Below, piece by piece: positions 1 to 64,000 of a DNA stretch of 64,000 nt (the stretch's first letter is position 1; every line of letters begins with the position of its first letter). This stretch comes from Aquitalea aquatica (GTDB lineage: Bacteria; Pseudomonadota; Gammaproteobacteria; Burkholderiales; Chromobacteriaceae). The notes under the pieces are model-generated. The model saw only the letters and a list, made by a program, of their open reading frames with translations, was not told the origin of the DNA and ran no database searches. The stretch lies in the NCBI RefSeq assembly GCF_013911085.1, contig NZ_JACERN010000023.1, forward strand, positions 62,001-126,000. The letters are read 5' to 3'. A program made the position numbers and the translations under genes.

Positions 1-624
1 GTCCAGGCGGAAGATGTTTTCCACCAGTTCCTGTTCGGCACGGTCGAACACGCCTTCATCCGCCCCCTGTTCCATCAGCACGCGGATTTCTTCTTCGGTA
101 ATTGATGGCTCGCTGCTCTTGCGTGCGCCAATCAGCCGCAACAGGGTATCGGTCAGCCGCGACAGCAGGCGTACCAGCGGAGCGGCGGCACGTGACAGCA
201 GCAGCATCGGTGGTGCCAGGGTACTGGCGATGCCTTCCGGATTGAGCATGGCCAGCCGTTTGGGTACCAGCTCGCCAAAGATCAGCGACAACATGGTGAT
301 GGCAGCCACCATCAGTGCCACCGACAGGGGTTTGTTATAGGCATGCAGTTGCGGCAGGCTCAGTTCCAGCCAGTCGCGCAGGTGATCGGATAAGGCGGCT
401 TCGCCATACACCCCGGAAAAAATGCTGATGCTGGTGATGCCGATCTGTACGGTGGACAGGAAACGGGTGGGCTCCTCTGCCAGCCGCAGCGCCGAACGCG
501 CACCGCGACGACCTTCTTCAGCCCATTGTTGCAGCCGTATCTTGCGTGAGGACACGATGGCGATTTCCGACATGGCAAATACGCCATTCAGAATGATCAG
601 AATCAGCAGAAAGAAAATATCCAC
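1..624 (-). CDS. CNNM/DUF21 'hemolysin'-family membrane protein, partial
   Basis: The gene runs off the left edge; 208 codons are visible and the C-terminus is missing. The GTG start is chosen because a TAG closes the frame 11 codons upstream with no other start between, and the protein then opens with a hydrophobic helix (VDIFFLLILIILNGVFAM) followed by SEIAIVSSRK, the usual N-terminus of this family. Further hydrophobic stretches and GELVPKRLAMLNPE follow, then the start of the cytosolic CBS-type region (EEEIRVLMEQGADEGVFDRAE). Family members (YtfL, TlyC, CorC relatives) are inner-membrane proteins tied to cation or polyamine efflux; the hemolysin name is historical. Substrate cannot be told here. 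No convincing Shine-Dalgarno precedes the start. Confidence 0.85.
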   Translation of the reverse strand, partial: MDIFFLLILIILNGVFAMSEIAIVSSRKIRLQQWAEEGRRGARSALRLAEEPTRFLSTVQIGITSISIFSGVYGEAALSDHLRDWLELSLPQLHAYNKPLSVALMVAAITMLSLIFGELVPKRLAMLNPEGIASTLAPPMLLLSRAAAPLVRLLSRLTDTLLRLIGARKSSEPSITEEEIRVLMEQGADEGVFDRAEQELVENIFRLD

Positions 625-736
625 GATGCGGGAGAGGCGGGAAGATAACCCCTGCTAGCTTAGGGCAATGCGGCGCGGCTGCAAAGCAGGGTTTTGCTGA
701 GCAAGGCTGCCGCAGCAACCCCACTTTGCCGGCGGC

Positions 737-1465
737 TCAGAACAGGCTGTTCTGGCTGGCGGCGGGCATCCAGTGAATCGTGCCGCGGCCATGGGCGGCC
801 AGCCAGGCATTCACCTGCGAGAAATGACGACAGCCGTGAAAGCCGCGGCTGGCTGACAGGGGAGAGGGATGGGCGGCGGTCAGCACCAGATGACGGCTGC
901 TATCGATGCGCTCGGCCTTGGTCTGGGCCCAGTTGCCCCACAGCAGGAAGACGCAGCCGGGATTTTTCTGATTGACGGCGTCGATCAGCGCGTCGGTCAC
1001 CGCTTGCCAGCCCAGCTTGCCATGGCTGCCGGCCTTGTCCATTTCCACCGTCAGCACACTATTCAGCAGCAGCACACCCTGTTCGGCCCAGTGCGTCAGA
1101 TCGCCGCTGGCCGGCATGCCACCGCCCAGGTCTGCCACCAGTTCCTTGTAGATATTGCGCAGGCTGGGCGGGATACGCACACCCGGCGGCACGGAAAACG
1201 ACAGGCCCATGGCTTCGCCCTGACCGTGATACGGGTCCTGGCCCAGGATCACGACCTTGATGTCGGCCGGCGCCATGGTGCGCAGGGCATTGAAGATGTC
1301 GGCGCGTGGCGGAAACAGGGTTTTGCCCTGGGCAGCTTGCTGGCTGAGCTGCTGATCAATCTGTACCAGACGAGCAAACACGGCGGGTGATTTCAGCACA
1401 TCCTCCCAGGCGGGATGGACCGGAGCCAGGGCGGGAGCAAGATATTGCAGTTGTTTCAGACTCAA
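737..1465 (-). CDS. ung: Uracil-DNA glycosylase (family 1)
   Basis: Removes uracil from DNA to start base excision repair. The 242-residue product carries the family 1 signature GQDPYHGQGEAMGLSFSV, with the catalytic Asp and the Tyr that excludes thymine, and the distal motif HPSPLSASRGFHGCRHFSQ with the catalytic His. Length matches the family. The TTG start (SLKQLQYLAPALAPVHPAW) is preferred: the frame stays open upstream to 1603, but that stretch would run through the terminator of the preceding rhodanese gene and has no similarity to the family. No strong ribosome binding site is seen, so the exact start is uncertain by a few codons. Confidence 0.93.
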   Translation of the reverse strand: MSLKQLQYLAPALAPVHPAWEDVLKSPAVFARLVQIDQQLSQQAAQGKTLFPPRADIFNALRTMAPADIKVVILGQDPYHGQGEAMGLSFSVPPGVRIPPSLRNIYKELVADLGGGMPASGDLTHWAEQGVLLLNSVLTVEMDKAGSHGKLGWQAVTDALIDAVNQKNPGCVFLLWGNWAQTKAERIDSSRHLVLTAAHPSPLSASRGFHGCRHFSQVNAWLAAHGRGTIHWMPAASQNSLF

Positions 1466-1529
1466 GACAGATACCGTTTCGGATTGGTTTTGCTGCGTTT
1501 TTGGACGCAGGCAGCAGGGACAAGTTGCA

Positions 1530-1558
1530 AAACAAAAGCCATTCCGCGAGGGAATGGC
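1530..1558 (-). terminator. Rho-independent terminator after the rhodanese gene
   Basis: On the minus strand an 8-bp stem GCCATTCC/GGAATGGC with loop CTCGC is followed by TTTTGTTTT. It separates the pcm-rhodanese pair from ung. Confidence 0.85.
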
Positions 1559-1599
1559 CTTGTCAGGGTACGGCTTGCCGGCAGCGAGGGCTGCTGGTC

Positions 1600-1926
1600 T
1601 CAATAATGGGCCATGGCCAGATCTACATCACAGGCCCAGGCTTCTACTCCACCACGCAGGCTCAGCACCTGCTCGAAACCGGCATTGGCCAGATACAGGC
1701 CAACCTGATAGCTGCGTACCCCATGATGACAGACGGTGACGATGGTCTGGTCGTCCGGCAGCTCGCTCATGCGCAGCGGTATCAGGTTCATCGGAATGTG
1801 CAGTGAGCCCGGAATGCTGGCTAGCTGCACTTCCCAGTCTTCCCTTACATCCAGCAGCACGGGCTGTTCTGCGCCGGCATCGGCCAGCCACGCCGCCAGA
1901 TCGCTGGCAGTGATTTCCCGCAGCAT
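1600..1926 (-). CDS. Rhodanese-like domain protein
   Basis: Small single-domain rhodanese (108 residues), likely a cytosolic sulfurtransferase or persulfide carrier. The domain spans almost the whole protein: VLLDVREDWE near residue 24, then the active-site loop CHHGVRS with the persulfide-forming Cys around residue 66, then LRGGVEAWA near the C-terminus. Its ATG shares one base with the TGA stop of pcm (TGATG), so the two are translationally coupled. Physiological sulfur acceptor unknown. Confidence 0.9.
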   Translation of the reverse strand: MLREITASDLAAWLADAGAEQPVLLDVREDWEVQLASIPGSLHIPMNLIPLRMSELPDDQTIVTVCHHGVRSYQVGLYLANAGFEQVLSLRGGVEAWACDVDLAMAHY

Positions 1927-2585
1927 CAGAAAACGAAGCGTTCCGGCTCGATGGCTTCTGCCTTGGCCAGACGGGAAATACAGGTTTCGAACAGATTGGT
2001 TTCGCTGAAGGCAGACTCGCCCACGCGCTTGATCAGCTTGCAGCTCATCACCGGCAGGTCGCCGACCACCACGATCATGCGGCCACCCACAGCCAGCTGG
2101 GCTTTCAGGCTTTCCGGTACCACCGGCAGCGAACCACCGACCACGATCACGTCGAACGGCGCCTGTTCCTTCAGGCCGTCCAGACCATTGCCTTCCACCA
2201 GGGTAACGTTGCCGATGCCGGCCTTTTTCAGGTTGGCCGCAGCAGTTTCGCGGGTGGCGGTGTTGATTTCCACGCTATATACATGGCGGCCCAGTTTGGC
2301 CAGCAAGGCGGTCAGATAGCCTGCGCCGGTGCCTACTTCCAGCACCTTGTCTTGCGGCTGCACGGCAACATCCTGTGCCAGACGGGCTTCCAGCTTGGGC
2401 TGCAGCATCTTGCCGCCGTGCGGCAGCGGCAGTTCGGTGTCGACAAAGGCCAGCTGGCGCTTGTCGGCAGCGACGAACTCTTCGCGTTTCACGTGAAACA
2501 GCAGGTCCAGAATTTTCGGGTCAAGTACGTCCCACGGACGAATCTGCTGCTCGACCATGTTGAAACGGGCATTTTCAAAATCCAT
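1926..2585 (-). CDS. pcm: Protein-L-isoaspartate O-methyltransferase
   Basis: Methylates L-isoaspartyl residues with S-adenosylmethionine so damaged proteins can be repaired. The 219-residue protein has the AdoMet loop VLEVGTGAGYLTALLAKLG near residue 83 and the upstream Pcm signature around QPKLEARLAQDV. A GGAG ribosome binding site lies 8 bases before the ATG. It forms a two-gene operon with the downstream rhodanese. A near-perfect parS palindrome is embedded in the coding sequence around codon 30 (2486-2499), where it reads as VKREEF-type codons and does not disturb the frame. Confidence 0.93.
   Translation of the reverse strand: MDFENARFNMVEQQIRPWDVLDPKILDLLFHVKREEFVAADKRQLAFVDTELPLPHGGKMLQPKLEARLAQDVAVQPQDKVLEVGTGAGYLTALLAKLGRHVYSVEINTATRETAAANLKKAGIGNVTLVEGNGLDGLKEQAPFDVIVVGGSLPVVPESLKAQLAVGGRMIVVVGDLPVMSCKLIKRVGESAFSETNLFETCISRLAKAEAIEPERFVF
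2486..2499. other. parS-like ParB binding site 1
   Basis: GTTTCACGTGAAAC, a perfect 14-bp palindrome equal to the core of the bacterial parS consensus; with flanks it is CGTTTCACGTGAAACA, one base from the 16-bp consensus TGTTTCACGTGAAACA. It lies inside pcm. Confidence 0.8.
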
Positions 2586-2778
2586 CAGCTTACTCCGAAG
2601 GGCTGGCTGCCAGAGCGGGTGTGCCGCATTGCGGAAAACCTGACTTCATGGGCAGCGTGTCATGACGATAACTTGCGATTATCCCACATTTACCTTACCT
2701 TCACAGCATCGCTAGGGGTCCTGTGTGATCGGGTATGGCCTTGATATTCCTGCTGGATGGTAAGAATAGGTCATTCAT

Positions 2779-5089
<2,311 letters not shown>

Positions 5090-5209
5090 GGTGAGCCGGC
5101 ATAATTTTCCCGACTACTGAAAGTGGTTCCATGTTGTCGCGGGTCATTGGCTCTGCTCATGGGGCCATAAGCCGTGCAGCATGAAGGCTGGTCCACCAAG
5201 GAGTTTGTC

Positions 5210-5662
5210 ATGTCGCAGACTGTTCACATCCGTCCGCTTGCCGCCGCTGATTTTGCCGCCTGGTTGCCACTGTGGCAGGGCTATCTGGATTTCTACCACA
5301 GCAGTCAGAGCGAGGCGGATACCGCCATCACCTGGCAGCGTTTTCTTGACCCGGCCGAGCCGATGCAGGCCTGGCTGGCCTGGCAGGGCGAACAGGCGGT
5401 GGGGCTGGTACATACCGTATTGCATCGCAGCAGCTGGACGCCGGGCAATTACTGTTATCTGCAGGATTTATTCGTACAGCCAGAGGTGCGCGGCACGGGT
5501 GCCGGGCGGGCCTTGATTGAGCAGGTGTATGCCTATGCGGCGGATGTCGGCTGCAGCCGGGTGTACTGGCTCACCCATGAAAGCAATGCCACCGCGCGTC
5601 AGTTGTACGACCGGCTGGCAGATAATCTGGGCTTCATCCAGTACCGCAAGCAGGTGGGTTGA
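5210..5662 (+). CDS. GNAT family N-acetyltransferase
   Basis: A 150-residue single-domain acetyltransferase. The acetyl-CoA loop is visible as VQPEVRGTGAGRALIEQV (residues about 85-102), with QDLFV before it and WLTHESNATARQLYDRL after it, the usual GNAT layout. The ATG has AAGGAG seven bases upstream. Substrate cannot be predicted; relatives act on small amines or protein termini. It stands alone after the DnaA-box gap and before a short EthD-family gene. Confidence 0.88.
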   Translation: MSQTVHIRPLAAADFAAWLPLWQGYLDFYHSSQSEADTAITWQRFLDPAEPMQAWLAWQGEQAVGLVHTVLHRSSWTPGNYCYLQDLFVQPEVRGTGAGRALIEQVYAYAADVGCSRVYWLTHESNATARQLYDRLADNLGFIQYRKQVG

Positions 5663-5721
5663 AGCTGGAGTGCGGGCTGCGATGCGATTATGCTGATGCC
5701 CTCACCACCAAGGACATGGTC

Positions 5722-6036
5722 ATGATCAACGTCAGCATCCTCTATCCGTATAGCGCTACTGCCCGTTTCGATTTCGACTACTACCTGCAGCAGCACATGC
5801 CGTTGGCCAGCAAGCTGCTGGCCCCGGCCTTGCTCGATATGCGGGTGGAGAAGGGTATCAGCGGTAGCGAACCCGGCAGTACGCCCAACTTTACTGCGCT
5901 GTGCCAGCTGCAGTTCGAGTCGGTCGAGACATTTTTGGCCGCGTTCATGCCGATAGCGGAACAACTGCAGGGTGATATCGCCAATTACACCGATATCACG
6001 CCGCAGATCCAGTACAGCGAAGTGCTGCTGGGTTAA
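5722..6036 (+). CDS. EthD family (dimeric alpha-beta barrel) protein
   Basis: A 104-residue protein beginning INVSILYPYSATARFDFDYY, with QQHMPLASKLL (HMP-type motif) and a C-terminal IQYSEVLLG strand typical of EthD-like ferredoxin-fold proteins. The family was named for an accessory protein of ethyl tert-butyl ether degradation, but most members have no known substrate. ATG 5722 is preferred over ATG 5716 because AAGG is spaced correctly for it. Confidence 0.8.
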   Translation: MINVSILYPYSATARFDFDYYLQQHMPLASKLLAPALLDMRVEKGISGSEPGSTPNFTALCQLQFESVETFLAAFMPIAEQLQGDIANYTDITPQIQYSEVLLG

Positions 6037-6047
6037 GACCCGATAAC

Positions 6048-6078
6048 CAAACCCCCGCTCCAGCGTTGCGCCGCCTTG
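6048..6078 (+). repeat. Half copy of a palindromic intergenic repeat
   Basis: Thirty bases ending ...CCAGCGTTGCGCCGCCTTG are identical to the left part of the long palindromic repeat between hutG and hutU. The right half is absent; sequence diverges immediately after CCTTG. It lies between the EthD gene and the convergent YcaQ-type gene. Confidence 0.75.
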
Positions 6079-6110
6079 TTCAGAGAGGCCAAGCTATCTG
6101 TCAGCCGGCA

Positions 6111-7337
6111 CTAAGCCGCGTGCAGGACGGCTGACAGTTCGCTTGGTCCCTGCTGCAGCACCAGCTGCGGCGTGCCATGCCAGGCGGCCAGTTTGCGCAA
6201 CATGCCGGCCAGATCCTGGCATAGCTGCGCAGTGGGCTTGATGCCTGCTTCCAGATACAGCGCCTTGATTTCGAATACCCCCTGCTGGCGATGGGCCTTG
6301 GCGTCCATGCGCCCCACCAGCCGGCCACGGCTGAGCAGCGGCAGCACGAAATAGCCGAACTGGCGCTTGGCCGCCGGGGTATAGCATTCGATGCGGTAAT
6401 CAAAGCCGAACAGCTCGCTGGCACGCTTGCGGTCCCACACGACCGGATCAAAAGGCGACAAGGCAGTGCTATGGCCGGATTTGAGCTTGTTTTCGGCCGC
6501 CAGTGCCAATTCGGCCTGCAGGCTGTGATGGACAAACACATCATGCTGCCAGCCCTCGATGCGGGCCGGAATCAGCTCGCCGGCATCGGCTAGCTGGTGT
6601 AGCAGGGCATCGTATTTGCCGCGTTTGAGCCGGTAGTAATCGGCCACCCAGCCAGCCTTGACCACACCCAGCGCGCGGCAGCTGTGGCGCACCATGTCGC
6701 GCTGTGCGGCCTCCACGCTGGGCAGATCGCGCGCGTCACTCCAATCCGGCATTACCCGTTCTGCCACATCGTAGACGCGCTGAAAGCTGCGTCGCTCCTT
6801 CACCATCAACTGCCCAAGCGTGAATAGCACTTCCAAATGGCGTTTTTCCGGCTTCCAGTCCCACCAGCCATCCCCCTTGCCGCCACTGCGTTTGAAATCG
6901 GCGGAGCGCACCGGGCCATGTTGTCTGATCTGTTCCAGTATCGTGTTGACGGCATCCTGATGTTGCTCCAGCCAGCGTTGCGGGTATTTCCAGCCCATCT
7001 GGGCCGGGTCCAGCATGCGATGGCGCAGCAGGCGGTAGTCTTCGCTGGGGACGAAGCAGGCTTCATGCGCCCAGTATTCGAACAGCTGGCCACTGGCGAG
7101 TGCGGCATCCAGCCAGGCCGGGTCGTAATGGCCCAGCCGGCTGTACAGCACCAGATAGGGACTGCGCGCCACCACGCTGATGGTGTCGATCTGCAACAGC
7201 GCCATGCGGCGGATGGCGCTCATTATGTCGAGCGGGCCGGCCTTGCGTCGTGGCGGGGCCAGTAATCCCTGGGCGGCCAGATGCAGCAGGCGGGCTTGTG
7301 ACAGGCTGAGATGCTGGGTCATGGTGTGGGCAGACAT
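6111..7337 (-). CDS. YcaQ/AlkX-type winged-helix DNA glycosylase family protein
   Basis: About 408 residues of the HTH_42 / YcaQ family. Characterised members (AlkZ, E. coli YcaQ) are glycosylases that unhook interstrand crosslinks or remove bulky alkyl adducts. The family-defining block LLQIDTISVVARSPYLVLYS is present, followed by YWAHEACFVP and, near the C-terminus, SPFDPVVWDRKRASELFGFD and CYTPAAKRQFGYFVLPLL. ATG 7337 (SAHTMTQHLSLSQARLL) or the in-frame ATG 7322 are both possible; neither has a clear ribosome binding site. Activity is inferred from the family. Confidence 0.85.
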   Translation of the reverse strand: MSAHTMTQHLSLSQARLLHLAAQGLLAPPRRKAGPLDIMSAIRRMALLQIDTISVVARSPYLVLYSRLGHYDPAWLDAALASGQLFEYWAHEACFVPSEDYRLLRHRMLDPAQMGWKYPQRWLEQHQDAVNTILEQIRQHGPVRSADFKRSGGKGDGWWDWKPEKRHLEVLFTLGQLMVKERRSFQRVYDVAERVMPDWSDARDLPSVEAAQRDMVRHSCRALGVVKAGWVADYYRLKRGKYDALLHQLADAGELIPARIEGWQHDVFVHHSLQAELALAAENKLKSGHSTALSPFDPVVWDRKRASELFGFDYRIECYTPAAKRQFGYFVLPLLSRGRLVGRMDAKAHRQQGVFEIKALYLEAGIKPTAQLCQDLAGMLRKLAAWHGTPQLVLQQGPSELSAVLHAA

Positions 7338-7444
7338 GAGACAGGACGAATGACTATAGCAAAGCCACTGCGCTTGTCGATTGCACTGTGTTCCGTTCCG
7401 CGCCATCCTGCAGTACTGCATCAGGAGCAAGAGGAAAAATAACG

Positions 7445-7678
7445 ATGGATACCGGCAAACATCAGCTGGAGCAGCTGTTTGCCCAGCTTGGTCTGGACAA
7501 TGATGTCACGGCAATAAAAGTGTTTCTGGCACGTCACTGGCTGGAGCCGGAACAGGCGCTGGCCGATGCGCCGTTCTGGAGTGCCGCCCAGGCGGATTTC
7601 CTGCGTCAGGCATTGGCTTGTGACGCGGAATGGGCCGAGGCGGTGGATGAGCTGGCGGTATTGCTAAGCCAGAAATAG
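7445..7678 (+). CDS. DUF2789 family protein
   Basis: A 77-residue protein beginning MDTGKHQLEQLFAQLGLDND, matching the DUF2789 N-terminus, with the rest a short helical domain (WLEPEQALADAPFWSAAQ...FLRQAL). Function unknown in the family. A purine-rich AAGAGGAAAAATAACG precedes the ATG. It is transcribed away from the YcaQ-type gene and closed by a strong terminator. Confidence 0.85.
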   Translation: MDTGKHQLEQLFAQLGLDNDVTAIKVFLARHWLEPEQALADAPFWSAAQADFLRQALACDAEWAEAVDELAVLLSQK

Positions 7679-7699
7679 CAGTCGGCTGCAGTAGTACAA

Positions 7700-7738
7700 C
7701 GCGGCTAGCACCTTTGATTGGGGCTAGCCGCGTTTTTC
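7700..7738 (+). terminator. Terminator between the DUF2789 gene and the convergent chemoreceptor gene
   Basis: Stem GCGGCTAGC / GCTAGCCGC with a 13-base loop, followed by GTTTTTCTT on the plus strand. Confidence 0.8.
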
Positions 7739-7784
7739 TTGTTCGCACGATGTGTCCGGAGATGCAGGGCAGCGGTTACGGCGA

Positions 7785-9503
7785 TTAGCCCGGTGTGGTC
7801 AGGTGTTGGCTGGCGAAGGCAATCTGTCCTTCAGCTTGGCCGGTTTGTGGCTGGCGACTGGCCTGGCCGGATTGGGGCAAGGTGAAGTAGCTGATGGCCG
7901 CTTGCAGCTCGTGCGCCATCTGCTCCATCGCGCCGGCCGAGCTGGCAGTCTGGTTGGCGGCAGTGCTGGTTTCTTCCGACATCTGCGCTACCTGTTCCAC
8001 ATTGCTGGCAATGCCGGTGCCGGCCGCCTGCTGCTCGGCCAGCGCCACCGAAATGGCTCCCACCGATTGCTTGATGCGGTTGACATTGCCGTTGATGCCG
8101 CTGACGGTATCGCGGGCTTGGCCCGCCTGGCGCAGCCCGGTTTCCATGCGTTCCACCGTGGCGTGCACATTGTTGATGACCAGTTCGCTGCTTTCCAGCA
8201 TCTCGCGGATCATGCCGCTGATTTCGGTGGTGGACTGGCCAGTGCGCTCGGATAGCTTGCGCACCTCATCGGCCACCACGGCAAAACCGCGTCCCTGTTC
8301 GCCAGCACGAGCGGCTTCGATGGCGGCGTTCAGCGCCAACAGATTGGTCTGATCGGCCACGTCGCGGATGATGGCCACCACATTGGAAATCTTCTGCGAG
8401 CGATCGCCCATCAGGTCGGCCTGCTGTTGCGACTGGTGGGCGAGGTCTGCCACCGACTGAATGGTTTGCAGCGTGTCGACAATCACCTGTTCGCCAGCTT
8501 GCGCCAACTCACCCGAGGCGGTGGCGTCCTTGGCCACGTCCTGCGCATTGTCGCTGACCGAGCAGATGCTGACTGACAGCTGTTCGACCGAGGCCGACAT
8601 CGAAGACGCCGCACGGGTTTGTTCTTCCGCGCTGATGGCGACCTGTTCCGAGGCACTGGCCAGCTCGCTGGCATGCACGGTCAGCTTGCCGGTAATACCG
8701 TCCAGATGGCGCACCAGCCGGATCAGCTCGCTCTGCATATGGGCCATCGACGCGACAATGCTGTGCTTGTCAGCTGGGCCGACTTGCAGCCGGTCGGCCA
8801 GATTGCCCTGGGCGATGCGGCTGGCCAGCGCCACCACATCACGCGGCTCGCCGCCCAGCTCGGCCAGCAGGCGGCGGATGATGAAGGCGGCCAGCAAGGC
8901 CCCCAGTACGATGCCACCCAGCATCAGCCCCAGCGACAGGGCGGAGAAGGTGCGGGCATGGCTTTGCGAGCTGGCAAAGTTTTCGGCGGCCACCCGCAGC
9001 TGCAGGTCGATCAGGGCATCGATGCGGCTGGAGATGGGGTCAATGGCGGGGTAGAGGTCCTTGTCCAGAAACTGCTGCAGCGCGGCCTGGTCTTTGGCCT
9101 GCACGATCTGGCGCAGCCGCAAGATGCTGGCATCGGCCTGGTGCATGGCTTGCTCGGCCTGATCGGCCAGGCCTTTTTCATCAGCCGTCAGGTAGGTGGC
9201 GCGATAATTGCCCCATTGCTGCTTGAGTGTGGCCTGTGCCTGATCGAGGCCGCTGAGAAATTCAGCCGGGCTCAGCTTGCCGCCATGCAGTTTGTGGGCG
9301 GCATCGACGATATTGACTGCATAGCTGTCGCCGGCCAGCTTCAGTTGCTTGAGGCAGACCACGCGGTCGTTATAGGTGGTGGAAAAGTCGGTCAGGATAT
9401 TTTGCTGGGTCAACCAGCCGAAGCTGCCGACGCCCAGCGTGATCAGCTGTAGCAGGGCGATGAGCGCAAACAGCTTCTGGCCTATGGTAAGCCGGTCCGA
9501 CAT
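7785..9503 (-). CDS. Methyl-accepting chemotaxis protein (four-helix-bundle sensor type)
   Basis: A 572-residue transmembrane chemoreceptor. Order: cytosolic start MSDRLTIGQK, TM1 (LFALIALLQLITLGVGSFGW), periplasmic helical domain of about 150 residues with the spacing of 4HB sensors, TM2 (LGLMLGGIVLGALLAAFII), HAMP (LAELGGEPRDVVALASRIA...), then the coiled-coil signalling domain. The hairpin tip reads [20 protein letters not shown], then [18 protein letters not shown]. No C-terminal CheR-tethering pentapeptide is seen; the tail is Gln/Gly-rich. The start at 9503 has GGGGG seven to eight bases upstream; the frame extends upstream but without signal. Ligand unknown. Confidence 0.93.
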   Translation of the reverse strand: MSDRLTIGQKLFALIALLQLITLGVGSFGWLTQQNILTDFSTTYNDRVVCLKQLKLAGDSYAVNIVDAAHKLHGGKLSPAEFLSGLDQAQATLKQQWGNYRATYLTADEKGLADQAEQAMHQADASILRLRQIVQAKDQAALQQFLDKDLYPAIDPISSRIDALIDLQLRVAAENFASSQSHARTFSALSLGLMLGGIVLGALLAAFIIRRLLAELGGEPRDVVALASRIAQGNLADRLQVGPADKHSIVASMAHMQSELIRLVRHLDGITGKLTVHASELASASEQVAISAEEQTRAASSMSASVEQLSVSICSVSDNAQDVAKDATASGELAQAGEQVIVDTLQTIQSVADLAHQSQQQADLMGDRSQKISNVVAIIRDVADQTNLLALNAAIEAARAGEQGRGFAVVADEVRKLSERTGQSTTEISGMIREMLESSELVINNVHATVERMETGLRQAGQARDTVSGINGNVNRIKQSVGAISVALAEQQAAGTGIASNVEQVAQMSEETSTAANQTASSAGAMEQMAHELQAAISYFTLPQSGQASRQPQTGQAEGQIAFASQHLTTPG

Positions 9504-9797
9504 GATGATTACCCCCTGATTCATCTGGAAATGATGACTGGTTTTATATTGGTATTGTCGTTGTAGTGCGGTGGTGATGCCGCTTGCAAGCGCTGTCTGC
9601 ATGCTTAGGTAAGCGCACTTAGTAGGCTTGCGCAGGGGGTAATCTTGTTGTCATTTGTTTGTCGCATGACGGTATTGATCGACTCGCCCCGCATTGATGG
9701 GTGGCTATCTATAAGCCACTGATTACGTTATAATTCCGCCCCTTCCCGCCATGCTGCCCGCCAGCGGGAAAGCCCTTTTTTCAAGTCAGGAATCGTC

Positions 9798-11774
9798 ATG
9801 AGTCTGTTGTCGCACCAGATCGAGCTGTTATCGCCCGCCAAAACCGCCGAGATCGGCCGTGAAGCCATCTTGCATGGTGCGGATGCGGTGTATATCGGCG
9901 GCCCCAGCTTTGGTGCCCGGCACAATGCCAGCAACAGCCTCGAGGACATCGTGGGCTTGACGCAGTTTGCCCACCGCTACCATGCGCGCATTTTTGCCAC
10001 GCTTAATACCATCCTGCATGACGCCGAGCTGGAAGCTGCGCGCAAGCTGATCTGGCAGCTGTACGACGCCGGCGTGGATGCGCTGATCGTGCAGGATATG
10101 GGTATTTTGCAGATGGACTTGCCACCCATCGAACTGCATGCCTCCACCCAGTGTGATATCCGCGATGCCGACAAGGCGCGCTTTCTGGCCGATGCCGGCC
10201 TGTCGCAACTGGTGCTGGCACGCGAGCTGACCATTCCCGAGATCAAGCGCATTGCCGCCCGTGTGGGCGATGCCGCCACCATCGAATATTTCATTCATGG
10301 TGCCCTGTGCGTGGCCTTCTCCGGCCAGTGTTTCATCAGCCATGCCGATACCGGCCGCAGCGCCAACCGTGGCGACTGTTCGCAAGCCTGTCGCCTGCCT
10401 TACACCCTGACTGACAAGGATGGCGGCGTGGTGGCCTTCGACAAGCACTTGCTGTCGATGAAGGACAATAACCAGAGCAAGAATCTGGAAGCGCTGCTGG
10501 ACGCTGGCGTGCGTTCGCTCAAGATCGAGGGCCGCTACAAGGACGTGAGCTATGTGAAAAACATCACCGCTCACTACCGCTTGCTGCTGGACGAAATCAT
10601 CGAACGCCGCCCCGAGCTGGCACCGGCCTCCAGCGGCAGCTGCGAAATCTTCTTTGCACCGGATCCGGACAAGACTTTCCACCGTGGCAGCACCGATTAC
10701 TTTGCCACCGGCCGCAAGATCGACATCGGCGCTTTCGATTCGCCCAAGTTTGTCGGGGTAGGGCTGGGTGTGGTGCACAAGGTAGGGCCGGACTGGCTGG
10801 AAATTGCCACGCCGGAAAGCATGAGCAATGGCGACGGCATCAACTTCATGAAAAAGCGTGAAGTCGTCGGCATGCAGCTCAATACCGTCAAACAGATCGG
10901 CCATGTGCCCGGCGGTCATCTGCTGTGGCGCTGCCAGCCGAATGATCCGGCCTTGTTGCAAGGGTTGAAGCCTGGCATCGACCTGTGCCGCAACCGCGAC
11001 CACGCCTGGGAGCTGGCGCTGCTGAAAAAGTCGGCCGAACGCAAGGTAGGGGTATGGCTGACGCTGAGCGAACAGGCCGACGGCCTGCAGCTGACAGTGA
11101 GCGACGAGGATGGCTGTAGCGCCACCACCTTTGCTCAGCTGGCGCTGGAGCCGGCCAAGGATGCTGCCAAGGCCGAGGCGGGCCTGCGTGACAGCCTGGC
11201 CAAGCTGGGCAATACCATGTTTGTCGCCCACGACGTGAGCTTGCAGCTGAGTCAGCCGTGGTTTGTGCCGGCATCGGCCATCAATGCCCTGCGCCGCGAG
11301 GCCATCGAACAGCTGGAGCAGGCCCGACTGGCCGGCTGGCTGCGGCCGCAGCGCAAGGCGGCGGTGGAGCCGCCAGTGGAATACCCGGAAAAGACGCTGA
11401 GCTATCTGGCCAATGTCTACAACCAGCTGGCCTGGCAGTTCTATCGCAAGCACGGGGTGGAGGTGATCGAGGCGGCTTACGAGGCGCATCAGGAAGAGGG
11501 CGAAGTCAGCCTGATGATTACCAAGCACTGTCTGCGCTTTTCCTACAATCTCTGTCCCAAGCAGGCCAAGGGTGTGAAGGGGGTGATGGGCCAGGTGCGC
11601 GCCGAGCCGATGACGCTGAAGTCCGGCAATGAAACCTACACGCTGAAATTTGAGTGCCGTCCCTGTGAAATGCATGTGATGGGCAAGATGAAAAAGCACA
11701 TCCTGAAAGCACCGGCACCCAGCGAGATTCCCTACACCGCGCCGATGACCTTCTTCAAGCAACGTCCGCAATAA
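9798..11774 (+). CDS. rlhA: U32 family protein, RlhA-type (23S rRNA C2501 hydroxylation)
   Basis: The 658-residue protein matches the long U32 subgroup of E. coli RlhA (YdcP), which makes 5-hydroxycytidine at 23S rRNA position 2501; the shorter TrhP acts on tRNA. Visible are QIELLSPAKTAEIGREAILHGADAVYIGG-type N-terminus, the U32 signature EYFIHGALCVAFSGQCFIS, and CSQACRLPY, whose cysteines with Cys in the C-terminal part (CRPCEMHVMGKM) fit an Fe-S site. 'Peptidase' in database names is probably misleading. AGGA precedes the start. A TATAAT hexamer lies at 9729-9734, but no convincing -35 was found. Confidence 0.88.
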   Translation: MSLLSHQIELLSPAKTAEIGREAILHGADAVYIGGPSFGARHNASNSLEDIVGLTQFAHRYHARIFATLNTILHDAELEAARKLIWQLYDAGVDALIVQDMGILQMDLPPIELHASTQCDIRDADKARFLADAGLSQLVLARELTIPEIKRIAARVGDAATIEYFIHGALCVAFSGQCFISHADTGRSANRGDCSQACRLPYTLTDKDGGVVAFDKHLLSMKDNNQSKNLEALLDAGVRSLKIEGRYKDVSYVKNITAHYRLLLDEIIERRPELAPASSGSCEIFFAPDPDKTFHRGSTDYFATGRKIDIGAFDSPKFVGVGLGVVHKVGPDWLEIATPESMSNGDGINFMKKREVVGMQLNTVKQIGHVPGGHLLWRCQPNDPALLQGLKPGIDLCRNRDHAWELALLKKSAERKVGVWLTLSEQADGLQLTVSDEDGCSATTFAQLALEPAKDAAKAEAGLRDSLAKLGNTMFVAHDVSLQLSQPWFVPASAINALRREAIEQLEQARLAGWLRPQRKAAVEPPVEYPEKTLSYLANVYNQLAWQFYRKHGVEVIEAAYEAHQEEGEVSLMITKHCLRFSYNLCPKQAKGVKGVMGQVRAEPMTLKSGNETYTLKFECRPCEMHVMGKMKKHILKAPAPSEIPYTAPMTFFKQRPQ

Positions 11775-11781
11775 GGCTGCG

Positions 11782-12198
11782 ATGATGGCGGATATCGAAC
11801 GACTGGAAACCTGGGTCAAGTACAAGAACGGCCTGTGCAGCGACTGCATGGGCAGCTGCTGCTCGATGCCGGTGGAAGTGCGCCTGCCGGATTTGGTGCG
11901 CATGGGTGTGGTGGACGAATTCGAGCTGGAAGAGCCGATCAAGAATATTGCCAAGCGGCTGGAAAAGCAGCGGGTGATCCAGCACTTCAATTTCAAGCAT
12001 GGCATCTTCACCCTGATGCGCCGCGCCAATGGCGACTGCCACTATCTGGACCAGCAGAGCAGGCTGTGTACCATTTACGAGCGTCGGCCCAATACCTGCC
12101 GCAACCATCCCAAGGTTGGTCCCAAACCCGGTTTTTGCGCCTACACCCGCAACCCCAAGGCTGCCCGCCCGGTGGTGGCGGTCAAGCTGACTGGCTGA
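11782..12198 (+). CDS. YkgJ family cysteine-cluster protein
   Basis: A 138-residue protein with eight-cysteine spacing typical of the YkgJ/UPF0153 family: CSDCMGSCCSMPVE near the N-terminus, then CHYLD, CTIYERRPNTCRNHP and a C-terminal CAYTRN. The cysteines are thought to bind a metal or Fe-S cluster; function is unassigned. It starts seven bases after rlhA, so the two are probably cotranscribed. Either of two adjacent ATGs (11782, 11785) could be used. Confidence 0.88.
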   Translation: MMADIERLETWVKYKNGLCSDCMGSCCSMPVEVRLPDLVRMGVVDEFELEEPIKNIAKRLEKQRVIQHFNFKHGIFTLMRRANGDCHYLDQQSRLCTIYERRPNTCRNHPKVGPKPGFCAYTRNPKAARPVVAVKLTG

Positions 12199-12251
12199 AG
12201 CCGGCCGCGCTTGCCCGTGCTGCAGCTGACAATGCCTAGCGAAAGACAAAG

Positions 12252-12716
12252 ATGAATTCAGTTCTTGCCCTGATGGCCTTTGCCATCGGTGTGGTGGTGC
12301 CGCTGCAGGCGGCGATCAATAATCAGCTCAAGCAGCTGCTGGACGGCAGTACCGTGCTGGCAGCGCTGATTTCATTTGCCGTGGGAACCGTCAGCCTGGC
12401 CTTGCTGGCGGTGTGCAGCGGGCAGAAGTTTAGCGGTCTGGCGCAGCTGGCGCGTGGTGAGTGGTGGATGTTTCTGGGGGGGCTGTTGGGTGCGTTTTTC
12501 GTGTTCGGCACCACTTTGCTGGCCCCGCGGCTGGGGGTAGCCACCATGTTGTCGCTGATCATCGCCGGCCAGGTGTGCACGTCTTTGTTGTTTGACCGCT
12601 TTGGCTGGCTGTCCATGCCACTGCGCGAGGTCAATCTGCCACGGCTGGCCGGGGCCTTGCTGGTGGTGGCCGGTGTGTTGTTGGTGAATTTTGGCGACAA
12701 GTGGTTTGGCCGCTGA
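12252..12716 (+). CDS. DMT superfamily transporter, YdcZ (DUF606) type
   Basis: A 154-residue inner-membrane protein with about five hydrophobic segments and the YdcZ opening ALMAFAIGVVVPLQAAINNQ, then GGLLGAFFVFGTTLLAPRLG and VAGVLLVNFGDKW. DUF606 proteins are half-size drug/metabolite transporter relatives that likely dimerise. Substrate unknown. It follows the YkgJ gene by about 50 bases and is closed by an inverted repeat. Confidence 0.88.
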   Translation: MNSVLALMAFAIGVVVPLQAAINNQLKQLLDGSTVLAALISFAVGTVSLALLAVCSGQKFSGLAQLARGEWWMFLGGLLGAFFVFGTTLLAPRLGVATMLSLIIAGQVCTSLLFDRFGWLSMPLREVNLPRLAGALLVVAGVLLVNFGDKWFGR

Positions 12717-12740
12717 TGCGCTGAGCCAGGAGCAAGATGC

Positions 12741-12775
12741 GACAGGGGCTGGTCGGAAAGACCAGCCCCTTTGTC
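12741..12775. terminator. Bidirectional inverted repeat between convergent genes
   Basis: Stem AGGGGCTGGTC / GACCAGCCCCT with loop of about five bases. The T-tract is poor (TTGTC), so termination is plausible but not strong on either strand. Confidence 0.6.
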
Positions 12776-12788
12776 ATTGACAAGCTGA

Positions 12789-13247
12789 TTACGGCAGACG
12801 CGGTGGTGGGTAGTAGGGCGCGCTGTAACGCTGCTGGCCGGGCAATTGATTCCCCTTGGCATACATGCACTGCTCGTAGGCAATATTGTAGCGGTACTGG
12901 GCATCGCGCCCGCTGTAGCCGGCCTGGCCGCTACCGGTAGCGGTACCGGCAATCAGGCCCATGCCAGCGCCCACGCCAGCGCCCTGATGACCACCCATCA
13001 AGGCACCTGCTGCCGCACCGACCACCGTACCCAGCGCCATATTGCCAGCCATGGCATTGGTGGAGGCATCGGCGCTGCTACCGCCGCTGTTGGCTTCTGC
13101 ATACTGGCGACATTGCTGTTCTTCCTGGGCAAATACCTCGAACGGTTTGCCCGCTGCTGGCATGACTGCAACCGTGGGGCCAAGAGGCACGGTGCTGCAG
13201 GCGCTCAGGCCGAGGGCAGTCAGTGGCAACCACAACAGTTTGTTCAT
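12789..13247 (-). CDS. Glycine-zipper outer-membrane lipoprotein
   Basis: A 152-residue predicted lipoprotein: MNKLLWLPLTALGLSAC is a lipoprotein signal peptide with Cys after LSA. The middle holds a Gly-zipper of small residues (MALGTVVGAAAGALMGGHQG and VGAGMGLIAGTATGSG) as in YMGG/Rickettsia 17-kDa type proteins, able to cross or rest on a membrane. The C-terminus (YRYNIAYEQCMYAKG...) contains a family-typical CM pair. AGGA lies nine bases before the ATG. The longer open frame upstream overlaps the neighbouring gene in another frame and is rejected. Confidence 0.85.
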   Translation of the reverse strand: MNKLLWLPLTALGLSACSTVPLGPTVAVMPAAGKPFEVFAQEEQQCRQYAEANSGGSSADASTNAMAGNMALGTVVGAAAGALMGGHQGAGVGAGMGLIAGTATGSGQAGYSGRDAQYRYNIAYEQCMYAKGNQLPGQQRYSAPYYPPPRLP

Positions 13248-13263
13248 GATGGCAAGTCCTGGC

Positions 13264-13686
13264 TTATCGGGGTGGCTGTGCCGGCACGGTTTTCCAGCCG
13301 CCGGGACATTCACTGACATAGGGGTAGTACTGCTTGACCGCCTTGCAGTAGTACCAGACCTGGGCCGGAGCGGGGCTGGCCACTTCGGCTGGCGGTGGTG
13401 GTGTTGCCGGTACCTCAGGTATGGCTGGCGTGTTGACCACCACGGGGGGCACATAGGGATCGGGATAGGGGTAGACCGGAGCGCTATACCAGTACCAGGC
13501 ACCTCCGGAGATCCACCACCAGCCGAGCCGGCCACGGTAGTAACCGTGGTTCCAGTAACCATCGTGCCAGTGAGCAAAATGCGGTGGCCCATAGTAAACG
13601 CCACGGTGTGCCTGGGCGGCCGGCGCTGCCGCCAGCATCATGCCGGATAAGACGGCCAGGCCGGCAAAGCGTGTCAGAGTATGCAT
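13264..13686 (-). CDS. Secreted Trp/Tyr/Pro-rich protein of unknown function
   Basis: A 140-residue exported protein with a clear signal peptide (GLAVLSGMMLAAAPAAQA). The mature part is very rich in Tyr, Trp, His and Pro (HFAHWHDGYWNHGYYRG; WWWISGGAWYWYSAP), followed by a Pro/Ala linker and a conserved-looking end WYYCKAVKQYYPYVSECPGG with two cysteines, a tail seen in many uncharacterised proteobacterial envelope proteins. It precedes the Gly-zipper lipoprotein by 16 bases on the same strand, so they are likely one operon. Function unknown. Confidence 0.78.
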   Translation of the reverse strand: MHTLTRFAGLAVLSGMMLAAAPAAQAHRGVYYGPPHFAHWHDGYWNHGYYRGRLGWWWISGGAWYWYSAPVYPYPDPYVPPVVVNTPAIPEVPATPPPPAEVASPAPAQVWYYCKAVKQYYPYVSECPGGWKTVPAQPPR

Positions 13687-13770
13687 GGCAGTTTCCTTAC
13701 TTCTGCTGCCACGGCCAGAGTCGGCAGTGACAGCAGACGCGGCAACAGCGGTGAAGGGTTCATGGCTGAC

Positions 13771-14256
13771 TTAAGGGGCCGAAGCCGGGCGCGGGTGCGG
13801 CATGCGGTGTTGCATGCCGGCGTGCATGCGCTGGCCTTCCTGGTCAAACTGCTTTTGCTGCTCTGGTGTCAGCTGCTGGTACAGCGCCTTGGTGGCTGCC
13901 ACGTGCTTCTGCATCATGTCCAGATGCTGCTGCATCATTTTCAGATGACCATCCAGTTGTTCTGGCAGTTTGGCATCCGGCTTCAGCGGTGTCTGGGTCT
14001 GGGCTGGCAGCGGCTTGATGGCGGCAATATAGGTTTTCCATGCGGCTTCCTGCGCTGGCTGGATCTTCAGCTTGTCATGCAGCATCTGCAGGTGTTTTTC
14101 CATCATGGCATCGCGCTTGGCCGGGTCCATCTGCCACATGTGCGACTTCATGCCATCACCATCCATGGCGCAATCACCCTTGCCCATGGCGTGAACGGTG
14201 GTGGCAGCAGCGGTGCCAAGCAGACCAACAATCAACAGCGATTTGATCAGTTTCAT
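13771..14256 (-). CDS. Spy/CpxP family periplasmic chaperone-like protein
   Basis: A 161-residue periplasmic helical protein with signal peptide MKLIKSLLIVGLLGTAAATT. One LTXXQ motif is present (YQQLTPEQQKQFD, about residues 130-142) and the sequence is rich in Met, His and Lys (MKSHMWQMDPAKRDAMMEKH), as in Spy/CpxP and metal-stress relatives. Members stabilise unfolded periplasmic proteins or tune envelope stress kinases. It lies just upstream of the two envelope genes in the same orientation, suggesting an envelope-stress group; no Cpx box was identified. Confidence 0.87.
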   Translation of the reverse strand: MKLIKSLLIVGLLGTAAATTVHAMGKGDCAMDGDGMKSHMWQMDPAKRDAMMEKHLQMLHDKLKIQPAQEAAWKTYIAAIKPLPAQTQTPLKPDAKLPEQLDGHLKMMQQHLDMMQKHVAATKALYQQLTPEQQKQFDQEGQRMHAGMQHRMPHPRPASAP

Positions 14257-14468
14257 GGTGCTTTTCCTTGTGCAGGTGAAAGTGGATGTATGCAGTATCT
14301 GCTGCAGATGTCAGCCAAGTATTGCGGGAGGGCAGGCAAATGTTAGCAATGATGAATGCCGCGACCTGGTTTGTCCGGCATCAGGCTGGTCGTTTATTCG
14401 TAGCGGGGCTACACTGCGTCGTTTTCCATGCGGCGGTGTCCCCGGCGCTTATCAACAGGATGATTCGC

Positions 14469-14747
14469 ATGAGCGACACACCGCCTAATGACCCGCTGCA
14501 CGGCATGACGCTGGAAAAGATCCTGCTGGCGCTGGTAGAGCATTTTGGCTGGCCCGAGCTGGGCCGGCGCATTGCCATCCGCTGTTTCAACCAGGACCCC
14601 AGCATCAAGTCCAGCCTGGTATTCCTGCGGCGTACACCCTGGGCGCGTGCTCAGGTCGAGGCCTTGTTCATCGAAATGAAAACCCGCCCATCCACCGCGG
14701 TGGGCAAGGATGGCCGCCCACGGCTGTTTGCGCCGAAACAGGGCTGA
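14469..14747 (+). CDS. VF530 family DNA-binding protein
   Basis: A 92-residue protein of the VF530/DUF2132 family: [20 protein letters not shown], then [20 protein letters not shown] and [13 protein letters not shown]. The fold resembles four-helix DNA-binding proteins; its role is unknown. ATG 14469 is used; ATG 14460 in the same frame is also possible, since a short AGG precedes it. Confidence 0.88.
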
Positions 14748-14861
14748 ATTTGCCTTGCTGGCTTGAAATTGCCAGGATGTCGCCCCAGTTCCTATGGGTG
14801 AATCCGGTGCTACGCTGGTGCCGGTATGCAGCAGTCGCTGTTTTTCCGAACAGGAGATGTG

Positions 14862-15473
14862 ATGAAACTCTACTACTCGCCGGGAGCCTGCTCCCTGTCG
14901 CCACATATCGTGTTGCATGCTGCGGGGCTGCCGTTCAGCGTGGAAAAGGTCAATCTGCGTGTGCAACCGCATATGACGGCTGGCGGTGTGGAATTTTCCA
15001 GTATCAACCCAAAAGGCTATGTGCCGGCCCTGCAACTGGACGATGGCACGGTGCTGAGCGAAGGCGTGGCCATCGTGCAGTATCTGGCCGACCAGGTGCC
15101 GGAGCGCAAGCTGGCACCGGCCAATGGCACGCTGGCGCGCTACCGGCTGCAAGAGTGGCTTAATTACATTGCCACCGAAGTGCACAAGAGTTTCTCGCCG
15201 CTGTTTTACCCCGGTAGTGACGAGGTGAAGAATGCCGCCTGGGACAAGCTCACCGCACGCTTCGCCATCGTGGAAGCGCAGCTGGCCAGCTCACCTTATC
15301 TGTTGGGCGAGGATTTCAGCGTGGCCGATGCCTATTTGTTTACCTGCCTGAACTGGGTGCACATGGTGCACCGTTCGTTGGCCGATTTTCCGGCCATCAG
15401 CGCTTTCATGCAGCGGGTGCAGGCGCTGCCGGCAGTGCAGGCGGCGCTGCAGGATGAAGGGCTGTTGCGCTAA
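14862..15473 (+). CDS. gstA: Glutathione S-transferase (beta class)
   Basis: The 203-residue protein has the beta-class N-terminus MKLYYSPGACSLSPHIVL with the Cys (residue 10) that contacts glutathione, the cis-Pro block NPKGYVPALQLDDG, LSEGVAIVQYLAD, and a C-terminal helical domain with the N-capping motif FSVADAYLF. It conjugates or reduces electrophiles with glutathione. AGGAG is eight bases before ATG. Single-gene unit ended by a terminator. Confidence 0.92.
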   Translation: MKLYYSPGACSLSPHIVLHAAGLPFSVEKVNLRVQPHMTAGGVEFSSINPKGYVPALQLDDGTVLSEGVAIVQYLADQVPERKLAPANGTLARYRLQEWLNYIATEVHKSFSPLFYPGSDEVKNAAWDKLTARFAIVEAQLASSPYLLGEDFSVADAYLFTCLNWVHMVHRSLADFPAISAFMQRVQALPAVQAALQDEGLLR

Positions 15474-15496
15474 TACGTGCTGTTGTCTGTAGTCTG

Positions 15497-15517
15497 ACGC
15501 CCGCTTGCGGGCGTTTT
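15497..15517 (+). terminator. Terminator after gstA
   Basis: Stem ACGCCCGC / GCGGGCGT with a TT loop, then TTTTTG. Confidence 0.88.
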
Positions 15518-15537
15518 TGTTTGGCATGAGTACTGCA

Positions 15538-15551
15538 GTTTCACGTGAAAC
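15538..15551. other. parS-like ParB binding site 2
   Basis: GTTTCACGTGAAAC, perfect palindrome; flanks give AGTTTCACGTGAAACC. This is the only one of the six sites that is intergenic, between the gstA terminator and the MazG-like gene. Confidence 0.8.
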
Positions 15552-15572
15552 CGCAAACCGGAGGAAATGGCG

Positions 15573-15926
15573 ATGAGTGAGCAGCGCTTGATTGAAACCA
15601 CGGCCCTGGAAACGGCGCTGCAGCAGTTTGCCGATGCGCGCGACTGGCAGCGCTTTCATACGCCACGCAATCTGATGCTGGCCCTGGTGGGTGAAGTGGG
15701 TGAGCTGGCGGAAATCTTCCAGTGGCTGACCGACGAGGAAGTCGCCCAATTGGCAGACGACCCGGCGCGCTTTAGCCATCTGCAGGAAGAGGTGGCCGAT
15801 GTGCTGCTCTACCTGGTGCGGCTGGCCAGTGTGCTGAAGCTGGATATCAATGCGGCGGTCTGCGACAAATTGCAGAAAAACGCCGTCAAATATCCGGCCC
15901 CGGTCCCAACTGCGCCGGCAGCTTGA
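15573..15926 (+). CDS. MazG-like nucleotide pyrophosphohydrolase (dCTPase type)
   Basis: A 117-residue all-alpha NTP pyrophosphatase. Metal-binding motif EVGELAEIFQW (EXXE) and the second acidic pair EEVADVLLYLVRLA (EXXD) are present, as in the RS21-C6/dCTP pyrophosphatase group that removes non-canonical or excess dNTPs. ATG 15573 is used since GGAGG (15560-15564) is eight bases upstream; ATG 15567 would be only two bases away. Confidence 0.88.
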   Translation: MSEQRLIETTALETALQQFADARDWQRFHTPRNLMLALVGEVGELAEIFQWLTDEEVAQLADDPARFSHLQEEVADVLLYLVRLASVLKLDINAAVCDKLQKNAVKYPAPVPTAPAA

Positions 15927-16019
15927 TATCGGGCAAGCTTGCTGCATTGGTTTTTTGCGCGGCGAGCCTGCGCTCGACTAAGCTTGGCAACCATCACAAG
16001 CAGGTGCAGGAGACAGCAG

Positions 16020-16754
16020 ATGCAGCAGGAAATCGTGCGACTGGCCGCTGCCATTCGGCAGGCTGGCCATATCGCGGTATTGAGTGGAGCCGGCATGAGC
16101 ACCGAGTCGGGCATTCCGGATTTTCGCTCGGCCAAAGGCTTGTGGCAGCAGGGCATGCAGCTGGAAGAGCTGGTGTCCATCGATTACTTCCGTGCCGACC
16201 CCGAAGCTTTCTGGCATAGCTTCAAGCAGCTGTTTCATACCAAGTTGCTGGGCAATTACCAGCCTAATGCTGGCCATTGCTTTTTGGCCGGGCTGGAAGA
16301 GGGTGGCAAGCAGGTTTCCATCCTGACGCAGAATATTGACGGCCTGCATGGCGTGGCTGGCAGCCAGCATGTACTGGAACTGCATGGCACGCTGCGTAGC
16401 GCCAGTTGCCCTGGCTGTAGCCGGCAACAGGGGCTGGACTATATCAATCATCATGTGCTGCCGCTGTGTCCCCATTGCATGGACGTATTGAAGCCGGACG
16501 TGGTGTTGTACGGCGAGCCGGTACCGCTGATCGAGCATGCTTTCGACGTGGCCGTGTCGGCCGATTTGCTGCTGGTGCTGGGGTCGTCGCTGGAGGTTTC
16601 CCCGGTTAATCACATCCCGCTGGAGGTCGCCCGTGCCGGGGTGATGACCGCGCTGGTCAATTACACGCCCACCCGCATGGACCGGGTATTCAATCTGACC
16701 ATTCAGGCCGGTATTGGCGATACCTGCCAGCAGCTGCAGGCCCTGCTGGGCTGA
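16020..16754 (+). CDS. Sir2 family NAD-dependent protein deacylase
   Basis: A 244-residue sirtuin. NAD-binding GAGMSTESGIPDFRS, the QNID motif (TQNIDGLHGVAGS), catalytic His in LELHGT, zinc cysteines CPGC and CPHC, and GSSLEVSPVNHIP are all visible. It removes acyl groups from lysines using NAD. AGGAG lies eight bases before ATG 16020; the frame is open upstream but without a plausible start. Substrate set unknown. Confidence 0.93.
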   Translation: MQQEIVRLAAAIRQAGHIAVLSGAGMSTESGIPDFRSAKGLWQQGMQLEELVSIDYFRADPEAFWHSFKQLFHTKLLGNYQPNAGHCFLAGLEEGGKQVSILTQNIDGLHGVAGSQHVLELHGTLRSASCPGCSRQQGLDYINHHVLPLCPHCMDVLKPDVVLYGEPVPLIEHAFDVAVSADLLLVLGSSLEVSPVNHIPLEVARAGVMTALVNYTPTRMDRVFNLTIQAGIGDTCQQLQALLG

Positions 16755-16846
16755 CCTTGCTGCTGTCAGGACCGTGCTGGCTGGATTTTTTGCCTAAGAC
16801 ATTCTATTTTTCAATGGTTTCTACCAACTGAATAAATAGGATGACC

Positions 16847-17650
16847 ATGACTGATATCAATTGGACGCACTGGGTGGATCTGGCGATCCAGGCCGGCATC
16901 AATATTGTTTCCGCCATTGTGCTGTGGGTGGTGGGGCGCTGGTTCATCGCCCTGGCCGGACGGCTGATGGAAGAACAGTTGGTGGCCAGAAAGCTCGACC
17001 CCACGCTGCGCCGCTACGCACATTCCTTCCTGTCGGTCAGCCTGACCGTGGTGCTGGTGATTGCCATGCTGGGTTTCTTCGGCGTACAAACCGCCAGCTT
17101 CGCCGCCATTATCGGTGCTGCCGGCGTGGCCATCGGCCTGGCCTGGAGCGGCCTGCTGGCCAATTTTGCCGCCGGCATTTTCCTGGTGGTGTTGCGTCCC
17201 TTCAAGGTGGGTGATGTGGTCAGCGTGGCTGGCATTACCGGTACGGTAAAGGAAGTGGGCTTGTTCTCCACCATTATCGATACGCCGGACAATGTGATGA
17301 CACTGATTGGCAATAACAAGATTTTCTCCGACAACATCCAGAACTACAGCGCCAATGGCCACCGTCGGGTTGACCTGAAAGCCCAGCTGGCGGCCAGTGC
17401 CGATCATGCGCTGGCCATCAGCCTGCTACGCGAGAAGATTGCCGCCATTCCCAATGTGCTGGCCGAGCCGGAAGTGAGCGTGGAACTGCTGGAGTTTACT
17501 GCGCTGGGGCCGGTACTGGCGGTGCGCCCCAGCTGCCAGCCGGAACACTATTGGCAGGTGTATTTCGATAGCAACCGGCTGATTCGCGAAACCCTCGCCG
17601 CCGCCGGCTTCCCCGGTCCGGAACAGGCCATGGTGGTACGCCAGAGCTGA
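16847..17650 (+). CDS. Small-conductance mechanosensitive channel (MscS family)
   Basis: A 267-residue inner-membrane channel that opens under membrane tension to release solutes. Three hydrophobic helices are followed by the pore-lining TM3 (FAAIIGAAGVAIGLAWSGLL) and beta domain (FKVGDVVSVAGITGTVKEVG), then NNKIFSDNIQNYS and a C-terminal alpha/beta domain. Length is that of E. coli MscS. ATG 16847 has AGG seven bases before; ATG 16841 is too close to it. Confidence 0.93.
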   Translation: MTDINWTHWVDLAIQAGINIVSAIVLWVVGRWFIALAGRLMEEQLVARKLDPTLRRYAHSFLSVSLTVVLVIAMLGFFGVQTASFAAIIGAAGVAIGLAWSGLLANFAAGIFLVVLRPFKVGDVVSVAGITGTVKEVGLFSTIIDTPDNVMTLIGNNKIFSDNIQNYSANGHRRVDLKAQLAASADHALAISLLREKIAAIPNVLAEPEVSVELLEFTALGPVLAVRPSCQPEHYWQVYFDSNRLIRETLAAAGFPGPEQAMVVRQS

Positions 17651-17681
17651 TCTGGTTTGCGCTAAACAGGAAAAAATACCA

Positions 17682-17710
17682 GACAAAGCCCGCCATTGGC
17701 GGGCTTTGTC
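17682..17710. terminator. Bidirectional terminator between mscS-type gene and HD-GYP gene
   Basis: Perfect 13-bp stem GACAAAGCCCGCC / GGCGGGCTTTGTC with a 3-base loop, lying between convergent genes. Confidence 0.75.
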
Positions 17711-17712
17711 TG

Positions 17713-18927
17713 TTACAGAAAGCGCAGCGGATCCAGCCGCCATTTGCTGGGGGATTCGTGGCTGATGATCTTGTCGCCGCCACCAGCCCCCATACTGCGC
17801 GACAGGTCGACGATTTCCGGCGGGATATAGGTATTGCTCTTGCTGCTGAAAAACACCTTCACCTTGGGGGAGACCAGGTTATTGTCGTTTTGCTCGATCA
17901 CCACCCCCAGCCGACCGCTTTCCAGCCGAACCAGCGTGCCAATGGGGTAGATGCCGATACAGCGCATGAAGGCCTGTACCAGCACCGGATTGAAGTGGAA
18001 TTTCGACCATTCGAAAATCTTGCGCAGGGCATCGGTCGGCGCCATACCCTTGTGATAGCAGCGGTCGGAGGTCAGCGCATCGTAGACATCGACAATGGCT
18101 GCCATCTGCCCCAGCTGGGAGATTTCCTCACCCTTCAGTCCTTCGGGATAACCGCTGCCGTCATGGCGCTCGTGGTGCTGGGCCGCGACCTTGATCGCGG
18201 TATCGGAAATACCCTTGGTGGCCAGCAAAATCTGCTTGCTCTCCACCACATGGCATTTCATCACGGCGAATTCCTGTTCGGTCAGCTTGCCCGGCTTGTT
18301 GAGGATGCTGTCCGGCACTTTCATCTTGCCGATATCGTGCAGCATGCCGCCAATGCCGGCATGGTGGATCACCTCGCGGCTCATGTTCATGGCATTGCAG
18401 AAGCTGACCATCAGCGCGCCGACGCTGACCGAATGCTGGAAGGTATAGTCGTCCTTGTCCTTGATGCGGCACAGCGATAGCAGGGCTCCGCCGTTGCGCA
18501 GAATGGAGCTGGTCATCTTTTCGATGGAAGGCTCTACCATTTCCAGCTCTACCTGCTTGCCCAGCCGCACGTCCTGTAGAATGCCGCGCACAATGAGGTT
18601 GGCCTCGTTGTGAATCAGCTGGGCCCGGCCGAATTCCGCCGCCGCCTCCACCCGGCGCTCCACCGGCACTTCCCGGCTGGCCAGTTCGATGATTTCCTGT
18701 TCCAGCTTGTGCTTGACTTCGGTGACCGTGGGCGCGTGGGCGACATCCTTGCCCTTGTCGGTGTCGATATACACCTCGTGGATACCGGCATCGGCAATCT
18801 TGTGAATGGCGCTTTCATCGTTGACCAGAAAGCGCTTCAGCAAAAACGGATGCGACATCCAGTCGCAGTTCAGGTCGTGAATGTACATGCCAACCTTGAG
18901 ATCGGACACATCGATGCACTTGATCAT
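17713..18927 (-). CDS. HD-GYP domain cyclic-di-GMP phosphodiesterase
   Basis: A 404-residue cytosolic protein. N-terminal DUF3391-type region (IDVSDLKVGMYIHDLNCDWM...FLLKRFLV) precedes an HD-GYP domain from about residue 140. Metal and signature residues are intact: HDIGKMKVPDSILNKPG, then HHERHDGSGYPEGLKG. Such proteins hydrolyse c-di-GMP to GMP, favouring motility over attachment. It sits between a mechanosensitive channel and a chemoreceptor gene. The C-terminus beyond the domain (LVRLESGRLGVVIEQNDNNL) is typical of the DUF3391-HD-GYP group. Confidence 0.93.
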   Translation of the reverse strand: MIKCIDVSDLKVGMYIHDLNCDWMSHPFLLKRFLVNDESAIHKIADAGIHEVYIDTDKGKDVAHAPTVTEVKHKLEQEIIELASREVPVERRVEAAAEFGRAQLIHNEANLIVRGILQDVRLGKQVELEMVEPSIEKMTSSILRNGGALLSLCRIKDKDDYTFQHSVSVGALMVSFCNAMNMSREVIHHAGIGGMLHDIGKMKVPDSILNKPGKLTEQEFAVMKCHVVESKQILLATKGISDTAIKVAAQHHERHDGSGYPEGLKGEEISQLGQMAAIVDVYDALTSDRCYHKGMAPTDALRKIFEWSKFHFNPVLVQAFMRCIGIYPIGTLVRLESGRLGVVIEQNDNNLVSPKVKVFFSSKSNTYIPPEIVDLSRSMGAGGGDKIISHESPSKWRLDPLRFL

Positions 18928-19106
18928 TGCTTGTGCTCTAACTTGATGGCTGCAAAAGGCGCGGCACTGGTCTTGTGATAAAAAGTAAAACAGTTACCGA
19001 TATTGTAAATTATCTGCAGCAAAAGGGGAGTCAGCTGCGTCGGTAGCCGGCACACTTTGTGATATGGTGGCCGCCCCTGGTTGCCAGTCGCGGTAGAAAG
19101 CCGATC

Positions 19107-19367
19107 ATGGATTGTCGTCTGCATTGCGCTGCCTGTTGCATCGCACCCTCCATTTCCTCCCCCATCCCGGGCATGCCGCAGGGCAAGCCGGCCGGGGTGC
19201 GCTGCATTCAGCTCAGCGCTGACAATCTGTGCCTGCTGTTTGGCCGACCCGAGAGGCCAGCGGTGTGTTCCGGCCTTCAGCCTTCTGCTGAAATGTGCGG
19301 TGAAAGCAACAGTCATGCGCTGGCCTGGCTGGCCTTGCTGGAAGAAAAAACTGCCCCTGAAGCCTGA
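19107..19367 (+). CDS. YeiW-like YkgJ family cysteine-cluster protein
   Basis: An 86-residue protein closely resembling E. coli Yei[37 protein letters not shown] and [13 protein letters not shown]. The cysteines likely bind metal. Function unknown. The chosen ATG gives the conserved MDCR start; the ribosome binding site is weak (AGAAAG). Second YkgJ-type protein in this window; the first is larger. Confidence 0.88.
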
Positions 19368-19482
19368 TCTGTCATGAGTCAATGCCAATGGCATTGCATT
19401 ATTTTTCGATCTGAAGGTTTGTCTCGCATCATGTTTTGTGCTCACGCCCCTCGCATGTCACTGAGGGTATACCCCAATATGT

Positions 19483-19510
19483 TAAAGAGTTTGTAGTGAA
19501 ATGCCGAATA
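19483..19510 (+). promoter_or_regulatory. Sigma-28 (FliA) promoter for the chemoreceptor
   Basis: TAAAG, then exactly 15 bases, then GCCGAATA, one base from the flagellar sigma consensus TAAA-N15-GCCGATAA. It lies 44 bases before the chemoreceptor ATG. Confidence 0.7.
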
Positions 19511-19553
19511 TTAGGCTAACAGTTAAAAAAGCAGCTTATCGGGGGATAACAGT

Positions 19554-21629
19554 ATGGCGACAGCAAAATGGGGCCACTTGAGTACGCGCATCATCGTGGT
19601 GGCGGCGGCAGCGATTGCTGTCGGCTTTGCCGTGATGATCAGTCTGATTGCCTGGCAGAGCTACTCTGCCGCAGTTGATGTGGGTTACAAGCTGGCGTCC
19701 GAACAGGCCAGCAGTTATGCCAAAGACGCTGAAAGCGATTTCGAAAAGGGCTTCACCCTGCCGCGCCATCTGGCGGATGCCATCCTCGGTATCAAGCGTG
19801 TTGCGCCGCTGGACCGCAAGCTGGCGGACAACATGATCCAGCAGATGCTGGACGATGCACCGCAATCGGTTGGTCTGTGGATGCTGTGGGAGCCCAATGC
19901 CTTCGATGGCAATGACAATGGATTCCGCATGGACTGGCCACGGCATGATCCGACTGGCCGCTACCAGCCTTACATCACCAAAAATGCCCAGGGCAAGGCA
20001 CAGATGGATGTGATGATGTCGGCTGACCGGGTGAAGGAATTCCCCAAGTTCAAGGATCATCCGGAAAGTTATCAGCCCGATTATGAAAAATCCGGCTGGG
20101 GCGATTTCTACTACGTGCCCAAGCAGCGTGGCCGCGACACGATTACCGAGCCTTACCCTTACGAAGTGCAGGGCAAGATGATTCTGGAAAGCTCGCTGGC
20201 GGTGGTGATGAAGGATGCCGCCGGCAAGATGCTGGGGGTATCGGCTACCGATGTGGCGCTGGACCAGCTGCAAAAACGCTTCGGTGCCATCCATCTGTAT
20301 GAAACCGGCTTTATCCGTATGGTGTCCGAAGGTGGCCTGTATGTGGTGACGGCCAAGCCGGAACTGTTGGGCAAGCCGGTGCCCAAGGATGACGCGCTGT
20401 CCGGGCATCTGGAGCAAATCAAGAAAGGTGAAGACTTCGTCTATGAAGACAGCGGTTTCACCCATTTCTTCCATCCGGTGAAAGTGGGTAATACCGGCCA
20501 GTTCTGGGCGCTGGGCGTGTCCATTCCTACCGCTGCGATTACTGCCGACGCCAGAAAACAGTGCCTGACTGCCATCCTGATTGGCGTAGTGGCACTAGTG
20601 GTGATTCTGCTGGTACTGACTGCCGTGGTACGTGCGCTGACCCGCCCGCTCAACCAGTTGGCCGACACCATGGACCAACTTGCTTCTGGCCGTGGCGACC
20701 TGACGGTGCGTATGCAAATTACCAATCGCGATGAAATCGGCCGTACTGCGGATGCATTCAATCGCTTTATCGGCAGTCTGCGTGACATGTTTGTCGAGGT
20801 ACGCCAGCAAAGCCACGAGGTGAGTGTCGCCGCCGCCAGTCTGGCCGACTCTGCCAGCCAGGTGCAGCAGGCTTCGGCCAGCCAGTCTGATGCGGCCAGC
20901 GCCACGGCTGCCGGGGTGGAACAGGTGACGGTGAGCGTGCACCACATTGCCGATACCGCACAGGAGGCCGAAATCACCGCCCGTGAAACCGGCGAGCTGA
21001 CCGAGCAGAGCGTAGCCACGGTTAACCGTATCACCGCAGAAATCCAGCGCATGACCAGCAGCATGCAGGCGCTGGCCGAGCGGATGAACGGCCTGGGCGA
21101 GCGCTCGGAAGAAGTCAGCACCATTGTGCGGGTGATCAAGGACATTGCCGACCAGACCAATCTGCTGGCGCTGAATGCCGCCATTGAGGCGGCCCGTGCC
21201 GGTGAAATGGGCCGTGGTTTTGCCGTGGTGGCCGACGAAGTACGCAATCTGGCAGGGCGTACCGCCGAGGCGACGGTGCAGATTACCCGCATCGTCAATG
21301 CCATTGGCAGTGAAACCCGCGAGGCGGTGGACGACGTGAAAAACAGCCGCGAGCAGGTAACACTGAGCGTGGCGGTGGCCGATGAAGCCAATGAGGCGAT
21401 GAATACCGTGCTGGGCCGCAGCCAGGGCCTGGTGGCCAGTATTGTCGACATTGCCGCCTCCACCCGTGAACAGTCCGCGGCCAGCCAGGAAATCGCCCAG
21501 AACGTGGAGCGCATCAGCTCCATGGCGCAGAGCAATAGCCATGTGGTGCGGCAGGTGTCGGATTCGGTGGCGCAGCTGCGCGAACTGTCGGCCAATCTGG
21601 AAAGCCTGGTCAGCAATTTCAAGCTGTAA
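19554..21629 (+). CDS. Methyl-accepting chemotaxis protein (dCache-type sensor)
   Basis: A 691-residue chemoreceptor. TM1 ([20 protein letters not shown]) is followed by a periplasmic region of about 300 residues with dCache features ([46 protein letters not shown]), TM2 ([20 protein letters not shown]), HAMP ([20 protein letters not shown]) and the signalling coiled coil with tip [20 protein letters not shown]. No CheR pentapeptide at the C-terminus. GGGGGATAACAGT before the ATG and an upstream sigma-28 promoter place it in the flagellar regulon. Ligand unknown; dCache domains often bind amino acids or organic acids. Confidence 0.94.
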
Positions 21630-21652
21630 ACCCGGCTGCTCGGCACAAGATC

Positions 21653-21677
21653 ACGCCACCCTGCGGGGTGGCGTTTT
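21653..21677 (+). terminator. Terminator after the dCache chemoreceptor
   Basis: Stem ACGCCACCC / GGGTGGCGT with a short loop and TTTTG. Confidence 0.85.
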
Positions 21678-21732
21678 GCTGTCTGGCTGCTGCAGAATGG
21701 CTGCCATGTCACCGGCATTGCGAGGAGCTGCC

Positions 21733-22338
21733 ATGTTGTGGTCTGCCTTTTTACCCGCTGCGCTATTGCTGGTGATGACGCCTGGAGCCGGCACGCTGTG
21801 TGTATGGCGTGCCTTTCTGCGCGGTGGCTGGCGTGCTGCTGGTCTGGCCCTGGCGGGTTTGCTGCTGGGCGACATGCTGCTGATCCTGTTGTCGGCCCTG
21901 GGTGTCGCCGCTTTGCTGGCGGCCAATCCGCTGCTATTTGCCGTGTTGCGCTGGGGTGGTGCCGGCTATCTGATCTACTTGGGCGGCCAGTGCTGGCGTC
22001 ATGCGGCACTACCGCCGGTACCGGATAGCACGGCCAGCCCGTGGCAACTGTACTCCGCCTGCTTGCTGACCCTGGGTAATCCCAAGGCCATCGTGTTCTT
22101 CATGGCCTTCTTCCCGCAGTTTCTGCAGGCCGGGCAGGACCCTCTACCGGGCTTTTTGCAACTGGGCGTGGTGTTCTGTCTGCTGAACCTGAGTTATCTG
22201 ATTGCCTTGCTGTGGCTGGGAAGCCGGCTTTGCGCTGCCGGCTCCATGTCACTGCTGGCGGTATGGGGGCAGCGGGCCAGCGGCTTGATGATGATAGGAC
22301 TGGGATTGCGCTGCTTATGGCAGCGCCAGCCGGCCTGA
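21733..22338 (+). CDS. LysE family amino-acid exporter
   Basis: A 201-residue inner-membrane protein of the LysE/RhtB fold with about six hydrophobic helices. The N-terminal PGAGTLCVWRAFLRGGWRAA corresponds to the family's PGP(N/A) loop, followed by GLLLGDMLLILLSALGVAAL and LTLGNPKAIVFFMAFFPQF, the family signature. Likely exports amino acids or homoserine-type compounds; substrate not predictable. AGGAG eight bases before ATG 21733 sets the start; the frame is open far upstream inside the chemoreceptor gene but that is a shadow. Confidence 0.9.
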   Translation: MLWSAFLPAALLLVMTPGAGTLCVWRAFLRGGWRAAGLALAGLLLGDMLLILLSALGVAALLAANPLLFAVLRWGGAGYLIYLGGQCWRHAALPPVPDSTASPWQLYSACLLTLGNPKAIVFFMAFFPQFLQAGQDPLPGFLQLGVVFCLLNLSYLIALLWLGSRLCAAGSMSLLAVWGQRASGLMMIGLGLRCLWQRQPA

Positions 22339-22395
22339 GTGTGTCGCGGCCTTGCCGTATTGGTGTCATGGAATTTGCAAAATGCGACACTGCTC

Positions 22396-22424
22396 TTATC
22401 AAGCGGGTGGTTTGGCATTAGAAT
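22396..22424 (+). promoter_or_regulatory. Probable promoter of the pyrBI leader
   Basis: TAGAAT at 22419-22424 with TTATCA 17 bases upstream. The -35 is weak. Transcription would start about 10 bases before the leader peptide's ribosome binding site, a sensible layout. Confidence 0.4.
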
Positions 22425-22450
22425 CTCGGGGTTTGTTCGGAGGAGCCGTC

Positions 22451-22570
22451 TTGTCGCCATTTGCAGCTGTTGTCATTAGCGTCCGCACCACCTGTCACGG
22501 TGGCGTTGTGTCGTTGCTGCCAGGCCGGACTGTTCCCGAACCCCGGAAATTCCAGAAAAAAAGCTCCTGA
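22451..22570 (+). CDS. pyrBI leader peptide (candidate)
   Basis: A 39-codon frame starting with TTG five bases after a strong GGAGGAG, encoding a peptide that ends [15 protein letters not shown]. Its TGA stop (22568-22570) lies inside the left arm of the terminator hairpin before pyrB. This is the geometry of E. coli pyrL, where a ribosome following closely behind RNA polymerase disrupts the attenuator when UTP is low. The peptide sequence itself is not similar to PyrL as far as I can see. The match is positional; translation is inferred. Confidence 0.6.
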
Positions 22571-22591
22571 TTGCTCAGGGGCTTTTTTTTT
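22555..22591 (+). terminator. Attenuator before pyrB
   Basis: Stem AAAAAAGCTCCTGA / TCAGGGGCTTTTTT (14 bp with one G-T pair), loop TTGC, and a run of nine T. It ends about 40 bases before pyrB, so most transcripts would stop here unless antiterminated. Confidence 0.85.
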
Positions 22592-22631
22592 ATGGGCAAA
22601 AATAATTCGCAGAATGCAAGGACCCCCCATC

Positions 22632-23552
22632 ATGGCAAACCCGCTCTATCGGAAACACATCATTTCCATCCCCGATTTTTCGCGCGAGGAGCTAGAGCTC
22701 GTCGTGGAAACGGCGGGCAAGCTCAAACGCACGCCGCGCAATGACCTGTTGCAAGGCAAGCTGGTGGGGAGCTGTTTCTTTGAACCGTCCACCCGTACCC
22801 GCCTGTCGTTCGAGACCGCGGTACAGCGGCTGGGCGGCGACATCATCGGCTTTGCCGATGGTGGCAATACCAGCGCCAAGAAGGGTGAAACCCTGGCTGA
22901 CTCGATCAAGATCATCAGCTCTTACACCGATGCCGTGGTGATGCGTCACCCCAAGGAAGGCGCGGCGCGGCTGGCCAGCGAGTTCTCCAGCGTACCGGTG
23001 ATCAACGGCGGTGACGGTTCCAACCAGCATCCCACCCAGACCTTGCTCGACCTGTTCACCATCCGTGAAACCCAGGGCACGCTGGAAAACCTCACCATCG
23101 CTTTTGTCGGCGACCTGAAATACGGCCGCACCGTGCATTCGCTGACCCAGGCGCTGTCGCTATTTGGCGCGCGCTTCTACTTTGTCGCCCCCGAGCAGCT
23201 GGCCATGCCGGACTATATCTGCGAAGAGCTGGACGAAAAGGGCATTGAGTACACCATTGTCGACAGCCTGGACGATGTGATCCCGCTGATCGACATCATG
23301 TACATGACCCGCGTGCAGCGTGAGCGTTTTGACGAAACCGAGTTCAAGAAAATCCAGGGCCAGTTCGTGTTGCGCGCCGACATGCTCAAGACCGCCCGTA
23401 CCAATCTGAAGGTGCTGCACCCGCTGCCACGGGTGGATGAAATCACCGTGGATGTGGATGCCACTCCGCATGCCTACTATTTCGAGCAGGCCAAGAACGG
23501 TGTGTATGCCCGTCAGGCGCTGTTGTCGCTGGTACTGAACGAAACCGTATAA
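22632..23552 (+). CDS. pyrB: Aspartate carbamoyltransferase, catalytic chain
   Basis: First committed step of pyrimidine synthesis: carbamoyl phosphate plus aspartate to carbamoyl aspartate. The 306-residue chain has the carbamoyl phosphate motif [32 protein letters not shown] and HPLPRVDEI, all intact. The E. coli-like length and the adjacent regulatory chain point to the allosteric class B enzyme (c6r6). The open frame continues upstream through the attenuator; ATG 22632 gives the conserved [13 protein letters not shown] start. Confidence 0.97.
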
Positions 23553-23570
23553 ATCAGGGAAGGAAACATC

Positions 23571-24029
23571 ATGCAATACACCCGTACCGTTGAAGCCCTG
23601 AAACAAGGCACCGTCATCGACCACATCCCGGCAGGTCAGGGCGTGAATATTCTGCGTCTGTTCAAGCTGGCGGAAACCGGCGAACGCATTACCGTGGGGC
23701 TGAACCTGTCGTCCCGCCACATGGGCGCCAAGGACATCATCAAGGTGGAAAACGTTGCCCTGACTGAAGAGCAGGCTAACGAGCTGGCGCTGTTCGCCCC
23801 CAAGGCCACGGTCAATGTCATCGATAATTTCGAAGTGGTGAAGAAGCACAAGCTGGAGCTGCCGGAAAGCATCGAAGGCATTTTCGCCTGCCCCAACTCC
23901 AATTGCATCTCGCATGCCGAGCCGGTGAAGAGCCATTTCTTCGTCAAGGCACAGGCCAAAGACATCAAAATGAAATGCAAGTATTGCGAAAAGGTGTTCA
24001 GTAAGGATATTGTTGCAGTCGTGCGCTAA
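23571..24029 (+). CDS. pyrI: Aspartate carbamoyltransferase, regulatory chain
   Basis: A 152-residue regulatory subunit that binds CTP/ATP and gives allosteric control to PyrB. Nucleotide-binding N-terminal domain ([19 protein letters not shown]) and the C-terminal zinc domain with four cysteines, CPNSNC and CKYC, are present. It starts 18 bases after pyrB with GAAGGAAA as ribosome binding site and is cotranscribed with it. Confidence 0.97.
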
Positions 24030-24100
24030 GTCGTACAGAGGAAGAGAATAGAGAACTTCAAGAACGGACGCTGTTTCAACAGCGCAGCAGCTAGAACAGA

Positions 24101-24129
24101 AAACGCCGCAGGCAACTGCGGCGTTTTTC
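24101..24129 (+). terminator. Terminator after pyrI
   Basis: Stem AACGCCGCA / TGCGGCGTT with a 6-base loop and a long T-rich tail (TTTTTCTTTTT). Confidence 0.9.
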
Positions 24130-24153
24130 TTTTTCATCAATGCCCTGGGTGAA

Positions 24154-24666
24154 TCACACCGGGCCGTCGCTCTGACCGCTGATGAATTTCTGCATGTAGA
24201 CCAGGTCCAGCCAGCGGCCAAACTTGAAGCCCACTTGCGGCAGCACGCCCACCTTGATGAAGCCCAGTTTTTCATGGAAGCGGATGGAGCCTTCGTTGGC
24301 CGCGTCCACCGCGCCCAGCATGGTGTGCTTGCCCAGTGCCTCGGCACGCGGGAATAGCGCACTGACCAGCGCGCTGCCTATGCCCTTGCCACGTGCGGTC
24401 GGTGCCAGGTGCACACTGTGCTCCACGGTAAAGCGGAAGCCGGGGCGCGGGCGGAAATCGCCGAAGCTGGAAAAGCCCAGAATTTCGCCCTGGTCTTCGG
24501 CCACCAGCACCGGGTAGCCGGCGGCCAGCCGGTCCTGGAACCAGATGGCAAATTCGCCCGGGTTGAGCGGATCGTCGTTGTAGATGGCGGTGGAGGTGGC
24601 GATCACCTCGTTGTAGATATCCAGAATGACAGCCAGGTCTTCCAGCTTGGCATCACGTATCTGCAT
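24154..24666 (-). CDS. GNAT acetyltransferase, phosphinothricin acetyltransferase-like
   Basis: A 170-residue acetyltransferase with the PAT/YncA layout: MQIRDAKLEDLAVILDIYNE, EHSVHLAPTARGKGIGSALV (acetyl-CoA loop), LGAVDAANEGSIRFHEKLGF and GFKFGRWLDLVYMQ. Relatives acetylate methionine sulfone/sulfoximine or phosphinothricin. ATG 24666 is preferred over 24681 because ACAGGAGAAAAC precedes it. Confidence 0.9.
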   Translation of the reverse strand: MQIRDAKLEDLAVILDIYNEVIATSTAIYNDDPLNPGEFAIWFQDRLAAGYPVLVAEDQGEILGFSSFGDFRPRPGFRFTVEHSVHLAPTARGKGIGSALVSALFPRAEALGKHTMLGAVDAANEGSIRFHEKLGFIKVGVLPQVGFKFGRWLDLVYMQKFISGQSDGPV

Positions 24667-24735
24667 GTTTTCTCCTGTCATGAGCTAGTCCGGCGCGTCG
24701 CTGTCGCGCGCGCCAGTGCGGATCGATGTGTCCGC

Positions 24736-25632
24736 TCAGCCGGCTTTGCCGGCGGGTTCGGTTTTCTTGCGCGGGCTGCGTTTCTTGCGTGGCGTTACTG
24801 CTGGCGGCGGATTTTCCGGCTGGGCGTGCACGATGGCTGTGGCTGCAGCGGCCGGGGCCGGTTCGGCCGCCTCGCCATCCTTGATACGGATTTCGCTGTG
24901 CAGCTTGGAGCCGTTGCGCTGCTCCTGCACGCTGAGAAAGTCCAGCTTCTTCACCATTTGCGACAGGCGCGAGTGGCCGTAATTGCGCGGGTCGAAGGAG
25001 GGGTCATTCTTGGCAATATAGGAGCCGACAGCAGATAGTTCGGCCCAGCCGCTTTCCCGTGCCACCGCGTCGATGGCCGAGGTGAACATGGCCTGCAGCG
25101 GGTGGATTTCCTTGGCCACCACCGGCTTGCTCTTGCTCTGGCGCGTGGTGCGCGCCTTCGGCTTGTCGCTGATGATTGTGGTTTCCTGCGTTTTTTCCGG
25201 GCGCAGGATTTCGGTAAACACAAACTTGTCGCAGGCGGCAATGAAGGGGCGCGGGGTCTTGGATTTTTCCCCGATGCCGATCACCGTCAGGCCGCCCTCA
25301 CGCAGGCGGGTGGCCAGCCGAGTGAAGTCGCTGTCGGATGAGACCAGGCAGAAGCCATCGAAATTGCCGGTGTACAGCAGGTCCATGGCGTCGATGATCA
25401 GTGCCGAGTCGGTGGAGTTCTTGCCGCTGGTGTAGGCAAACTGCTGGATGGGGTGGATGGCGTGCTTGTGCAATACCTCTTTCCAGCTCTTGAGCTGAGT
25501 GGTGGTCCAGTCGCCATAGGCGCGCTTGACGATGGCTGTGCCGTATTTGGCTACCTCGGCCAGCAGTTCGGCGGTGAGGCTGGCCTGGGCGTTGTCGGCA
25601 TCGATCAGGACGGCAAGTTTGCGGTTTTCCAT
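24736..25632 (-). CDS. NYN domain protein with C-terminal LOTUS/OST-HTH domain
   Basis: A 298-residue protein. N-terminal NYN (PIN-like nuclease) domain: LAVLIDADNAQASLTAELLA, STDSALIIDAMDLLYTGNFD and LVSSDSDFTRLATRLREGG carry the acidic residues expected for metal-dependent RNA cleavage. After a basic linker, HPLQAMFTSAIDAVARESG, IAKNDPSFDPRNYGHSRLS and MVKKLDF form an OST-HTH/LOTUS RNA-binding domain. The C-terminus is Lys/Arg-rich (TPRKKRSPRKKTEP). Probably an RNA-processing or RNA-decay enzyme; no bacterial substrate is established. Confidence 0.9.
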   Translation of the reverse strand: MENRKLAVLIDADNAQASLTAELLAEVAKYGTAIVKRAYGDWTTTQLKSWKEVLHKHAIHPIQQFAYTSGKNSTDSALIIDAMDLLYTGNFDGFCLVSSDSDFTRLATRLREGGLTVIGIGEKSKTPRPFIAACDKFVFTEILRPEKTQETTIISDKPKARTTRQSKSKPVVAKEIHPLQAMFTSAIDAVARESGWAELSAVGSYIAKNDPSFDPRNYGHSRLSQMVKKLDFLSVQEQRNGSKLHSEIRIKDGEAAEPAPAAAATAIVHAQPENPPPAVTPRKKRSPRKKTEPAGKAG

Positions 25633-25792
25633 GCTGCAGCTTCCAGTGGAGGGATGCGGCCATGCTAAGCCGCAGCCGTGCTGCCGTCAAAAGCAGCAAG
25701 GGGTTTGATCGCAATGTGATGATGCATTGCACAAGGCTGGCACGGGGATTGCTCTGAATAAAGTGGCATATCGCCCAACAGGAGGTTACGCC

Positions 25793-26032
25793 ATGCCCTT
25801 CTTCTCAAGCCCGCGCAAGCATACCCCGGCTGTGCAGAAAACCAGTGAAATCGTGATGTTCAACTATCGTCGCCCGGTGCGTGCCCGTCAGGTGGCGCTT
25901 GGCAGCAGTGGCCGGCTGTGGCTGGTGGAAACCCTGGATGCGGTACACGGCATCTGGGTGTGGCAGGACGAGTACAACGGTGTCGACCAGGCACTGGACG
26001 AGGCGCGTCGCCTCAGCCTGATGCTGTCGTGA
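25793..26032 (+). CDS. Small hypothetical protein
   Basis: A 79-residue protein (MPFFSSPRKHTPAVQKTSE... VWQDEYNGVDQALDEARRLS) with a strong AGGAGG ribosome binding site eight bases before the ATG and its own terminator, so it is very likely expressed. No signal peptide or membrane segment. Not recognised as any known family. Confidence 0.7.
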   Translation: MPFFSSPRKHTPAVQKTSEIVMFNYRRPVRARQVALGSSGRLWLVETLDAVHGIWVWQDEYNGVDQALDEARRLSLMLS

Positions 26033-26060
26033 CAGGCTACGCCTTGAAACGGTGCGTTTT

Positions 26061-26083
26061 TTCCCCGAAAGCGGGATTTTTTG
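26061..26083 (+). terminator. Terminator after the small hypothetical gene
   Basis: Short stem CCCG / CGGG with AAAG tetraloop, followed by ATTTTTTG. Confidence 0.6.
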
Positions 26084-26086
26084 ATC

Positions 26087-26118
26087 AAAAAAAGGGCGCG
26101 GATGACATCATCCGCGCC
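26087..26118 (-). terminator. Terminator after the indolepyruvate oxidoreductase gene
   Basis: On the minus strand, stem GGCGCGGATGA / TCATCCGCGCC followed by CTTTTTTTG. Confidence 0.88.
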
Positions 26119-26159
26119 TGAACCACCCTCTCTTTACTGCTACAACACTCACAAAACCA

Positions 26160-29100
26160 TCAAGCTACCTTGCGCTTGCCTGCTGCTTGGCGAAAGCGCT
26201 CCAGCAAGCTCTGTTGCCGTTCGCCTGCCTGTTTCCAGGCAGCTTCCTTGATATAGCCAAAGCCGCGCACGCCTTCGAATAGTTTGACCAGCTCACCCGC
26301 CGTAGCCAGATTGTCTGCATTCAACCCGCTCAGCAGCGTGTCCAGCAGTTGCTCGAATTCGGCAATCAGCTGGCGCTCCAGCTTGCGGTCCGCCTGCCAG
26401 CCAAACGGGTCCAGCGCGGTGCCACGCAAGAAGCGCAGCTTGGCCAGCAACTTCATCCCCTTGAGCAGCCAGGGGCCGAATGCCACTTTCTTCGGCTGAT
26501 GGCCGGTGATCCAGCCGGCTCCGATATGGAAGCGCAGCTGGTAATCGCCCTCGAACTGGCTGGCCAGCTCGCGCAGGAAGTCGCCATCGGTATACAGGCG
26601 GGCCACTTCGTATTCGTCCTTGTAAGCCAGCAGATGGAAATAGCCACGGGCGACTGCCAGTGCCAGTGTGCTGCTGGCTGGATTCACCGCCTGTTCTGCA
26701 CGGGCGACCTTGTCCACCAGCGCCTTGTAACGTTCCGCCAGTGCCTGATTCTGGTAGGCCACCAGTTCCTTGGCTCGGTGGTGCAGCACGCCATCCAGCG
26801 TTTCACGTGGAACGAACTGCACTACCGAGGAGGGATTCACCAGTGCTTCCACGCGGCCCGGATCGTGGGCGGCATGGCGTCCCCAGACAAAGGCCTGCTG
26901 GTTGAACTTGACCGCGGCACCGTTCAGGCGGATGGCTTCCATCAGCGCCTCTTCACTGACCGGCACCAAGCCCCGCTGCCAGGCATAACCCAGCATGAAC
27001 ATATTGCTGGCAATGGCATCGCCCATCAGCGCGGTGGCCAGACGAGTAGCGTTGACTTCCCAGAAGCGGCCGGCTCCGACCGATTCGATGACTGCGTCCT
27101 TCATGGCGCGGCTGGGGAAGCGCACGTCCGGGTTTTTCAGGAAGGCGCTGGTGGGCGATTCGTAGCTGTTGACGATGGCGTGGCTGAAGCCTTCGCGCAT
27201 CTTGGCCAGGGCTTCTTCCGCTGCGGTGACTACCAGGTCGCAGCCCAGTACCAGGTTGGCATCGCCGGCAGCGATACGCACGGCGTGCAGCTGCTGCTGG
27301 CTGTCGGCTATGCGCACGTGCGACCACACCGAGCCACCCTTTTGCGCGAGGCCGGCCATGTCCAGCACGGTGACACCCTTGTGGTCCAGATAGGCTGCCA
27401 TGCCGAGTACCTGGCCAATGGTGACGACGCCGGTGCCGCCAACGCCGGTAATCATGATGCTGAAGGGTTCATGCAGAACTGGAATCTGCGGCGCGGGCAG
27501 GGCTGGCATGGCTTCCAGCGTGGCAGCGGCCGGGCTCTGCTTTTTCAGCTTGCCACCCTCGACGGTGACAAAGCTGGGGCAGAAACCTTCCACGCAGGAG
27601 TAGTCCTTGTTGCAGCTGGACTGGTCGATCTTGCGCTTGCGCCCCAGCGGTGTTTCCACCGGCAGTACCGACAGGCAGCCGGATTTCTTGCCGCAGTCGC
27701 CGCAGCCTTCGCACACTTTTTCGTTGATGAAGGCGCGCTTGGCCGGGTCGGGAAACTCACCGCGTTTACGACGGCGGCGTTTTTCGGCGGCGCAGGTCTG
27801 GTCGTGAATCAGGATGGTAGTGCCTGCGGTTTCACGCAGTTCCTTTTGCAAGCGGTCCAGTTCGCGGCGGTGGAACACGTCCACGCCGGGTGCCAGACCC
27901 TGCACGCCCTGATATTTCTCCGGCTCGTCACTGGTGATGACGATGCGCTTGACTCCCTCAGCGGCCAGCTGGCGCGTCATCATCGGCACATCCAGATAAC
28001 CGTCCACATGCTGGCCACCGGTCATGGCCACCGCATCGTTGTACAGGATCTTGTAGGTGATGTTGACCTTGGCCGCCACCGCAGCGCGGATGGCCAGCAG
28101 GCCGGAGTGGAAGTAAGTGCCGTCACCCAGGTTGGTGAAGATGTGCTTGGTGTTGGTGAACGGCGCCTGACCCACCCAGGTGATGCCCTCGCCACCCATC
28201 TGGGTAAAGGTCTTGGTGCTGTCGCCTTCGATCCAGTGCGCCATGTAGTGGCAGCCGATACCGGCCACGGCGCGGCTGCCTTCCGGCACGCGGGTGCTGG
28301 TGTTGTGCGGACAGCCGGAGCAGTAATGCGGCACACGGGCAATGGCCTCGCGCGGCTGCACCAGCTGGGCTTCTTTTTCGTCGTAGAACTTCAGCCGGTC
28401 GTGAATCACCGGGCTGTCGAAGATCAGCGCCAGCCGGCTGGCAATGGCGCGGGCAATCATGGCCGGGGTCAGTTCACCGGCAGCCGGCAGCAGCCAGTCG
28501 CCATGCGGCAAAGCCCATTCGCCTTTTTCGGCAAACTTGCCCACCACGCGCGGGCGCACGTCGTCGCGCCAGTTGTACAGCTGTTCCTTGAGCTGGTATT
28601 CGATGATCTGGCGTTTTTCTTCCACTACCAGGATTTCATCCAGCCCTTCGGCGAACTGGCGCACGCCTTCCGGCTCCAGCGGCCACACCATGCCCACCTT
28701 GAAGATGCGCAGGCCGATGTCGGCGGCCAGGGCTTCGTCGATGCCCAGGTCGTCCAGCGCCTGCATCACGTCCAGATAGCTCTTGCCACAGGTGATGATG
28801 CCCAAGCGCGGCTTGGGTGAATCCAGCGTGATGTGATTGAGCTTGTTGGCGCGGGCGTAGGCCAGTGCGGCATACAGGCGGTGGTGCAGCACGCGTTTTT
28901 CCTGCACCAGCGGCGGGTCCGGCCAGCGGATGGACAGGCCGCCCTCGGGAATGGGGAAATCCTGCGGAATGACAAAGTTGAAGCGTTCCGGCGAAATATC
29001 CACCACGGCCGAGCTTTCGACGGTGTCGGAAATGGCCTTGATCGATACCCAGCAGCCGGAGTAGCGGCTCATCGCCCAGCCATGCAGGCCGTAGTCGATC

Positions 29101-29636
29101 ACCTCCTGCACCCCGGAAGGGGATAGCACCGGAATCATGCTGGCGGCGAGGATGTGGTCGGACTGGTGCGGAAAGGTGGAAGACTTGGCGGCGTGGTCGT
29201 CGCCAGCGACCAGCAGCACCCCGCCCTTGGCGCTGGTGCCGGCCACATTGCCGTGCTTGATCACGTCGCCGGAGCGGTCCACGCCGGGGCCCTTGCCATA
29301 CCACAAGGCATAGACGCCATCGTACTTGGCCCCCTCGAACATATTCACCTGCTGCGTGCCCCATACCGCGGTGGCGGCGAGGTCTTCGTTCAGACCGGGG
29401 TGGAACACCACATTGTGCGCTTTGAGATAGGGCTCGGCCTTCTGCATGGTCTGATCGACATTGCCCAAGGGCGAACCACGATAGCCGGTGACATAGCCGG
29501 CAGTATTCAGCCCGGCGGCCCGGTCCAGCTCCTGTTGCAGCATGGGCAGGCGTACCAGCGCCTGGATGCCGGTCATCAGCACCTGGCCGGTGGCAGCGCT
29601 GTACTTTTCTTCCAGATCAACATGACGGATCGACAT
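26160..29636 (-). CDS. Indolepyruvate:ferredoxin oxidoreductase family protein (fused alpha-beta)
   Basis: A 1158-residue fused enzyme that oxidatively decarboxylates aryl- or branched-chain 2-oxoacids to acyl-CoA with ferredoxin. Order: N-terminal pyrimidine-binding and CoA-type domains (GYRGSPLGNVDQTM near the start), TPP-binding region (CSGCPHNTSTRVPEGSRA; GDGTYFHSGLLA), a cysteine-rich region around residues 640-690 (CEGCGDC; CNKDYSCVEGFCPSF), a gamma-like domain from about 730 (ITGVGGTGVVTIGQVLGMAA), and a C-terminal DUF6537 region. GGAGGAG precedes ATG 29636. A parS-like site is embedded at 26800-26813. Cytosolic; likely part of Phe/Tyr/Trp or branched-chain amino acid catabolism. Confidence 0.93.
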   Translation of the reverse strand: MSIRHVDLEEKYSAATGQVLMTGIQALVRLPMLQQELDRAAGLNTAGYVTGYRGSPLGNVDQTMQKAEPYLKAHNVVFHPGLNEDLAATAVWGTQQVNMFEGAKYDGVYALWYGKGPGVDRSGDVIKHGNVAGTSAKGGVLLVAGDDHAAKSSTFPHQSDHILAASMIPVLSPSGVQEVIDYGLHGWAMSRYSGCWVSIKAISDTVESSAVVDISPERFNFVIPQDFPIPEGGLSIRWPDPPLVQEKRVLHHRLYAALAYARANKLNHITLDSPKPRLGIITCGKSYLDVMQALDDLGIDEALAADIGLRIFKVGMVWPLEPEGVRQFAEGLDEILVVEEKRQIIEYQLKEQLYNWRDDVRPRVVGKFAEKGEWALPHGDWLLPAAGELTPAMIARAIASRLALIFDSPVIHDRLKFYDEKEAQLVQPREAIARVPHYCSGCPHNTSTRVPEGSRAVAGIGCHYMAHWIEGDSTKTFTQMGGEGITWVGQAPFTNTKHIFTNLGDGTYFHSGLLAIRAAVAAKVNITYKILYNDAVAMTGGQHVDGYLDVPMMTRQLAAEGVKRIVITSDEPEKYQGVQGLAPGVDVFHRRELDRLQKELRETAGTTILIHDQTCAAEKRRRRKRGEFPDPAKRAFINEKVCEGCGDCGKKSGCLSVLPVETPLGRKRKIDQSSCNKDYSCVEGFCPSFVTVEGGKLKKQSPAAATLEAMPALPAPQIPVLHEPFSIMITGVGGTGVVTIGQVLGMAAYLDHKGVTVLDMAGLAQKGGSVWSHVRIADSQQQLHAVRIAAGDANLVLGCDLVVTAAEEALAKMREGFSHAIVNSYESPTSAFLKNPDVRFPSRAMKDAVIESVGAGRFWEVNATRLATALMGDAIASNMFMLGYAWQRGLVPVSEEALMEAIRLNGAAVKFNQQAFVWGRHAAHDPGRVEALVNPSSVVQFVPRETLDGVLHHRAKELVAYQNQALAERYKALVDKVARAEQAVNPASSTLALAVARGYFHLLAYKDEYEVARLYTDGDFLRELASQFEGDYQLRFHIGAGWITGHQPKKVAFGPWLLKGMKLLAKLRFLRGTALDPFGWQADRKLERQLIAEFEQLLDTLLSGLNADNLATAGELVKLFEGVRGFGYIKEAAWKQAGERQQSLLERFRQAAGKRKVA
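26800..26813. other. parS-like ParB binding site 3
   Basis: GTTTCACGTGGAAC; its complement GTTCCACGTGAAAC is the core of the Bacillus-type parS (TGTTCCACGTGAAACA). Inside the oxidoreductase gene. Confidence 0.7.
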
Positions 29637-30034
29637 GGTTTCTCCTCCTGCCGCGCGGGGCCTGGCCGGTAAGGTGGTCGGCACGGCCTGCGGCTTGTTC
29701 TCGCTTGTGGCGGCGGCGGGTTTTCTCGGCTGGAAAACGCTCGCCTTTCTTTATGTTGTAGGCCGTAATCGGGGGGGCCGGGTGGCATTCTCCATGCCTC
29801 GGCTCAGCCGGTGGCTGCTCTGTGGCGGACTCTAGCTTACGTTTACGTCAACGTCAAAGGTATTGACGCATAGCGCCGGACAGTGCGGCGATTGTGCCAG
29901 TGCAGCATGGGTGAGCGGGGCGGTTGGCTGGCATTGTTTCCATGGCAGAACAGCATGTTATCGGAGCGGTGGTTTCTTCATGCCTGCCAAGCCGTTAAGC
30001 TGTACCGTTAAACCCCTTCTGCATCGAGTCTGTC
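29637..30034. other. 398-base gap between divergent genes, with a candidate operator
   Basis: The gap carries the upstream regions of the oxidoreductase gene (leftward) and rarD (rightward). I see one clear motif, the ACGT-rich operator described separately. No coding frame with a ribosome binding site was found. Confidence 0.5.
29837..29857 (-). promoter_or_regulatory. Candidate LiuR/MerR-type operator and promoter
   Basis: TTACGTTTACGTCAACGTCAA contains three ACGT units at 6-base spacing, resembling the known LiuR motif of proteobacterial branched-chain amino acid catabolism. On the minus strand TTGACG (29857-29852) is 17 bases from TAGAGT, a possible promoter toward the oxidoreductase gene. 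Assignment to LiuR is inference; no liuR gene is in the window. Confidence 0.45.
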
Positions 30035-30952
30035 ATGTCTTCCGCCCAGTCCCGGCAGGACGCCACCCGCGGCGTGCTGTTTACCTTTATTGCCTTCCTG
30101 ATCTGGGGCCTGTTTCCGCTGTACTGGAAGCCTTTGCACCATATTCCGGCACTGCAGATTCTCTGCCATCGCATTGTCTGGTCAGCCCTGTTCGTGGCGG
30201 GCATCCTCACTGTGCGTCACAACTGGGCCTGGCTGGGCGAGGCGGTGCGCCAGCCGCAAAAACTGGCCATTTTCGGCCTGTCTTCGCTGATGTTGTCGCT
30301 CAACTGGCTGATTTATATCTGGGCCGTCAATGCCGGCCATGTGGTGGAAGCCAGCCTGGGCTACTTCATTAACCCGCTGTTCAATGTGTTGCTGGGACGG
30401 CTGTTTCTGGCAGAAAAACTCACGCCCATCCAGCGTAGCGCCGTGCTCTTGGCCGCAGTCGGCGTAGCCTGGATTACCTGGGCTACCGGCACGGTGCCGC
30501 TGATTGCCCTGTCGCTGGCGGCTACCTTTGGCCTGTATGGCTTGTTGCGCAAGAAAGCACCGCTGGCCTCACTGGAGGGCCTGGCGCTGGAAACCTTCCT
30601 GATGGCACCACTGGCGCTGGCGGCCTTGCTGTGGTTCCAGTGGCAGGGGCAGGGCGCATTCCTGAATGAGGCGATCAGTAGCGATGTGCTGCTGGTGGGG
30701 GCTGGTGTGGTCACGGCCATTCCGCTGTTGCTGTTTGCTGCTGGCGCGCGCCGCTTGAAGCTGGCTACCGTGGGGCTGATCCAGTACATTGGCCCCACCA
30801 TTCAGCTGGCGCTGGGGGTGTGGGTGTTCGGCGAGGCGTTCGACAGTGCCAAACTGGTGGGCTTCTGCCTGATCTGGCTGGCCTTGCTGCTGTATTCGGC
30901 TGCAGGCCTGCTATCCATGCGTCAGCAAAAGCGCAGCGCCGCCGCAGCCTGA
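30035..30952 (+). CDS. rarD: EamA family transporter RarD
   Basis: A 305-residue inner-membrane protein with about ten hydrophobic helices and the RarD features GVLFTFIAFLIWGLFPLYWK, HRIVWSAL, LNWLIYIWAVNAGHVVEASL and GYFINPLFNVLLGRLFL. RarD belongs to the 10-TMS drug/metabolite exporters; its substrate is uncertain (chloramphenicol sensitivity in Pseudomonas, other roles suggested). Ribosome binding site weak (CGAG). Confidence 0.92.
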   Translation: MSSAQSRQDATRGVLFTFIAFLIWGLFPLYWKPLHHIPALQILCHRIVWSALFVAGILTVRHNWAWLGEAVRQPQKLAIFGLSSLMLSLNWLIYIWAVNAGHVVEASLGYFINPLFNVLLGRLFLAEKLTPIQRSAVLLAAVGVAWITWATGTVPLIALSLAATFGLYGLLRKKAPLASLEGLALETFLMAPLALAALLWFQWQGQGAFLNEAISSDVLLVGAGVVTAIPLLLFAAGARRLKLATVGLIQYIGPTIQLALGVWVFGEAFDSAKLVGFCLIWLALLLYSAAGLLSMRQQKRSAAAA

Positions 30953-30975
30953 AAACCATGCCTCCCCGTTTGCAC

Positions 30976-30999
30976 AAGCCCGGTTATGCCGGGCTTTTT
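30976..30999 (+). terminator. Terminator after rarD
   Basis: Stem AAGCCCGG / CCGGGCTT with loop TTATG, then TTTG. Confidence 0.85.
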
Positions 31000-31119
31000 G
31001 CTGATGCCGGGCAGGAGAGCAATAGCCGTTGACCCTGGCGCGCTTCGGGCAGAAACTGCCAGTTTGCCGGCCATGGCGCTCATGAAGTGCCAGTGACAGG
31101 CCGTAGCCAAAGGAGAAAC

Positions 31120-32988
31120 ATGCAACATCCCCGCGACTTTTTCCGTCAGCTGAATCAGCAATACCTGGCCGTGCATCGCGCCAAGGAGACGCTGTTTTGG
31201 TCTACTTATATGGGCATGTCCGACGACCATGCCGGTTTTGGCCGTGCCGAAACTGCCTACAAGGATTTCATCTCCAGCCCCGAGCGGCTGCAGCAGACCC
31301 GCGCCATGCTGGCCGCCGCCCAGGCTTTGCCACCGGATGCGGAGCAGGCCGGCTTGCTGCATGGCTTGCAAGGCTGGCTGGCCCTGTTTGAAAGCAACAT
31401 CATCGACAATGACGAGGCCCGCCAGCTGATGGCCGGGCTGATCGAGATGGAGGCGGCGCTGTTTGCGCGCAAGCAGTCACACAGCCTGCGCCACCGCAAT
31501 GAGCACGGCCAGTGGGAGGACGCCACGCTTAGCATGCTGGTGACCAATATGGGGACCAATCCGGATGAAGCCTGCCGCCAGAGTTCACACGATGCCTTGC
31601 TGCAGCTGGAGCAATGGGTGCTGGACAATGGTTTCCTGGACATCGTGCGCCAGCGCAATGCCTTTGCCCGCGCCCTGGGTTACCGCGACTATTTCGACTA
31701 CAAGGTGCAGAAAAACGAGCGGATGACGCCAGAAGCGCTGTTTGTCATTCTGGATGATTTCGAGCAGCGTACCCGCCAGGTCAATGAAAATGCGCTCAAG
31801 CAGCTGGCCAGCAACAAGGGGGCCGATGCGCTGGAAGCCTGGAATCTGCGCCACCACATGAGCGGCGATGTCACCCGCCAGATGGACCCTTACCTGCCGT
31901 TTGCCAAAGCGGTGGAACGCTGGCTGGAAAGCTTCCGTCGCCTGGGCATACAGTACCGTGGCGCCTTGCTGCAACTGGACCTGATCGAGCGCAAGGGCAA
32001 ATACCAGAATGGCTTTTGCCATGGTCCGCAGCCCTGCTATGTCGATGAGCAGGGCCAGTGGGTGCCGGCCCATGTCAATTTCACCGCTGATGCCACACCC
32101 GACCAGGTGGGCAGCGGCGACCGCGCCATCAACACCCTGTTCCACGAGGGCGGCCACGCGGCGCATTTTGCCAACGTGACCCAGAACTCCCCCTGTTTTT
32201 CGCAGGAGTTCGCGCCGACTTCCATGGCCTATGCCGAAACCCAGTCCATGTTCTGCGACAGCCTGCTGGGCGATGCCGACTGGCTGGCGCGCTATGCACG
32301 GAACCGCCAGGGCGAGGCCATGCCGGAGGCGCTGATCCATGCCGGCATCGAGGCCAGCCAGCCTTACCGTGCTTTCATGGAGCGGATGATTCTGCTGGTG
32401 GGTTATTTCGAGGCAGCGCTCTACCAGCTGCCGGATGAACAGCTGACCGCCGAACAGGTATTGCAGCTGGCCCGCAGCAGCGAGCAGCGCATTCTGGGCA
32501 TCGCTTGCAGCCCGCGCCCGCTACTGGCCATTCCGCATTTGCTGAACCAGGAGTCGGCGGCGTCCTATCACGGCTATTTGCTGGCCAATATGGCGGTGTA
32601 TCAGACCCGTGCCCATTTCCTGCGCCAGTACGGTTATCTGACCGACAACCCGGCCATCGGCCCCGCGCTGGCCCAGCATTACTGGGGGCCGGGCAACAGC
32701 ATCAGCCACGACGCCACCTTGCAGAGCCTGACTGGCGAACCGTTCAATGCCCGCTATCTGGCTGACGAGTGCAATCGCAGCGTGGAGCAGGCCTGGGCTG
32801 AGGCCCGGCAGCAAATGGCCGCTGCCGCCAGCCGCCGCTATCCCGAGCCGGCGGCTGCCGATCTGGATGCCCGTATCCGTCTGGTGCATGGTGATGAACT
32901 GATTGCCGATAACAGCCAGGGTGATGCCGCCATGTGCCAGCAGTTTGAACAATGGGTGGCTGCGCACTATCCGGCCAGCATCGCCTGA
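31120..32988 (+). CDS. M3-like zinc metallopeptidase
   Basis: A 622-residue cytosolic peptidase, no signal peptide. The zinc site is NTLFHEGGHAAHFANVTQ (HEXXH at about residue 342) with a downstream acidic third ligand region (EFAPTSMAYAETQSMFCDSL). The overall helical architecture and FARALGYRDYFDYKVQKNE fit the M3/oligopeptidase group; the sequence is distant from OpdA/Dcp. Probably trims cytosolic peptides. AAAGGAG is six bases before ATG 31120. Confidence 0.85.
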   Translation: MQHPRDFFRQLNQQYLAVHRAKETLFWSTYMGMSDDHAGFGRAETAYKDFISSPERLQQTRAMLAAAQALPPDAEQAGLLHGLQGWLALFESNIIDNDEARQLMAGLIEMEAALFARKQSHSLRHRNEHGQWEDATLSMLVTNMGTNPDEACRQSSHDALLQLEQWVLDNGFLDIVRQRNAFARALGYRDYFDYKVQKNERMTPEALFVILDDFEQRTRQVNENALKQLASNKGADALEAWNLRHHMSGDVTRQMDPYLPFAKAVERWLESFRRLGIQYRGALLQLDLIERKGKYQNGFCHGPQPCYVDEQGQWVPAHVNFTADATPDQVGSGDRAINTLFHEGGHAAHFANVTQNSPCFSQEFAPTSMAYAETQSMFCDSLLGDADWLARYARNRQGEAMPEALIHAGIEASQPYRAFMERMILLVGYFEAALYQLPDEQLTAEQVLQLARSSEQRILGIACSPRPLLAIPHLLNQESAASYHGYLLANMAVYQTRAHFLRQYGYLTDNPAIGPALAQHYWGPGNSISHDATLQSLTGEPFNARYLADECNRSVEQAWAEARQQMAAAASRRYPEPAAADLDARIRLVHGDELIADNSQGDAAMCQQFEQWVAAHYPASIA

Positions 32989-33029
32989 TATCCTGATACT
33001 GTTTGCCCTTGCCACCATGAGGCCCTGTC

Positions 33030-33503
33030 ATGTCTGACACGCTTGCACTGGAATTCGACTGCGACCTCGCCCGGCTGGAGCGGGACATGATTTACGCCTA
33101 TCTCAGCGGAGAGTCTTACTGGGCTGCCGGCTTGCCGCGTGATGTGTTTGAGCGCTCGCTGGCCGGCTCGCTGTGTTTTGGCGTATATGTCGCTGGCAAG
33201 CAGGTGGGGTTTGCCCGCATGATTACCGACCAGGCGACTTTCGCCTATCTGGCCGATGTGTTTGTGCTGCCGGACTGGCGCGGGAGCGGCATCAGCAAGG
33301 CATTGCTGGAGCACATCCTGGCCCATCCTGGCTTGCAGGGGCTGCGGCGCATGCTGCTGGCCACCGCCGATGCGCATGGCCTGTATGCGCAATACGGTTT
33401 CACCGCCTTGTCGCGGCCCGAGCGCATGATGGAGCGGCTGGATCAACAGGTGTATCAGCGACTGGCCGGTGGGGTGGACACGCCAGCCTGCACACAAGGA
33501 TAA
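33030..33503 (+). CDS. GNAT family N-acetyltransferase
   Basis: A 157-residue acetyltransferase with FGVYVAGKQVGFARMITDQA, the acetyl-CoA loop VLPDWRGSGISKALLEHIL and LATADAHGLYAQYGFTAL, as in the 'arylamine/ribosomal-type' small GNATs that often modify sugars or amines. It is six bases upstream of a methyltransferase gene and appears to open a four-gene overlapping cluster. Confidence 0.88.
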   Translation: MSDTLALEFDCDLARLERDMIYAYLSGESYWAAGLPRDVFERSLAGSLCFGVYVAGKQVGFARMITDQATFAYLADVFVLPDWRGSGISKALLEHILAHPGLQGLRRMLLATADAHGLYAQYGFTALSRPERMMERLDQQVYQRLAGGVDTPACTQG

Positions 33504-33509
33504 GAGCTT

Positions 33510-34439
33510 ATGGAGCTGGCCAGACAATGGCTGCAAGGCAAGGGCGTTGAGCTGGGACGGGGTGCGCATAATCCGCTGGCCCCGGCCGATTGCATCAGCG
33601 TGGCCCCCTGCGATGGCGTGCGTTACCTGGACGAGCCGGATCTGATTGACTATCAGGTGTATGCCGCCGAGCAGCAGCGTTATGGCAAAGGGGTGGCGCG
33701 TGTTGACCTGGTTGCCGACGGCAGTGCATTACCCTTGGCCGATGCTGAGCTGGACTATGTCGCCAGTTCGCATGTGCTGGAGCATGTGCCGGACATTTTC
33801 AGTGCCTGGCTGGAGTGGGGGCGGGTGCTGCGTGTCGGGGGCATCAGTTTCATGATCGTGCCCAAGCGCGACGCACTGATGGAAGACAGCGTGCGCCCCA
33901 TCACCGGACTGGAGGCCCATATCGAGGCCTTTCAGCACAAGATGACGCCGCAAAACCTGTCGCCCGGCCTGCCGTGGCGTATGCACTACCATGTATTCAC
34001 CCTGCAAGGGCTGTTCGCTGCGCTCAACTGGTTTAACCAGCAGGGCCTGGGAGTGAGCTGGCTGCTGGAGGCGCAAGAGGAAAGCGACAGCAATGTCGGC
34101 AATGGTCATACCCTGGTGTTGAGCAAGCAGCACACCCTGCCGCCGCTGGAAGACAGCATCGGCCAGCTGGGTGCCGCGTTTCAGGCTCAGCGCTATCAGG
34201 ATGCCGCCTTGCTGGCGCGGCAGGCGTTGTCGCTCAATTTCCGCATTCACGAGGCTTGGTTCATCCTTGCCATGTCGCAATGGCAGTTGGCAGACTCACA
34301 TGCCGCCGTGCAGTCGCTGACCCAGGCGCTGGTGCTGCAGCCCAAGCATGCCGAGTATCGCGAGGTGTACCAGCAATGGCTGGGCCAGCCCTTCAGCTAT
34401 CCGCTGAGCCTGGTCGACTACCTGGCACGCCTGTTATGA
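33510..34439 (+). CDS. Class I SAM methyltransferase with C-terminal TPR-like region
   Basis: A 309-residue protein. The N-terminal half is a Rossmann methyltransferase: GVELGRGAHNPL, VDLVADGSALPLADAELDYV, SSHVLEHVPDIFSAWLEWGR and GGISFMIVPKRDALMED. From about residue 225, GQLGAAFQAQRYQDAALLAR and WFILAMSQWQLADSHAAVQS resemble TPR helices. This layout is seen in methyltransferases of surface glycan clusters, but here the neighbours are not glycan genes. Its stop overlaps the next start (ATGA). Substrate unknown. Confidence 0.82.
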   Translation: MELARQWLQGKGVELGRGAHNPLAPADCISVAPCDGVRYLDEPDLIDYQVYAAEQQRYGKGVARVDLVADGSALPLADAELDYVASSHVLEHVPDIFSAWLEWGRVLRVGGISFMIVPKRDALMEDSVRPITGLEAHIEAFQHKMTPQNLSPGLPWRMHYHVFTLQGLFAALNWFNQQGLGVSWLLEAQEESDSNVGNGHTLVLSKQHTLPPLEDSIGQLGAAFQAQRYQDAALLARQALSLNFRIHEAWFILAMSQWQLADSHAAVQSLTQALVLQPKHAEYREVYQQWLGQPFSYPLSLVDYLARLL

Positions 34440-35089
34440 CCATCAAACAGTTCTGGACTGATCCCTACCAGCGCTCGCTCGCGACGACGGTGGCGCGGGT
34501 GGAGGGTGAGCAGGTCTGGCTGCAGCACACCATTTTCTATGCCTTTTCCGGTGGGCAGGAGAGCGATGCCGGGACGATAGGCGGCTGGCCGGTGCTACAG
34601 GCGGCCACACAGGGGCTGGATATCGTGTATACCCTGCCTGCCGAGCATGGCTTGCAGGCCGGTGCTGCGGTAGCGGTGCAGATAGACTGGCCACGGCGCT
34701 ACCGGCTGATGCGGCTGCACTTTGCCGCCGAGCTGACCCTGGAAACCATTTACCGCGATTTTGCCGGGGTGGAAAAAATCGGTGCGCATATCGCGGCTGA
34801 CAAGGCACGCATCGACTTTGCCCTGCCCGAAGCCATTACCCCACACCTGCCGGCCATCACCGCCAAGGTACAGGGCCTGATCGACGCCGACCGCGCCATC
34901 ATCAGTGCCTTTGCCGATGAGGCCACGCAGCGCCGTTACTGGGAAGTGCCCGGCTATTGCCGCGTGCCCTGCGGCGGCACCCACCTGGCGCGTACCGGTG
35001 AGGTGGGGCGTATAGCGCTCAAGCGCAAGAACATCGGCAAGGGCAAGGAGCGGGTGGAAATCATCTTGTTGGAGGATGCTCCATGCTAG
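34436..35089 (+). CDS. AlaX-like alanyl-tRNA editing domain protein with altered zinc motif
   Basis: A 217-residue stand-alone relative of the alanyl-tRNA synthetase editing domain, which hydrolyses mischarged Ser- or Gly-tRNA(Ala). HTIFYAFSGGQESDAGTIGG and the CXXXH-type motif CGGTHLARTGEVG are clear. The usual HXXXH motif reads MRLHFAAELTLE, so the second His is Glu; whether zinc or editing is retained is open. Starts in an ATGA overlap with the methyltransferase gene and overlaps the next gene by seven bases, so it is tightly coupled to both. Confidence 0.82.
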   Translation: MTIKQFWTDPYQRSLATTVARVEGEQVWLQHTIFYAFSGGQESDAGTIGGWPVLQAATQGLDIVYTLPAEHGLQAGAAVAVQIDWPRRYRLMRLHFAAELTLETIYRDFAGVEKIGAHIAADKARIDFALPEAITPHLPAITAKVQGLIDADRAIISAFADEATQRRYWEVPGYCRVPCGGTHLARTGEVGRIALKRKNIGKGKERVEIILLEDAPC

Positions 35090-35478
35090 GCAGCTGCCTG
35101 TGCGGTGCCATTGCTTATGAAATAGAGCAGCTGGATCTGCCGATCACCCATTGCCATTGCCTGACCTGCCAGAAAGCCCATGCGGCTACCCATGTGCCAA
35201 CTGCCGGGGTGCTGCGCCAGCATTTTCGCTGGCTGCGCGGGCAGGCGCAGCTGGGCAGTTTTGCGTCCTCGCCTGGCAAGCTGCGCCATTTTTGCCGGCA
35301 ATGTGGCAGCCATCTGCTGGCCGAGCGCGAGGGCAGCCCCTATGTCATCTTGCGCGTTGCCACACTGGACGAGGCACCAGCACAGCAGGCCAGCCAGCAT
35401 ATCTGGTCCAGCCATGCCCGGCCCTGGCTGGAGGTAGACAATCTGCCGTGCTGGCCGGAATGGCCGCCTGACAGGTAA
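35083..35478 (+). CDS. GFA/CENP-V family zinc protein
   Basis: A 131-residue protein of the glutathione-dependent formaldehyde-activating (GFA) fold: GSCLCGAIAYEIE, THCHCLTCQKAHAATHV and HFCRQCGSHLLAE supply the cysteine zinc ligands. Activity of most GFA proteins is unproven. Coding overlaps the upstream AlaX-like gene by seven bases. Confidence 0.9.
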   Translation: MLGSCLCGAIAYEIEQLDLPITHCHCLTCQKAHAATHVPTAGVLRQHFRWLRGQAQLGSFASSPGKLRHFCRQCGSHLLAEREGSPYVILRVATLDEAPAQQASQHIWSSHARPWLEVDNLPCWPEWPPDR

Positions 35479-35537
35479 GCTGGCAGGCTTCGTCATGATC
35501 ATCCGCCCGGCCTACCCGGACGGGCAGACTGGATATT

Positions 35538-36425
35538 ATGTGGTATGACCTGGCCGCCATCGGTGCGGCAGCTTGCTGGGCGTGGGGTGGCATTCTCGGT
35601 GCTGGCCCTTCACGCCATTTCGGCCCCTTTGCCTTTACCCGCTTGCGTTTGAGCCTGCTTACCGTACTGCTGGGCGGCATCAGCCTGCTTTCCGGAGGCT
35701 GGCACAGCATCAATGCCAGCAATCTGTGGCCGGCCTTGCTGTCCGGCCTGACCGGCATTTTCCTGGGCGACACCATTTATTTTTCCGCGATGAACCGGCT
35801 GGGGCCACGCCGTGCCGGCCTGTTGTTTGCCACACATTCGGTATTTTCCGTGGTGCTGGGCATCTTGTTCCTGCAGGAAAAACTCAGCCTGCCAGCCTTT
35901 GTTGGCAGCAGCATGGTGTTTGGCGGCGTGTTGCTGGCCGTGGCCTTTGGCCGGCGTAGCGCAGATGCCCATGCCTGGGAGCATCCGGCCCATCTGAAGG
36001 CCGGCGTGTTGCTGGGCATGCTGGCCGCCCTGTGCCAGGCCATGGGGACATTCTTTGCCAAGCCGGCCATTGCCGCCGGACTGGAGCCAGTCACCGCCTC
36101 GGCCCTGCGCATGGGTATTGCCTGTGCCGCGCACTATCTTTTGTTGCTGGGCGGCCTGTCTCTGGCGAGGAGCCGTGGCGCTTATACCCCGCGCATGCTG
36201 GGGCAGACGGCGCTCAATGGCCTGGTGGCGCTGGGTCTGGGCATGACGCTGATCATGCTGGCCTTGCAGCATGCCAATGTGGCCACGGTGGGCATGTTGT
36301 CGGCGCTCAGTCCGGTGCTGATCCTGCCCATGTTGTGGCTGGTGCAGAAACAGCCACCACCGCTGATTGCCTGGCTGGGGGCCCTGCTCAGCTGTGCCGG
36401 AACGGCGCTGATCGTGTTGCGCTGA
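35538..36425 (+). CDS. EamA/DMT family transporter
   Basis: A 295-residue inner-membrane protein with about ten hydrophobic helices in two EamA halves (DLAAIGAAACWAWGGILGAG; GVLLGMLAALCQAMGTFFAK). Conserved SALRMGIACAAHYLLLLGG and LSPVLILPMLWLVQKQPP. Exporter of unknown metabolite. Independent of the preceding GFA gene by 59 bases. Confidence 0.88.
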   Translation: MWYDLAAIGAAACWAWGGILGAGPSRHFGPFAFTRLRLSLLTVLLGGISLLSGGWHSINASNLWPALLSGLTGIFLGDTIYFSAMNRLGPRRAGLLFATHSVFSVVLGILFLQEKLSLPAFVGSSMVFGGVLLAVAFGRRSADAHAWEHPAHLKAGVLLGMLAALCQAMGTFFAKPAIAAGLEPVTASALRMGIACAAHYLLLLGGLSLARSRGAYTPRMLGQTALNGLVALGLGMTLIMLALQHANVATVGMLSALSPVLILPMLWLVQKQPPPLIAWLGALLSCAGTALIVLR

Positions 36426-36553
36426 AATTTACCTGCCCGCCAATACCAGCAACAGAAGGGGCAGGGTATGATGAGGGGGCTGGCCGCAATGCCAGCCCTG
36501 TTTACTGATGGCAATGGCGCGGTGCCGTTGCCCGCACGCATGACGGATCGCCG

Positions 36554-37138
36554 ATGATTTCCCATATCCAGTCCAGCCTGACTGAAGCGCAAACTGCTTT
36601 GAACAATCTGCTGGCCAATCCCCAGGCACTGGCCAGCATCGAAGCGGCCGCGCAGCAACTGATAACCAGCCTTGCTGCCGGTGGTCGTATCTTCTCCTGC
36701 GGCAATGGTGGCTCCATGTGCGACGCCATGCATTTTGCCGAAGAGCTGACCGGCCGCTACCGCAACAACCGCCGCGGCATGGCGGCCATCGCCATTTCCG
36801 ACCCCAGCCACATGAGCTGCGTGGCCAACGACTTCGGCTACGAGCATGTGTTTTCGCGCTATCTGGAAAGCCATGGCCGTGCCGGCGACGTGCTGATCGG
36901 CATCAGCACCAGCGGTAACAGCCAGACCATTGTCAATGCGGCGACGGTGGCGCGTGAGCTGGGCATGAAGGTGATTATCCTCACCGGCCGTACCGCCACC
37001 CGGCTGGAGCCGTTGGCGGATGTCTACGTCAACACCCCGGGCGGCCAGTATGCCGACCGCGTGCAGGAACTGCACATCAAGGTGCTGCATATCCTGATCG
37101 AGCTGGTAGAGCGGCATTTCTGCCCGGAAAACTACTGA
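36554..37138 (+). CDS. gmhA: Phosphoheptose isomerase (sedoheptulose 7-phosphate isomerase)
   Basis: First step of ADP-heptose synthesis for lipopolysaccharide inner core. The 194-residue SIS-domain protein has [60 protein letters not shown] and a C-terminal [17 protein letters not shown], all typical. It acts as a tetramer in the cytosol. The ribosome binding site before the ATG is weak. Closed by a terminator that also serves the convergent phosphatase gene. Confidence 0.94.
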
Positions 37139-37162
37139 TTTTTGTGTGATGCATCTGAATGA

Positions 37163-37185
37163 AAAACGGCCCCCATGGGGCCGTT
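37163..37185. terminator. Bidirectional terminator between gmhA and the inositol phosphatase family gene
   Basis: Stem AAACGGCCCC / GGGGCCGTTT with a short loop, T-rich on both strands. Confidence 0.75.
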
Positions 37186-37207
37186 TGCTTTGCGGGCATG
37201 CCTGTGT

Positions 37208-37999
37208 CTACTGGTTGGCGCGCACCCAGCGGTACCAGTGGCCGTACAGTTCCGGGTCGATGGCGGCAATCACCGAACGCTTCCACACCATATCGCTCCA
37301 GTAGTCATCCGTGTTCAGGCTGGCCAGCCGGCCGCCGGCTTCTTCCAGGATGACCGCGCCGGCGGCGTAGTCCCACAAGCGCTGGCCGCCGTGCAGGTAG
37401 AGGTCGTAACGGCCGGCTGCCAGAAAGCACCAGTCCAGCGTACTGGAGCCCATGCTGCGCTGGCTGCCAAAGGGGGCGACGCTGCTCATGCGGGCGGCCA
37501 GCTTGCCGGAACGCAGGTATTTCACTTCCACGGCGGCAATGGCGTCACCCATGCTGTTACGGGTGGTTTTCAGCGGCAGGCGTCGGCCGTTGAGCCAGGC
37601 TCCCTGGCCACGGCGGGCATAGAACATTTCGTCGGACACCGGGTTGTAGATCACCCCCAGTTCGCTGACGCCACGCACCATCAGCGCTACGGAAATGGCA
37701 AAGTAGGGCAGGCCGTTGACGAAATTGGTGGTGCCATCGATAGGGTCCACCACCCACAGGCCGTCAGGATTGCCCTGCCATAATGCGTCCTGTTCTTCAC
37801 GCGTCATTTCCTCGCCCAGTACCGGGTGGGGCAGCACGACCGGCAGCTTTTCTCCCAGTGCCTGCTGGCAGGCCATGTCGGCCTCGGTGAACAGCGAGCC
37901 GTCGTCCTTGCGTGTTTTACCCACACGCAAAAAGCGCGGCATCACCTCCTGGCGCGCCACGTCACGGACAACCTGCATCACCTGTTCAACCACCTGCAT
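37208..37999 (-). CDS. Inositol monophosphatase family protein
   Basis: A 263-residue Mg-dependent phosphatase. The metal and active-site motif DPIDGTTNFVNGLPYFAISV, preceded by LGEEMT (Glu ligand), and the C-terminal LWDYAAGAVILEEAGGRL are present. Bacterial members include SuhB and histidinol phosphatase-like enzymes; this sequence is not clearly SuhB, so substrate is left open. CCAGGAGAACACA precedes the ATG. Confidence 0.9.
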   Translation of the reverse strand: MQVVEQVMQVVRDVARQEVMPRFLRVGKTRKDDGSLFTEADMACQQALGEKLPVVLPHPVLGEEMTREEQDALWQGNPDGLWVVDPIDGTTNFVNGLPYFAISVALMVRGVSELGVIYNPVSDEMFYARRGQGAWLNGRRLPLKTTRNSMGDAIAAVEVKYLRSGKLAARMSSVAPFGSQRSMGSSTLDWCFLAAGRYDLYLHGGQRLWDYAAGAVILEEAGGRLASLNTDDYWSDMVWKRSVIAAIDPELYGHWYRWVRANQ

Positions 38000-38309
38000 T
38001 GTGTTCTCCTGGGTATTCTGCTGGCCCGGCTACCCCGGTGGCTGGCAGAAACGACAGCCACGGCCATTTGGCCGGCTCTGTCTGTAAGGTAGACTGCATG
38101 GCCGCCGGCAACACTGCCTGCGGCAAGATTGTCGTCTTGTCCAAGCTGTTTAGCAGAATTGGCAAGACGATGCTGAAGCAAGTGACGCAGCCCGAAGCAA
38201 TGACGGCGCAGCATATATGCCGTCATTTCTGCCACTTGCTAAAGATGGGTTGTTGCAACTGCAGCAAACAAAGCAAAATACCGTTATCACCACGGACTTT
38301 CAATACGCC
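38000..38309. other. 310-base gap upstream of rsmE
   Basis: Between divergent genes. It holds the inverted repeat TGACGGC (38201-38207) / GCCGTCA (38219-38225), about 85 bases before rsmE, and otherwise nothing I can assign. No coding frame with a ribosome binding site. Confidence 0.4.
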
Positions 38310-39038
38310 ATGCCAAGGTTTTTTATCGAAACACCGCTGGCGGCGGGGCAAACCCTGTCGCTGCCTGATGCTGTCGTGCGCCATATCCAGGTGCTGCGCC
38401 TGAAGGAAGGCGACAGCCTGACCCTGTTCAACGGGCAGGGGGGCGAATATCAGGCCAGCCTGTTAGCCGTGCAAAAACGCTCGGCCGAATGCCAGATCAG
38501 CCAGTTTGACGACATCAGCCGCGAGTCACCGGTATGGCTGGGGCTGGCGCAGGCCATTTCCAGCGGCGACCGCATGGAGTTCACCCTGCAAAAGGGCGTG
38601 GAGATGGGCGTGTCGCTGTTTCAGCCGATTGCGGCCGAACGCTCGGTGGTGAAGCTGTCCGGCGACCGTGCCGACAAGCGGGTGCAGCGCTGGCAGGAAA
38701 TCGTGCAGTCGGCTTGCGAGCAGTGCGGTCGCAATACCCTGCCGCAGGTGTTGCCCATTCTCAGCCTCAATGAATGGCTGCAGCAGCAGCCGGATGCCGA
38801 TGCCCGGCTGATCCTGTCGCCGCTGGGCAGCCGGAAACTGGCCGATATCGCCAGCGCACCAAAGCGTGCCTGGCTGATGGCGGGGCCAGAGGGTGGTTAT
38901 TCCGCGCGCGAGGAGGCTGCTGCGCTGGACGCGGGCTGGACGCCGCTAAAGCTCGGGCCGCGCATTCTGCGTACTGAAACAGCTGCATTGGCGGCTGTGG
39001 CGGCAGTACAGGCGGTGTGGGGGGATTACTGTATCTGA
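38310..39038 (+). CDS. rsmE: 16S rRNA (uracil1498-N3)-methyltransferase
   Basis: Methylates U1498 of 16S rRNA. The 242-residue SPOUT-class protein has MPRFFIETPLAAGQTLSLPD (PUA-like N-domain), QKGVEMGVSLFQPIAAERSV, and the knot motifs LMAGPEGGYSAREEAAALDA and LGPRILRTETAALAAVAAVQ. ATG 38310 gives the conserved start; the ribosome binding site is poor. Confidence 0.94.
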   Translation: MPRFFIETPLAAGQTLSLPDAVVRHIQVLRLKEGDSLTLFNGQGGEYQASLLAVQKRSAECQISQFDDISRESPVWLGLAQAISSGDRMEFTLQKGVEMGVSLFQPIAAERSVVKLSGDRADKRVQRWQEIVQSACEQCGRNTLPQVLPILSLNEWLQQQPDADARLILSPLGSRKLADIASAPKRAWLMAGPEGGYSAREEAAALDAGWTPLKLGPRILRTETAALAAVAAVQAVWGDYCI

Positions 39039-39416
39039 GTTCTGCCTGTCCGTACTCAGCGCCAGTCAGAGCAAGCCTTTGAGCCGCTTCGCGGTGATGT
39101 TTACATGGCGGGGCTGCCCGCCGAGCAGGCAGGGGAGCTGCCTCGCCAGCTCCCCTGCACCCCTAGGCGACCCCGGGTTGTGCGAAACCCCCGTCTGCTG
39201 TGGGCCGGGCAAGGCGCCGCCGAACTCGCCATTCGCTAGCGTCGAATAGCTCAGACATGGCGGCGGCTTAAAACCTTGCCCAACCCACCCTAGACGGCGC
39301 GCGCCACGGGGAGTGGGGCGGCGTCGTGGCAGTCACTGCTCCTGGTTACTGATTGGTGAAGCAACAAAAAGCCCGGCAGTACCGGGCTGGATGTATCGGG
39401 CAGAGCGCTACCTTGC
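39039..39416. other. Unexplained 378-base segment with a long hairpin and a minus-strand open frame
   Basis: A GC-rich stretch with a 12-bp perfect stem GCAGGGGAGCTG / CAGCTCCCCTGC (39129-39158) and no T-tract. On the minus strand a frame reading ...PPPCLSYSTLANGEFGGALP... to NITAKRLKGLL ends at 39066 with a TGA; it is open for about 80 codons but has no good start. Its amino acid composition is protein-like, so it may be the tail of a degraded gene or a repeated element fragment. Not identified. Confidence 0.4.
39364..39388 (-). terminator. Terminator after the zinc-ribbon hypothetical gene
   Basis: On the minus strand, stem AGCCCGG / CCGGGCT with loop TACTG, then TTTTG. Confidence 0.8.
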
Positions 39417-39992
39417 TCAAGCCGTAGTGGTGATTTCCTGCTGACGGTAAATCAGCTTGCCTGCCAGCAGCACTTCCTGCTCACCCAGAACAAACTGCCC
39501 CGGCGGTGCTGCACGTTCAAACACGAAGCGCCGGTCCTGGTATTCGATCCAGGCACTGATCGGCTGGTCCTGAAAGCGGCCAAGAATCTCTGGCGAGCGT
39601 GCTGCTACCTCGGCATCCGTCAGCAGAATGCCCTGCTGTGCCGGGGCGGTGTTTTCTTCCTGTACTTCCCAGTTGGCCTGGGCGACCGGCTGTGGCGTGT
39701 TGCGGGTGGCCATTTGCAGCCACATGCGATAGACCCACAAGGGCAGCAGTACGCGGTGCACCCGCTTGTCGTCGGTGATGACGCAGGCAATGGGGAAGCG
39801 GTGCTGACAGGCAGGGCAGGTACCCTGGGCTGCTAGAAACAGCTTGTCCTGCTGCAGGCTGGCCAGGCCGGCCATGTGTTCGCAACCCACCATGGCATGG
39901 CAGTGCGGGCAATGCTTGCCAAAGCGGCGTACCCGGTTGCCATTGGGAAAGGTTACCGGGAGATAACTGGAAATCGTGTTCTGTCTGGCCAT
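39417..39992 (-). CDS. Hypothetical protein with N-terminal zinc ribbon
   Basis: A 191-residue cytosolic protein. Two CXXC pairs, HCPHCHAMVGCEHM near residue 27 and GTCPACQHRFPIAC near residue 57, form a likely zinc ribbon. The rest (LPLWVYRMWLQMATRNTPQP, then QPISAWIEYQDRRFVFERAA and QEVLLAGKLIYRQQE) has no family I recognise. No signal peptide. It has its own terminator. Function unknown. Confidence 0.72.
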   Translation of the reverse strand: MARQNTISSYLPVTFPNGNRVRRFGKHCPHCHAMVGCEHMAGLASLQQDKLFLAAQGTCPACQHRFPIACVITDDKRVHRVLLPLWVYRMWLQMATRNTPQPVAQANWEVQEENTAPAQQGILLTDAEVAARSPEILGRFQDQPISAWIEYQDRRFVFERAAPPGQFVLGEQEVLLAGKLIYRQQEITTTA

Positions 39993-40096
39993 TTACAAGC
40001 TGTCCACTGCGACGCCGTGCTGGCGGGATGGCGTGCAGTATACCCTGTCCGCCAGGGTGGCGGACAGGCAAGGGCCGCTGATCATGCGCGGGCTGC

Positions 40097-40942
40097 TCAC
40101 GCCAGGCTCAGCCGGCAGCACAGGCTGTGGCTGGCCCCAGCAGCCAGCAGGCGGCTGTCTTCGCCAGCATTGGCCGCTTCGATGCAGACAAAATCCTGCC
40201 AGCCGTCATCCGGCAGGTCGGCAAGGCTTGCTGCCTTGTCCTGCCACGGGTTCCATACCACCACGCTGGCCGATCCGCTGCGGCTGATGCGCAGGCGGCG
40301 TTGCCATTGCGGGTCTTCCAGCAGCACATCGTCTTCGCTGTAGACGATGGCATCGAACTCGCCTTGCAATTGCAGCGGCTGCGGCGGCAGCCGGCTGTAA
40401 CGACGGCCGACCTTGTCTTCGCACACCGCCTCTTCCAGCCCGTGCAGGCGGATACGCCGGCTGTCGCTGACCGCCAGATAGCTGTGCAGGGCCGCGCTGA
40501 AGCTTTGCTCCTGCGCGCTGTCGTTGCGGGTGTGCAGGCTGATGTCGATGTGCTCGGACAGGGTGTACTCCAGGACGACACTCAGGCCCTGCCAGTCTGG
40601 CCCCTGCAGTTTCACGTGAAACGCATCGCCTTCGCGCAGCACGGCCAGCAAGTTCCAGTTTTGCTGTCTGGCCACGCCATGGGCCGGGGCTGTGCCATCC
40701 ATGGGGTGCGGGCCAAACCACGGCCAGCACACGGGCACGCCGCCTCGAATGGCACGGCCGGGCTGCAATACGGCTTGCGGCGACATATATAACCAGGGTT
40801 GCTGACCATAGGGTTGGAATGCCAGCAACTGGCCACCCAGCAAGGACAGGGTGGCGCTGCAGCTACCGCTGTCCAGTTGCAGCAGGGTGACATCGTTGCC
40901 CAGGGCTATCAGCCGGGCGCCGGAAGGCAGGTTCATGGCCAT
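40097..40942 (-). CDS. D-hexose-6-phosphate mutarotase (YeaD-type aldose epimerase fold)
   Basis: Interconverts alpha and beta anomers of hexose 6-phosphates. The 281-residue protein shows the YeaD pattern: WLYMSPQAVLQPGRAIRGG, VPVCWPWFGPHPMDGTAPAH (catalytic His region), FSAALHSYLAVSD and VWNPWQDKAASLADLPDDGW, and EAANA near the C-terminus. ATG 40942 or 40936 are equally possible. The open frame runs further upstream but through the hutC promoter side. A parS-like site is embedded at 40609-40622. Confidence 0.9.
   Translation of the reverse strand: MAMNLPSGARLIALGNDVTLLQLDSGSCSATLSLLGGQLLAFQPYGQQPWLYMSPQAVLQPGRAIRGGVPVCWPWFGPHPMDGTAPAHGVARQQNWNLLAVLREGDAFHVKLQGPDWQGLSVVLEYTLSEHIDISLHTRNDSAQEQSFSAALHSYLAVSDSRRIRLHGLEEAVCEDKVGRRYSRLPPQPLQLQGEFDAIVYSEDDVLLEDPQWQRRLRISRSGSASVVVWNPWQDKAASLADLPDDGWQDFVCIEAANAGEDSRLLAAGASHSLCCRLSLA
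40609..40622. other. parS-like ParB binding site 4
   Basis: GTTTCACGTGAAAC, perfect palindrome, flanks A...G. Inside the mutarotase gene, where it reads FHVK. Confidence 0.8.
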
Positions 40943-41136
40943 GTGGCTTCTCGTTGGCAGGAAAATGGGATGATCATAGCGCAATGGTGGGCCTTGATCT
41001 GTGGCTGAGGGTAAGCAACGCAGGGCAATGCTCTGGTCAGGGCGGTGGGAACAGGGCATGCTAGCGCACGGTGGTCTGCGCTGGATCAGTCTTTGCCCTG
41101 CCGCCGCAGTCTAGAATTCATCATCCCCCCGACTTC

Positions 41137-41865
41137 ATGGAATACAAGGTGTCTGCCACAGCTCAACCGCGCTATCTGCGCATCAAGGAATACATTCTGG
41201 AAGGCATTCGCAAGAAGGAATTCCTGCCGGGTAACAAGATACCGCCGGAACTGGAGCTGGCCAGACAGTTTTCCGTGTCGCGCATGACGGTGAACAAGGC
41301 GGTACGCGATCTGGCCGAAGCTGGCATCCTGCTGCGCTTTGCCGGTGATGGCACTTACGTGGCCGAACGCAAGGCGGAATCGCCGCTGCTGGACATCAAC
41401 AATATCGCCGCGGAAGTGGAGGCGCGTGGCCATACCCACACGGCCGACGTACATCAGCTGGAAACCATCTCTGCCGGCGAGGAAATTGCCCTGCAACTGG
41501 GAGTAAAGGTGGGCACACCAGTGTTCCATTCGATTCTGGTGCACCGCGAAGACGGCCTGCCCATCCAGCTGGAAGACCGTTACGTCAATCCGGCCTGGGC
41601 ACCGGACTATATCCTGCAGGACTTCAGCCGGCGCACGCCCAATGAATACCTGATGGAGAGCTGCCCGCTGACCGATATCGAACACACGGTCGAGGCAGTG
41701 TTGCCGGATGCGCGCGAACTGGCCATGCTGGGCATCACCGCCAGTGAACCCTGCCTGCTGGTGCTGCGGCGCACCTGGTCTTACAAGAATCTGGTCACGT
41801 TTGCCCGGCTGGTCCATCCTGGCGGCCGCTACAAGCTGCGCTCGCAAAGCCGGGTCAAGAAATAA
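41137..41865 (+). CDS. hutC: Histidine utilization repressor HutC
   Basis: GntR-family repressor that senses urocanate and represses hut genes. N-terminal winged helix: RYLRIKEYILEGIRKKEFLP, PPELELARQFSVSRMTVNKA, then RDLAEAGILLRFAGDGTYVA; from about residue 85 the UTRA effector domain (HREDGLPIQLEDRYVNPAWA; TDIEHTVEAVLPDARELAML). The 242-residue length is normal. It is upstream of uppP, which separates it from hutIGUH; no operator palindrome is visible before hutC itself. Confidence 0.93.
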   Translation: MEYKVSATAQPRYLRIKEYILEGIRKKEFLPGNKIPPELELARQFSVSRMTVNKAVRDLAEAGILLRFAGDGTYVAERKAESPLLDINNIAAEVEARGHTHTADVHQLETISAGEEIALQLGVKVGTPVFHSILVHREDGLPIQLEDRYVNPAWAPDYILQDFSRRTPNEYLMESCPLTDIEHTVEAVLPDARELAMLGITASEPCLLVLRRTWSYKNLVTFARLVHPGGRYKLRSQSRVKK

Positions 41866-42008
41866 ACTGCCGGTGTCGCCGGCCAGCCCGCTGGCTTGCA
41901 CGGCATTGCGCCGGCCCGGTGCCGTGATTCTGTCATCCAGTTCGGCTATGCTGTCAGCGCATCCCGACACTCCGAATTTTCCCAACCACCAACACCGACT
42001 AAAACATC

Positions 42009-42833
42009 ATGGACACCCTGCTTCTGCTCAAGGCGGCCATCCTCGGCATCGTCGAGGGGCTGACCGAGTTTCTGCCCATTTCCTCCACCGGCCACCTGAT
42101 CCTGGCCGGTGAGTTGCTCAAGTTCAACGACGAGCGCGGCAAGCTGTTCGAAATCGTCATCCAGTCCGGCGCCATCCTGGCGGTGATCTGGGAATACCGT
42201 GCCCGCATCACTGCCGTGCTGGCCGGAGCCAGACATGACCGGGCCGCACAGCGCTTCCTCCTCAACCTGGCCATTGCCTTCTGTCCGGCGGCAGCCCTGG
42301 GCTTTCTGTTCAGCAAGGCCATCAAGGCCCATCTGTTCAATGCGCCGGTGGTGGCCAGCATGTTCATCATCGGTGCGCTGGTCATCATGTGGGCCGAGCG
42401 CCGCCAGCACAGCATCCGCGTACAGACAGTAGAAGAAATGACGCCGCTGGATGCGCTGAAGGTGGGTTGTGCCCAGGCTTTCGCTCTGGTGCCGGGCACT
42501 TCACGCTCCGGTGCCACCATTATCGGCGGCATGCTGTTCGGCCTGTCGCGCAAGGCAGCCACCGAGTTCTCCTTCTTCCTGGCCATTCCCACGCTGATCA
42601 TCGCCTCGTTGTATTCCCTCTATAAAGACCGGGCACTGCTGGTTGCCGATGATCTGGGTATCTGGGCGGTGGGTCTGCTGTTTTCCTTTATCTCAGCCTT
42701 TTTCTGCGTGCGCTGGCTGCTACGCTTCATTTCCAGCCACAGCTTCATGGTGTTTGCCTGGTACCGCATCGTGTTCGGCATCATTGTGTTGCTGACCTGG
42801 CATTACGGTTGGGTGAACTGGGTGGATAGCTGA
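42009..42833 (+). CDS. uppP: Undecaprenyl-diphosphate phosphatase
   Basis: Recycles the undecaprenyl carrier for peptidoglycan and glycans and gives bacitracin resistance. The 274-residue inner-membrane protein has both BacA motifs: [17 protein letters not shown] near the N-terminus and [15 protein letters not shown] about residue 165, and eight or so hydrophobic helices. It has its own terminator and is unrelated to the flanking hut genes; its presence between hutC and hutI is positional only. Confidence 0.96.
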
Positions 42834-42887
42834 TTCACACCGCTGCCAACAATTGACTATACAAATACTGTTGGATTTATGATGCAC

Positions 42888-42917
42888 AAAGGGAGCCGCT
42901 GGCTCCCTTTTTTATTT
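42888..42917 (+). terminator. Terminator after uppP
   Basis: Stem AAAGGGAGCC / GGCTCCCTTT with GCT loop and TTTATTTTTT. Confidence 0.9.
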
Positions 42918-42982
42918 TTTCAAATCATTGAATTTATTGATTATTTGCATGATATTTATCTGAGTGATGCTTAAGGTTGTTG

Positions 42983-43022
42983 TTGACATGACTTCGTATA
43001 CGGTTTATTTGTATATACAAAT
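42983..43022 (+). promoter_or_regulatory. hut promoter with HutC operator
   Basis: TTGACA (42983-42988), 17 bases, then TATTTG as a -10. The perfect 16-bp palindrome ATTTGTATATACAAAT (43007-43022) overlaps the -10 and start region. Its core GTATATAC fits the HutC-subfamily consensus GTNTANAC. Binding would block hutIGUH transcription until urocanate accumulates. Confidence 0.82.
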
Positions 43023-43033
43023 CAGGAGCAGAC

Positions 43034-44284
43034 ATGACCCCCACTCACGATAGCCCGCGCAGCCTGTGGCTCAATGCCCGGCTGGCCACCATGGACACGC
43101 AGCATGCCGCCCCCTATGGCGCCCTGCATGGCCACGCCTTGGTGGTGGAAGCTGGCCGTATTGCCGCCATCCTGCCGCAGCAGCAACTGAACCCGGCCAG
43201 CTTTGATGGCGAGGTGGTGGATGTGGCCGGCCGCTGGATCACCCCCGGCTTCATCGATTGCCACACCCATCTGGTGTATGGCGGCAACCGCGCTGCCGAG
43301 TGGGAAAAGCGGCTGCAAGGTGTGCCTTACCAGCAGATCGCCGCCGAAGGTGGTGGCATTGTCTCCACCGTGCGTGCCACCCGCGAGCTGGACGAGGCAC
43401 AGCTGGCGGCCGCCAGCCTGCCGCGCCTGCAGGCGCTGATGGCCGAAGGGGTGACCACGGTCGAAATGAAATCCGGCTATGGCCTGAACCTGGCAGATGA
43501 GCTGAAGCAGCTGCGCGTGGCCCGGCAACTGGCGGCCAGCCAGCCGGTGGAGGTATCGCCCACCTTGCTGTCCGCCCATGCACTGCCGCCGGAATTTGCC
43601 GGCAATGCGGATGGCTATATCGAGCATGTCATCCGCGACATTCTGCCCGCCGTGGCAGTGGAACAACTGGCCGAGGCGGTGGATGTGTTCTGCGAAGGCG
43701 TGGGTTTTTCCCCGGCGCAAACCCGCCGCGTATTCGAAGCCGCGCAGCAATACGGCCTGCGGGTAAAGGGCCATGTCGAGCAGTTGTCCAATCTGCATGG
43801 TGCAGCGCTGGTGGCCGAATTCGGTGGCTTGTCCGCCGACCATATCGAATACCTGGATGAGGCCGGAGTGGACGCCATGCGCGTGGCCGGCACCGTGGCG
43901 GTGCTGCTGCCCGGCGCATTTTATTTCCTGCGCGAAACACAGAAACCGCCAGTCGAGTTGCTGCGTGCAGCCGGCGTACTGATGGCCGTATCCACCGACC
44001 TTAACCCCGGCACCAGCCCGTTTGCCTCCATCCGGCTGGCGATGAACCAAGCCTGCGTGTTGTTCGGCCTGACCCCGGAAGAGGCCATGGCCGGTACCAC
44101 CCGCCATGCCGCCCAGGCGCTGGGCCGAGGCCACAGCCATGGCCGGCTGGCGGTGGGCTGCATGGCCGACCTGCTGCTGTGGGATATCGATCACCCTGCC
44201 GAAATCGTCTATGGACTCGGCGTCAATCTGCTGGCTGAACGGGTATTCCACGGTCAGCGTCCGCTCAAGGAAAACGCAAGATGA
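43034..44284 (+). CDS. hutI: Imidazolonepropionase
   Basis: Third step of histidine degradation: opens imidazolonepropionate to formiminoglutamate. The 416-residue amidohydrolase-fold enzyme has ITPGFIDCHTHLVYGGNRAA (zinc His residues), EGGGIVSTVRATRELDEAQL, VEMKSGYGLNL, VKGHVEQLSNLHGA and DLNPGTSPFASIRLAMNQAC. AGGAG precedes the ATG. Its stop overlaps the hutG start (ATGA), so the two are coupled. Confidence 0.96.
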   Translation: MTPTHDSPRSLWLNARLATMDTQHAAPYGALHGHALVVEAGRIAAILPQQQLNPASFDGEVVDVAGRWITPGFIDCHTHLVYGGNRAAEWEKRLQGVPYQQIAAEGGGIVSTVRATRELDEAQLAAASLPRLQALMAEGVTTVEMKSGYGLNLADELKQLRVARQLAASQPVEVSPTLLSAHALPPEFAGNADGYIEHVIRDILPAVAVEQLAEAVDVFCEGVGFSPAQTRRVFEAAQQYGLRVKGHVEQLSNLHGAALVAEFGGLSADHIEYLDEAGVDAMRVAGTVAVLLPGAFYFLRETQKPPVELLRAAGVLMAVSTDLNPGTSPFASIRLAMNQACVLFGLTPEEAMAGTTRHAAQALGRGHSHGRLAVGCMADLLLWDIDHPAEIVYGLGVNLLAERVFHGQRPLKENAR

Positions 44285-45216
44285 ACCCGGATATGAAGTT
44301 GTGGAGCGGCCGCATCGATGCCGGCGAAGGCGAACTGGCCCGCCGCTGGCACCAGCTGGCCACGCCGTTTGCCACTGGCCTGCCGGGCGGCATCGGCATT
44401 GTCGGCTTTGCCTGTGATGAAGGCGTGCGGCGCAATCAGGGCCGTGTCGGTGCGGCGGCTGCGCCCGTGGTCATCCGCAAGGCGCTGGCCAATCTGGCCT
44501 GGCATCAGGACCGGCCATTGTGCGATATGGGCGATGTAGCCTGTGCCGATGGCGATCTGGACGCCGCCCACCTGCGGCTGGCTGCTGCAGTGGAACAACT
44601 GGCGCGTGCCGGGCATTTCCCGCTGGTGCTGGGTGGTGGCCACGAAACCGCTTACGGCACCTGGCGCGGCCTTGCCGCAGCGCATCCGGACAAGGTAATC
44701 GGCATCATCAATTTCGATGCCCATTTTGATATCCGCGAGGCGGCCGAGGCCACCTCCGGCACGCCGTTTGCGCAGATTGCCGCCGATTGTAGCAGTGCCG
44801 GCCACCCCTTCCATTACCTGTGCCTGGGGGTGGCCGAGCCATCCAATACCCAGGCGCTGTTTGCCCGCGCCGGGCAGCTGGGCGTGCAGTGGCTGCTGGA
44901 CAGCGCGCTGGGCCAGGCGGGCCTGGCCAATGCGCAGCGTACTGTGCAGGACTTCATCGACCAGGTGGACATCGTCTATCTCACCATCGACCTGGATGTG
45001 CTGCCTGCCAGCGTGATGCCTGCCGTATCCGCCCCTGCCGCCATGGGCGTGGAACTGCCGGTGGTGGAAGCGCTGGTCAGCGCCATTGCCGCCAGCGGCA
45101 AGCTGGCCGGGGCGGACCTGGTAGAGCTGAACCCGCAATTCGATATCGACAGCCACGGCGCGAAGACGGCGGCCCGGCTGGCGTGGAGTATTACCCGTCA
45201 TCTGGCCTCGCAGTAA
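44281..45216 (+). CDS. hutG: Formimidoylglutamase
   Basis: Hydrolyses formiminoglutamate to glutamate and formamide. The 311-residue ureohydrolase has the Mn-binding motifs GGGHETAYGTWRGL, IINFDAHFDIREA and YLTIDLDVLPASVMPAVSAP. Together with hutI, hutU and hutH it makes the complete four-step pathway; no hutF is needed. A long palindromic repeat begins at its stop codon. Confidence 0.95.
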   Translation: MNPDMKLWSGRIDAGEGELARRWHQLATPFATGLPGGIGIVGFACDEGVRRNQGRVGAAAAPVVIRKALANLAWHQDRPLCDMGDVACADGDLDAAHLRLAAAVEQLARAGHFPLVLGGGHETAYGTWRGLAAAHPDKVIGIINFDAHFDIREAAEATSGTPFAQIAADCSSAGHPFHYLCLGVAEPSNTQALFARAGQLGVQWLLDSALGQAGLANAQRTVQDFIDQVDIVYLTIDLDVLPASVMPAVSAPAAMGVELPVVEALVSAIAASGKLAGADLVELNPQFDIDSHGAKTAARLAWSITRHLASQ

Positions 45217-45329
45217 GAACCGCTAACAAAACCCCCGCTCCAGCGTTGCGCCGCCTTGCCGTACTAGCTGTACTGTCTGCGGCGGCGCGCCTTGGCCCGG
45301 GTGCTCTACGAGATTTTGTTAGTGGTTCT
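45216..45329. repeat. Long palindromic intergenic repeat between hutG and hutU
   Basis: A 114-bp imperfect palindrome. Outer arms AGAACCGCTAACAAAA (45216-45231) and TTTTGTTAGTGGTTCT (45314-45329) pair with one G-T. The inner core includes CCAGCGTTGCGCC, CCTTGCCGTACT, TGTACTGTCTGCG and CGGCGCGCCTTG, shared with the repeat between hutU and hutH. Could act as an mRNA stabiliser or processing site inside the hut operon. Confidence 0.85.
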
Positions 45330-45385
45330 CGGTAAGGAATTCAGGGCAGTTGCCCGACAACATGGCAGTACCAAGGAGACAACCC

Positions 45386-47068
45386 ATGAGCGCATCACAA
45401 CAAGACAGCCGTTTCGACCCGACTCGCGTCATCCGCGCCCCGCGCGGCACCGAGCTCTCCTGCAAGAGCTGGCTGACCGAAGCCGTCTACCGCATGATCC
45501 AGAACAATCTGGACGCCGAAGTGGCCGAGCATCCGCAAAGCCTGGTGGTGTATGGCGGCATTGGCCGCGCTGCCCGCAACTGGGAGTGCTACGACACCAT
45601 TCTGGACGTGCTCAAGCGTCTGGAAGACGACCAGACCCTGCTGATCCAGTCCGGCAAGCCGGTGGGTGTGTTCACCACCCATGCCGACGCGCCGCGCGTG
45701 CTGATCGCCAACTCCAACCTGGTGCCGCATTGGGCCAATTGGGAACACTTCAACGAGCTGGATAAAAAGGGCCTGATGATGTACGGCCAGATGACCGCCG
45801 GCTCCTGGATCTACATCGGCTCGCAAGGCATTGTGCAAGGCACTTATGAGACATTCGTTGCCGTCGCCCGCCAGCATTTCGACGGCAAGGCGCAAGGCCG
45901 CTGGATTCTGACCGGTGGTCTGGGTGGCATGGGTGGTGCACAGCCGCTGGCCGCCACCATGGCCGGCTTCAGCATGCTGGCCGTTGAGTGTGACGAAAGC
46001 CGCATCGATTTCCGCCTGAAAACCCGTTATGTCGACCGCAAGGCCACATCGCTTGACGAGGCGCTGGCCATCATCGAAGACGCCAAGCACAGCGGCAAGG
46101 CCGTATCGGTGGGCCTGCTGGGTAATGCCGCCGACGTATTCACCGAGCTGGTGAACCGTGGCATCACCCCGGATGTGGTGACCGACCAGACCTCCGCCCA
46201 CGACCCGGTGCACGGCTACCTGCCGCAAGGCTGGACGGTGGAAGAGTGGCGTGCCAAGCAGCAAAACAGCGCCGCTGAAATCACTGCAGCCGCCAAGAAA
46301 TCCATGGCGGTGCAAGTACGCGCCATGCTGACCCTGCAGGAGCGCGGCGCCGCCACGCTGGACTACGGCAACAACATCCGCCAGATGGCGCTGGAAGAGG
46401 GCGTACAGAATGCCTTCGACTTCCCCGGCTTTGTCCCGGCCTATGTACGCCCGCTGTTCTGCGAAGGCATCGGCCCCTTCCGCTGGGTGGCCCTGTCCGG
46501 CGACCCGGAAGACATCTACAAGACCGACGCCAAGGTAAAAGAGCTGATCCCGGATGATCCGCACCTGCACAACTGGCTGGACATGGCGCGTGAACGCATC
46601 AGCTTCCAGGGCTTGCCGGCACGTATCTGCTGGGTGGGCCTGAAAGATCGCGCTCGTCTGGGTGCGGCCTTCAACGAAATGGTGAAGAATGGCGAGCTCA
46701 AGGCACCGATCGTGATTGGCCGCGACCATCTGGACTCCGGTTCGGTGGCTTCGCCCAACCGCGAAACCGAATCCATGCTGGATGGCTCGGATGCCGTGTC
46801 CGACTGGCCGCTGCTCAATGCCCTGCTGAACACCGCTGGCGGTGCCACCTGGGTGTCCTTGCACCATGGCGGTGGTGTGGGCATGGGCTTCTCACAGCAC
46901 TCCGGCGTGGTGATCGTGTGTGACGGCAGCGACGCAGCCGCCAAGCGCGTGGGCCGCGTACTGCGCAACGACCCGGGTACTGGCGTGATGCGTCATGCCG
47001 ATGCGGGCTACGACATCGCCAAGAACTGCGCTCGCGAGCAGGGCCTGGATCTGCCGATGCTGAAATAA
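45386..47068 (+). CDS. hutU: Urocanate hydratase
   Basis: Second step of histidine degradation, converting urocanate to imidazolonepropionate with tightly bound NAD. The 560-residue protein is full length, with [40 protein letters not shown] (dinucleotide-binding loop), [17 protein letters not shown] and [20 protein letters not shown] carrying the active-site Cys. AAGGAG precedes ATG 45386. Upstream it is separated from hutG by the long palindrome, so its expression relative to hutIG may be modulated. Confidence 0.97.
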
Positions 47069-47075
47069 GCCGGGT

Positions 47076-47159
47076 AGAGAATGCCCGATCCAGCGTTGCG
47101 CCTCCTTGCCGTACTCCGTGTACTGTCTGCGTCGGCGCGCCTTGACTGGGGCATTCTCT
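47076..47159. repeat. Long palindromic intergenic repeat between hutU and hutH
   Basis: An 84-bp copy of the same repeat. Core CCAGCGTTGCGCC...CCTTGCCGTACT...TGTACTGTCTGCG...CGGCGCGCCTTG is nearly identical to the upstream copy, but the outer arms are different (AGAGAATGCCC / GGGCATTCTCT) yet complementary to each other. Confidence 0.85.
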
Positions 47160-47284
47160 GTGCAGAAATCACGTCATCAGCGTTATTGCCCTGCCATCGG
47201 CGGCAGGGCATGCACGATAACAAGAACATATCCGGCCACGCCTGCGGGCGTGAGGCCAGCTAACAATCAATAGAGACTGAAACC

Positions 47285-48817
47285 ATGAGCATTCTCAATA
47301 TCGTACCGGGCCAACTGACACTGGCCGACCTGCGCCGCGTTTCACGTGAAACCGGCCTCAAGCTGCAACTGGATGCCAGCAGCCACGCCGGCATCGACGC
47401 CGCTGCCGCCACCGTGGCACGTGTGCTGTCCGAAGGGCGCACCGCCTACGGCATCAACACCGGCTTTGGTCTGCTGGCCAATACCCGCATCGCGGCGGAC
47501 GAACTGGAGCTGCTGCAACGCTCCATCGTGCTGTCGCACGCCGCCGGCATTGGCGCGCCGATGGACGACTCCACCGTACGGCTGGTGATGGCGTTGAAAA
47601 TCAACTCGCTGGCGCGTGGCTTCTCCGGCATCCGCCGTCAGGTGATCGAAGCCTTGGTGACACTGTTCAACCACGGCATCTACCCGGTGATTCCGCAAAA
47701 GGGTTCGGTCGGCGCCTCCGGCGACCTGGCCCCGCTGTCGCATATGAGCGCGGTGCTGATCGGCGAGGGCGAAGCCTTCGTCAATGGCCAGCGCGTACAT
47801 GGCCGGGAAGCCATGCTGGCCGCTGGTCTGCAGCCTATTACCCTGGCCCCGAAAGAAGGCCTGGCCCTGCTGAACGGCACGCAAGCTTCCACCGCCTTTG
47901 CCCTGGAAGGCCTGTTTGCTGCGGAAGACCTGTTCGCCTCGGCCGTGGTGGCGGGCTCGATGTCGGTGGAAGCAGCCCAGGGCAGCCGCACCCCGTTTGA
48001 TGCGCGCATCCACGCCGTGCGCGGCCATGCCGGCCAGATCGATGCCGCCAGCGCCTACCGCGCACTGCTGGAACACAGCGAAATCGAACACTCGCACGAA
48101 AACTGCGGCAAGGTGCAAGACCCGTACAGCCTGCGCTGCCAGCCGCAGGTGATGGGTGCCTGCCTGACCCAGATCCGCCACTCCGCCAGCGTGCTGGAAG
48201 TGGAAGCCAACTCGGTATCGGACAATCCGCTGGTATTCAGCGACGACAACGACATCCTGTCCGGTGGCAATTTCCACGCCGAACCGGTGGCTTTTGCTGC
48301 CGATAACCTGGCCCTGGCCATTGCCGAAATCGGCTCACTGTCCGAACGCCGCATGGCGCTGCTGATCGACAGCAACCTGTCCAAGCTGCCACCCTTCCTG
48401 GTGAATAACGGCGGGGTGAACTCCGGCTTCATGATTGCCCAGGTCACCGGCGCGGCGCTGGCTTCGGAAAACAAATCGCTGGCGCACCCGGCTTCGGTGG
48501 ACAGCCTGCCGACCAGTGCCAACCAGGAAGACCATGTGTCGATGGCTACCTTTGCCGGTCGCCGCCTGCGCGACATGGCCGGTAACACGGCCGGCATTCT
48601 GGCGGTGGAACTGCTGGCAGCCTGCCAGGGCGTGGATTTCCGCGCGCCGCACAAGGCCAGCGCCAAGCTGGAAGAAGCCAAGGCCGAGCTGCGCGAACGC
48701 GTGGCCTTCTACGACAAGGACCGTTACTTCGCACCGGACATTGAACAGGCCGCCCAGTTGGTAGCCAGCGGCAGCTACAACCGCTTTGTCGCTGCCGGTT
48801 TGCTGCCGTCGCTGTAA
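47285..48817 (+). CDS. hutH: Histidine ammonia-lyase
   Basis: First step of histidine degradation: histidine to urocanate and ammonia. The 510-residue protein has the MIO prosthetic triad Ala-Ser-Gly at residues 144-146 in [16 protein letters not shown], with [13 protein letters not shown] and [11 protein letters not shown]-type motifs also present. A parS-like site is embedded near codon 20 (47339-47352). It ends in the first of two identical terminator repeats. Confidence 0.97.
47339..47352. other. parS-like ParB binding site 5
   Basis: GTTTCACGTGAAAC, perfect palindrome, flanks C...C. Inside hutH, read as VSRET. Confidence 0.8.
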
Positions 48818-48860
48818 GCGCCGGCCTGCACGCTATTAGTACCCGGTCAGGGTGACACAT

Positions 48861-48900
48861 TGCCCGGCTATCTCACGGTAGCCGGGCTTTTTTGCGTGTG
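48861..48900 (+). terminator. Terminator after hutH, left copy of a 40-bp direct repeat
   Basis: Stem GCCCGGCTA / TAGCCGGGC and TTTTTTG. The whole 40 bases recur without change at 52485-52524, on the other side of the amidohydrolase / transporter-dioxygenase cassette. Confidence 0.9.
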
Positions 48901-48945
48901 ATAGCTGATGGTCGCTGATCTTGCCTGTTAGTAATGTCAGATGAA

Positions 48946-48977
48946 TGTATATACAAAACAACATTATTGTATATGCA
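48946..48977 (+). promoter_or_regulatory. Two HutC-like operators before the amidohydrolase gene
   Basis: TGTATATACA at 48946-48955 is identical to the core of the hutI operator; TGTATATGCA at 48968-48977 has one change. Centres are 22 bases apart, about two helical turns. The ATG of the amidohydrolase is 27 bases downstream. This suggests HutC (or a close GntR paralog) controls this gene. Confidence 0.65.
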
Positions 48978-49003
48978 ATCAATTTGATCTTGGTGAGGTC
49001 GTG

Positions 49004-50182
49004 ATGAGCCAAACAGTCTTCTCCGCAGCCATCCAGCAAGCAAGGCCAGCAATGACAGCATTGCGCCAGCATTTGCATGCGCACCCTGAACTTGGCTACG
49101 CCGAATGGCAGACCAGCGCCCTGATCGCCAGCAGCTTAGAGCAATGGGGTTATCAGGTAGAACGCGGCTTGGCGGGGACTGGAATCGTTGCCACGCTCAA
49201 GCAAGGAGATGGCAGCAAAGTGTTGGGACTACGCGCCGATATGGATGCCTTGCCCATTCAGGAAGAGGCCGATCGACCACATGCCAGCCGCCAGCCGGGG
49301 GTGATGCACGCCTGCGGACATGATGGCCATTGTGCCGCCTTGCTGGCTGCTGCCCGGCTATTGGCAGCCCCGGACAGCTTCAATGGAACTTTGCGATTGA
49401 TCTTCCAGCCGGCCGAAGAGTGTCAGCAATCCGGTGCCAAGGCCATGCTGGAGCAAGGGCTGTTTCAGCGCTTTCCCTGTGATGCCATCTTCGCCCTGCA
49501 CAACTGGCCTGGCATCCCGGTTGGCCAGTTCGGTTTGCTGGCTGGCCCGCTGATGGCCTCCACCGATACCGTGCATATCCGTATCCATGGTCACGGGGGG
49601 CATGGTGCCATGCCGCACCAGGCGGTTGACCCCATTCTGGTTGGTGCTGCCCTTACGCTGGCCTTGCAAAGCATCGTGGCGCGCAATGTCGATCCACTTG
49701 ATGTTGCCGTGGTTACCGTGGGGGCCGTGCATGCGGGCAGCCTGTCCTCGGTGATCCCGGACCTGCTGGACATGGCGCTGACTGTCAGGGCGCTGCGCCC
49801 GCAAGTCCGTGAGCTGCTGCTGGAGCGCATCCGCCAGTTGACCTTGCAGCAGGCGGCCAGCTTTGGTGCAAGCGCTGAGATCACGGTGGACCCCTGTCAT
49901 TTTCCCGTTCTGGTGAATGACGCAGAGCACACGGCCTTTGCCCGCCAGGTTGTGCTGGACTGGTTGGGCGAGCAGGGTCTTTATGCTTCAGTCAAGGCGC
50001 AGACCGGCAGCGAGGACTTTGCCTTCATGCTGCAACACTGTCCCGGTTGCTATCTGCTGCTGGGCAATGGTCCGCTGGAAGGCGGCTGCATGTTGCATAA
50101 CCCGGCATACGATTTCAATGACCAGGCGCTGCCGTATGCGGCGGAATACTGGCAGCGTCTGGCCATGGCCTATCTGCGCTGA
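49004..50182 (+). CDS. M20 family amidohydrolase (hippurate/IAA-amino acid hydrolase type)
   Basis: A 392-residue zinc aminoacylase-type enzyme. Metal-binding blocks are intact: GLRADMDALPIQEEADRPHA, GVMHACGHDGHCAALLAAAR (Cys and His ligands), LIFQPAEECQQSGAKAM (Glu base), and C-terminal GSEDFAFMLQHCPGCYL with MLHNPAYDFND. M20D members cleave N-acyl amino acids or auxin conjugates. Two HutC-like operators precede it and a transporter-dioxygenase gene follows by 50 bases with no terminator between, so they form one transcription unit. The natural substrate may be an N-acylated histidine; this is inference. Confidence 0.9.
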   Translation: MSQTVFSAAIQQARPAMTALRQHLHAHPELGYAEWQTSALIASSLEQWGYQVERGLAGTGIVATLKQGDGSKVLGLRADMDALPIQEEADRPHASRQPGVMHACGHDGHCAALLAAARLLAAPDSFNGTLRLIFQPAEECQQSGAKAMLEQGLFQRFPCDAIFALHNWPGIPVGQFGLLAGPLMASTDTVHIRIHGHGGHGAMPHQAVDPILVGAALTLALQSIVARNVDPLDVAVVTVGAVHAGSLSSVIPDLLDMALTVRALRPQVRELLLERIRQLTLQQAASFGASAEITVDPCHFPVLVNDAEHTAFARQVVLDWLGEQGLYASVKAQTGSEDFAFMLQHCPGCYLLLGNGPLEGGCMLHNPAYDFNDQALPYAAEYWQRLAMAYLR

Positions 50183-50232
50183 TTCGCGGCGCGCAAGCAA
50201 AGCTGTTGTCTGCCAAGGAAGAGAGGTCCGTA

Positions 50233-52473
50233 ATGAATAGCCCGGTTGGCGGTGTTATCCCGTCGCTTCTGGTTTCCAGCCAGGCCAAGCAGCGGCTGAT
50301 CATTGGCTGCACCATCGGCAATGCACTGGAGTTTTTCGACTTCATCGTATTCAGTTTCCTGATGCTGTTTCTGGGGCCGGTATTTTTCCCCGCGGCCAGC
50401 GAGTATGGAAAACTACTGCTGACCACGGCAACTTTTGGGGTGGGTTTTCTGATGCGTCCGATCGGCGGCATGCTGATCGGCTCCTATGCCGACCGTCATG
50501 GCCGTCGCTCGGCACTGACATTGACCCTGCTTATGATGGGCCTGGGCTGCGGCATGTTGGCTGTGGTACCAAGCTATGCCCAGATCGGTGTAGCAGCGCC
50601 CTGCATCGTGGTGCTGGCACGGCTGATACAGGGTTTTGCTGCAGGGGGCGAAGTGGGGGCATCCACCACCTTGCTGGTAGAGCAGGCTGCGCCGGCGCAG
50701 CGTGGGTTTTACGCCAGCTGGCAGCCCGGCAGCCAGAATCTGGGCGTGATGCTCGGTGCCTTGGTGGTGATGGGCTTGGTCGCCGGCTTACCGGCGCAGG
50801 ACATGGCGGAATGGGGTTGGCGTATTCCCTTCTTCATCGGCATGCTCACCGCACCGGTCGGGCTATATGTGAGAAGGCATCTGGAAGAAAGCCTGACCTT
50901 GGCTCCAAGCCTGGAGTCACCGCAGCAACTGACCAGGGAGGCGGCCAAACAGCAACCACTGCGTATGGTATTCCGTCATTACCGCGTCAAGCTGCTACTT
51001 AGCGTGCTGCTTTTGCTCAGTATTGTTGTATGTACCCAGATCATTGCTTTTTACATGCCAGCCTTTGCCGCCCGTGAACTGGGCTTGCCCACCAGCATGA
51101 CCTTGCTGGCCAGCGTGCTGGTGGGGGGGATCGGCTTTGTGCTGGCACCGCTGGTGGGCATGCTGTCTGATCGGGTCGGGCGCAAGCCAGTCATCTTGTG
51201 GTCGCGGCTGCTGATGTTACTGCTGATCCTGCCGTGCTATCAGTTGCTGATTCGACAGCCTACTGTTGGCAATTTACTAATTGTTATCAGTCTGCTATCC
51301 GTGTTGCTGGTGATGCAGGTAGTGCCCGGCATCACCATGCTACCCGAGCTGTTTCCCAAGGCGGTCCGCACCACGGGCATGTCCGTTGCCTATGGCTTGG
51401 GTGTCTCGGTGTTTGGTGGTTTTTCCCAATTCTTTGTCACCTGGCTAATCCAGTGGACTGCCAGCCCATACGCGCCAGCCTGGACCATGATGGTTACGGT
51501 TGCCATTTCCAGCCTGGCCTTGTTAGGCATCCGCGACCGCACCGGCGAAAGTATGGATGAACACATCGCTAGAGTGGAATGTAATCAGTCGGTCATCGCT
51601 GTAGTAACAAGCAGTGTGCTGCGGTCAATATCAGGAGCAATCATGCGATATGCACAATCAGACATCCGCCTGTCCGAGGAAACCATACAGGCCTTCCAGC
51701 GCGACGGTGCGGTCTGCATCCGGCAGTTATTCAGTCCGGCGGAGCTGGCGGCATTGGCCGAGGGCATTGCGGCCAATTTGCAGCAGCCCAGCCCACGCGC
51801 CAAGGTAGCAAGCCAGCCTGATGATCCCGGCTGGTTTTTTGAGGACTTCTGTAATTGGCAGGAGAATCCGGCTTATCGCCAGTTGATTTTCACTCCCAGA
51901 CTGGGGCAGGTGGCAGCACAGCTGATGGGTTCGCAGCAGGTTCGGCTATATCACGACCATCTGCTGGTGAAGGAGCCGAATACCCGGCAAAAGACGCCGT
52001 GGCATCAGGATCAGCCTTATTACAATGTGGAAGGGCAGCAAAACTGCAGCATGTGGCTGCCAATCGACCCCATCCCACGCTCTGCCACGCTGGAATTTGT
52101 TGCCGGCTCGCATCGCGGCCCATGGTTGATGCCACGCAGCTTCATGGACAAGCAAGCCAAGTGGTTTCCTAAAGGCAGTCTGGTGGACTTGCCGGATATC
52201 GAGGCAGACCGTGAAAATTTGTCCATCTTGGGTTGGGCGCTGGAGCCGGGCGATGCGGTGTTCTTCCACATGCTGACCCTGCATGCCGCCGCTGGCGTGG
52301 GCGAGCAACGGCGGCGGGTATTTTCGGTACGCTTCTTGGGCGATGATATGCGGCATGCGCCACGCCCTTGGGTGACCTCGCCCGACTTTCCTGGGTTATG
52401 TGATGTATTGCCAGCTGGGGCTGCACTCGATCACCCCCTGTTTCCCTTGCTGTTCCCGGCCGAAGGGCGCTGA
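50233..52473 (+). CDS. MHS-family MFS transporter fused in frame to a PhyH-type 2OG dioxygenase
   Basis: A single 746-codon frame with two complete proteins. Residues 1-455: metabolite:H+ symporter of the MFS (GCTIGNALEFFDFIVFSFLM, MRPIGGMLIGSYADRHGRRS, GFAAGGEVGASTTLLVEQAA, GMLSDRVGRKP). From residue 471 (ATG 51643): PhyH-family Fe(II)/2-oxoglutarate oxygenase with HXD in TPWHQDQPYYN, GSHRGPWLMP and distal LTLHAAAGVGEQRRRVFSVR. The joint (about 455-470, NQSVIAVVTSSVLRSISGA) is unlike either family. CAGGAGCAATC before ATG 51643 is a good internal ribosome binding site, so the dioxygenase may also be made alone. ATG 50233 is preferred over the upstream TTG because GAGG is correctly spaced. Confidence 0.88.
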   Translation: MNSPVGGVIPSLLVSSQAKQRLIIGCTIGNALEFFDFIVFSFLMLFLGPVFFPAASEYGKLLLTTATFGVGFLMRPIGGMLIGSYADRHGRRSALTLTLLMMGLGCGMLAVVPSYAQIGVAAPCIVVLARLIQGFAAGGEVGASTTLLVEQAAPAQRGFYASWQPGSQNLGVMLGALVVMGLVAGLPAQDMAEWGWRIPFFIGMLTAPVGLYVRRHLEESLTLAPSLESPQQLTREAAKQQPLRMVFRHYRVKLLLSVLLLLSIVVCTQIIAFYMPAFAARELGLPTSMTLLASVLVGGIGFVLAPLVGMLSDRVGRKPVILWSRLLMLLLILPCYQLLIRQPTVGNLLIVISLLSVLLVMQVVPGITMLPELFPKAVRTTGMSVAYGLGVSVFGGFSQFFVTWLIQWTASPYAPAWTMMVTVAISSLALLGIRDRTGESMDEHIARVECNQSVIAVVTSSVLRSISGAIMRYAQSDIRLSEETIQAFQRDGAVCIRQLFSPAELAALAEGIAANLQQPSPRAKVASQPDDPGWFFEDFCNWQENPAYRQLIFTPRLGQVAAQLMGSQQVRLYHDHLLVKEPNTRQKTPWHQDQPYYNVEGQQNCSMWLPIDPIPRSATLEFVAGSHRGPWLMPRSFMDKQAKWFPKGSLVDLPDIEADRENLSILGWALEPGDAVFFHMLTLHAAAGVGEQRRRVFSVRFLGDDMRHAPRPWVTSPDFPGLCDVLPAGAALDHPLFPLLFPAEGR

Positions 52474-52484
52474 ATCGTCTGATG

Positions 52485-52524
52485 TGCCCGGCTATCTCAC
52501 GGTAGCCGGGCTTTTTTGCGTGTG
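52485..52524 (+). terminator. Terminator, right copy of the 40-bp direct repeat
   Basis: Identical over 40 bases to the hutH terminator at 48861-48900. It closes the transporter-dioxygenase gene and lies before a convergent permease gene. Confidence 0.9.
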
Positions 52525-52529
52525 CCGGT

Positions 52530-53684
52530 TTACCGCAGAAAGTAGCCCAGTACACCGGCCAGCAGCAGTGCCGGCAGCGAGTACAGGTGAAACTGCAGCC
52601 AGATACCGCGCTCGCCGGCCATGCGCAGGGCGATCAGATTGGCCAGCGAACCCAGCACACAGCCAAAGCCACCGGCATTCACCGCATAGGCCAGCACTTT
52701 GTAGGCGCTGCTGTATTTCACTAGCAGGATGGTGGCCGGCACATTGCTGATCAGCTGTGAGCCTAGCAGGGCGGTCAGGTATAAGCCGCTGCTATTCAAT
52801 CCGGCCACGGCATCGGTCCAGTGGCGTACCAGCGGCAGCTGGGTGAGCAGGCGGATATCGACAAACATCAGCATGAACACGGCAATCAGGCTCCAGTCCA
52901 CCGCCAGCAGCAGGGCCGGGCGCAGCAAGGCCACTCCCGCCACGACGGCAGCCAGCCCCCAGCCGGGGTGGCCAGACTCCAGCGCCACCACAAAACCGAC
53001 ATACAGCAAGGCACAGGCCGCCAGCAAACGCGGCTGGTAGCCGCCAGCATCATCATGCAATTGGGCATGAATGCGCTGGCCGGGAAACGCCAGCGCGGTG
53101 GCCAGCAGCAGCAGGGCCGTGCAGCCCAGTGCCAGTGGGGCCATCTGCCAGGTGAAGCCGGCAAAAGACAGGCCGGAGAGCTGCCACAGCAGGATGTTTT
53201 GCGGATTGCCGATAGGGGTGAGCAGGGAGCCGGCATTCACCGCCAGTGCTTCGAAGATCACCAGCCGGCCAATCGGCAGACCGGCAATGCCGCGCAGCCC
53301 CAGGGTGAGCGGCACCACGATGAACAGCGCCACATCATTGGTGAGCACGGTGGACAGCAGGGCCGACATGCTGACCAGAAACAGCGCCAGCACGCGCTCG
53401 TTTGGCAGACGGTTGATGATGAGCCGGCCCAGATGCGCCAGGTAGCCGCTTTCCTCCACGCCCTTGGTCAGCAGCAACAGGCCGGACAGGGTCAGGATGG
53501 TGGGCCAGTCTATCCAGCTGGCAAACTGGCTGCCGGCTTGCGGCTGGGGCAGCCACAACAGCACCATCAGCAGCAGCAGGATATGCAGGAGCCGGTCGCG
53601 CAGGAGCCGGTCGCGCAGGAGCCGGTCGCGCAGGAAGGGGCGCAGCAGGTGTGAAAACAGCAAGTGGGGGCTAGGCGCAGACAT
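52530..53684 (-). CDS. ArsB/NhaD-superfamily (SLC13-like) permease
   Basis: A 384-residue inner-membrane protein with about ten hydrophobic segments: ILTLSGLLLLTKGVEESGYL, STVLTNDVALFIVVPLTLGL, NAGSLLTPIGNPQNILLWQL (the GNPQN loop of ion-transporter superfamily members) and ISNVPATILLVKYSSAYKVL. E. coli YbiR is a likely relative. Probable anion or metabolite transporter. The N-terminus is odd: a 15-bp tandem repeat encodes repeated LRDRL units before TM1, so its length may vary between strains. Confidence 0.85.
   Translation of the reverse strand: MSAPSPHLLFSHLLRPFLRDRLLRDRLLRDRLLHILLLLMVLLWLPQPQAGSQFASWIDWPTILTLSGLLLLTKGVEESGYLAHLGRLIINRLPNERVLALFLVSMSALLSTVLTNDVALFIVVPLTLGLRGIAGLPIGRLVIFEALAVNAGSLLTPIGNPQNILLWQLSGLSFAGFTWQMAPLALGCTALLLLATALAFPGQRIHAQLHDDAGGYQPRLLAACALLYVGFVVALESGHPGWGLAAVVAGVALLRPALLLAVDWSLIAVFMLMFVDIRLLTQLPLVRHWTDAVAGLNSSGLYLTALLGSQLISNVPATILLVKYSSAYKVLAYAVNAGGFGCVLGSLANLIALRMAGERGIWLQFHLYSLPALLLAGVLGYFLR
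53586..53630. repeat. 15-bp tandem repeat, three perfect copies, inside the permease gene
   Basis: Unit CAGGAGCCGGTCGCG three times in a row, in frame, encoding a five-residue LRDRL repeat at the cytosolic N-terminus. Copy-number change would keep the frame. Confidence 0.9.
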
Positions 53685-53739
53685 GGCGGCAGCTTACGGG
53701 AAGGCTGCCGCCGCTATCAAGCGCGTTGATCTGGTGGTT

Positions 53740-54063
53740 TTAGTCCTGCGTGCGCAGGTCGTCGCGTTTGATGGCCATGCCCATGGCGATGATCCAGGGA
53801 ATCAGCAGCCAGCCACCCAGGATGTTGAGCAGGGCAATGGTTTTCAGGCGCGGGCTTTTCACCAGCCAGGCAGTAATGGTGGGGATCAGATAGGCCGGCA
53901 GCATCACCAGCACATCGCCCAGCCACATGGCGGCGGTGACAAAATCCGGCTGGTTGGTGAAAGTGCCATACAGCCACAGCAGGAAGGCAAGGGCCAGCAC
54001 GATGACACACAGGCCCTTGAGCAGATCGACAGGTTTCATGGCAGACAAGGTTGGTTCGGACAT
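53740..54063 (-). CDS. Superinfection-immunity-family small membrane protein
   Basis: About 107 residues with three hydrophobic segments (KGLCVIVLALAFLLWLYGTF, AAMWLGDVLVMLPAYLIPTI, LNILGGWLLIPWIIAMGMAI), the layout of the Imm_superinfect family named after phage T4 Imm. Most chromosomal members have no shown phage role. Start uncertain: ATG 54063 or ATG 54039. Confidence 0.72.
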   Translation of the reverse strand: MSEPTLSAMKPVDLLKGLCVIVLALAFLLWLYGTFTNQPDFVTAAMWLGDVLVMLPAYLIPTITAWLVKSPRLKTIALLNILGGWLLIPWIIAMGMAIKRDDLRTQD

Positions 54064-54132
54064 GCGGCAAGAGTAATCATGCACCGGGTGGTTTGGCAAA
54101 CCAGCCGGTCAAATGTGCTGCAGATAAACCCT

Positions 54133-54714
54133 TCAGCTAGCGATCAGCAACTGCTGCACCCGTTGCCGCAAGGCTGGCAGTACCTCGGCGGCAAACCAGG
54201 GATTGCGTTGCAGCCACAGATTATTGCGCGGGCTGGGGTGGGGCAGCGGCAAGGTATCTGGCCAGCCGGCCTGCCAGTTGCGTACGGCCTGCGTGATATT
54301 GCCGGCCCCCGGCAAATGCCAGGCCAGCGCATGTTGCCCCAGCACCAGTGTCAATTGCAGGGCGGGTAATTGCTGCAGCAAGGGGACACGCCAGTGGGCG
54401 GCACATTCTGGCCGTGGCGGCAGGTCGCCATGGGGGCCTGTACCGGGATAGCAAAATCCCATGGGCAGGATGGCTACCAGCGTGGGGTCGTAAAACTGTG
54501 TGGCATCCAGGCCCAGCCAGTCGCGCAGGCGGGCACCACTGGCATCGTCAAACGGAATCCCCGAGGCATGCACCTTGCGGCCGGGCGCCTGCCCGGCAAT
54601 CAGCAGCCGGGCGGCCGGGTGCAGCTGCAATACCGGGCGCGGACCCAAGGGCAGCTGTGCCGCGCACAGCTGGCAATGGCGAACCTGATCAAGCAGCGTG
54701 ATGTAGTCGGACAT
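54133..54714 (-). CDS. Uracil-DNA glycosylase superfamily protein (divergent)
   Basis: A 193-residue protein with the UDG-fold motif LLIAGQAPGRKVHASGIPFD and the distal HPSPRNNLWL. The N-terminal CQLCAAQLP could bind metal. It belongs to the uncharacterised uracil-DNA glycosylase family, distinct from the ung gene at the left end of this window. Activity on uracil is not assured. Stands alone. Confidence 0.85.
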   Translation of the reverse strand: MSDYITLLDQVRHCQLCAAQLPLGPRPVLQLHPAARLLIAGQAPGRKVHASGIPFDDASGARLRDWLGLDATQFYDPTLVAILPMGFCYPGTGPHGDLPPRPECAAHWRVPLLQQLPALQLTLVLGQHALAWHLPGAGNITQAVRNWQAGWPDTLPLPHPSPRNNLWLQRNPWFAAEVLPALRQRVQQLLIAS

Positions 54715-54795
54715 GTGGGGTGGCCGGTAAAGGATCCCTGCCGTTTATGCACCGCAGTGCGGGTACTGGCAAGTGGTTTGTCCGCTATCTGTGGT

Positions 54796-55689
54796 TCAGT
54801 GCGGGTTGCGGCCCCCCAGCTGGCTGATCAACACGCTGGCTACGATCAGCGCCGCGCCGCTGATGGCCATGATGCCCAGTTGTTCGCCGGCCAGCGCGCC
54901 CACCAGTCCGGCCCACACCGGCTCCATGGCATAGATGATGGTGGCGCGGGTGGCTGGCACGGTTTTCTGCGCCCAGTTCATGGCGATCTGGATCAGCGCG
55001 GTGGCCAGCCCCATGCCCAGCAGGCTCAGCAACAAGCCGGGCTGTGGCTGTGGTGCGGCTTCGCCGCTGATTTGCCAGCCGATGCCGGACAGCAGGGCCA
55101 CGGTCAGCAATTGCACCACCGCCACCCGGCGTGGGTGGCACTGGCCGGCAAAACGTCCAACCAGGCTGATTTCCAGCGCGATCATCGCGGCACCGGCTAC
55201 GGTCAGCCATTCCCCCGGGCCGAAGTTGAAATGCAGGCCGCGCGGGTCGGACAGCAGCACCAGTCCGGCAAAAGCGACAAGAATGCCCAGCCAGGCAGCC
55301 AGCCGGGGATGGCGGCGAAACAGCAACAGCTGGAAGAGTGGCACCAGCGGCACGTACAGCCCGGTGAGAAAGGCCGACTTGCTGCTGGGAATCAGCTGCA
55401 GGCCGAGAGTCTGCAGGCTGTAGCTGCCAAACAGCACACTGCCCACCAGCAGGCCGGTCAATAGTTCGGTGCGGCGGATGCCGGCCAGTTCGCGCCAGCA
55501 CAGCAACATGGCAATCAGCCCGGCCACGGCAAAACGCAGGCCGACAAAGCCGAAGGGGCCGGCCCATTGCAAGGCGTTCTGCACCACCAGAAAGGTGCCG
55601 CCCCAGATCATGGTGACCACGATGAGCACCATATCGGGCAGGCGGGAGTGGCGTGGTGGCAGGCTGGCGCTGGCAGTCAGGGTAGTCAT
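54796..55689 (-). CDS. EamA/DMT family exporter
   Basis: A 297-residue inner-membrane protein with two EamA repeats and about ten helices: VLIVVTMIWGGTFLVVQNAL, FVGLRFAVAGLIAMLLCW, TLGLQLIPSSKSAFLTGLYV and YAMEPVWAGLVGALAGEQLG. Divergent from an XRE-cupin regulator with overlapping promoters, a layout typical of regulator-controlled amino acid or metabolite exporters. Confidence 0.9.
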   Translation of the reverse strand: MTTLTASASLPPRHSRLPDMVLIVVTMIWGGTFLVVQNALQWAGPFGFVGLRFAVAGLIAMLLCWRELAGIRRTELLTGLLVGSVLFGSYSLQTLGLQLIPSSKSAFLTGLYVPLVPLFQLLLFRRHPRLAAWLGILVAFAGLVLLSDPRGLHFNFGPGEWLTVAGAAMIALEISLVGRFAGQCHPRRVAVVQLLTVALLSGIGWQISGEAAPQPQPGLLLSLLGMGLATALIQIAMNWAQKTVPATRATIIYAMEPVWAGLVGALAGEQLGIMAISGAALIVASVLISQLGGRNPH

Positions 55690-55705
55690 GATGGCGTGTC
55701 GTGCA

Positions 55706-55764
55706 TTGCTGGTGGGGGATAAGTGCAATATAATGCACTTGTTATTATTTGTGCAATATATTGC
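55706..55764. promoter_or_regulatory. Overlapping divergent promoters with two operator palindromes
   Basis: Rightward promoter: TTGCTG (55706-55711), 17 bases, TATAAT (55729-55734). Leftward promoter: TTGCAC (55756-55751), 17 bases, TTATAT (55733-55728). Operator 1: AAGTGCA-N6-TGCACTT (55721-55740) covers both -10 elements. Operator 2: GCAATATATTGC (55753-55764) lies at the leftward -35. One bound regulator could control both genes. Confidence 0.78.
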
Positions 55765-55772
55765 TCAATGCC

Positions 55773-56351
55773 ATGAGTAACGGTTCGCTGGAAGTAATGC
55801 AGAATGTGTCGGCCAATTTGCGCCTGGCGCGGCAGCAGCAGGGCTATAGCCAGGAGCGGCTGGCCGAGCTTGCCGGCATCAGCCGGCGCATGCTGGTGAA
55901 TATCGAAGCCGGTGAAAGCAATGCCAGCATCGCCACCGTGGACAAGCTGGCCTCGGCGCTGGGAATGAGTTTTGCCGAGGTGGTGCGGCCGCCACCACTG
56001 GCGGACAAGGAACTGGGGCTACCCCTGCGCATCTGGCAGGGGGTGCAGGACGACAGCCATGGCAGCCTGCTGGAGTCGGTGCTCAAGCCCGGCATGACGC
56101 TGGAGCTGTGGCGCTGGCAGCTGGCGGCTGGTGACAGCTACCACGCCGAGGCCGATGCCCTCGGTTGCCACGAAGTGCTGTATATGCTGGATGGCCAGCT
56201 GGAATTACTGCTGCCCCAGCAACAGCAGCGGCATGTGCTGCAGGCCGGGCAGTCCCTCACTTTTGCCCTGGACCAGGTGTACAGCTATCACAATCCGGGC
56301 CTGGTGGTCTGCGCGTTTACCAAGAGCATCCTGATGTACCCGCATGCCTGA
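55773..56351 (+). CDS. XRE-family regulator with C-terminal cupin
   Basis: About 192 residues. Helix-turn-helix at ANLRLARQQQGYSQERLAEL and AGISRRMLVNIEAGESNASI, then a cupin from about residue 90 (ELWRWQLAAGDSYHAEADAL; EVLYMLDGQLELLLPQQ; SYHNPGLVVCAF). This architecture binds a small ligand and regulates a neighbouring exporter or catabolic gene. Start is uncertain: ATG 55773 or ATG 55797, the latter having GGAA upstream. Confidence 0.9.
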   Translation: MSNGSLEVMQNVSANLRLARQQQGYSQERLAELAGISRRMLVNIEAGESNASIATVDKLASALGMSFAEVVRPPPLADKELGLPLRIWQGVQDDSHGSLLESVLKPGMTLELWRWQLAAGDSYHAEADALGCHEVLYMLDGQLELLLPQQQQRHVLQAGQSLTFALDQVYSYHNPGLVVCAFTKSILMYPHA

Positions 56352-56371
56352 CTACCCTGCGGGCAATGCAA

Positions 56372-56391
56372 AACGGCCCGTACGGGCCGTT
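56372..56391. terminator. Bidirectional hairpin between the XRE-cupin gene and DUF2059 gene
   Basis: Palindrome AACGGCCCGTACGGGCCGTT; T-rich mostly on the minus strand (TTTTG). Confidence 0.65.
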
Positions 56392-56413
56392 GGTGCTGCG
56401 GGTCAAGCCAGGC

Positions 56414-56953
56414 TTACTTGGTAATGGACTTGCCGTAGGCCTCGGCAGCGCTACGCATTTTCGGCAGCAGGGTTTTTTCGGCCGAACCCAACATGCCCTT
56501 CATGATGCCGTCGATCACCACCGGCTGCTGCTTCATCAGCTTCTGGCCGGCCGGGGTCTTATAGAAAGCCACGATCTGCTGCATCTCGGCAGCGGAGAAC
56601 TGGGCGCTGTAACTCTTGACCACTTCCTGTTCGAACTGTTTTTTCACCGCAGCAGAGTTGAAGTAGTCGGTGGCAGATTTGCGCACGCCATCGGCGTAGC
56701 CCTTGAAGCCATCCTGGGCCTTTTTCTGCTGTTCCGGTGTCAGGTTGATCTTGTTCTTGACGAAATATTCTTGCAGCAGCGGGCCGGCAGAACCGGTAGT
56801 GCGGTTGGCCAGATCGTTCGGCATATTGTTCAGGCCGATCACCTGAGCCAGTTCCTTGGCGGCGGCATCCTGTGCGGCATCGGCATGGGCCAGCATGGGC
56901 AGGGTTAGCACAATGGCGGCAATGGCGGTCTTGATCGGGCTAGCAGCAAACAT
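56414..56953 (-). CDS. DUF2059 periplasmic protein
   Basis: A 179-residue exported protein with signal peptide (KTAIAAIVLTLPMLAHA). The DUF2059 region is recognisable as YSAQFSAAEMQQIVAFYKTP followed by AGQKLMKQQP. Helical, Lys-rich, no cysteines. Function unknown in the family. Confidence 0.88.
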   Translation of the reverse strand: MFAASPIKTAIAAIVLTLPMLAHADAAQDAAAKELAQVIGLNNMPNDLANRTTGSAGPLLQEYFVKNKINLTPEQQKKAQDGFKGYADGVRKSATDYFNSAAVKKQFEQEVVKSYSAQFSAAEMQQIVAFYKTPAGQKLMKQQPVVIDGIMKGMLGSAEKTLLPKMRSAAEAYGKSITK

Positions 56954-57147
56954 GGGACATCCTTATCGGGAATGGAGAGGATGACAGCAACCCTGCTGCG
57001 GAATACCTGCGGCAGGGAAATCAGCTGTCGGCCACTCTGGGCATCAGAAAACAGGCTGGCAGGAAGTGTGACACTGCCGGCCAGCGCGGTCAAAGATGCT
57101 TGGATGACCTCACAAAAGGACAGTTCCCGCCGGTGCCGGCGAGCGCT

Positions 57148-57720
57148 TCAGGCTGCAGCTTGTCGCCGGGCGCGGGCACGCTGCAGCAAGGGCGGTAGCA
57201 AGGCCAGCCCGTCCTCCCAGTGTGTATGGCCGGAAGCTACATTGATATGCCCGGCCTGCTGCAGCCAGGTGAGCGGGCTTTGCCAGTAGCCGGCCAGCCG
57301 CGCGGCACGCGCGGCCTTGCAGAAGGGGTCGTTGTCGCTGGCCACCACCTGGCTGACAAAGGGCAGCGGCTGGCGTGGCAGTGGGGCAAAGGGCATCAGT
57401 TCGCGCGGTACGAAAGGACGCTCCACATCCGCCGGGGCCACCAGCAGCGCGGCGGCAATGCGGTCAGGGTGGCGGCGCGCATAGTGTGCCACGGTAATGC
57501 AGCCCAGGCTGTGGGCGATGACGATGGCCGGCTTGCTGGCGCGTAGCAGTGCTTGTTCCAGCCCTTGCAGCCAGCTTTCCAGATCGGGCTGTTCCCAATT
57601 GGCGTTGTCTACCCGGATGGCGTCCAGCCGTTGCTGCCAATGGCTTTGCCAGTGGTCTGCACCACTTCCCTTCCAGCCGGGCTGGATGATGAAATCGAAA
57701 TCGTCGGCAAATCGCGTCAT
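57148..57720 (-). CDS. RBBP9/YdeN-type alpha/beta hydrolase
   Basis: A 190-residue serine hydrolase. FIIQPGWKGSGADHWQSHWQ is the family opening, VIAHSLGC holds the nucleophile Ser (about residue 70), APADVERP and SDNDPFC follow, and GHINVASGHTHW has the catalytic His. Substrate unknown. AAGGA precedes the ATG. Confidence 0.9.
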   Translation of the reverse strand: MTRFADDFDFIIQPGWKGSGADHWQSHWQQRLDAIRVDNANWEQPDLESWLQGLEQALLRASKPAIVIAHSLGCITVAHYARRHPDRIAAALLVAPADVERPFVPRELMPFAPLPRQPLPFVSQVVASDNDPFCKAARAARLAGYWQSPLTWLQQAGHINVASGHTHWEDGLALLPPLLQRARARRQAAA

Positions 57721-57937
57721 GGCGCAGTCCTTATCCTGATGTGGCCACTATAGGACAAATTTGTTAGTGCAAAAAGTAATAAATAATTGTTTTTATATAT
57801 TATTTGGAAATTTCACTTGCGGGCTTTATAGACTTATTTCGAATAACAGAATAAAAAACAATCATTTCTGGAACTAAGTAAATCCTGATTACAGTGTGCT
57901 GCATAACAGACCAGCCCATAGCCTCAGGAGCCGCCAC

Positions 57938-58939
57938 ATGACTACTATCCGCACCAATCTGAAAGCGCTGGCAGCCGTGCTGCTGCTGGCGGTGACCCCG
58001 CTCAAGGCGGCCGAACTGCTTAACGTGTCCTACGACCCGACCCGCGAACTGTACCAGGATGTGAACAAGGCTTTTGCCGAGCAGTGGAAGAAAAAAACCG
58101 GCGAAGAACTCACCATCAAGCAGTCGCACGGTGGTTCGGGCAAGCAGTCGTTGTCCATTCAGCATGGTCTGGCGGCCGATGTGGCCACACTGGCACTGGC
58201 CTACGACATTGATGTGCTGGCTGACGAAGGCCTGCTGCCGAAAAACTGGCAAACCCGGCTGCCGGACAACAGCTCGCCCTATACCTCCACCATCGTGTTC
58301 CTGGTGAAAAAGGGTAATCCGAAAGGCATCAAGGACTGGGGTGACCTGGTGCGCAATGATGTGCAGGTGATCACGCCTAATCCGAAAACCTCTGGCGGCG
58401 CACGCTGGAACTATCTGGCGGCCTGGGGTTATGCCCTGAAGAAAAACGGCGGCAATGAAGCCAAGGCCCGGGCTTATGTCAGCGAACTGTACAAGCATGT
58501 GCCGGTGCTGGATTCCGGTGCGCGTGGTGCCACGCTGACCTTTACCCAGCGCGGCCTGGGCGATGTGTTGCTGGCCTGGGAAAACGAAGCCGTGCTGGCC
58601 ATCAAGGAAATGGGGCCGGACAAGTTCGACATCGTGACACCGTCGATTTCCATCCTGGCCGAGCCGCCGGTCGCCGTGGTGGACAAGGTGGTGGACAAGA
58701 AGGGCACGCGCAAGCAGGCCGAGGCTTATCTGAAGTTCCTGTACACCCCGGAAGGCCAGACCATTGCCGCAGAAAACTACTATCGTCCGCGTGATGCCAA
58801 GGTCGCGGCCAAGTACGCCAGCCAGTTTCCCAAGGTGAAGCTGTTCACTCTTAAGGACGTGTTTGGCGACTGGCGCGCCACCCAGAAAAAGCACTTTGCC
58901 GATGGCGGTGTGTTTGACCAGATCTACAGCAAGAAATAA
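57938..58939 (+). CDS. Sulfate/thiosulfate ABC transporter substrate-binding protein
   Basis: A 333-residue periplasmic protein, signal peptide [17 protein letters not shown]. Sbp/CysP motifs: [60 protein letters not shown] and [20 protein letters not shown]. It delivers sulfate to a CysTWA permease, but no permease or ATPase gene is adjacent, so it must work with a transporter encoded elsewhere. The AT-rich 217-base upstream gap fits a regulated promoter (CysB is expected but no site was identified). Confidence 0.92.
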
Positions 58940-58968
58940 TTGCAGCCGCATTGCTGCTATTGCTGACC

Positions 58969-58994
58969 ACAGGCCGCCTCGTGCGGCCTGTTTT
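58969..58994 (+). terminator. Terminator after the sulfate-binding protein gene
   Basis: Stem ACAGGCCGC / GCGGCCTGT with loop CTCGT, then TTTC. Confidence 0.8.
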
Positions 58995-59092
58995 CATGCC
59001 TGCGTGCCAGGCGAACCATGGCGATCTACGCGGAGTGGCCCAGCAGCGCTAGACTATGCGCTGCGTTTTCATGCCATGGGACGATAGGCTTC

Positions 59093-59866
59093 ATGCAAGT
59101 TTTTCACAGTCAGTATGGCGCGCTGCGCTATCACGATCTGCCCGGTGGCGGCGTGCCGCTATTGTTCATCCATGGTCTGGGCTGTGCCGGCTCCAGCGAC
59201 TTCCCGCGCGTGGCGGCGGATCCTGCGCTGGCCGGAAAGCGCCGGCTGCTGCTGGACTTGCTGGGGTCTGGTTTTTCCGACCGGCCGGATGACTTTGCCT
59301 ATACCATCGCCGCCCATGCCGAAACGGTAGCCGGCCTGATCGACCACCTGGGCCTGTCGCAGCTGGATATCGTCGGCCACAGCATGGGCGGTGCGGTGGC
59401 CATTGCCGCCAGCAGCCTGCGTCAGCACAAGGTGGCAAGACTAGTGTTGCTGGAGCCTAATCTGGATGCCGGTGGCGGCATGTTCAGTCGTGCGCTGGCG
59501 GCCATGAGCGAAGACGAATTCATCCAGCGCGGCCAGCGGCGCATGGCGCGGCTGGCCAGTCGCGAAGGCAGCCCGCTGTGGGCCGGATCGCTGGCAGCCA
59601 GTCATGCCGCGGCGGTACACCGGGCGGCGGTGTCGCTGGTGGAAGGCGCGCAGCCAAGCTGGCGCAGTCAGCTGCAGGCGCTGGCCTTGCCACGCAGCGT
59701 GGTATTCGGTGCGCGTTCGCTGCCGCAGTCAGACCTGAACACACTGCCGCAAGCCGGCGTGGCCGTGCATGTGCTGCCCGATGCCGGCCATGCGATGAGC
59801 GAGGACAACCCTGCCGGCCTGGCAACCCTGCTGGCTGGCATTCTGGAGCGTGATCATGTGGCGTGA
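59093..59866 (+). CDS. Alpha/beta hydrolase
   Basis: A 257-residue hydrolase: LLFIHGLGCAGSSDF (oxyanion region), LLDLLGSGFSDRP, DIVGHSMGGAVAIAASS with nucleophile Ser, and VLPDAGHAMSEDNP with catalytic His. The following gene starts 11 bases before its stop, in another frame, so the two are coupled. Substrate unknown. Confidence 0.88.
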   Translation: MQVFHSQYGALRYHDLPGGGVPLLFIHGLGCAGSSDFPRVAADPALAGKRRLLLDLLGSGFSDRPDDFAYTIAAHAETVAGLIDHLGLSQLDIVGHSMGGAVAIAASSLRQHKVARLVLLEPNLDAGGGMFSRALAAMSEDEFIQRGQRRMARLASREGSPLWAGSLAASHAAAVHRAAVSLVEGAQPSWRSQLQALALPRSVVFGARSLPQSDLNTLPQAGVAVHVLPDAGHAMSEDNPAGLATLLAGILERDHVA

Positions 59867-60782
59867 ATATCGTTGTTACCGCCGAGCCCTGTTGCTGGCC
59901 CTCAGTCTGGTGCTGCCGGTACGGGCCGCCAGTTTGCCTGCCCCGCAGGAAGTCAGCATCCCGCTGCCCGGTGCCGGTGTGTTTGGCAGTACGCTGGATA
60001 TGCCAGCCCTGCTGTACCACCCCGTCGGAGACGGACCGTTTCCGGTCTTGCTGTTTTCCCATGGCCGCGCCGGTAGCACGGCAGAGCGGCACCAACTGAA
60101 ATATCCGATGAGCCGCAGCCAGCTGGCCTACTGGCTGGGCAAGGGTTTTGCCATCGTGGCACCGATTCGCCCCGGCTATGGCAACACCGGTGGTGGCGAT
60201 CCGGAATACCACAGCGCCCACATGCTGGCGCCGGGGCTATGCAGTGGCCATCCGGATTATCGGCAGACTGCCGCCGGCGGCAGTGCGGCCTTGCAAGCGG
60301 CGCTACGCTGGATCCGCCAGCAGCCTTGGGGCGCGGGCCAGCCCATCGTGCTGGAAGGGCAGTCGGTTGGTGGTCTGCTTACCGTGGCGGTGGGCGCCAC
60401 CACTCCGCCAGACGTGGTGGGCTATATCAACTTTGCCGGTGGGGCTGGTGGCAATCCGGAAAAGTCACCCGGACAAAGTTGCGATCCGGCGGCACTCACC
60501 GCGCTGTATGCCGATTTTGGCCGCCATACCACCTTGCCCAATCTGTGGATCTACGCCGAGAACGACCAGTACTGGGGGCCGGATGAGCCGGTGGCCTGGC
60601 ATCAGGCCTTTGCCGCTGGCGGCAGCCCGACGCGGTTTGTCCATGCGCCTGCCGTGGCGGATGGCGATGGTCACGGCCTGAGCCGGCATCCCGCCGCCAA
60701 TTGGGCCGCCTATCTGGATGCCTTCCTGCGTGATCTCCCCGGCAGCGCCCGGCGCCAACCTCCTGTGCCCAGTCAGCCCTAG
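59856..60782 (+). CDS. Exported alpha/beta hydrolase (dienelactone-hydrolase-like)
   Basis: A 308-residue protein with an N-terminal hydrophobic signal (ALLLALSLVLPVRAA), so likely periplasmic. PFPVLLFSHGRAGST, VLEGQSVGGLLTVAVGATT (GXSXG) and an HG near the end (DGDGHGLSRHP) form a probable triad. GDPEYHSAHMLAPGLCSGH holds a conserved-looking Cys. ATG 59856 is set by GGAG eight bases upstream. Resembles secreted lipases and dienelactone hydrolases; substrate unknown. Confidence 0.82.
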   Translation: MWREYRCYRRALLLALSLVLPVRAASLPAPQEVSIPLPGAGVFGSTLDMPALLYHPVGDGPFPVLLFSHGRAGSTAERHQLKYPMSRSQLAYWLGKGFAIVAPIRPGYGNTGGGDPEYHSAHMLAPGLCSGHPDYRQTAAGGSAALQAALRWIRQQPWGAGQPIVLEGQSVGGLLTVAVGATTPPDVVGYINFAGGAGGNPEKSPGQSCDPAALTALYADFGRHTTLPNLWIYAENDQYWGPDEPVAWHQAFAAGGSPTRFVHAPAVADGDGHGLSRHPAANWAAYLDAFLRDLPGSARRQPPVPSQP

Positions 60783-60867
60783 CCGCTTGCTTGCCGGTTG
60801 GGCGGGCTGATCTGTATCAAGCAAATGGTATTTCTGCGGTGCCACCGGTAGCGGCATCGGCCACGCC

Positions 60868-60904
60868 ACAAGCCTTGTCCGGCAAGGGCTGGGACAAGGC
60901 TTGT
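60868..60904. other. Long perfect hairpin upstream of the CsgG-type operon
   Basis: Stem ACAAGCCTTGTCC / GGACAAGGCTTGT (13 bp, no mismatch), loop 11 bases, no T-tract on either side. It may end the hydrolase transcript weakly or act in the lipoprotein operon's leader. Confidence 0.5.
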
Positions 60905-61043
60905 CACCCTCCTGTTTATTCCGAACGGTATTTTATAGCGTTCAATTTATGATTTAAGAATAGTAGGATGGCCCTCTGGCATGGCATGCCACTTTTGGCG
61001 TTGCCGACATTTGCAAAATCCGCAGTGCCCGTATTGGAGAAAG

Positions 61044-61718
61044 ATGTTGAAACAAAAAGCTTCCGCCCTATTGGCGCTTGGTGTACTGGCTGCGCTGGCC
61101 GGTTGTGCCACCGAGAGTTCGCAGTCGCTGGCTGTGGCGCAGGTAAGCAGTGTGGCCAAGCCGTATGCCGGCGTGCGTGCACCGATTTCCATCGGTAAAT
61201 TCGACAACCGCTCCAGCTATGCGCGTGGGCTGTTTTCGGATGGCGTTGATCGTCTGGGCAGCCAGGCCAAGACCATCCTGACCACGCATCTGCAGCAAAG
61301 CGGCCGTTTCAGCGTGCTGGACCGCGAAAACATGGCGGAAACCAAACAGGAAGCCAGCATCAAGCAGCAGTCGCAAAAGCTGAAGGGCGCCGATTATGTG
61401 GTGACGGGTGATGTCACCGAGTTTGGCCGCAAGGAGGTGGGTGATCAGCAGCTGTTCGGCATTCTGGGCCGTGGCAAGCAGCAGATTGCCTATGCCAAGG
61501 TCAACCTGAACATCGTCAATGCCGCGACCTCGGAAGTGGTGTACTCCACCCAGGGGGCCGGTGAGTACAGCTTGTCCAATCGCGAAGTGATCGGTTTTGG
61601 CGGCACCGCCAGTTATGACTCCACGCTGAACGGCAAGGTGCTGGATCTGGCCATCCGCGAGGCGGTAAACCGCCTGACCGATGCCGTGGATTCCGGTACC
61701 TGGCAGCCTGCCCGCTAA
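61044..61718 (+). CDS. CsgG/HfaB family lipoprotein
   Basis: A 224-residue predicted outer-membrane lipoprotein: signal and lipobox ALLALGVLAALAGC. CsgG-fold features are ISIGKFDNRSSYARGLFSDG, FSVLDRENMAETKQEASIKQ and ADYVVTGDVTEFGRKEVGD. CsgG forms a nonameric curli export pore, HfaB anchors holdfast. Here no curlin gene is nearby; instead DUF4810 and DUF799 lipoprotein genes follow in the same direction, the arrangement known in Neisseria. GGAG precedes the ATG. Confidence 0.92.
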   Translation: MLKQKASALLALGVLAALAGCATESSQSLAVAQVSSVAKPYAGVRAPISIGKFDNRSSYARGLFSDGVDRLGSQAKTILTTHLQQSGRFSVLDRENMAETKQEASIKQQSQKLKGADYVVTGDVTEFGRKEVGDQQLFGILGRGKQQIAYAKVNLNIVNAATSEVVYSTQGAGEYSLSNREVIGFGGTASYDSTLNGKVLDLAIREAVNRLTDAVDSGTWQPAR

Positions 61719-61736
61719 CCCGACAAGACCCATTCC

Positions 61737-62090
61737 ATGATGAAAGCCAACACCCCCCGCCTTGCCCTGCTGGTGGCGGCCTGCAGCCTGCTGGCTGCTT
61801 GCGCCCAGGCACCGAAAACCCTGTACCAGTGGGAAGGTTACCAGCCCCAGGTCTATGAACATTTCAAGGGGCAGAGTCCGCAGCAGCAGATCACCGAACT
61901 GGAAAAAGGACTGGAACGGATTGCAGCCAAGGGCAATGTGCCACCGCCGGGCTACCGTGCCCACCTGGGCATGCTGTATGCCGAAACCGGCCGTGATGAT
62001 CTGGCCCTGCAGCAATTGCAGGCGGAGAAGGCCGCTTTCCCCGAGTCGGCGGTCTACATCGACTTTCTGTTGAAGAAATACCAGAAGTAG
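61737..62090 (+). CDS. DUF4810 lipoprotein
   Basis: A 117-residue lipoprotein with lipobox LVAACSLLAAC. Matches DUF4810: LYQWEGYQPQVYEHFKGQS and NVPPPGYRAHLGMLYAETGR, with TPR-like helices. Starts 18 bases after the CsgG-type gene. Function unknown; likely a partner of that pore. Confidence 0.9.
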   Translation: MMKANTPRLALLVAACSLLAACAQAPKTLYQWEGYQPQVYEHFKGQSPQQQITELEKGLERIAAKGNVPPPGYRAHLGMLYAETGRDDLALQQLQAEKAAFPESAVYIDFLLKKYQK

Positions 62091-62099
62091 GAAAGACAG

Positions 62100-62765
62100 A
62101 TGCGAAACACATTTCGATTGATGATCTGCCTGGTGGCCGCAGCACTGCTCAGTGCCTGTGCCAGCCAGCCGCCAGCCAAGCGCGATTACACTGCTTACAA
62201 GCAAAGTAATCCCAAGACCATTCTGGTGCTGCCACCGCTGAACAATTCACCGGATGTCAACGCCAGCTACAGCGTGCTATCCCAGCTGAGCTACCCGCTG
62301 GCTGAATCGGGCTATTACGTGTTGCCGGTAGCGCTGGTGGATGCCACTTTCAAGCAGAATGGCCTGACGGTGGCCGGTGATATTCACCAGGTTGCACCAG
62401 CCAAGCTGCGTGAAATCTTTGGTGCCGATGCCGCCTTGTTTGTCACGGTCAGCAAGTACGGCTCGACTTATACCGTACTGGATAGCGTGACCGTGGTGAC
62501 TGCTTCGGCGCGACTGGTTGATCTGCGCAGCGGGACCGAGTTGTGGAGCGGTAGCGCCAGTGCGTCCAGTGCCGAAAATCAGAACAACAACTCTGGTGGC
62601 GGGTTGGTGGGCATGCTGATCAGTGCGGCGATCAGGCAGGTTGCCAACAACCTGAGTGACAGTGGCCATGATGTGGCGGGCATGACCAGCCAGCGGCTGT
62701 TGTCGGCCGGCTACCCCAATGGCTTGCTGTTTGGACCGCATTCCCCGCGTTACGGTACGGACTAA
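62100..62765 (+). CDS. DUF799 (GNA1162-like) lipoprotein
   Basis: A 221-residue lipoprotein with lipobox LVAAALLSAC. DUF799 features: TILVLPPLNNSPDVNASYSV, YPLAESGYYVLPVALVDATF and GADAALFVTVSKYGSTYTVL. GNA1162 of Neisseria meningitidis is a surface vaccine antigen with a TolB-N-like fold. Third gene of the operon, nine bases after the DUF4810 gene. Confidence 0.92.
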   Translation: MRNTFRLMICLVAAALLSACASQPPAKRDYTAYKQSNPKTILVLPPLNNSPDVNASYSVLSQLSYPLAESGYYVLPVALVDATFKQNGLTVAGDIHQVAPAKLREIFGADAALFVTVSKYGSTYTVLDSVTVVTASARLVDLRSGTELWSGSASASSAENQNNNSGGGLVGMLISAAIRQVANNLSDSGHDVAGMTSQRLLSAGYPNGLLFGPHSPRYGTD

Positions 62766-62778
62766 GCATACCGTCACG

Positions 62779-62817
62779 AAAAAGCCGCCAGCGGACTGCT
62801 CCGTTGGCGGCTTTTTT
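62779..62817. terminator. Bidirectional terminator between the lipoprotein operon and pyk
   Basis: Stem AAAAGCCGCCAGCGGA / TCCGTTGGCGGCTTTT with CTGC loop and T-runs on both strands. Confidence 0.88.
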
Positions 62818-62842
62818 CATGCGTGGTGGGCCAGCAGGCCGA

Positions 62843-64000
62843 TCAGGGGTAGACGATGCGCAGCAGGTTGGTGGCGCCCGGGGTGCCGAAAGGCACGCCG
62901 GCGATGATCACCATCGGCTTGCCCTGTTCGGCCAGGCCCAGTTTGGTGGCGCAGAAGGTGGTTTTCACCACCATGTCTTCCAGGTTTTCCGCGTCCGGGC
63001 CGTTATAGGCCACCACACCCCATACCAGGGTCAGGCGGCGGGCGGTGCTCAGCCGCGGTGAGATGCCCATGATGGGGGTATGCGGGCGCTCGCGCGCCAG
63101 GCGCAGGCAGGTAGAGCCTGAGGTGGTAAAGGCTGCCGATACGGTGACCGGCAGGATGGAGGCTACCTTGCGCACGCAGGCGGCGATGGCATCGGCCTGC
63201 TCGGGAGACTCGGCTGCGCTGTAATCCAGCGCCATCACCCGGCGGTAGTCCGGCGCACCTTCCACGCGGCGGATGACCCGGTCCATGATCTGCACCGCTT
63301 CTACCGGGAAGGCTCCGGCAGCGGTTTCGGCTGACAGCATTACGGCATCGGCACCTTCATACACTGCCGTGGCGACGTCATTGGCTTCCGCACGGGTGGG
63401 GGTGGGGGCGGAAATCATCGACTCCAGCATCTGGGTAGCCACGATCACCGGACGGCCCAGGTGGCGGCACTGGTGCACGATGCGGCGCTGTACCACCGGC
63501 ACGTCTTCCGGCGGCAATTCCACGCCCAGATCGCCACGGGCCACCATCACCGCATCGGCCAGTTCGGCAATTTCGTCCAGCTGATCCACCGCTGACGGCT
63601 TTTCAATCTTCACTACGATGCCCACGCTATTGCCTATCATCTGGCGCAATTCGCGTACGTCTTCGGCGGTTTGCACAAAGGACAGGGCGATCCAGTCGGC
63701 ACCTTCCTGCAGGGCAAACTGGGCGTCCTTGCGGTCTTTCGGGGTGATGGCGGACAGCGGCAGGATGGTTTGCGGCAGGTTGAAGCCCTTGCGGTCAGAC
63801 AGCTCACCCCCCACGGCCACCGTGGTGTGGATGACCCGGTCCTGCACGCGTTCCACGTGAAACGACAGCTTGCCGTCATTCACCAGGATGTGATGGCCAT
63901 GTTCCAGTGCGGCAAAGGCTTCCGGGTGGGGCAGGGTGACCTGCTCGGCATCGCCGTCCACCTGATCAAGCACAAAACGGTAGGGCTGGCCGGTGCTGAC
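62843..64000 (-). CDS. pyk: Pyruvate kinase, partial
   Basis: The gene continues past the right edge; the N-terminal part is missing and about 385 codons are visible. It transfers phosphate from phosphoenolpyruvate to ADP. The signature IVVKIEKPSAVDQLDEI with the active-site Lys, then AVMVARGDLGVELPPEDVP, GRPVIVATQMLESMISAPTP and GADAVMLSAETAAGAFPVEA are present. The B domain (VNDGKLSFHVERVQDRVIHT) is at the right end. A parS-like site is embedded at 63851-63864. Confidence 0.96.
   Translation of the reverse strand, partial: VSTGQPYRFVLDQVDGDAEQVTLPHPEAFAALEHGHHILVNDGKLSFHVERVQDRVIHTTVAVGGELSDRKGFNLPQTILPLSAITPKDRKDAQFALQEGADWIALSFVQTAEDVRELRQMIGNSVGIVVKIEKPSAVDQLDEIAELADAVMVARGDLGVELPPEDVPVVQRRIVHQCRHLGRPVIVATQMLESMISAPTPTRAEANDVATAVYEGADAVMLSAETAAGAFPVEAVQIMDRVIRRVEGAPDYRRVMALDYSAAESPEQADAIAACVRKVASILPVTVSAAFTTSGSTCLRLARERPHTPIMGISPRLSTARRLTLVWGVVAYNGPDAENLEDMVVKTTFCATKLGLAEQGKPMVIIAGVPFGTPGATNLLRIVYP
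63851..63864. other. parS-like ParB binding site 6
   Basis: GTTCCACGTGAAAC, the exact core of the Bacillus-type parS. Inside pyk, read as FHVER. Confidence 0.75.

Follow-up and report, generated by a model that had tools for sequence, protein, structure and literature searches.

An M20D amidohydrolase and an MHS transporter-PhyH oxygenase fusion inserted behind hutH in Aquitalea aquatica: a candidate module for histidine derivatives

Gene content of the hut locus and the cassette

A set of histidine utilization genes was found in a 64-kb window of Aquitalea aquatica (contig NZ_JACERN010000023.1, positions 62,001-126,000, forward strand), which is the whole stretch of DNA analysed here, including the gene for the repressor HutC itself (Table 1). 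As originally predicted, an M20 amidohydrolase gene lies directly after hutH, and it is followed by a gene in which an MHS transporter is joined to a PhyH-type oxygenase (hereinafter, the two genes are referred to as the cassette). A thiourocanate (ergothioneine) route was considered for the window and rejected, because HutU scored 974 bits as urocanate hydratase vs 714 and 697 bits with the two thiourocanate models, both below cut-off. No padloc defence system or RNA family was matched.

Table 1. Features of the hut locus and the cassette (window coordinates)
Feature	Position	Strand	Remarks
hutC, repressor of histidine utilization	41173..41847	+	TIGR02018, 290 bits (cut-off 220)
Canonical HutC operator TGTATATACA before hutI	43010..43019		Exact match to TGTA-N2-TACA; begins 24 bp 5' of hutI ATG
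hutI, imidazolonepropionase	43034..44284	+	TIGR01224, 471 bits
hutG, formimidoylglutamase	44281..45216	+	TIGR01227, 314 bits
hutU, urocanate hydratase	45350..47068	+	TIGR01228, 974 bits; start codon as in ORF listing, unrefined
hutH, histidine ammonia-lyase	47285..48817	+	TIGR01225, 701 bits
Terminator-like hairpin 3' of hutH	48861..48900		Copy 1 of 40-nt perfect direct repeat
Canonical HutC operator TGTATATACA before M20 gene	48946..48955		Exact match; begins 58 bp 5' of M20 ATG
Second, imperfect operator TGTATATGCA	48968..48977		Near-match, 1 mismatch
M20D amidohydrolase	49004..50182	+	TIGR01891, 350.8 bits (cut-off 153.75); motifs ACGHDGH, PAEE, LHN
MHS/MFS metabolite:H+ symporter part of fusion	50233..51642	+	PF07690/PF00083; TIGR00883 360.2 bits, below cut-off 443.45
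PhyH Fe(II)/2OG oxygenase part of fusion	51643..52473	+	PF05721; HQD...H triad 121/123/214
Terminator-like hairpin	52485..52524		Copy 2 of 40-nt perfect direct repeat

The M20D protein shares with known M20D amidohydrolases both a TIGR01891 score above cut-off and the three motifs, which we take to be metal ligands, and it is likely to perform deacylation. It fell far under the cut-offs of the equivalog models CpsA and DoeB2. The likeliest start of the gene is ATG 49004, preceded by GGTGAGG, rather than 48941, and the operator is therefore located upstream of the gene and not within it.

The transporter and PhyH parts are encoded by a single open frame (50233-52473), with MFS/MHS (PF07690/PF00083) at approximately residues 25-440 and PhyH (PF05721, 90.2 bits, cut-off 22) at residues 497-704. 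Its likeliest start is ATG 50233, rather than TTG 50206. The transporter part is MHS-like only, given its TIGR00883 score; the cargo of known MHS transporters in this group consists of carboxylates and betaines, which counts against the function proposed below. An in-frame AGGAG with ATG at 51643 resembles a former PhyH start, and a separate PhyH product is therefore possible; judged from these letters, PhyH may also be produced on its own. The triad H121, D123 and H214 was invariant across 37 aligned sequences, in a model silent on substrate, and the AF2 model of the PhyH part had a mean pLDDT of 87.7.

Among the plasmid records and the best 80 of 565 confirmed PhyH relatives, the MHS-PhyH fusion was found only in the A. 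aquatica window: in no case among 72,556 plasmid records did a single place cover 80% of the fusion, and none of the 80 PhyH loci had a same-strand MHS gene upstream of PhyH, the two MHS matches among them (L084, L098) being on the strand opposite to PhyH. In such a fusion, uptake would be coupled to catalysis in an unusual manner.

HutC operators

The HutC operator consensus is TGTA-N2-TACA (PMC12977541). Two exact operators were present in the window vs 0.13 expected (two or more in 0 of 100 shuffles), and both directly precede hut or cassette genes. HutC-like operators had been predicted before the cassette; one of them is exact (48946), the second (48968) is only a near-match, and the other exact site precedes hutI. 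Throughout the genome, 12 sites were counted, approximately the chance level (43 for the reversed control pattern), and the weight of the operator therefore rests on its placement within the hut locus. With a canonical operator in its promoter region, as sequence membership of the HutC regulon would have it, the cassette is very probably regulated by predicted HutC binding, and the amidohydrolase and the importer-oxygenase are probably regulated jointly.

Insertion behind hutH

The cassette is a recent insertion, flanked on both sides by a 40-bp duplication of the hutH terminator. The stretch 48861-52524, singled out in the original prediction, spans exactly from repeat copy 1 to repeat copy 2. 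Only two copies of the 27-nt repeat core were found in the genome when up to 3 mismatches were allowed, and relatives have a single copy of the hutH terminator repeat at the same place. The cassette was missing behind hutH in all eight other genomes of the genus possessing that locus. No transposase or integrase was found between the repeats, where the two cassette genes fill 49004-52473; since the insert is filled by these two described genes, it does not qualify as a self-mobile element.

Neighbourhoods of PhyH relatives

The gene neighbourhoods (up to 8 kb per side, less at contig ends) of the best 80 of the 565 confirmed PhyH relatives were surveyed, which is therefore not an unbiased sample. 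HutH, HutU or HutI was encoded within 8 kb in 35 of these 80 loci, while 45 had no match to HutH, HutU, HutI or HutG within at most 8 kb. On the PhyH tree, hut linkage required at least 7 forced changes. Operator-like sites were present in 28 of the 35 hut-linked loci and 4 of the 45 others, vs 0/35 and 5/45 for the reversed pattern. In L141, PhyH is located within a hut operon (HutC-HutH-HutU-PhyH-HutD-HutI-(HutF-like)-HutG), in which HutD was labelled by Pfam and HutC and HutG2 by cluster representatives; the label HutF-like is a putative one. HutC-family regulators above the TIGR02018 cut-off adjoin PhyH in L140 and L223, and the PhyH match of L223 has an operator that begins 61 bp ahead of it. 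For a PhyH subfamily of 39-47% identity, wider stretches were examined for 31 of its loci; hut genes were nearby in three of them (L147, L150, L213) and a HutC neighbour in one more (L223). PhyH oxygenases sit in hut operons of several proteobacterial families; no role was found in the literature searched, and no description of a hut-linked PhyH among the best matches in the open-licence PMC literature.

In 9 of the best 80 PhyH loci, an M20 gene lay at most 4 kb away in the same orientation, as judged by custom M20 models that were seeded with 8 of these 9 hits and that other M20 types could escape; most loci, including hut-linked ones, had no M20. Frequent occurrence of the cassette away from hut genes would count against the predicted link. 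That the exact three-domain set was found nowhere else in the sequences searched, and that 45 loci had no hut match, including two (L082, L096) in which M20-PhyH is inside a purine-degradation cluster, speaks partly against it. Importers beside PhyH include HisJ-like binding proteins (the labels ProY-like, YfcC-like, HisJ-like and HisP are best matches under equivalog cut-offs). In L033, L034 and L078, an aldehyde dehydrogenase gene precedes PhyH in the same orientation, at a distance of up to 1.9 kb. Of 119 loci, only three (L090, L135, L225) encode FghA/FrmB no more than 3 kb from PhyH, and two of these belong to the 39-47%-identity subfamily.

Comparable modules in other bacteria

Halomonas and Pseudomonas segetis possess transporter-M20-PhyH modules, some headed by hutH, that are preceded by HutC-type operators; their transporter is unrelated to the MHS one and their M20 is of another type. 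L025 and L030 have HutH-transporter-M20-PhyH with one operator 59-64 bp 5' of HutH, and L024 and L026 have transporter-M20-PhyH with a site approximately 230-270 bp 5' of the transporter ORF (exact TGTATATACA in L024, TGTACATACA in L026). These modules and the hut linkage of PhyH relatives go beyond the original prediction. The M20s of L024 and L025 exceeded the acetylornithine deacetylase model TIGR01892 (341 and 333 bits, cut-off 298), and their substrate is therefore possibly non-imidazole.

A further same-strand run, S-formylglutathione hydrolase-PhyH-HisJQMP-M20D, was found in a Pseudomonas (L090). Its HisQ and HisM were above their cut-offs, and its S-formylglutathione hydrolase gene (TIGR02821, above cut-off) precedes the PhyH match by 139 bp. 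No L090-like operon was found in the genus of genome G871: PhyH was present at E <= 1e-100 in 1 of 146 genomes. This single PhyH is accompanied by LysR and aldehyde dehydrogenase, with no match to the M20 queries.

Proposed function

The predicted link to histidine catabolism is supported by the HutC operator, the hut linkage of PhyH and the operator-headed modules in Halomonas and P. segetis, and the cassette substrate is quite likely a histidine or other imidazole derivative. We propose that histidine or urocanate would relieve HutC, leading to expression of the cassette, and that the MHS symporter would act in the import direction on a masked histidine derivative. The M20D amidohydrolase would then strip an N-acyl (or amide) group in the cytoplasm, PhyH, fused to the importer, would oxidatively remove a second substituent, most likely N-methyl, as formaldehyde, and the resulting free histidine would enter HutH; this order of steps is the presumed one. 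The candidate substrate would be N-acetyl-methylhistidine, or an anserine-like dipeptide if M20 tolerates such. This reading as a whole, a recently acquired, HutC-controlled peripheral module for N-acylated N-methylhistidine, has in our view somewhat less than an even chance of being correct; the genes, the operator sequence, the insertion and the recurrence with hut genes are observed, and the substrate and chemistry are what we infer from them.

Neighbour genes point to an additional oxidative step, most simply N-demethylation; the S-formylglutathione hydrolase beside PhyH in L090 points to formaldehyde. The aldehyde dehydrogenases upstream of PhyH, the predicted reaction of MysH and the demethylations by PHYHD1/FJS (see below) also speak for the proposed chemistry. 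Against this, the window cassette contains no formaldehyde gene, and L090, the strongest formaldehyde locus, has itself neither a hut gene nor an operator in its 16.8 kb. N-demethylation by PhyH is put forward as a possibility that we hold with some doubt. It is rather doubtful that the PhyH family as such comprises Fe(II)/2OG N-demethylases of methylhistidines, which would provide a HutC-regulated route from methylhistidine or its N-acyl or peptide conjugates (muscle, actin turnover, urine) to histidine, with the fusion found here passing the substrate directly from the membrane to the oxygenase. To our knowledge, no earlier Fe(II)/2OG enzyme that N-demethylates methylhistidines is known from bacteria, and this family would be the first. 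The hut pathway is among the longest-studied catabolic systems, and if PhyH removes methyl or other masking groups from histidine derivatives, the diet known for this pathway would widen. A function would then be assigned to a large group of "phytanoyl-CoA dioxygenases", and the microbial fate of methylhistidine would become testable.

Within HutC-controlled salvage of a histidine derivative, PhyH could instead hydroxylate a carbon (ring, C-beta, or the acyl or alkyl part) or shed an N-substituent larger than methyl, as MysH is predicted to do with glycine. We regard this as unlikely: after MysH and SnoK/SnoN, the Foldseek neighbours include EctD as well as hydroxylases of amino acids such as proline hydroxylase H11 and GriE, and the aldehyde dehydrogenase neighbours of PhyH would suit a larger aldehyde, but plain histidine hydroxylation would not supply HutH, and the hydrolase adjoining PhyH in L090 argues for formaldehyde. 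Import and unmasking of a histidine derivative, as originally predicted, is supported by the hut link and by HisJQMP-M20D-PhyH in L090; the N-acetylhistidine given as its example is weak, because a deacylase alone would release histidine and PhyH would be idle. That the cassette imports and deacylates N-acetylhistidine or a similar compound, with PhyH incidental or acting on another compound, would agree with the M20D family, the MHS-type importer and the HutC operator. It is nevertheless improbable: in 35 of the best 80 among the 565 relatives it is PhyH that is linked to hut genes, and only nine of the 80 have an M20 gene close by on the same strand.

Still more improbable is a transferred cassette for a non-imidazole substrate that landed behind hutH by chance, its HutC-like site being fortuitous or recruited. 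The recent insertion at a terminator, the 45 of the best 80 PhyH loci without hut genes nearby, the acetylornithine deacetylase scores of the Halomonas-type M20s and the 12 operator-like sites genome-wide would fit such an origin, as would the closest MHS of the plasmid search (Variovorax, 53.7%), which adjoins an M14-family peptidase and has no annotated hut gene in 13 kb. The exact operator in the cassette promoter region, the operator-headed transporter-M20-PhyH modules of other lineages and the PhyH genes inside hut operons argue against it.

Relation to known systems

The locus shares the HutC repressor, the adjoining hut enzymes and the operator with the described HutC regulon, in which taxon-specific transporters are the usual accessory members (Leyn et al., 2016; PMC5343134; operator, PMC12977541). 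The word "dioxygenase" is absent from the main text of PMC5343134, and its examined passages describe no amidohydrolase-oxygenase module. The nearest solved relative of the cassette PhyH is MysH (PDB 9c9n, 9ci4; phmmer E 9.3e-28; Foldseek E 2.8e-23, TM-score 0.76), although at 26% identity the two are not close in sequence, and the context in the window is hut. MysH acts in cyanobacterial sunscreen biosynthesis and is predicted to hydroxylate, and thereby shed, a glycine substituent (PMC10510106). Like the cassette PhyH, PHYHD1/FJS belong to the PhyH-type 2OG oxygenases; they remove methyl groups from free small molecules of another substrate class, 2'-O-methylnucleosides (PMC12709175). The 21 PDB sequences matched by the cassette PhyH up to E 1 include none named PHYHD1. 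Bacterial caffeine N-demethylation uses Rieske chemistry, in contrast to the Fe(II)/2OG chemistry proposed for the cassette PhyH. In that route, an N-methylated heterocycle is likewise demethylated before central catabolism (PMC4408171).

Structure and origin of the cassette

Two ORFs occupied the stretch from hutH to the convergent CitMHS-type gene of the window, namely an M20D amidohydrolase and an MHS transporter fused to a PhyH-type Fe(II)/2OG oxygenase. The gene pair originally predicted behind hutH is a real feature, with a function inferred. M20 motifs were found in the amidohydrolase, and the catalytic triad of PhyH was invariant across 37 aligned relatives. At the MHS/PhyH junction, AGGAG was followed by an in-frame ATG; the fusion looks like the result of losing the stop codon that once stood before a separate phyH gene. 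It was a single sighting, and the genome concerned is a draft assembly of 48 contigs. The cassette had a GC content of 58.6%, below that of the hut genes (64.1%) and of the entire window (60.8%), and its GC3 was 67–69%, versus 75–79% for the hut genes.

The gene pair was flanked on both sides by a 40-nt direct repeat without mismatches, corresponding to the terminator-like hairpin behind hutH. No third copy of the repeat core was detected in the genome (up to 3 mismatches allowed), and no transposase in the insert between the copies. hutH was found in eight of nine other genomes of the genus; in all eight, the gene located 3' of the cassette in the window lay directly 3' of hutH, with no match to the cassette within ~1–1.5 kb behind hutH. 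The first terminator piece was matched behind hutH in seven of these, and the hairpin of the remaining genome (L235) differed by eye. PhyH relatives (E ≤ 1e-40) were absent from the nine genus genomes and present in 14 of 60 other family genomes, at 42–47% identity and none closer. In the tree, the sister group of the window PhyH (fork 95/93) comprised Halomonas, Marinobacter, and Pseudomonas segetis together with a Gemmatimonadetes MAG. Given the absence behind hutH in the eight genus genomes, the distant family relatives, and this placement, the cassette is a recent acquisition.

Table. Coordinates of features in the window and in other loci (L-numbers)
Feature	Sequence	Position	Strand
Operator before hutI	window	43010	
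40-nt repeat, first copy	window	48861-48900	
Operator before M20	window	48946	
M20D amidohydrolase	window	best start 49004	
MHS-PhyH fusion	window	best start 50233	
In-frame ATG at junction	window	51643	
40-nt repeat, second copy	window	52485-52524	
M20-PhyH pair	L082	6727-8795	
M20-PhyH pair	L096	6643-8792	
HutU relative, cut by stretch end	L147	2-1264	-
HutI	L147	5464-6612	-
IclR-like to HutH run	L147	6756-12311	+
TGTATATACA site	L153	1501	
MHS and metallopeptidase	L205	5980-8419	
PhyH to Rieske pair	L206	6043-11352	
PhyH to DUF2817	L076	4727-10044	

Linkage to histidine utilization genes

HutC binds TGTA-N2-TACA, according to PMC12977541. Two exact matches were present in the window versus 0.13 expected, a number reached in 0 of 100 shuffles. 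The whole genome contained 12 such sites and 43 of the reversed control pattern, so a lone match carries little weight; both hut-locus sites are placed as operators would be. The genome held four TGTATATACA sites, the third lying 5' of an ABC transporter permease gene (L153; Pfam BPD_transp_1) and the fourth within an ORF (L159). Two similar genes of this genome (L155 and L158; phage tail-sheath-like by eye) contained operator-like sites.

The search confirmed 565 PhyH relatives, of which the best 80 were analyzed. HutH, HutU, or HutI occurred near PhyH (up to 8 kb per side) in 35 of these 80, including one locus (L044) with hut genes almost 6 kb away; in the other 45, no match to HutH, HutU, HutI, or HutG was found within the same distance. 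Operator-like sites were present in 28 of the 35 hut-linked loci versus 4 of the 45 others, and the reversed pattern in 0 versus 5. The linkage label required at least seven changes on the PhyH tree, indicating that hut linkage is not a single inherited cluster. Hut genes surrounded PhyH in Comamonadaceae loci, and a genome of the same order as the window (L141) carried HutC-HutH-HutU-PhyH-HutD-HutI-(HutF-like)-HutG. HutC-family regulators adjoined PhyH convergently (L140) or divergently with an operator in between (L223). Together with the operator before M20, the predicted link to hut is well supported.

In L147, HutI and a HutU relative (best model S-methyl thiourocanate hydratase, 547 bits, below the cut-off of 880) faced a run of IclR-like, agmatinase-like, PhyH, HutU, and HutH genes, an arrangement that may provide a parallel pathway for a histidine analogue.

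Related modules in other genomes

A same-strand M20 lay within 4 kb of PhyH in 9 of the 80 loci (L024, L025, L026, L030, L071, L077, L082, L090, and L096). The window M20 shared 59–60% identity with those of L071 and L077 and 54% with that of L090. L024 and L026, without nearby hut genes, encoded transporter-M20-PhyH, each behind its own operator-like site; L025 and L030 encoded HutH-transporter-M20-PhyH with a single site 5' of HutH, and 383 nt separated hutH from the transporter ORF in L030. In these four loci the transporter belonged to the DcuC/YfcC type, as judged by scanning in L030 and by cluster in the other three. The M20 was ArgE-like, and in L024 and L025 its score passed the cut-off for acetylornithine deacetylase; transporter and M20 are therefore both unlike those of the window.

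Scanning of cluster representatives identified the transporters adjoining PhyH as a permease whose nearest model was ProY (9 loci), HisJ-like binding proteins (9), YfcC-like proteins (4), and Na+/H+-antiporter-family proteins (4). The closest MHS protein of the plasmid search (Variovorax plasmid, 53.7%; L205) was followed by an M14-family metallopeptidase, a possible alternative deacylase partner.

Possible reaction of the oxygenase

N-acetylhistidine, originally given as an example substrate, is a poor guess because the oxygenase would have nothing to act on. A single same-strand run of L090 (Pseudomonas sp. RIT-PI-q) encoded S-formylglutathione hydrolase, PhyH, HisJ, HisQ, HisM, HisP, and M20D, with neither hut genes nor an operator in the stretch examined. 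S-formylglutathione hydrolase takes part in formaldehyde disposal, and its presence in this run thus fits N-demethylation; against this reading, FghA/FrmB lay within 3 kb of PhyH in only 3 of 119 loci. Aldehyde dehydrogenases were encoded shortly 5' of PhyH in L033, L034, and L078, and vanillate-demethylase-type Rieske genes adjoined PhyH in Paraburkholderia. The predicted PhyH structure had a mean pLDDT of 87.7, and the closest match of the window PhyH model was MysH. MysH is predicted to hydroxylate a glycine substituent, thereby shedding it (PMC10510106), and PHYHD1 and FJS demethylate free nucleosides (PMC12709175). The L090 run, the aldehyde dehydrogenases, MysH, PHYHD1/FJS, and the Rieske neighbors lean towards dealkylation by PhyH rather than towards a particular substrate.

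Against a role in histidine catabolism stand the 45 of 80 loci with no hut gene nearby and the M20-PhyH pairs of L082 and L096. These two pairs lay within purine-degradation clusters, which both contained OHCU decarboxylase and UreD (by cluster; scanned in L082 only), with a xanthine permease in L082 and an ABC transporter in L096. L082 and L096 could reflect an N-methyl-imidazole theme shared by purines and histidine, or else a different job.

In the Paraburkholderia locus L206, PhyH was followed by a LysR gene and then a vanillate-demethylase-type Rieske pair; in L076, also Paraburkholderia, it was followed by such a pair and a DUF2817 (AstE/AspA-like) protein.
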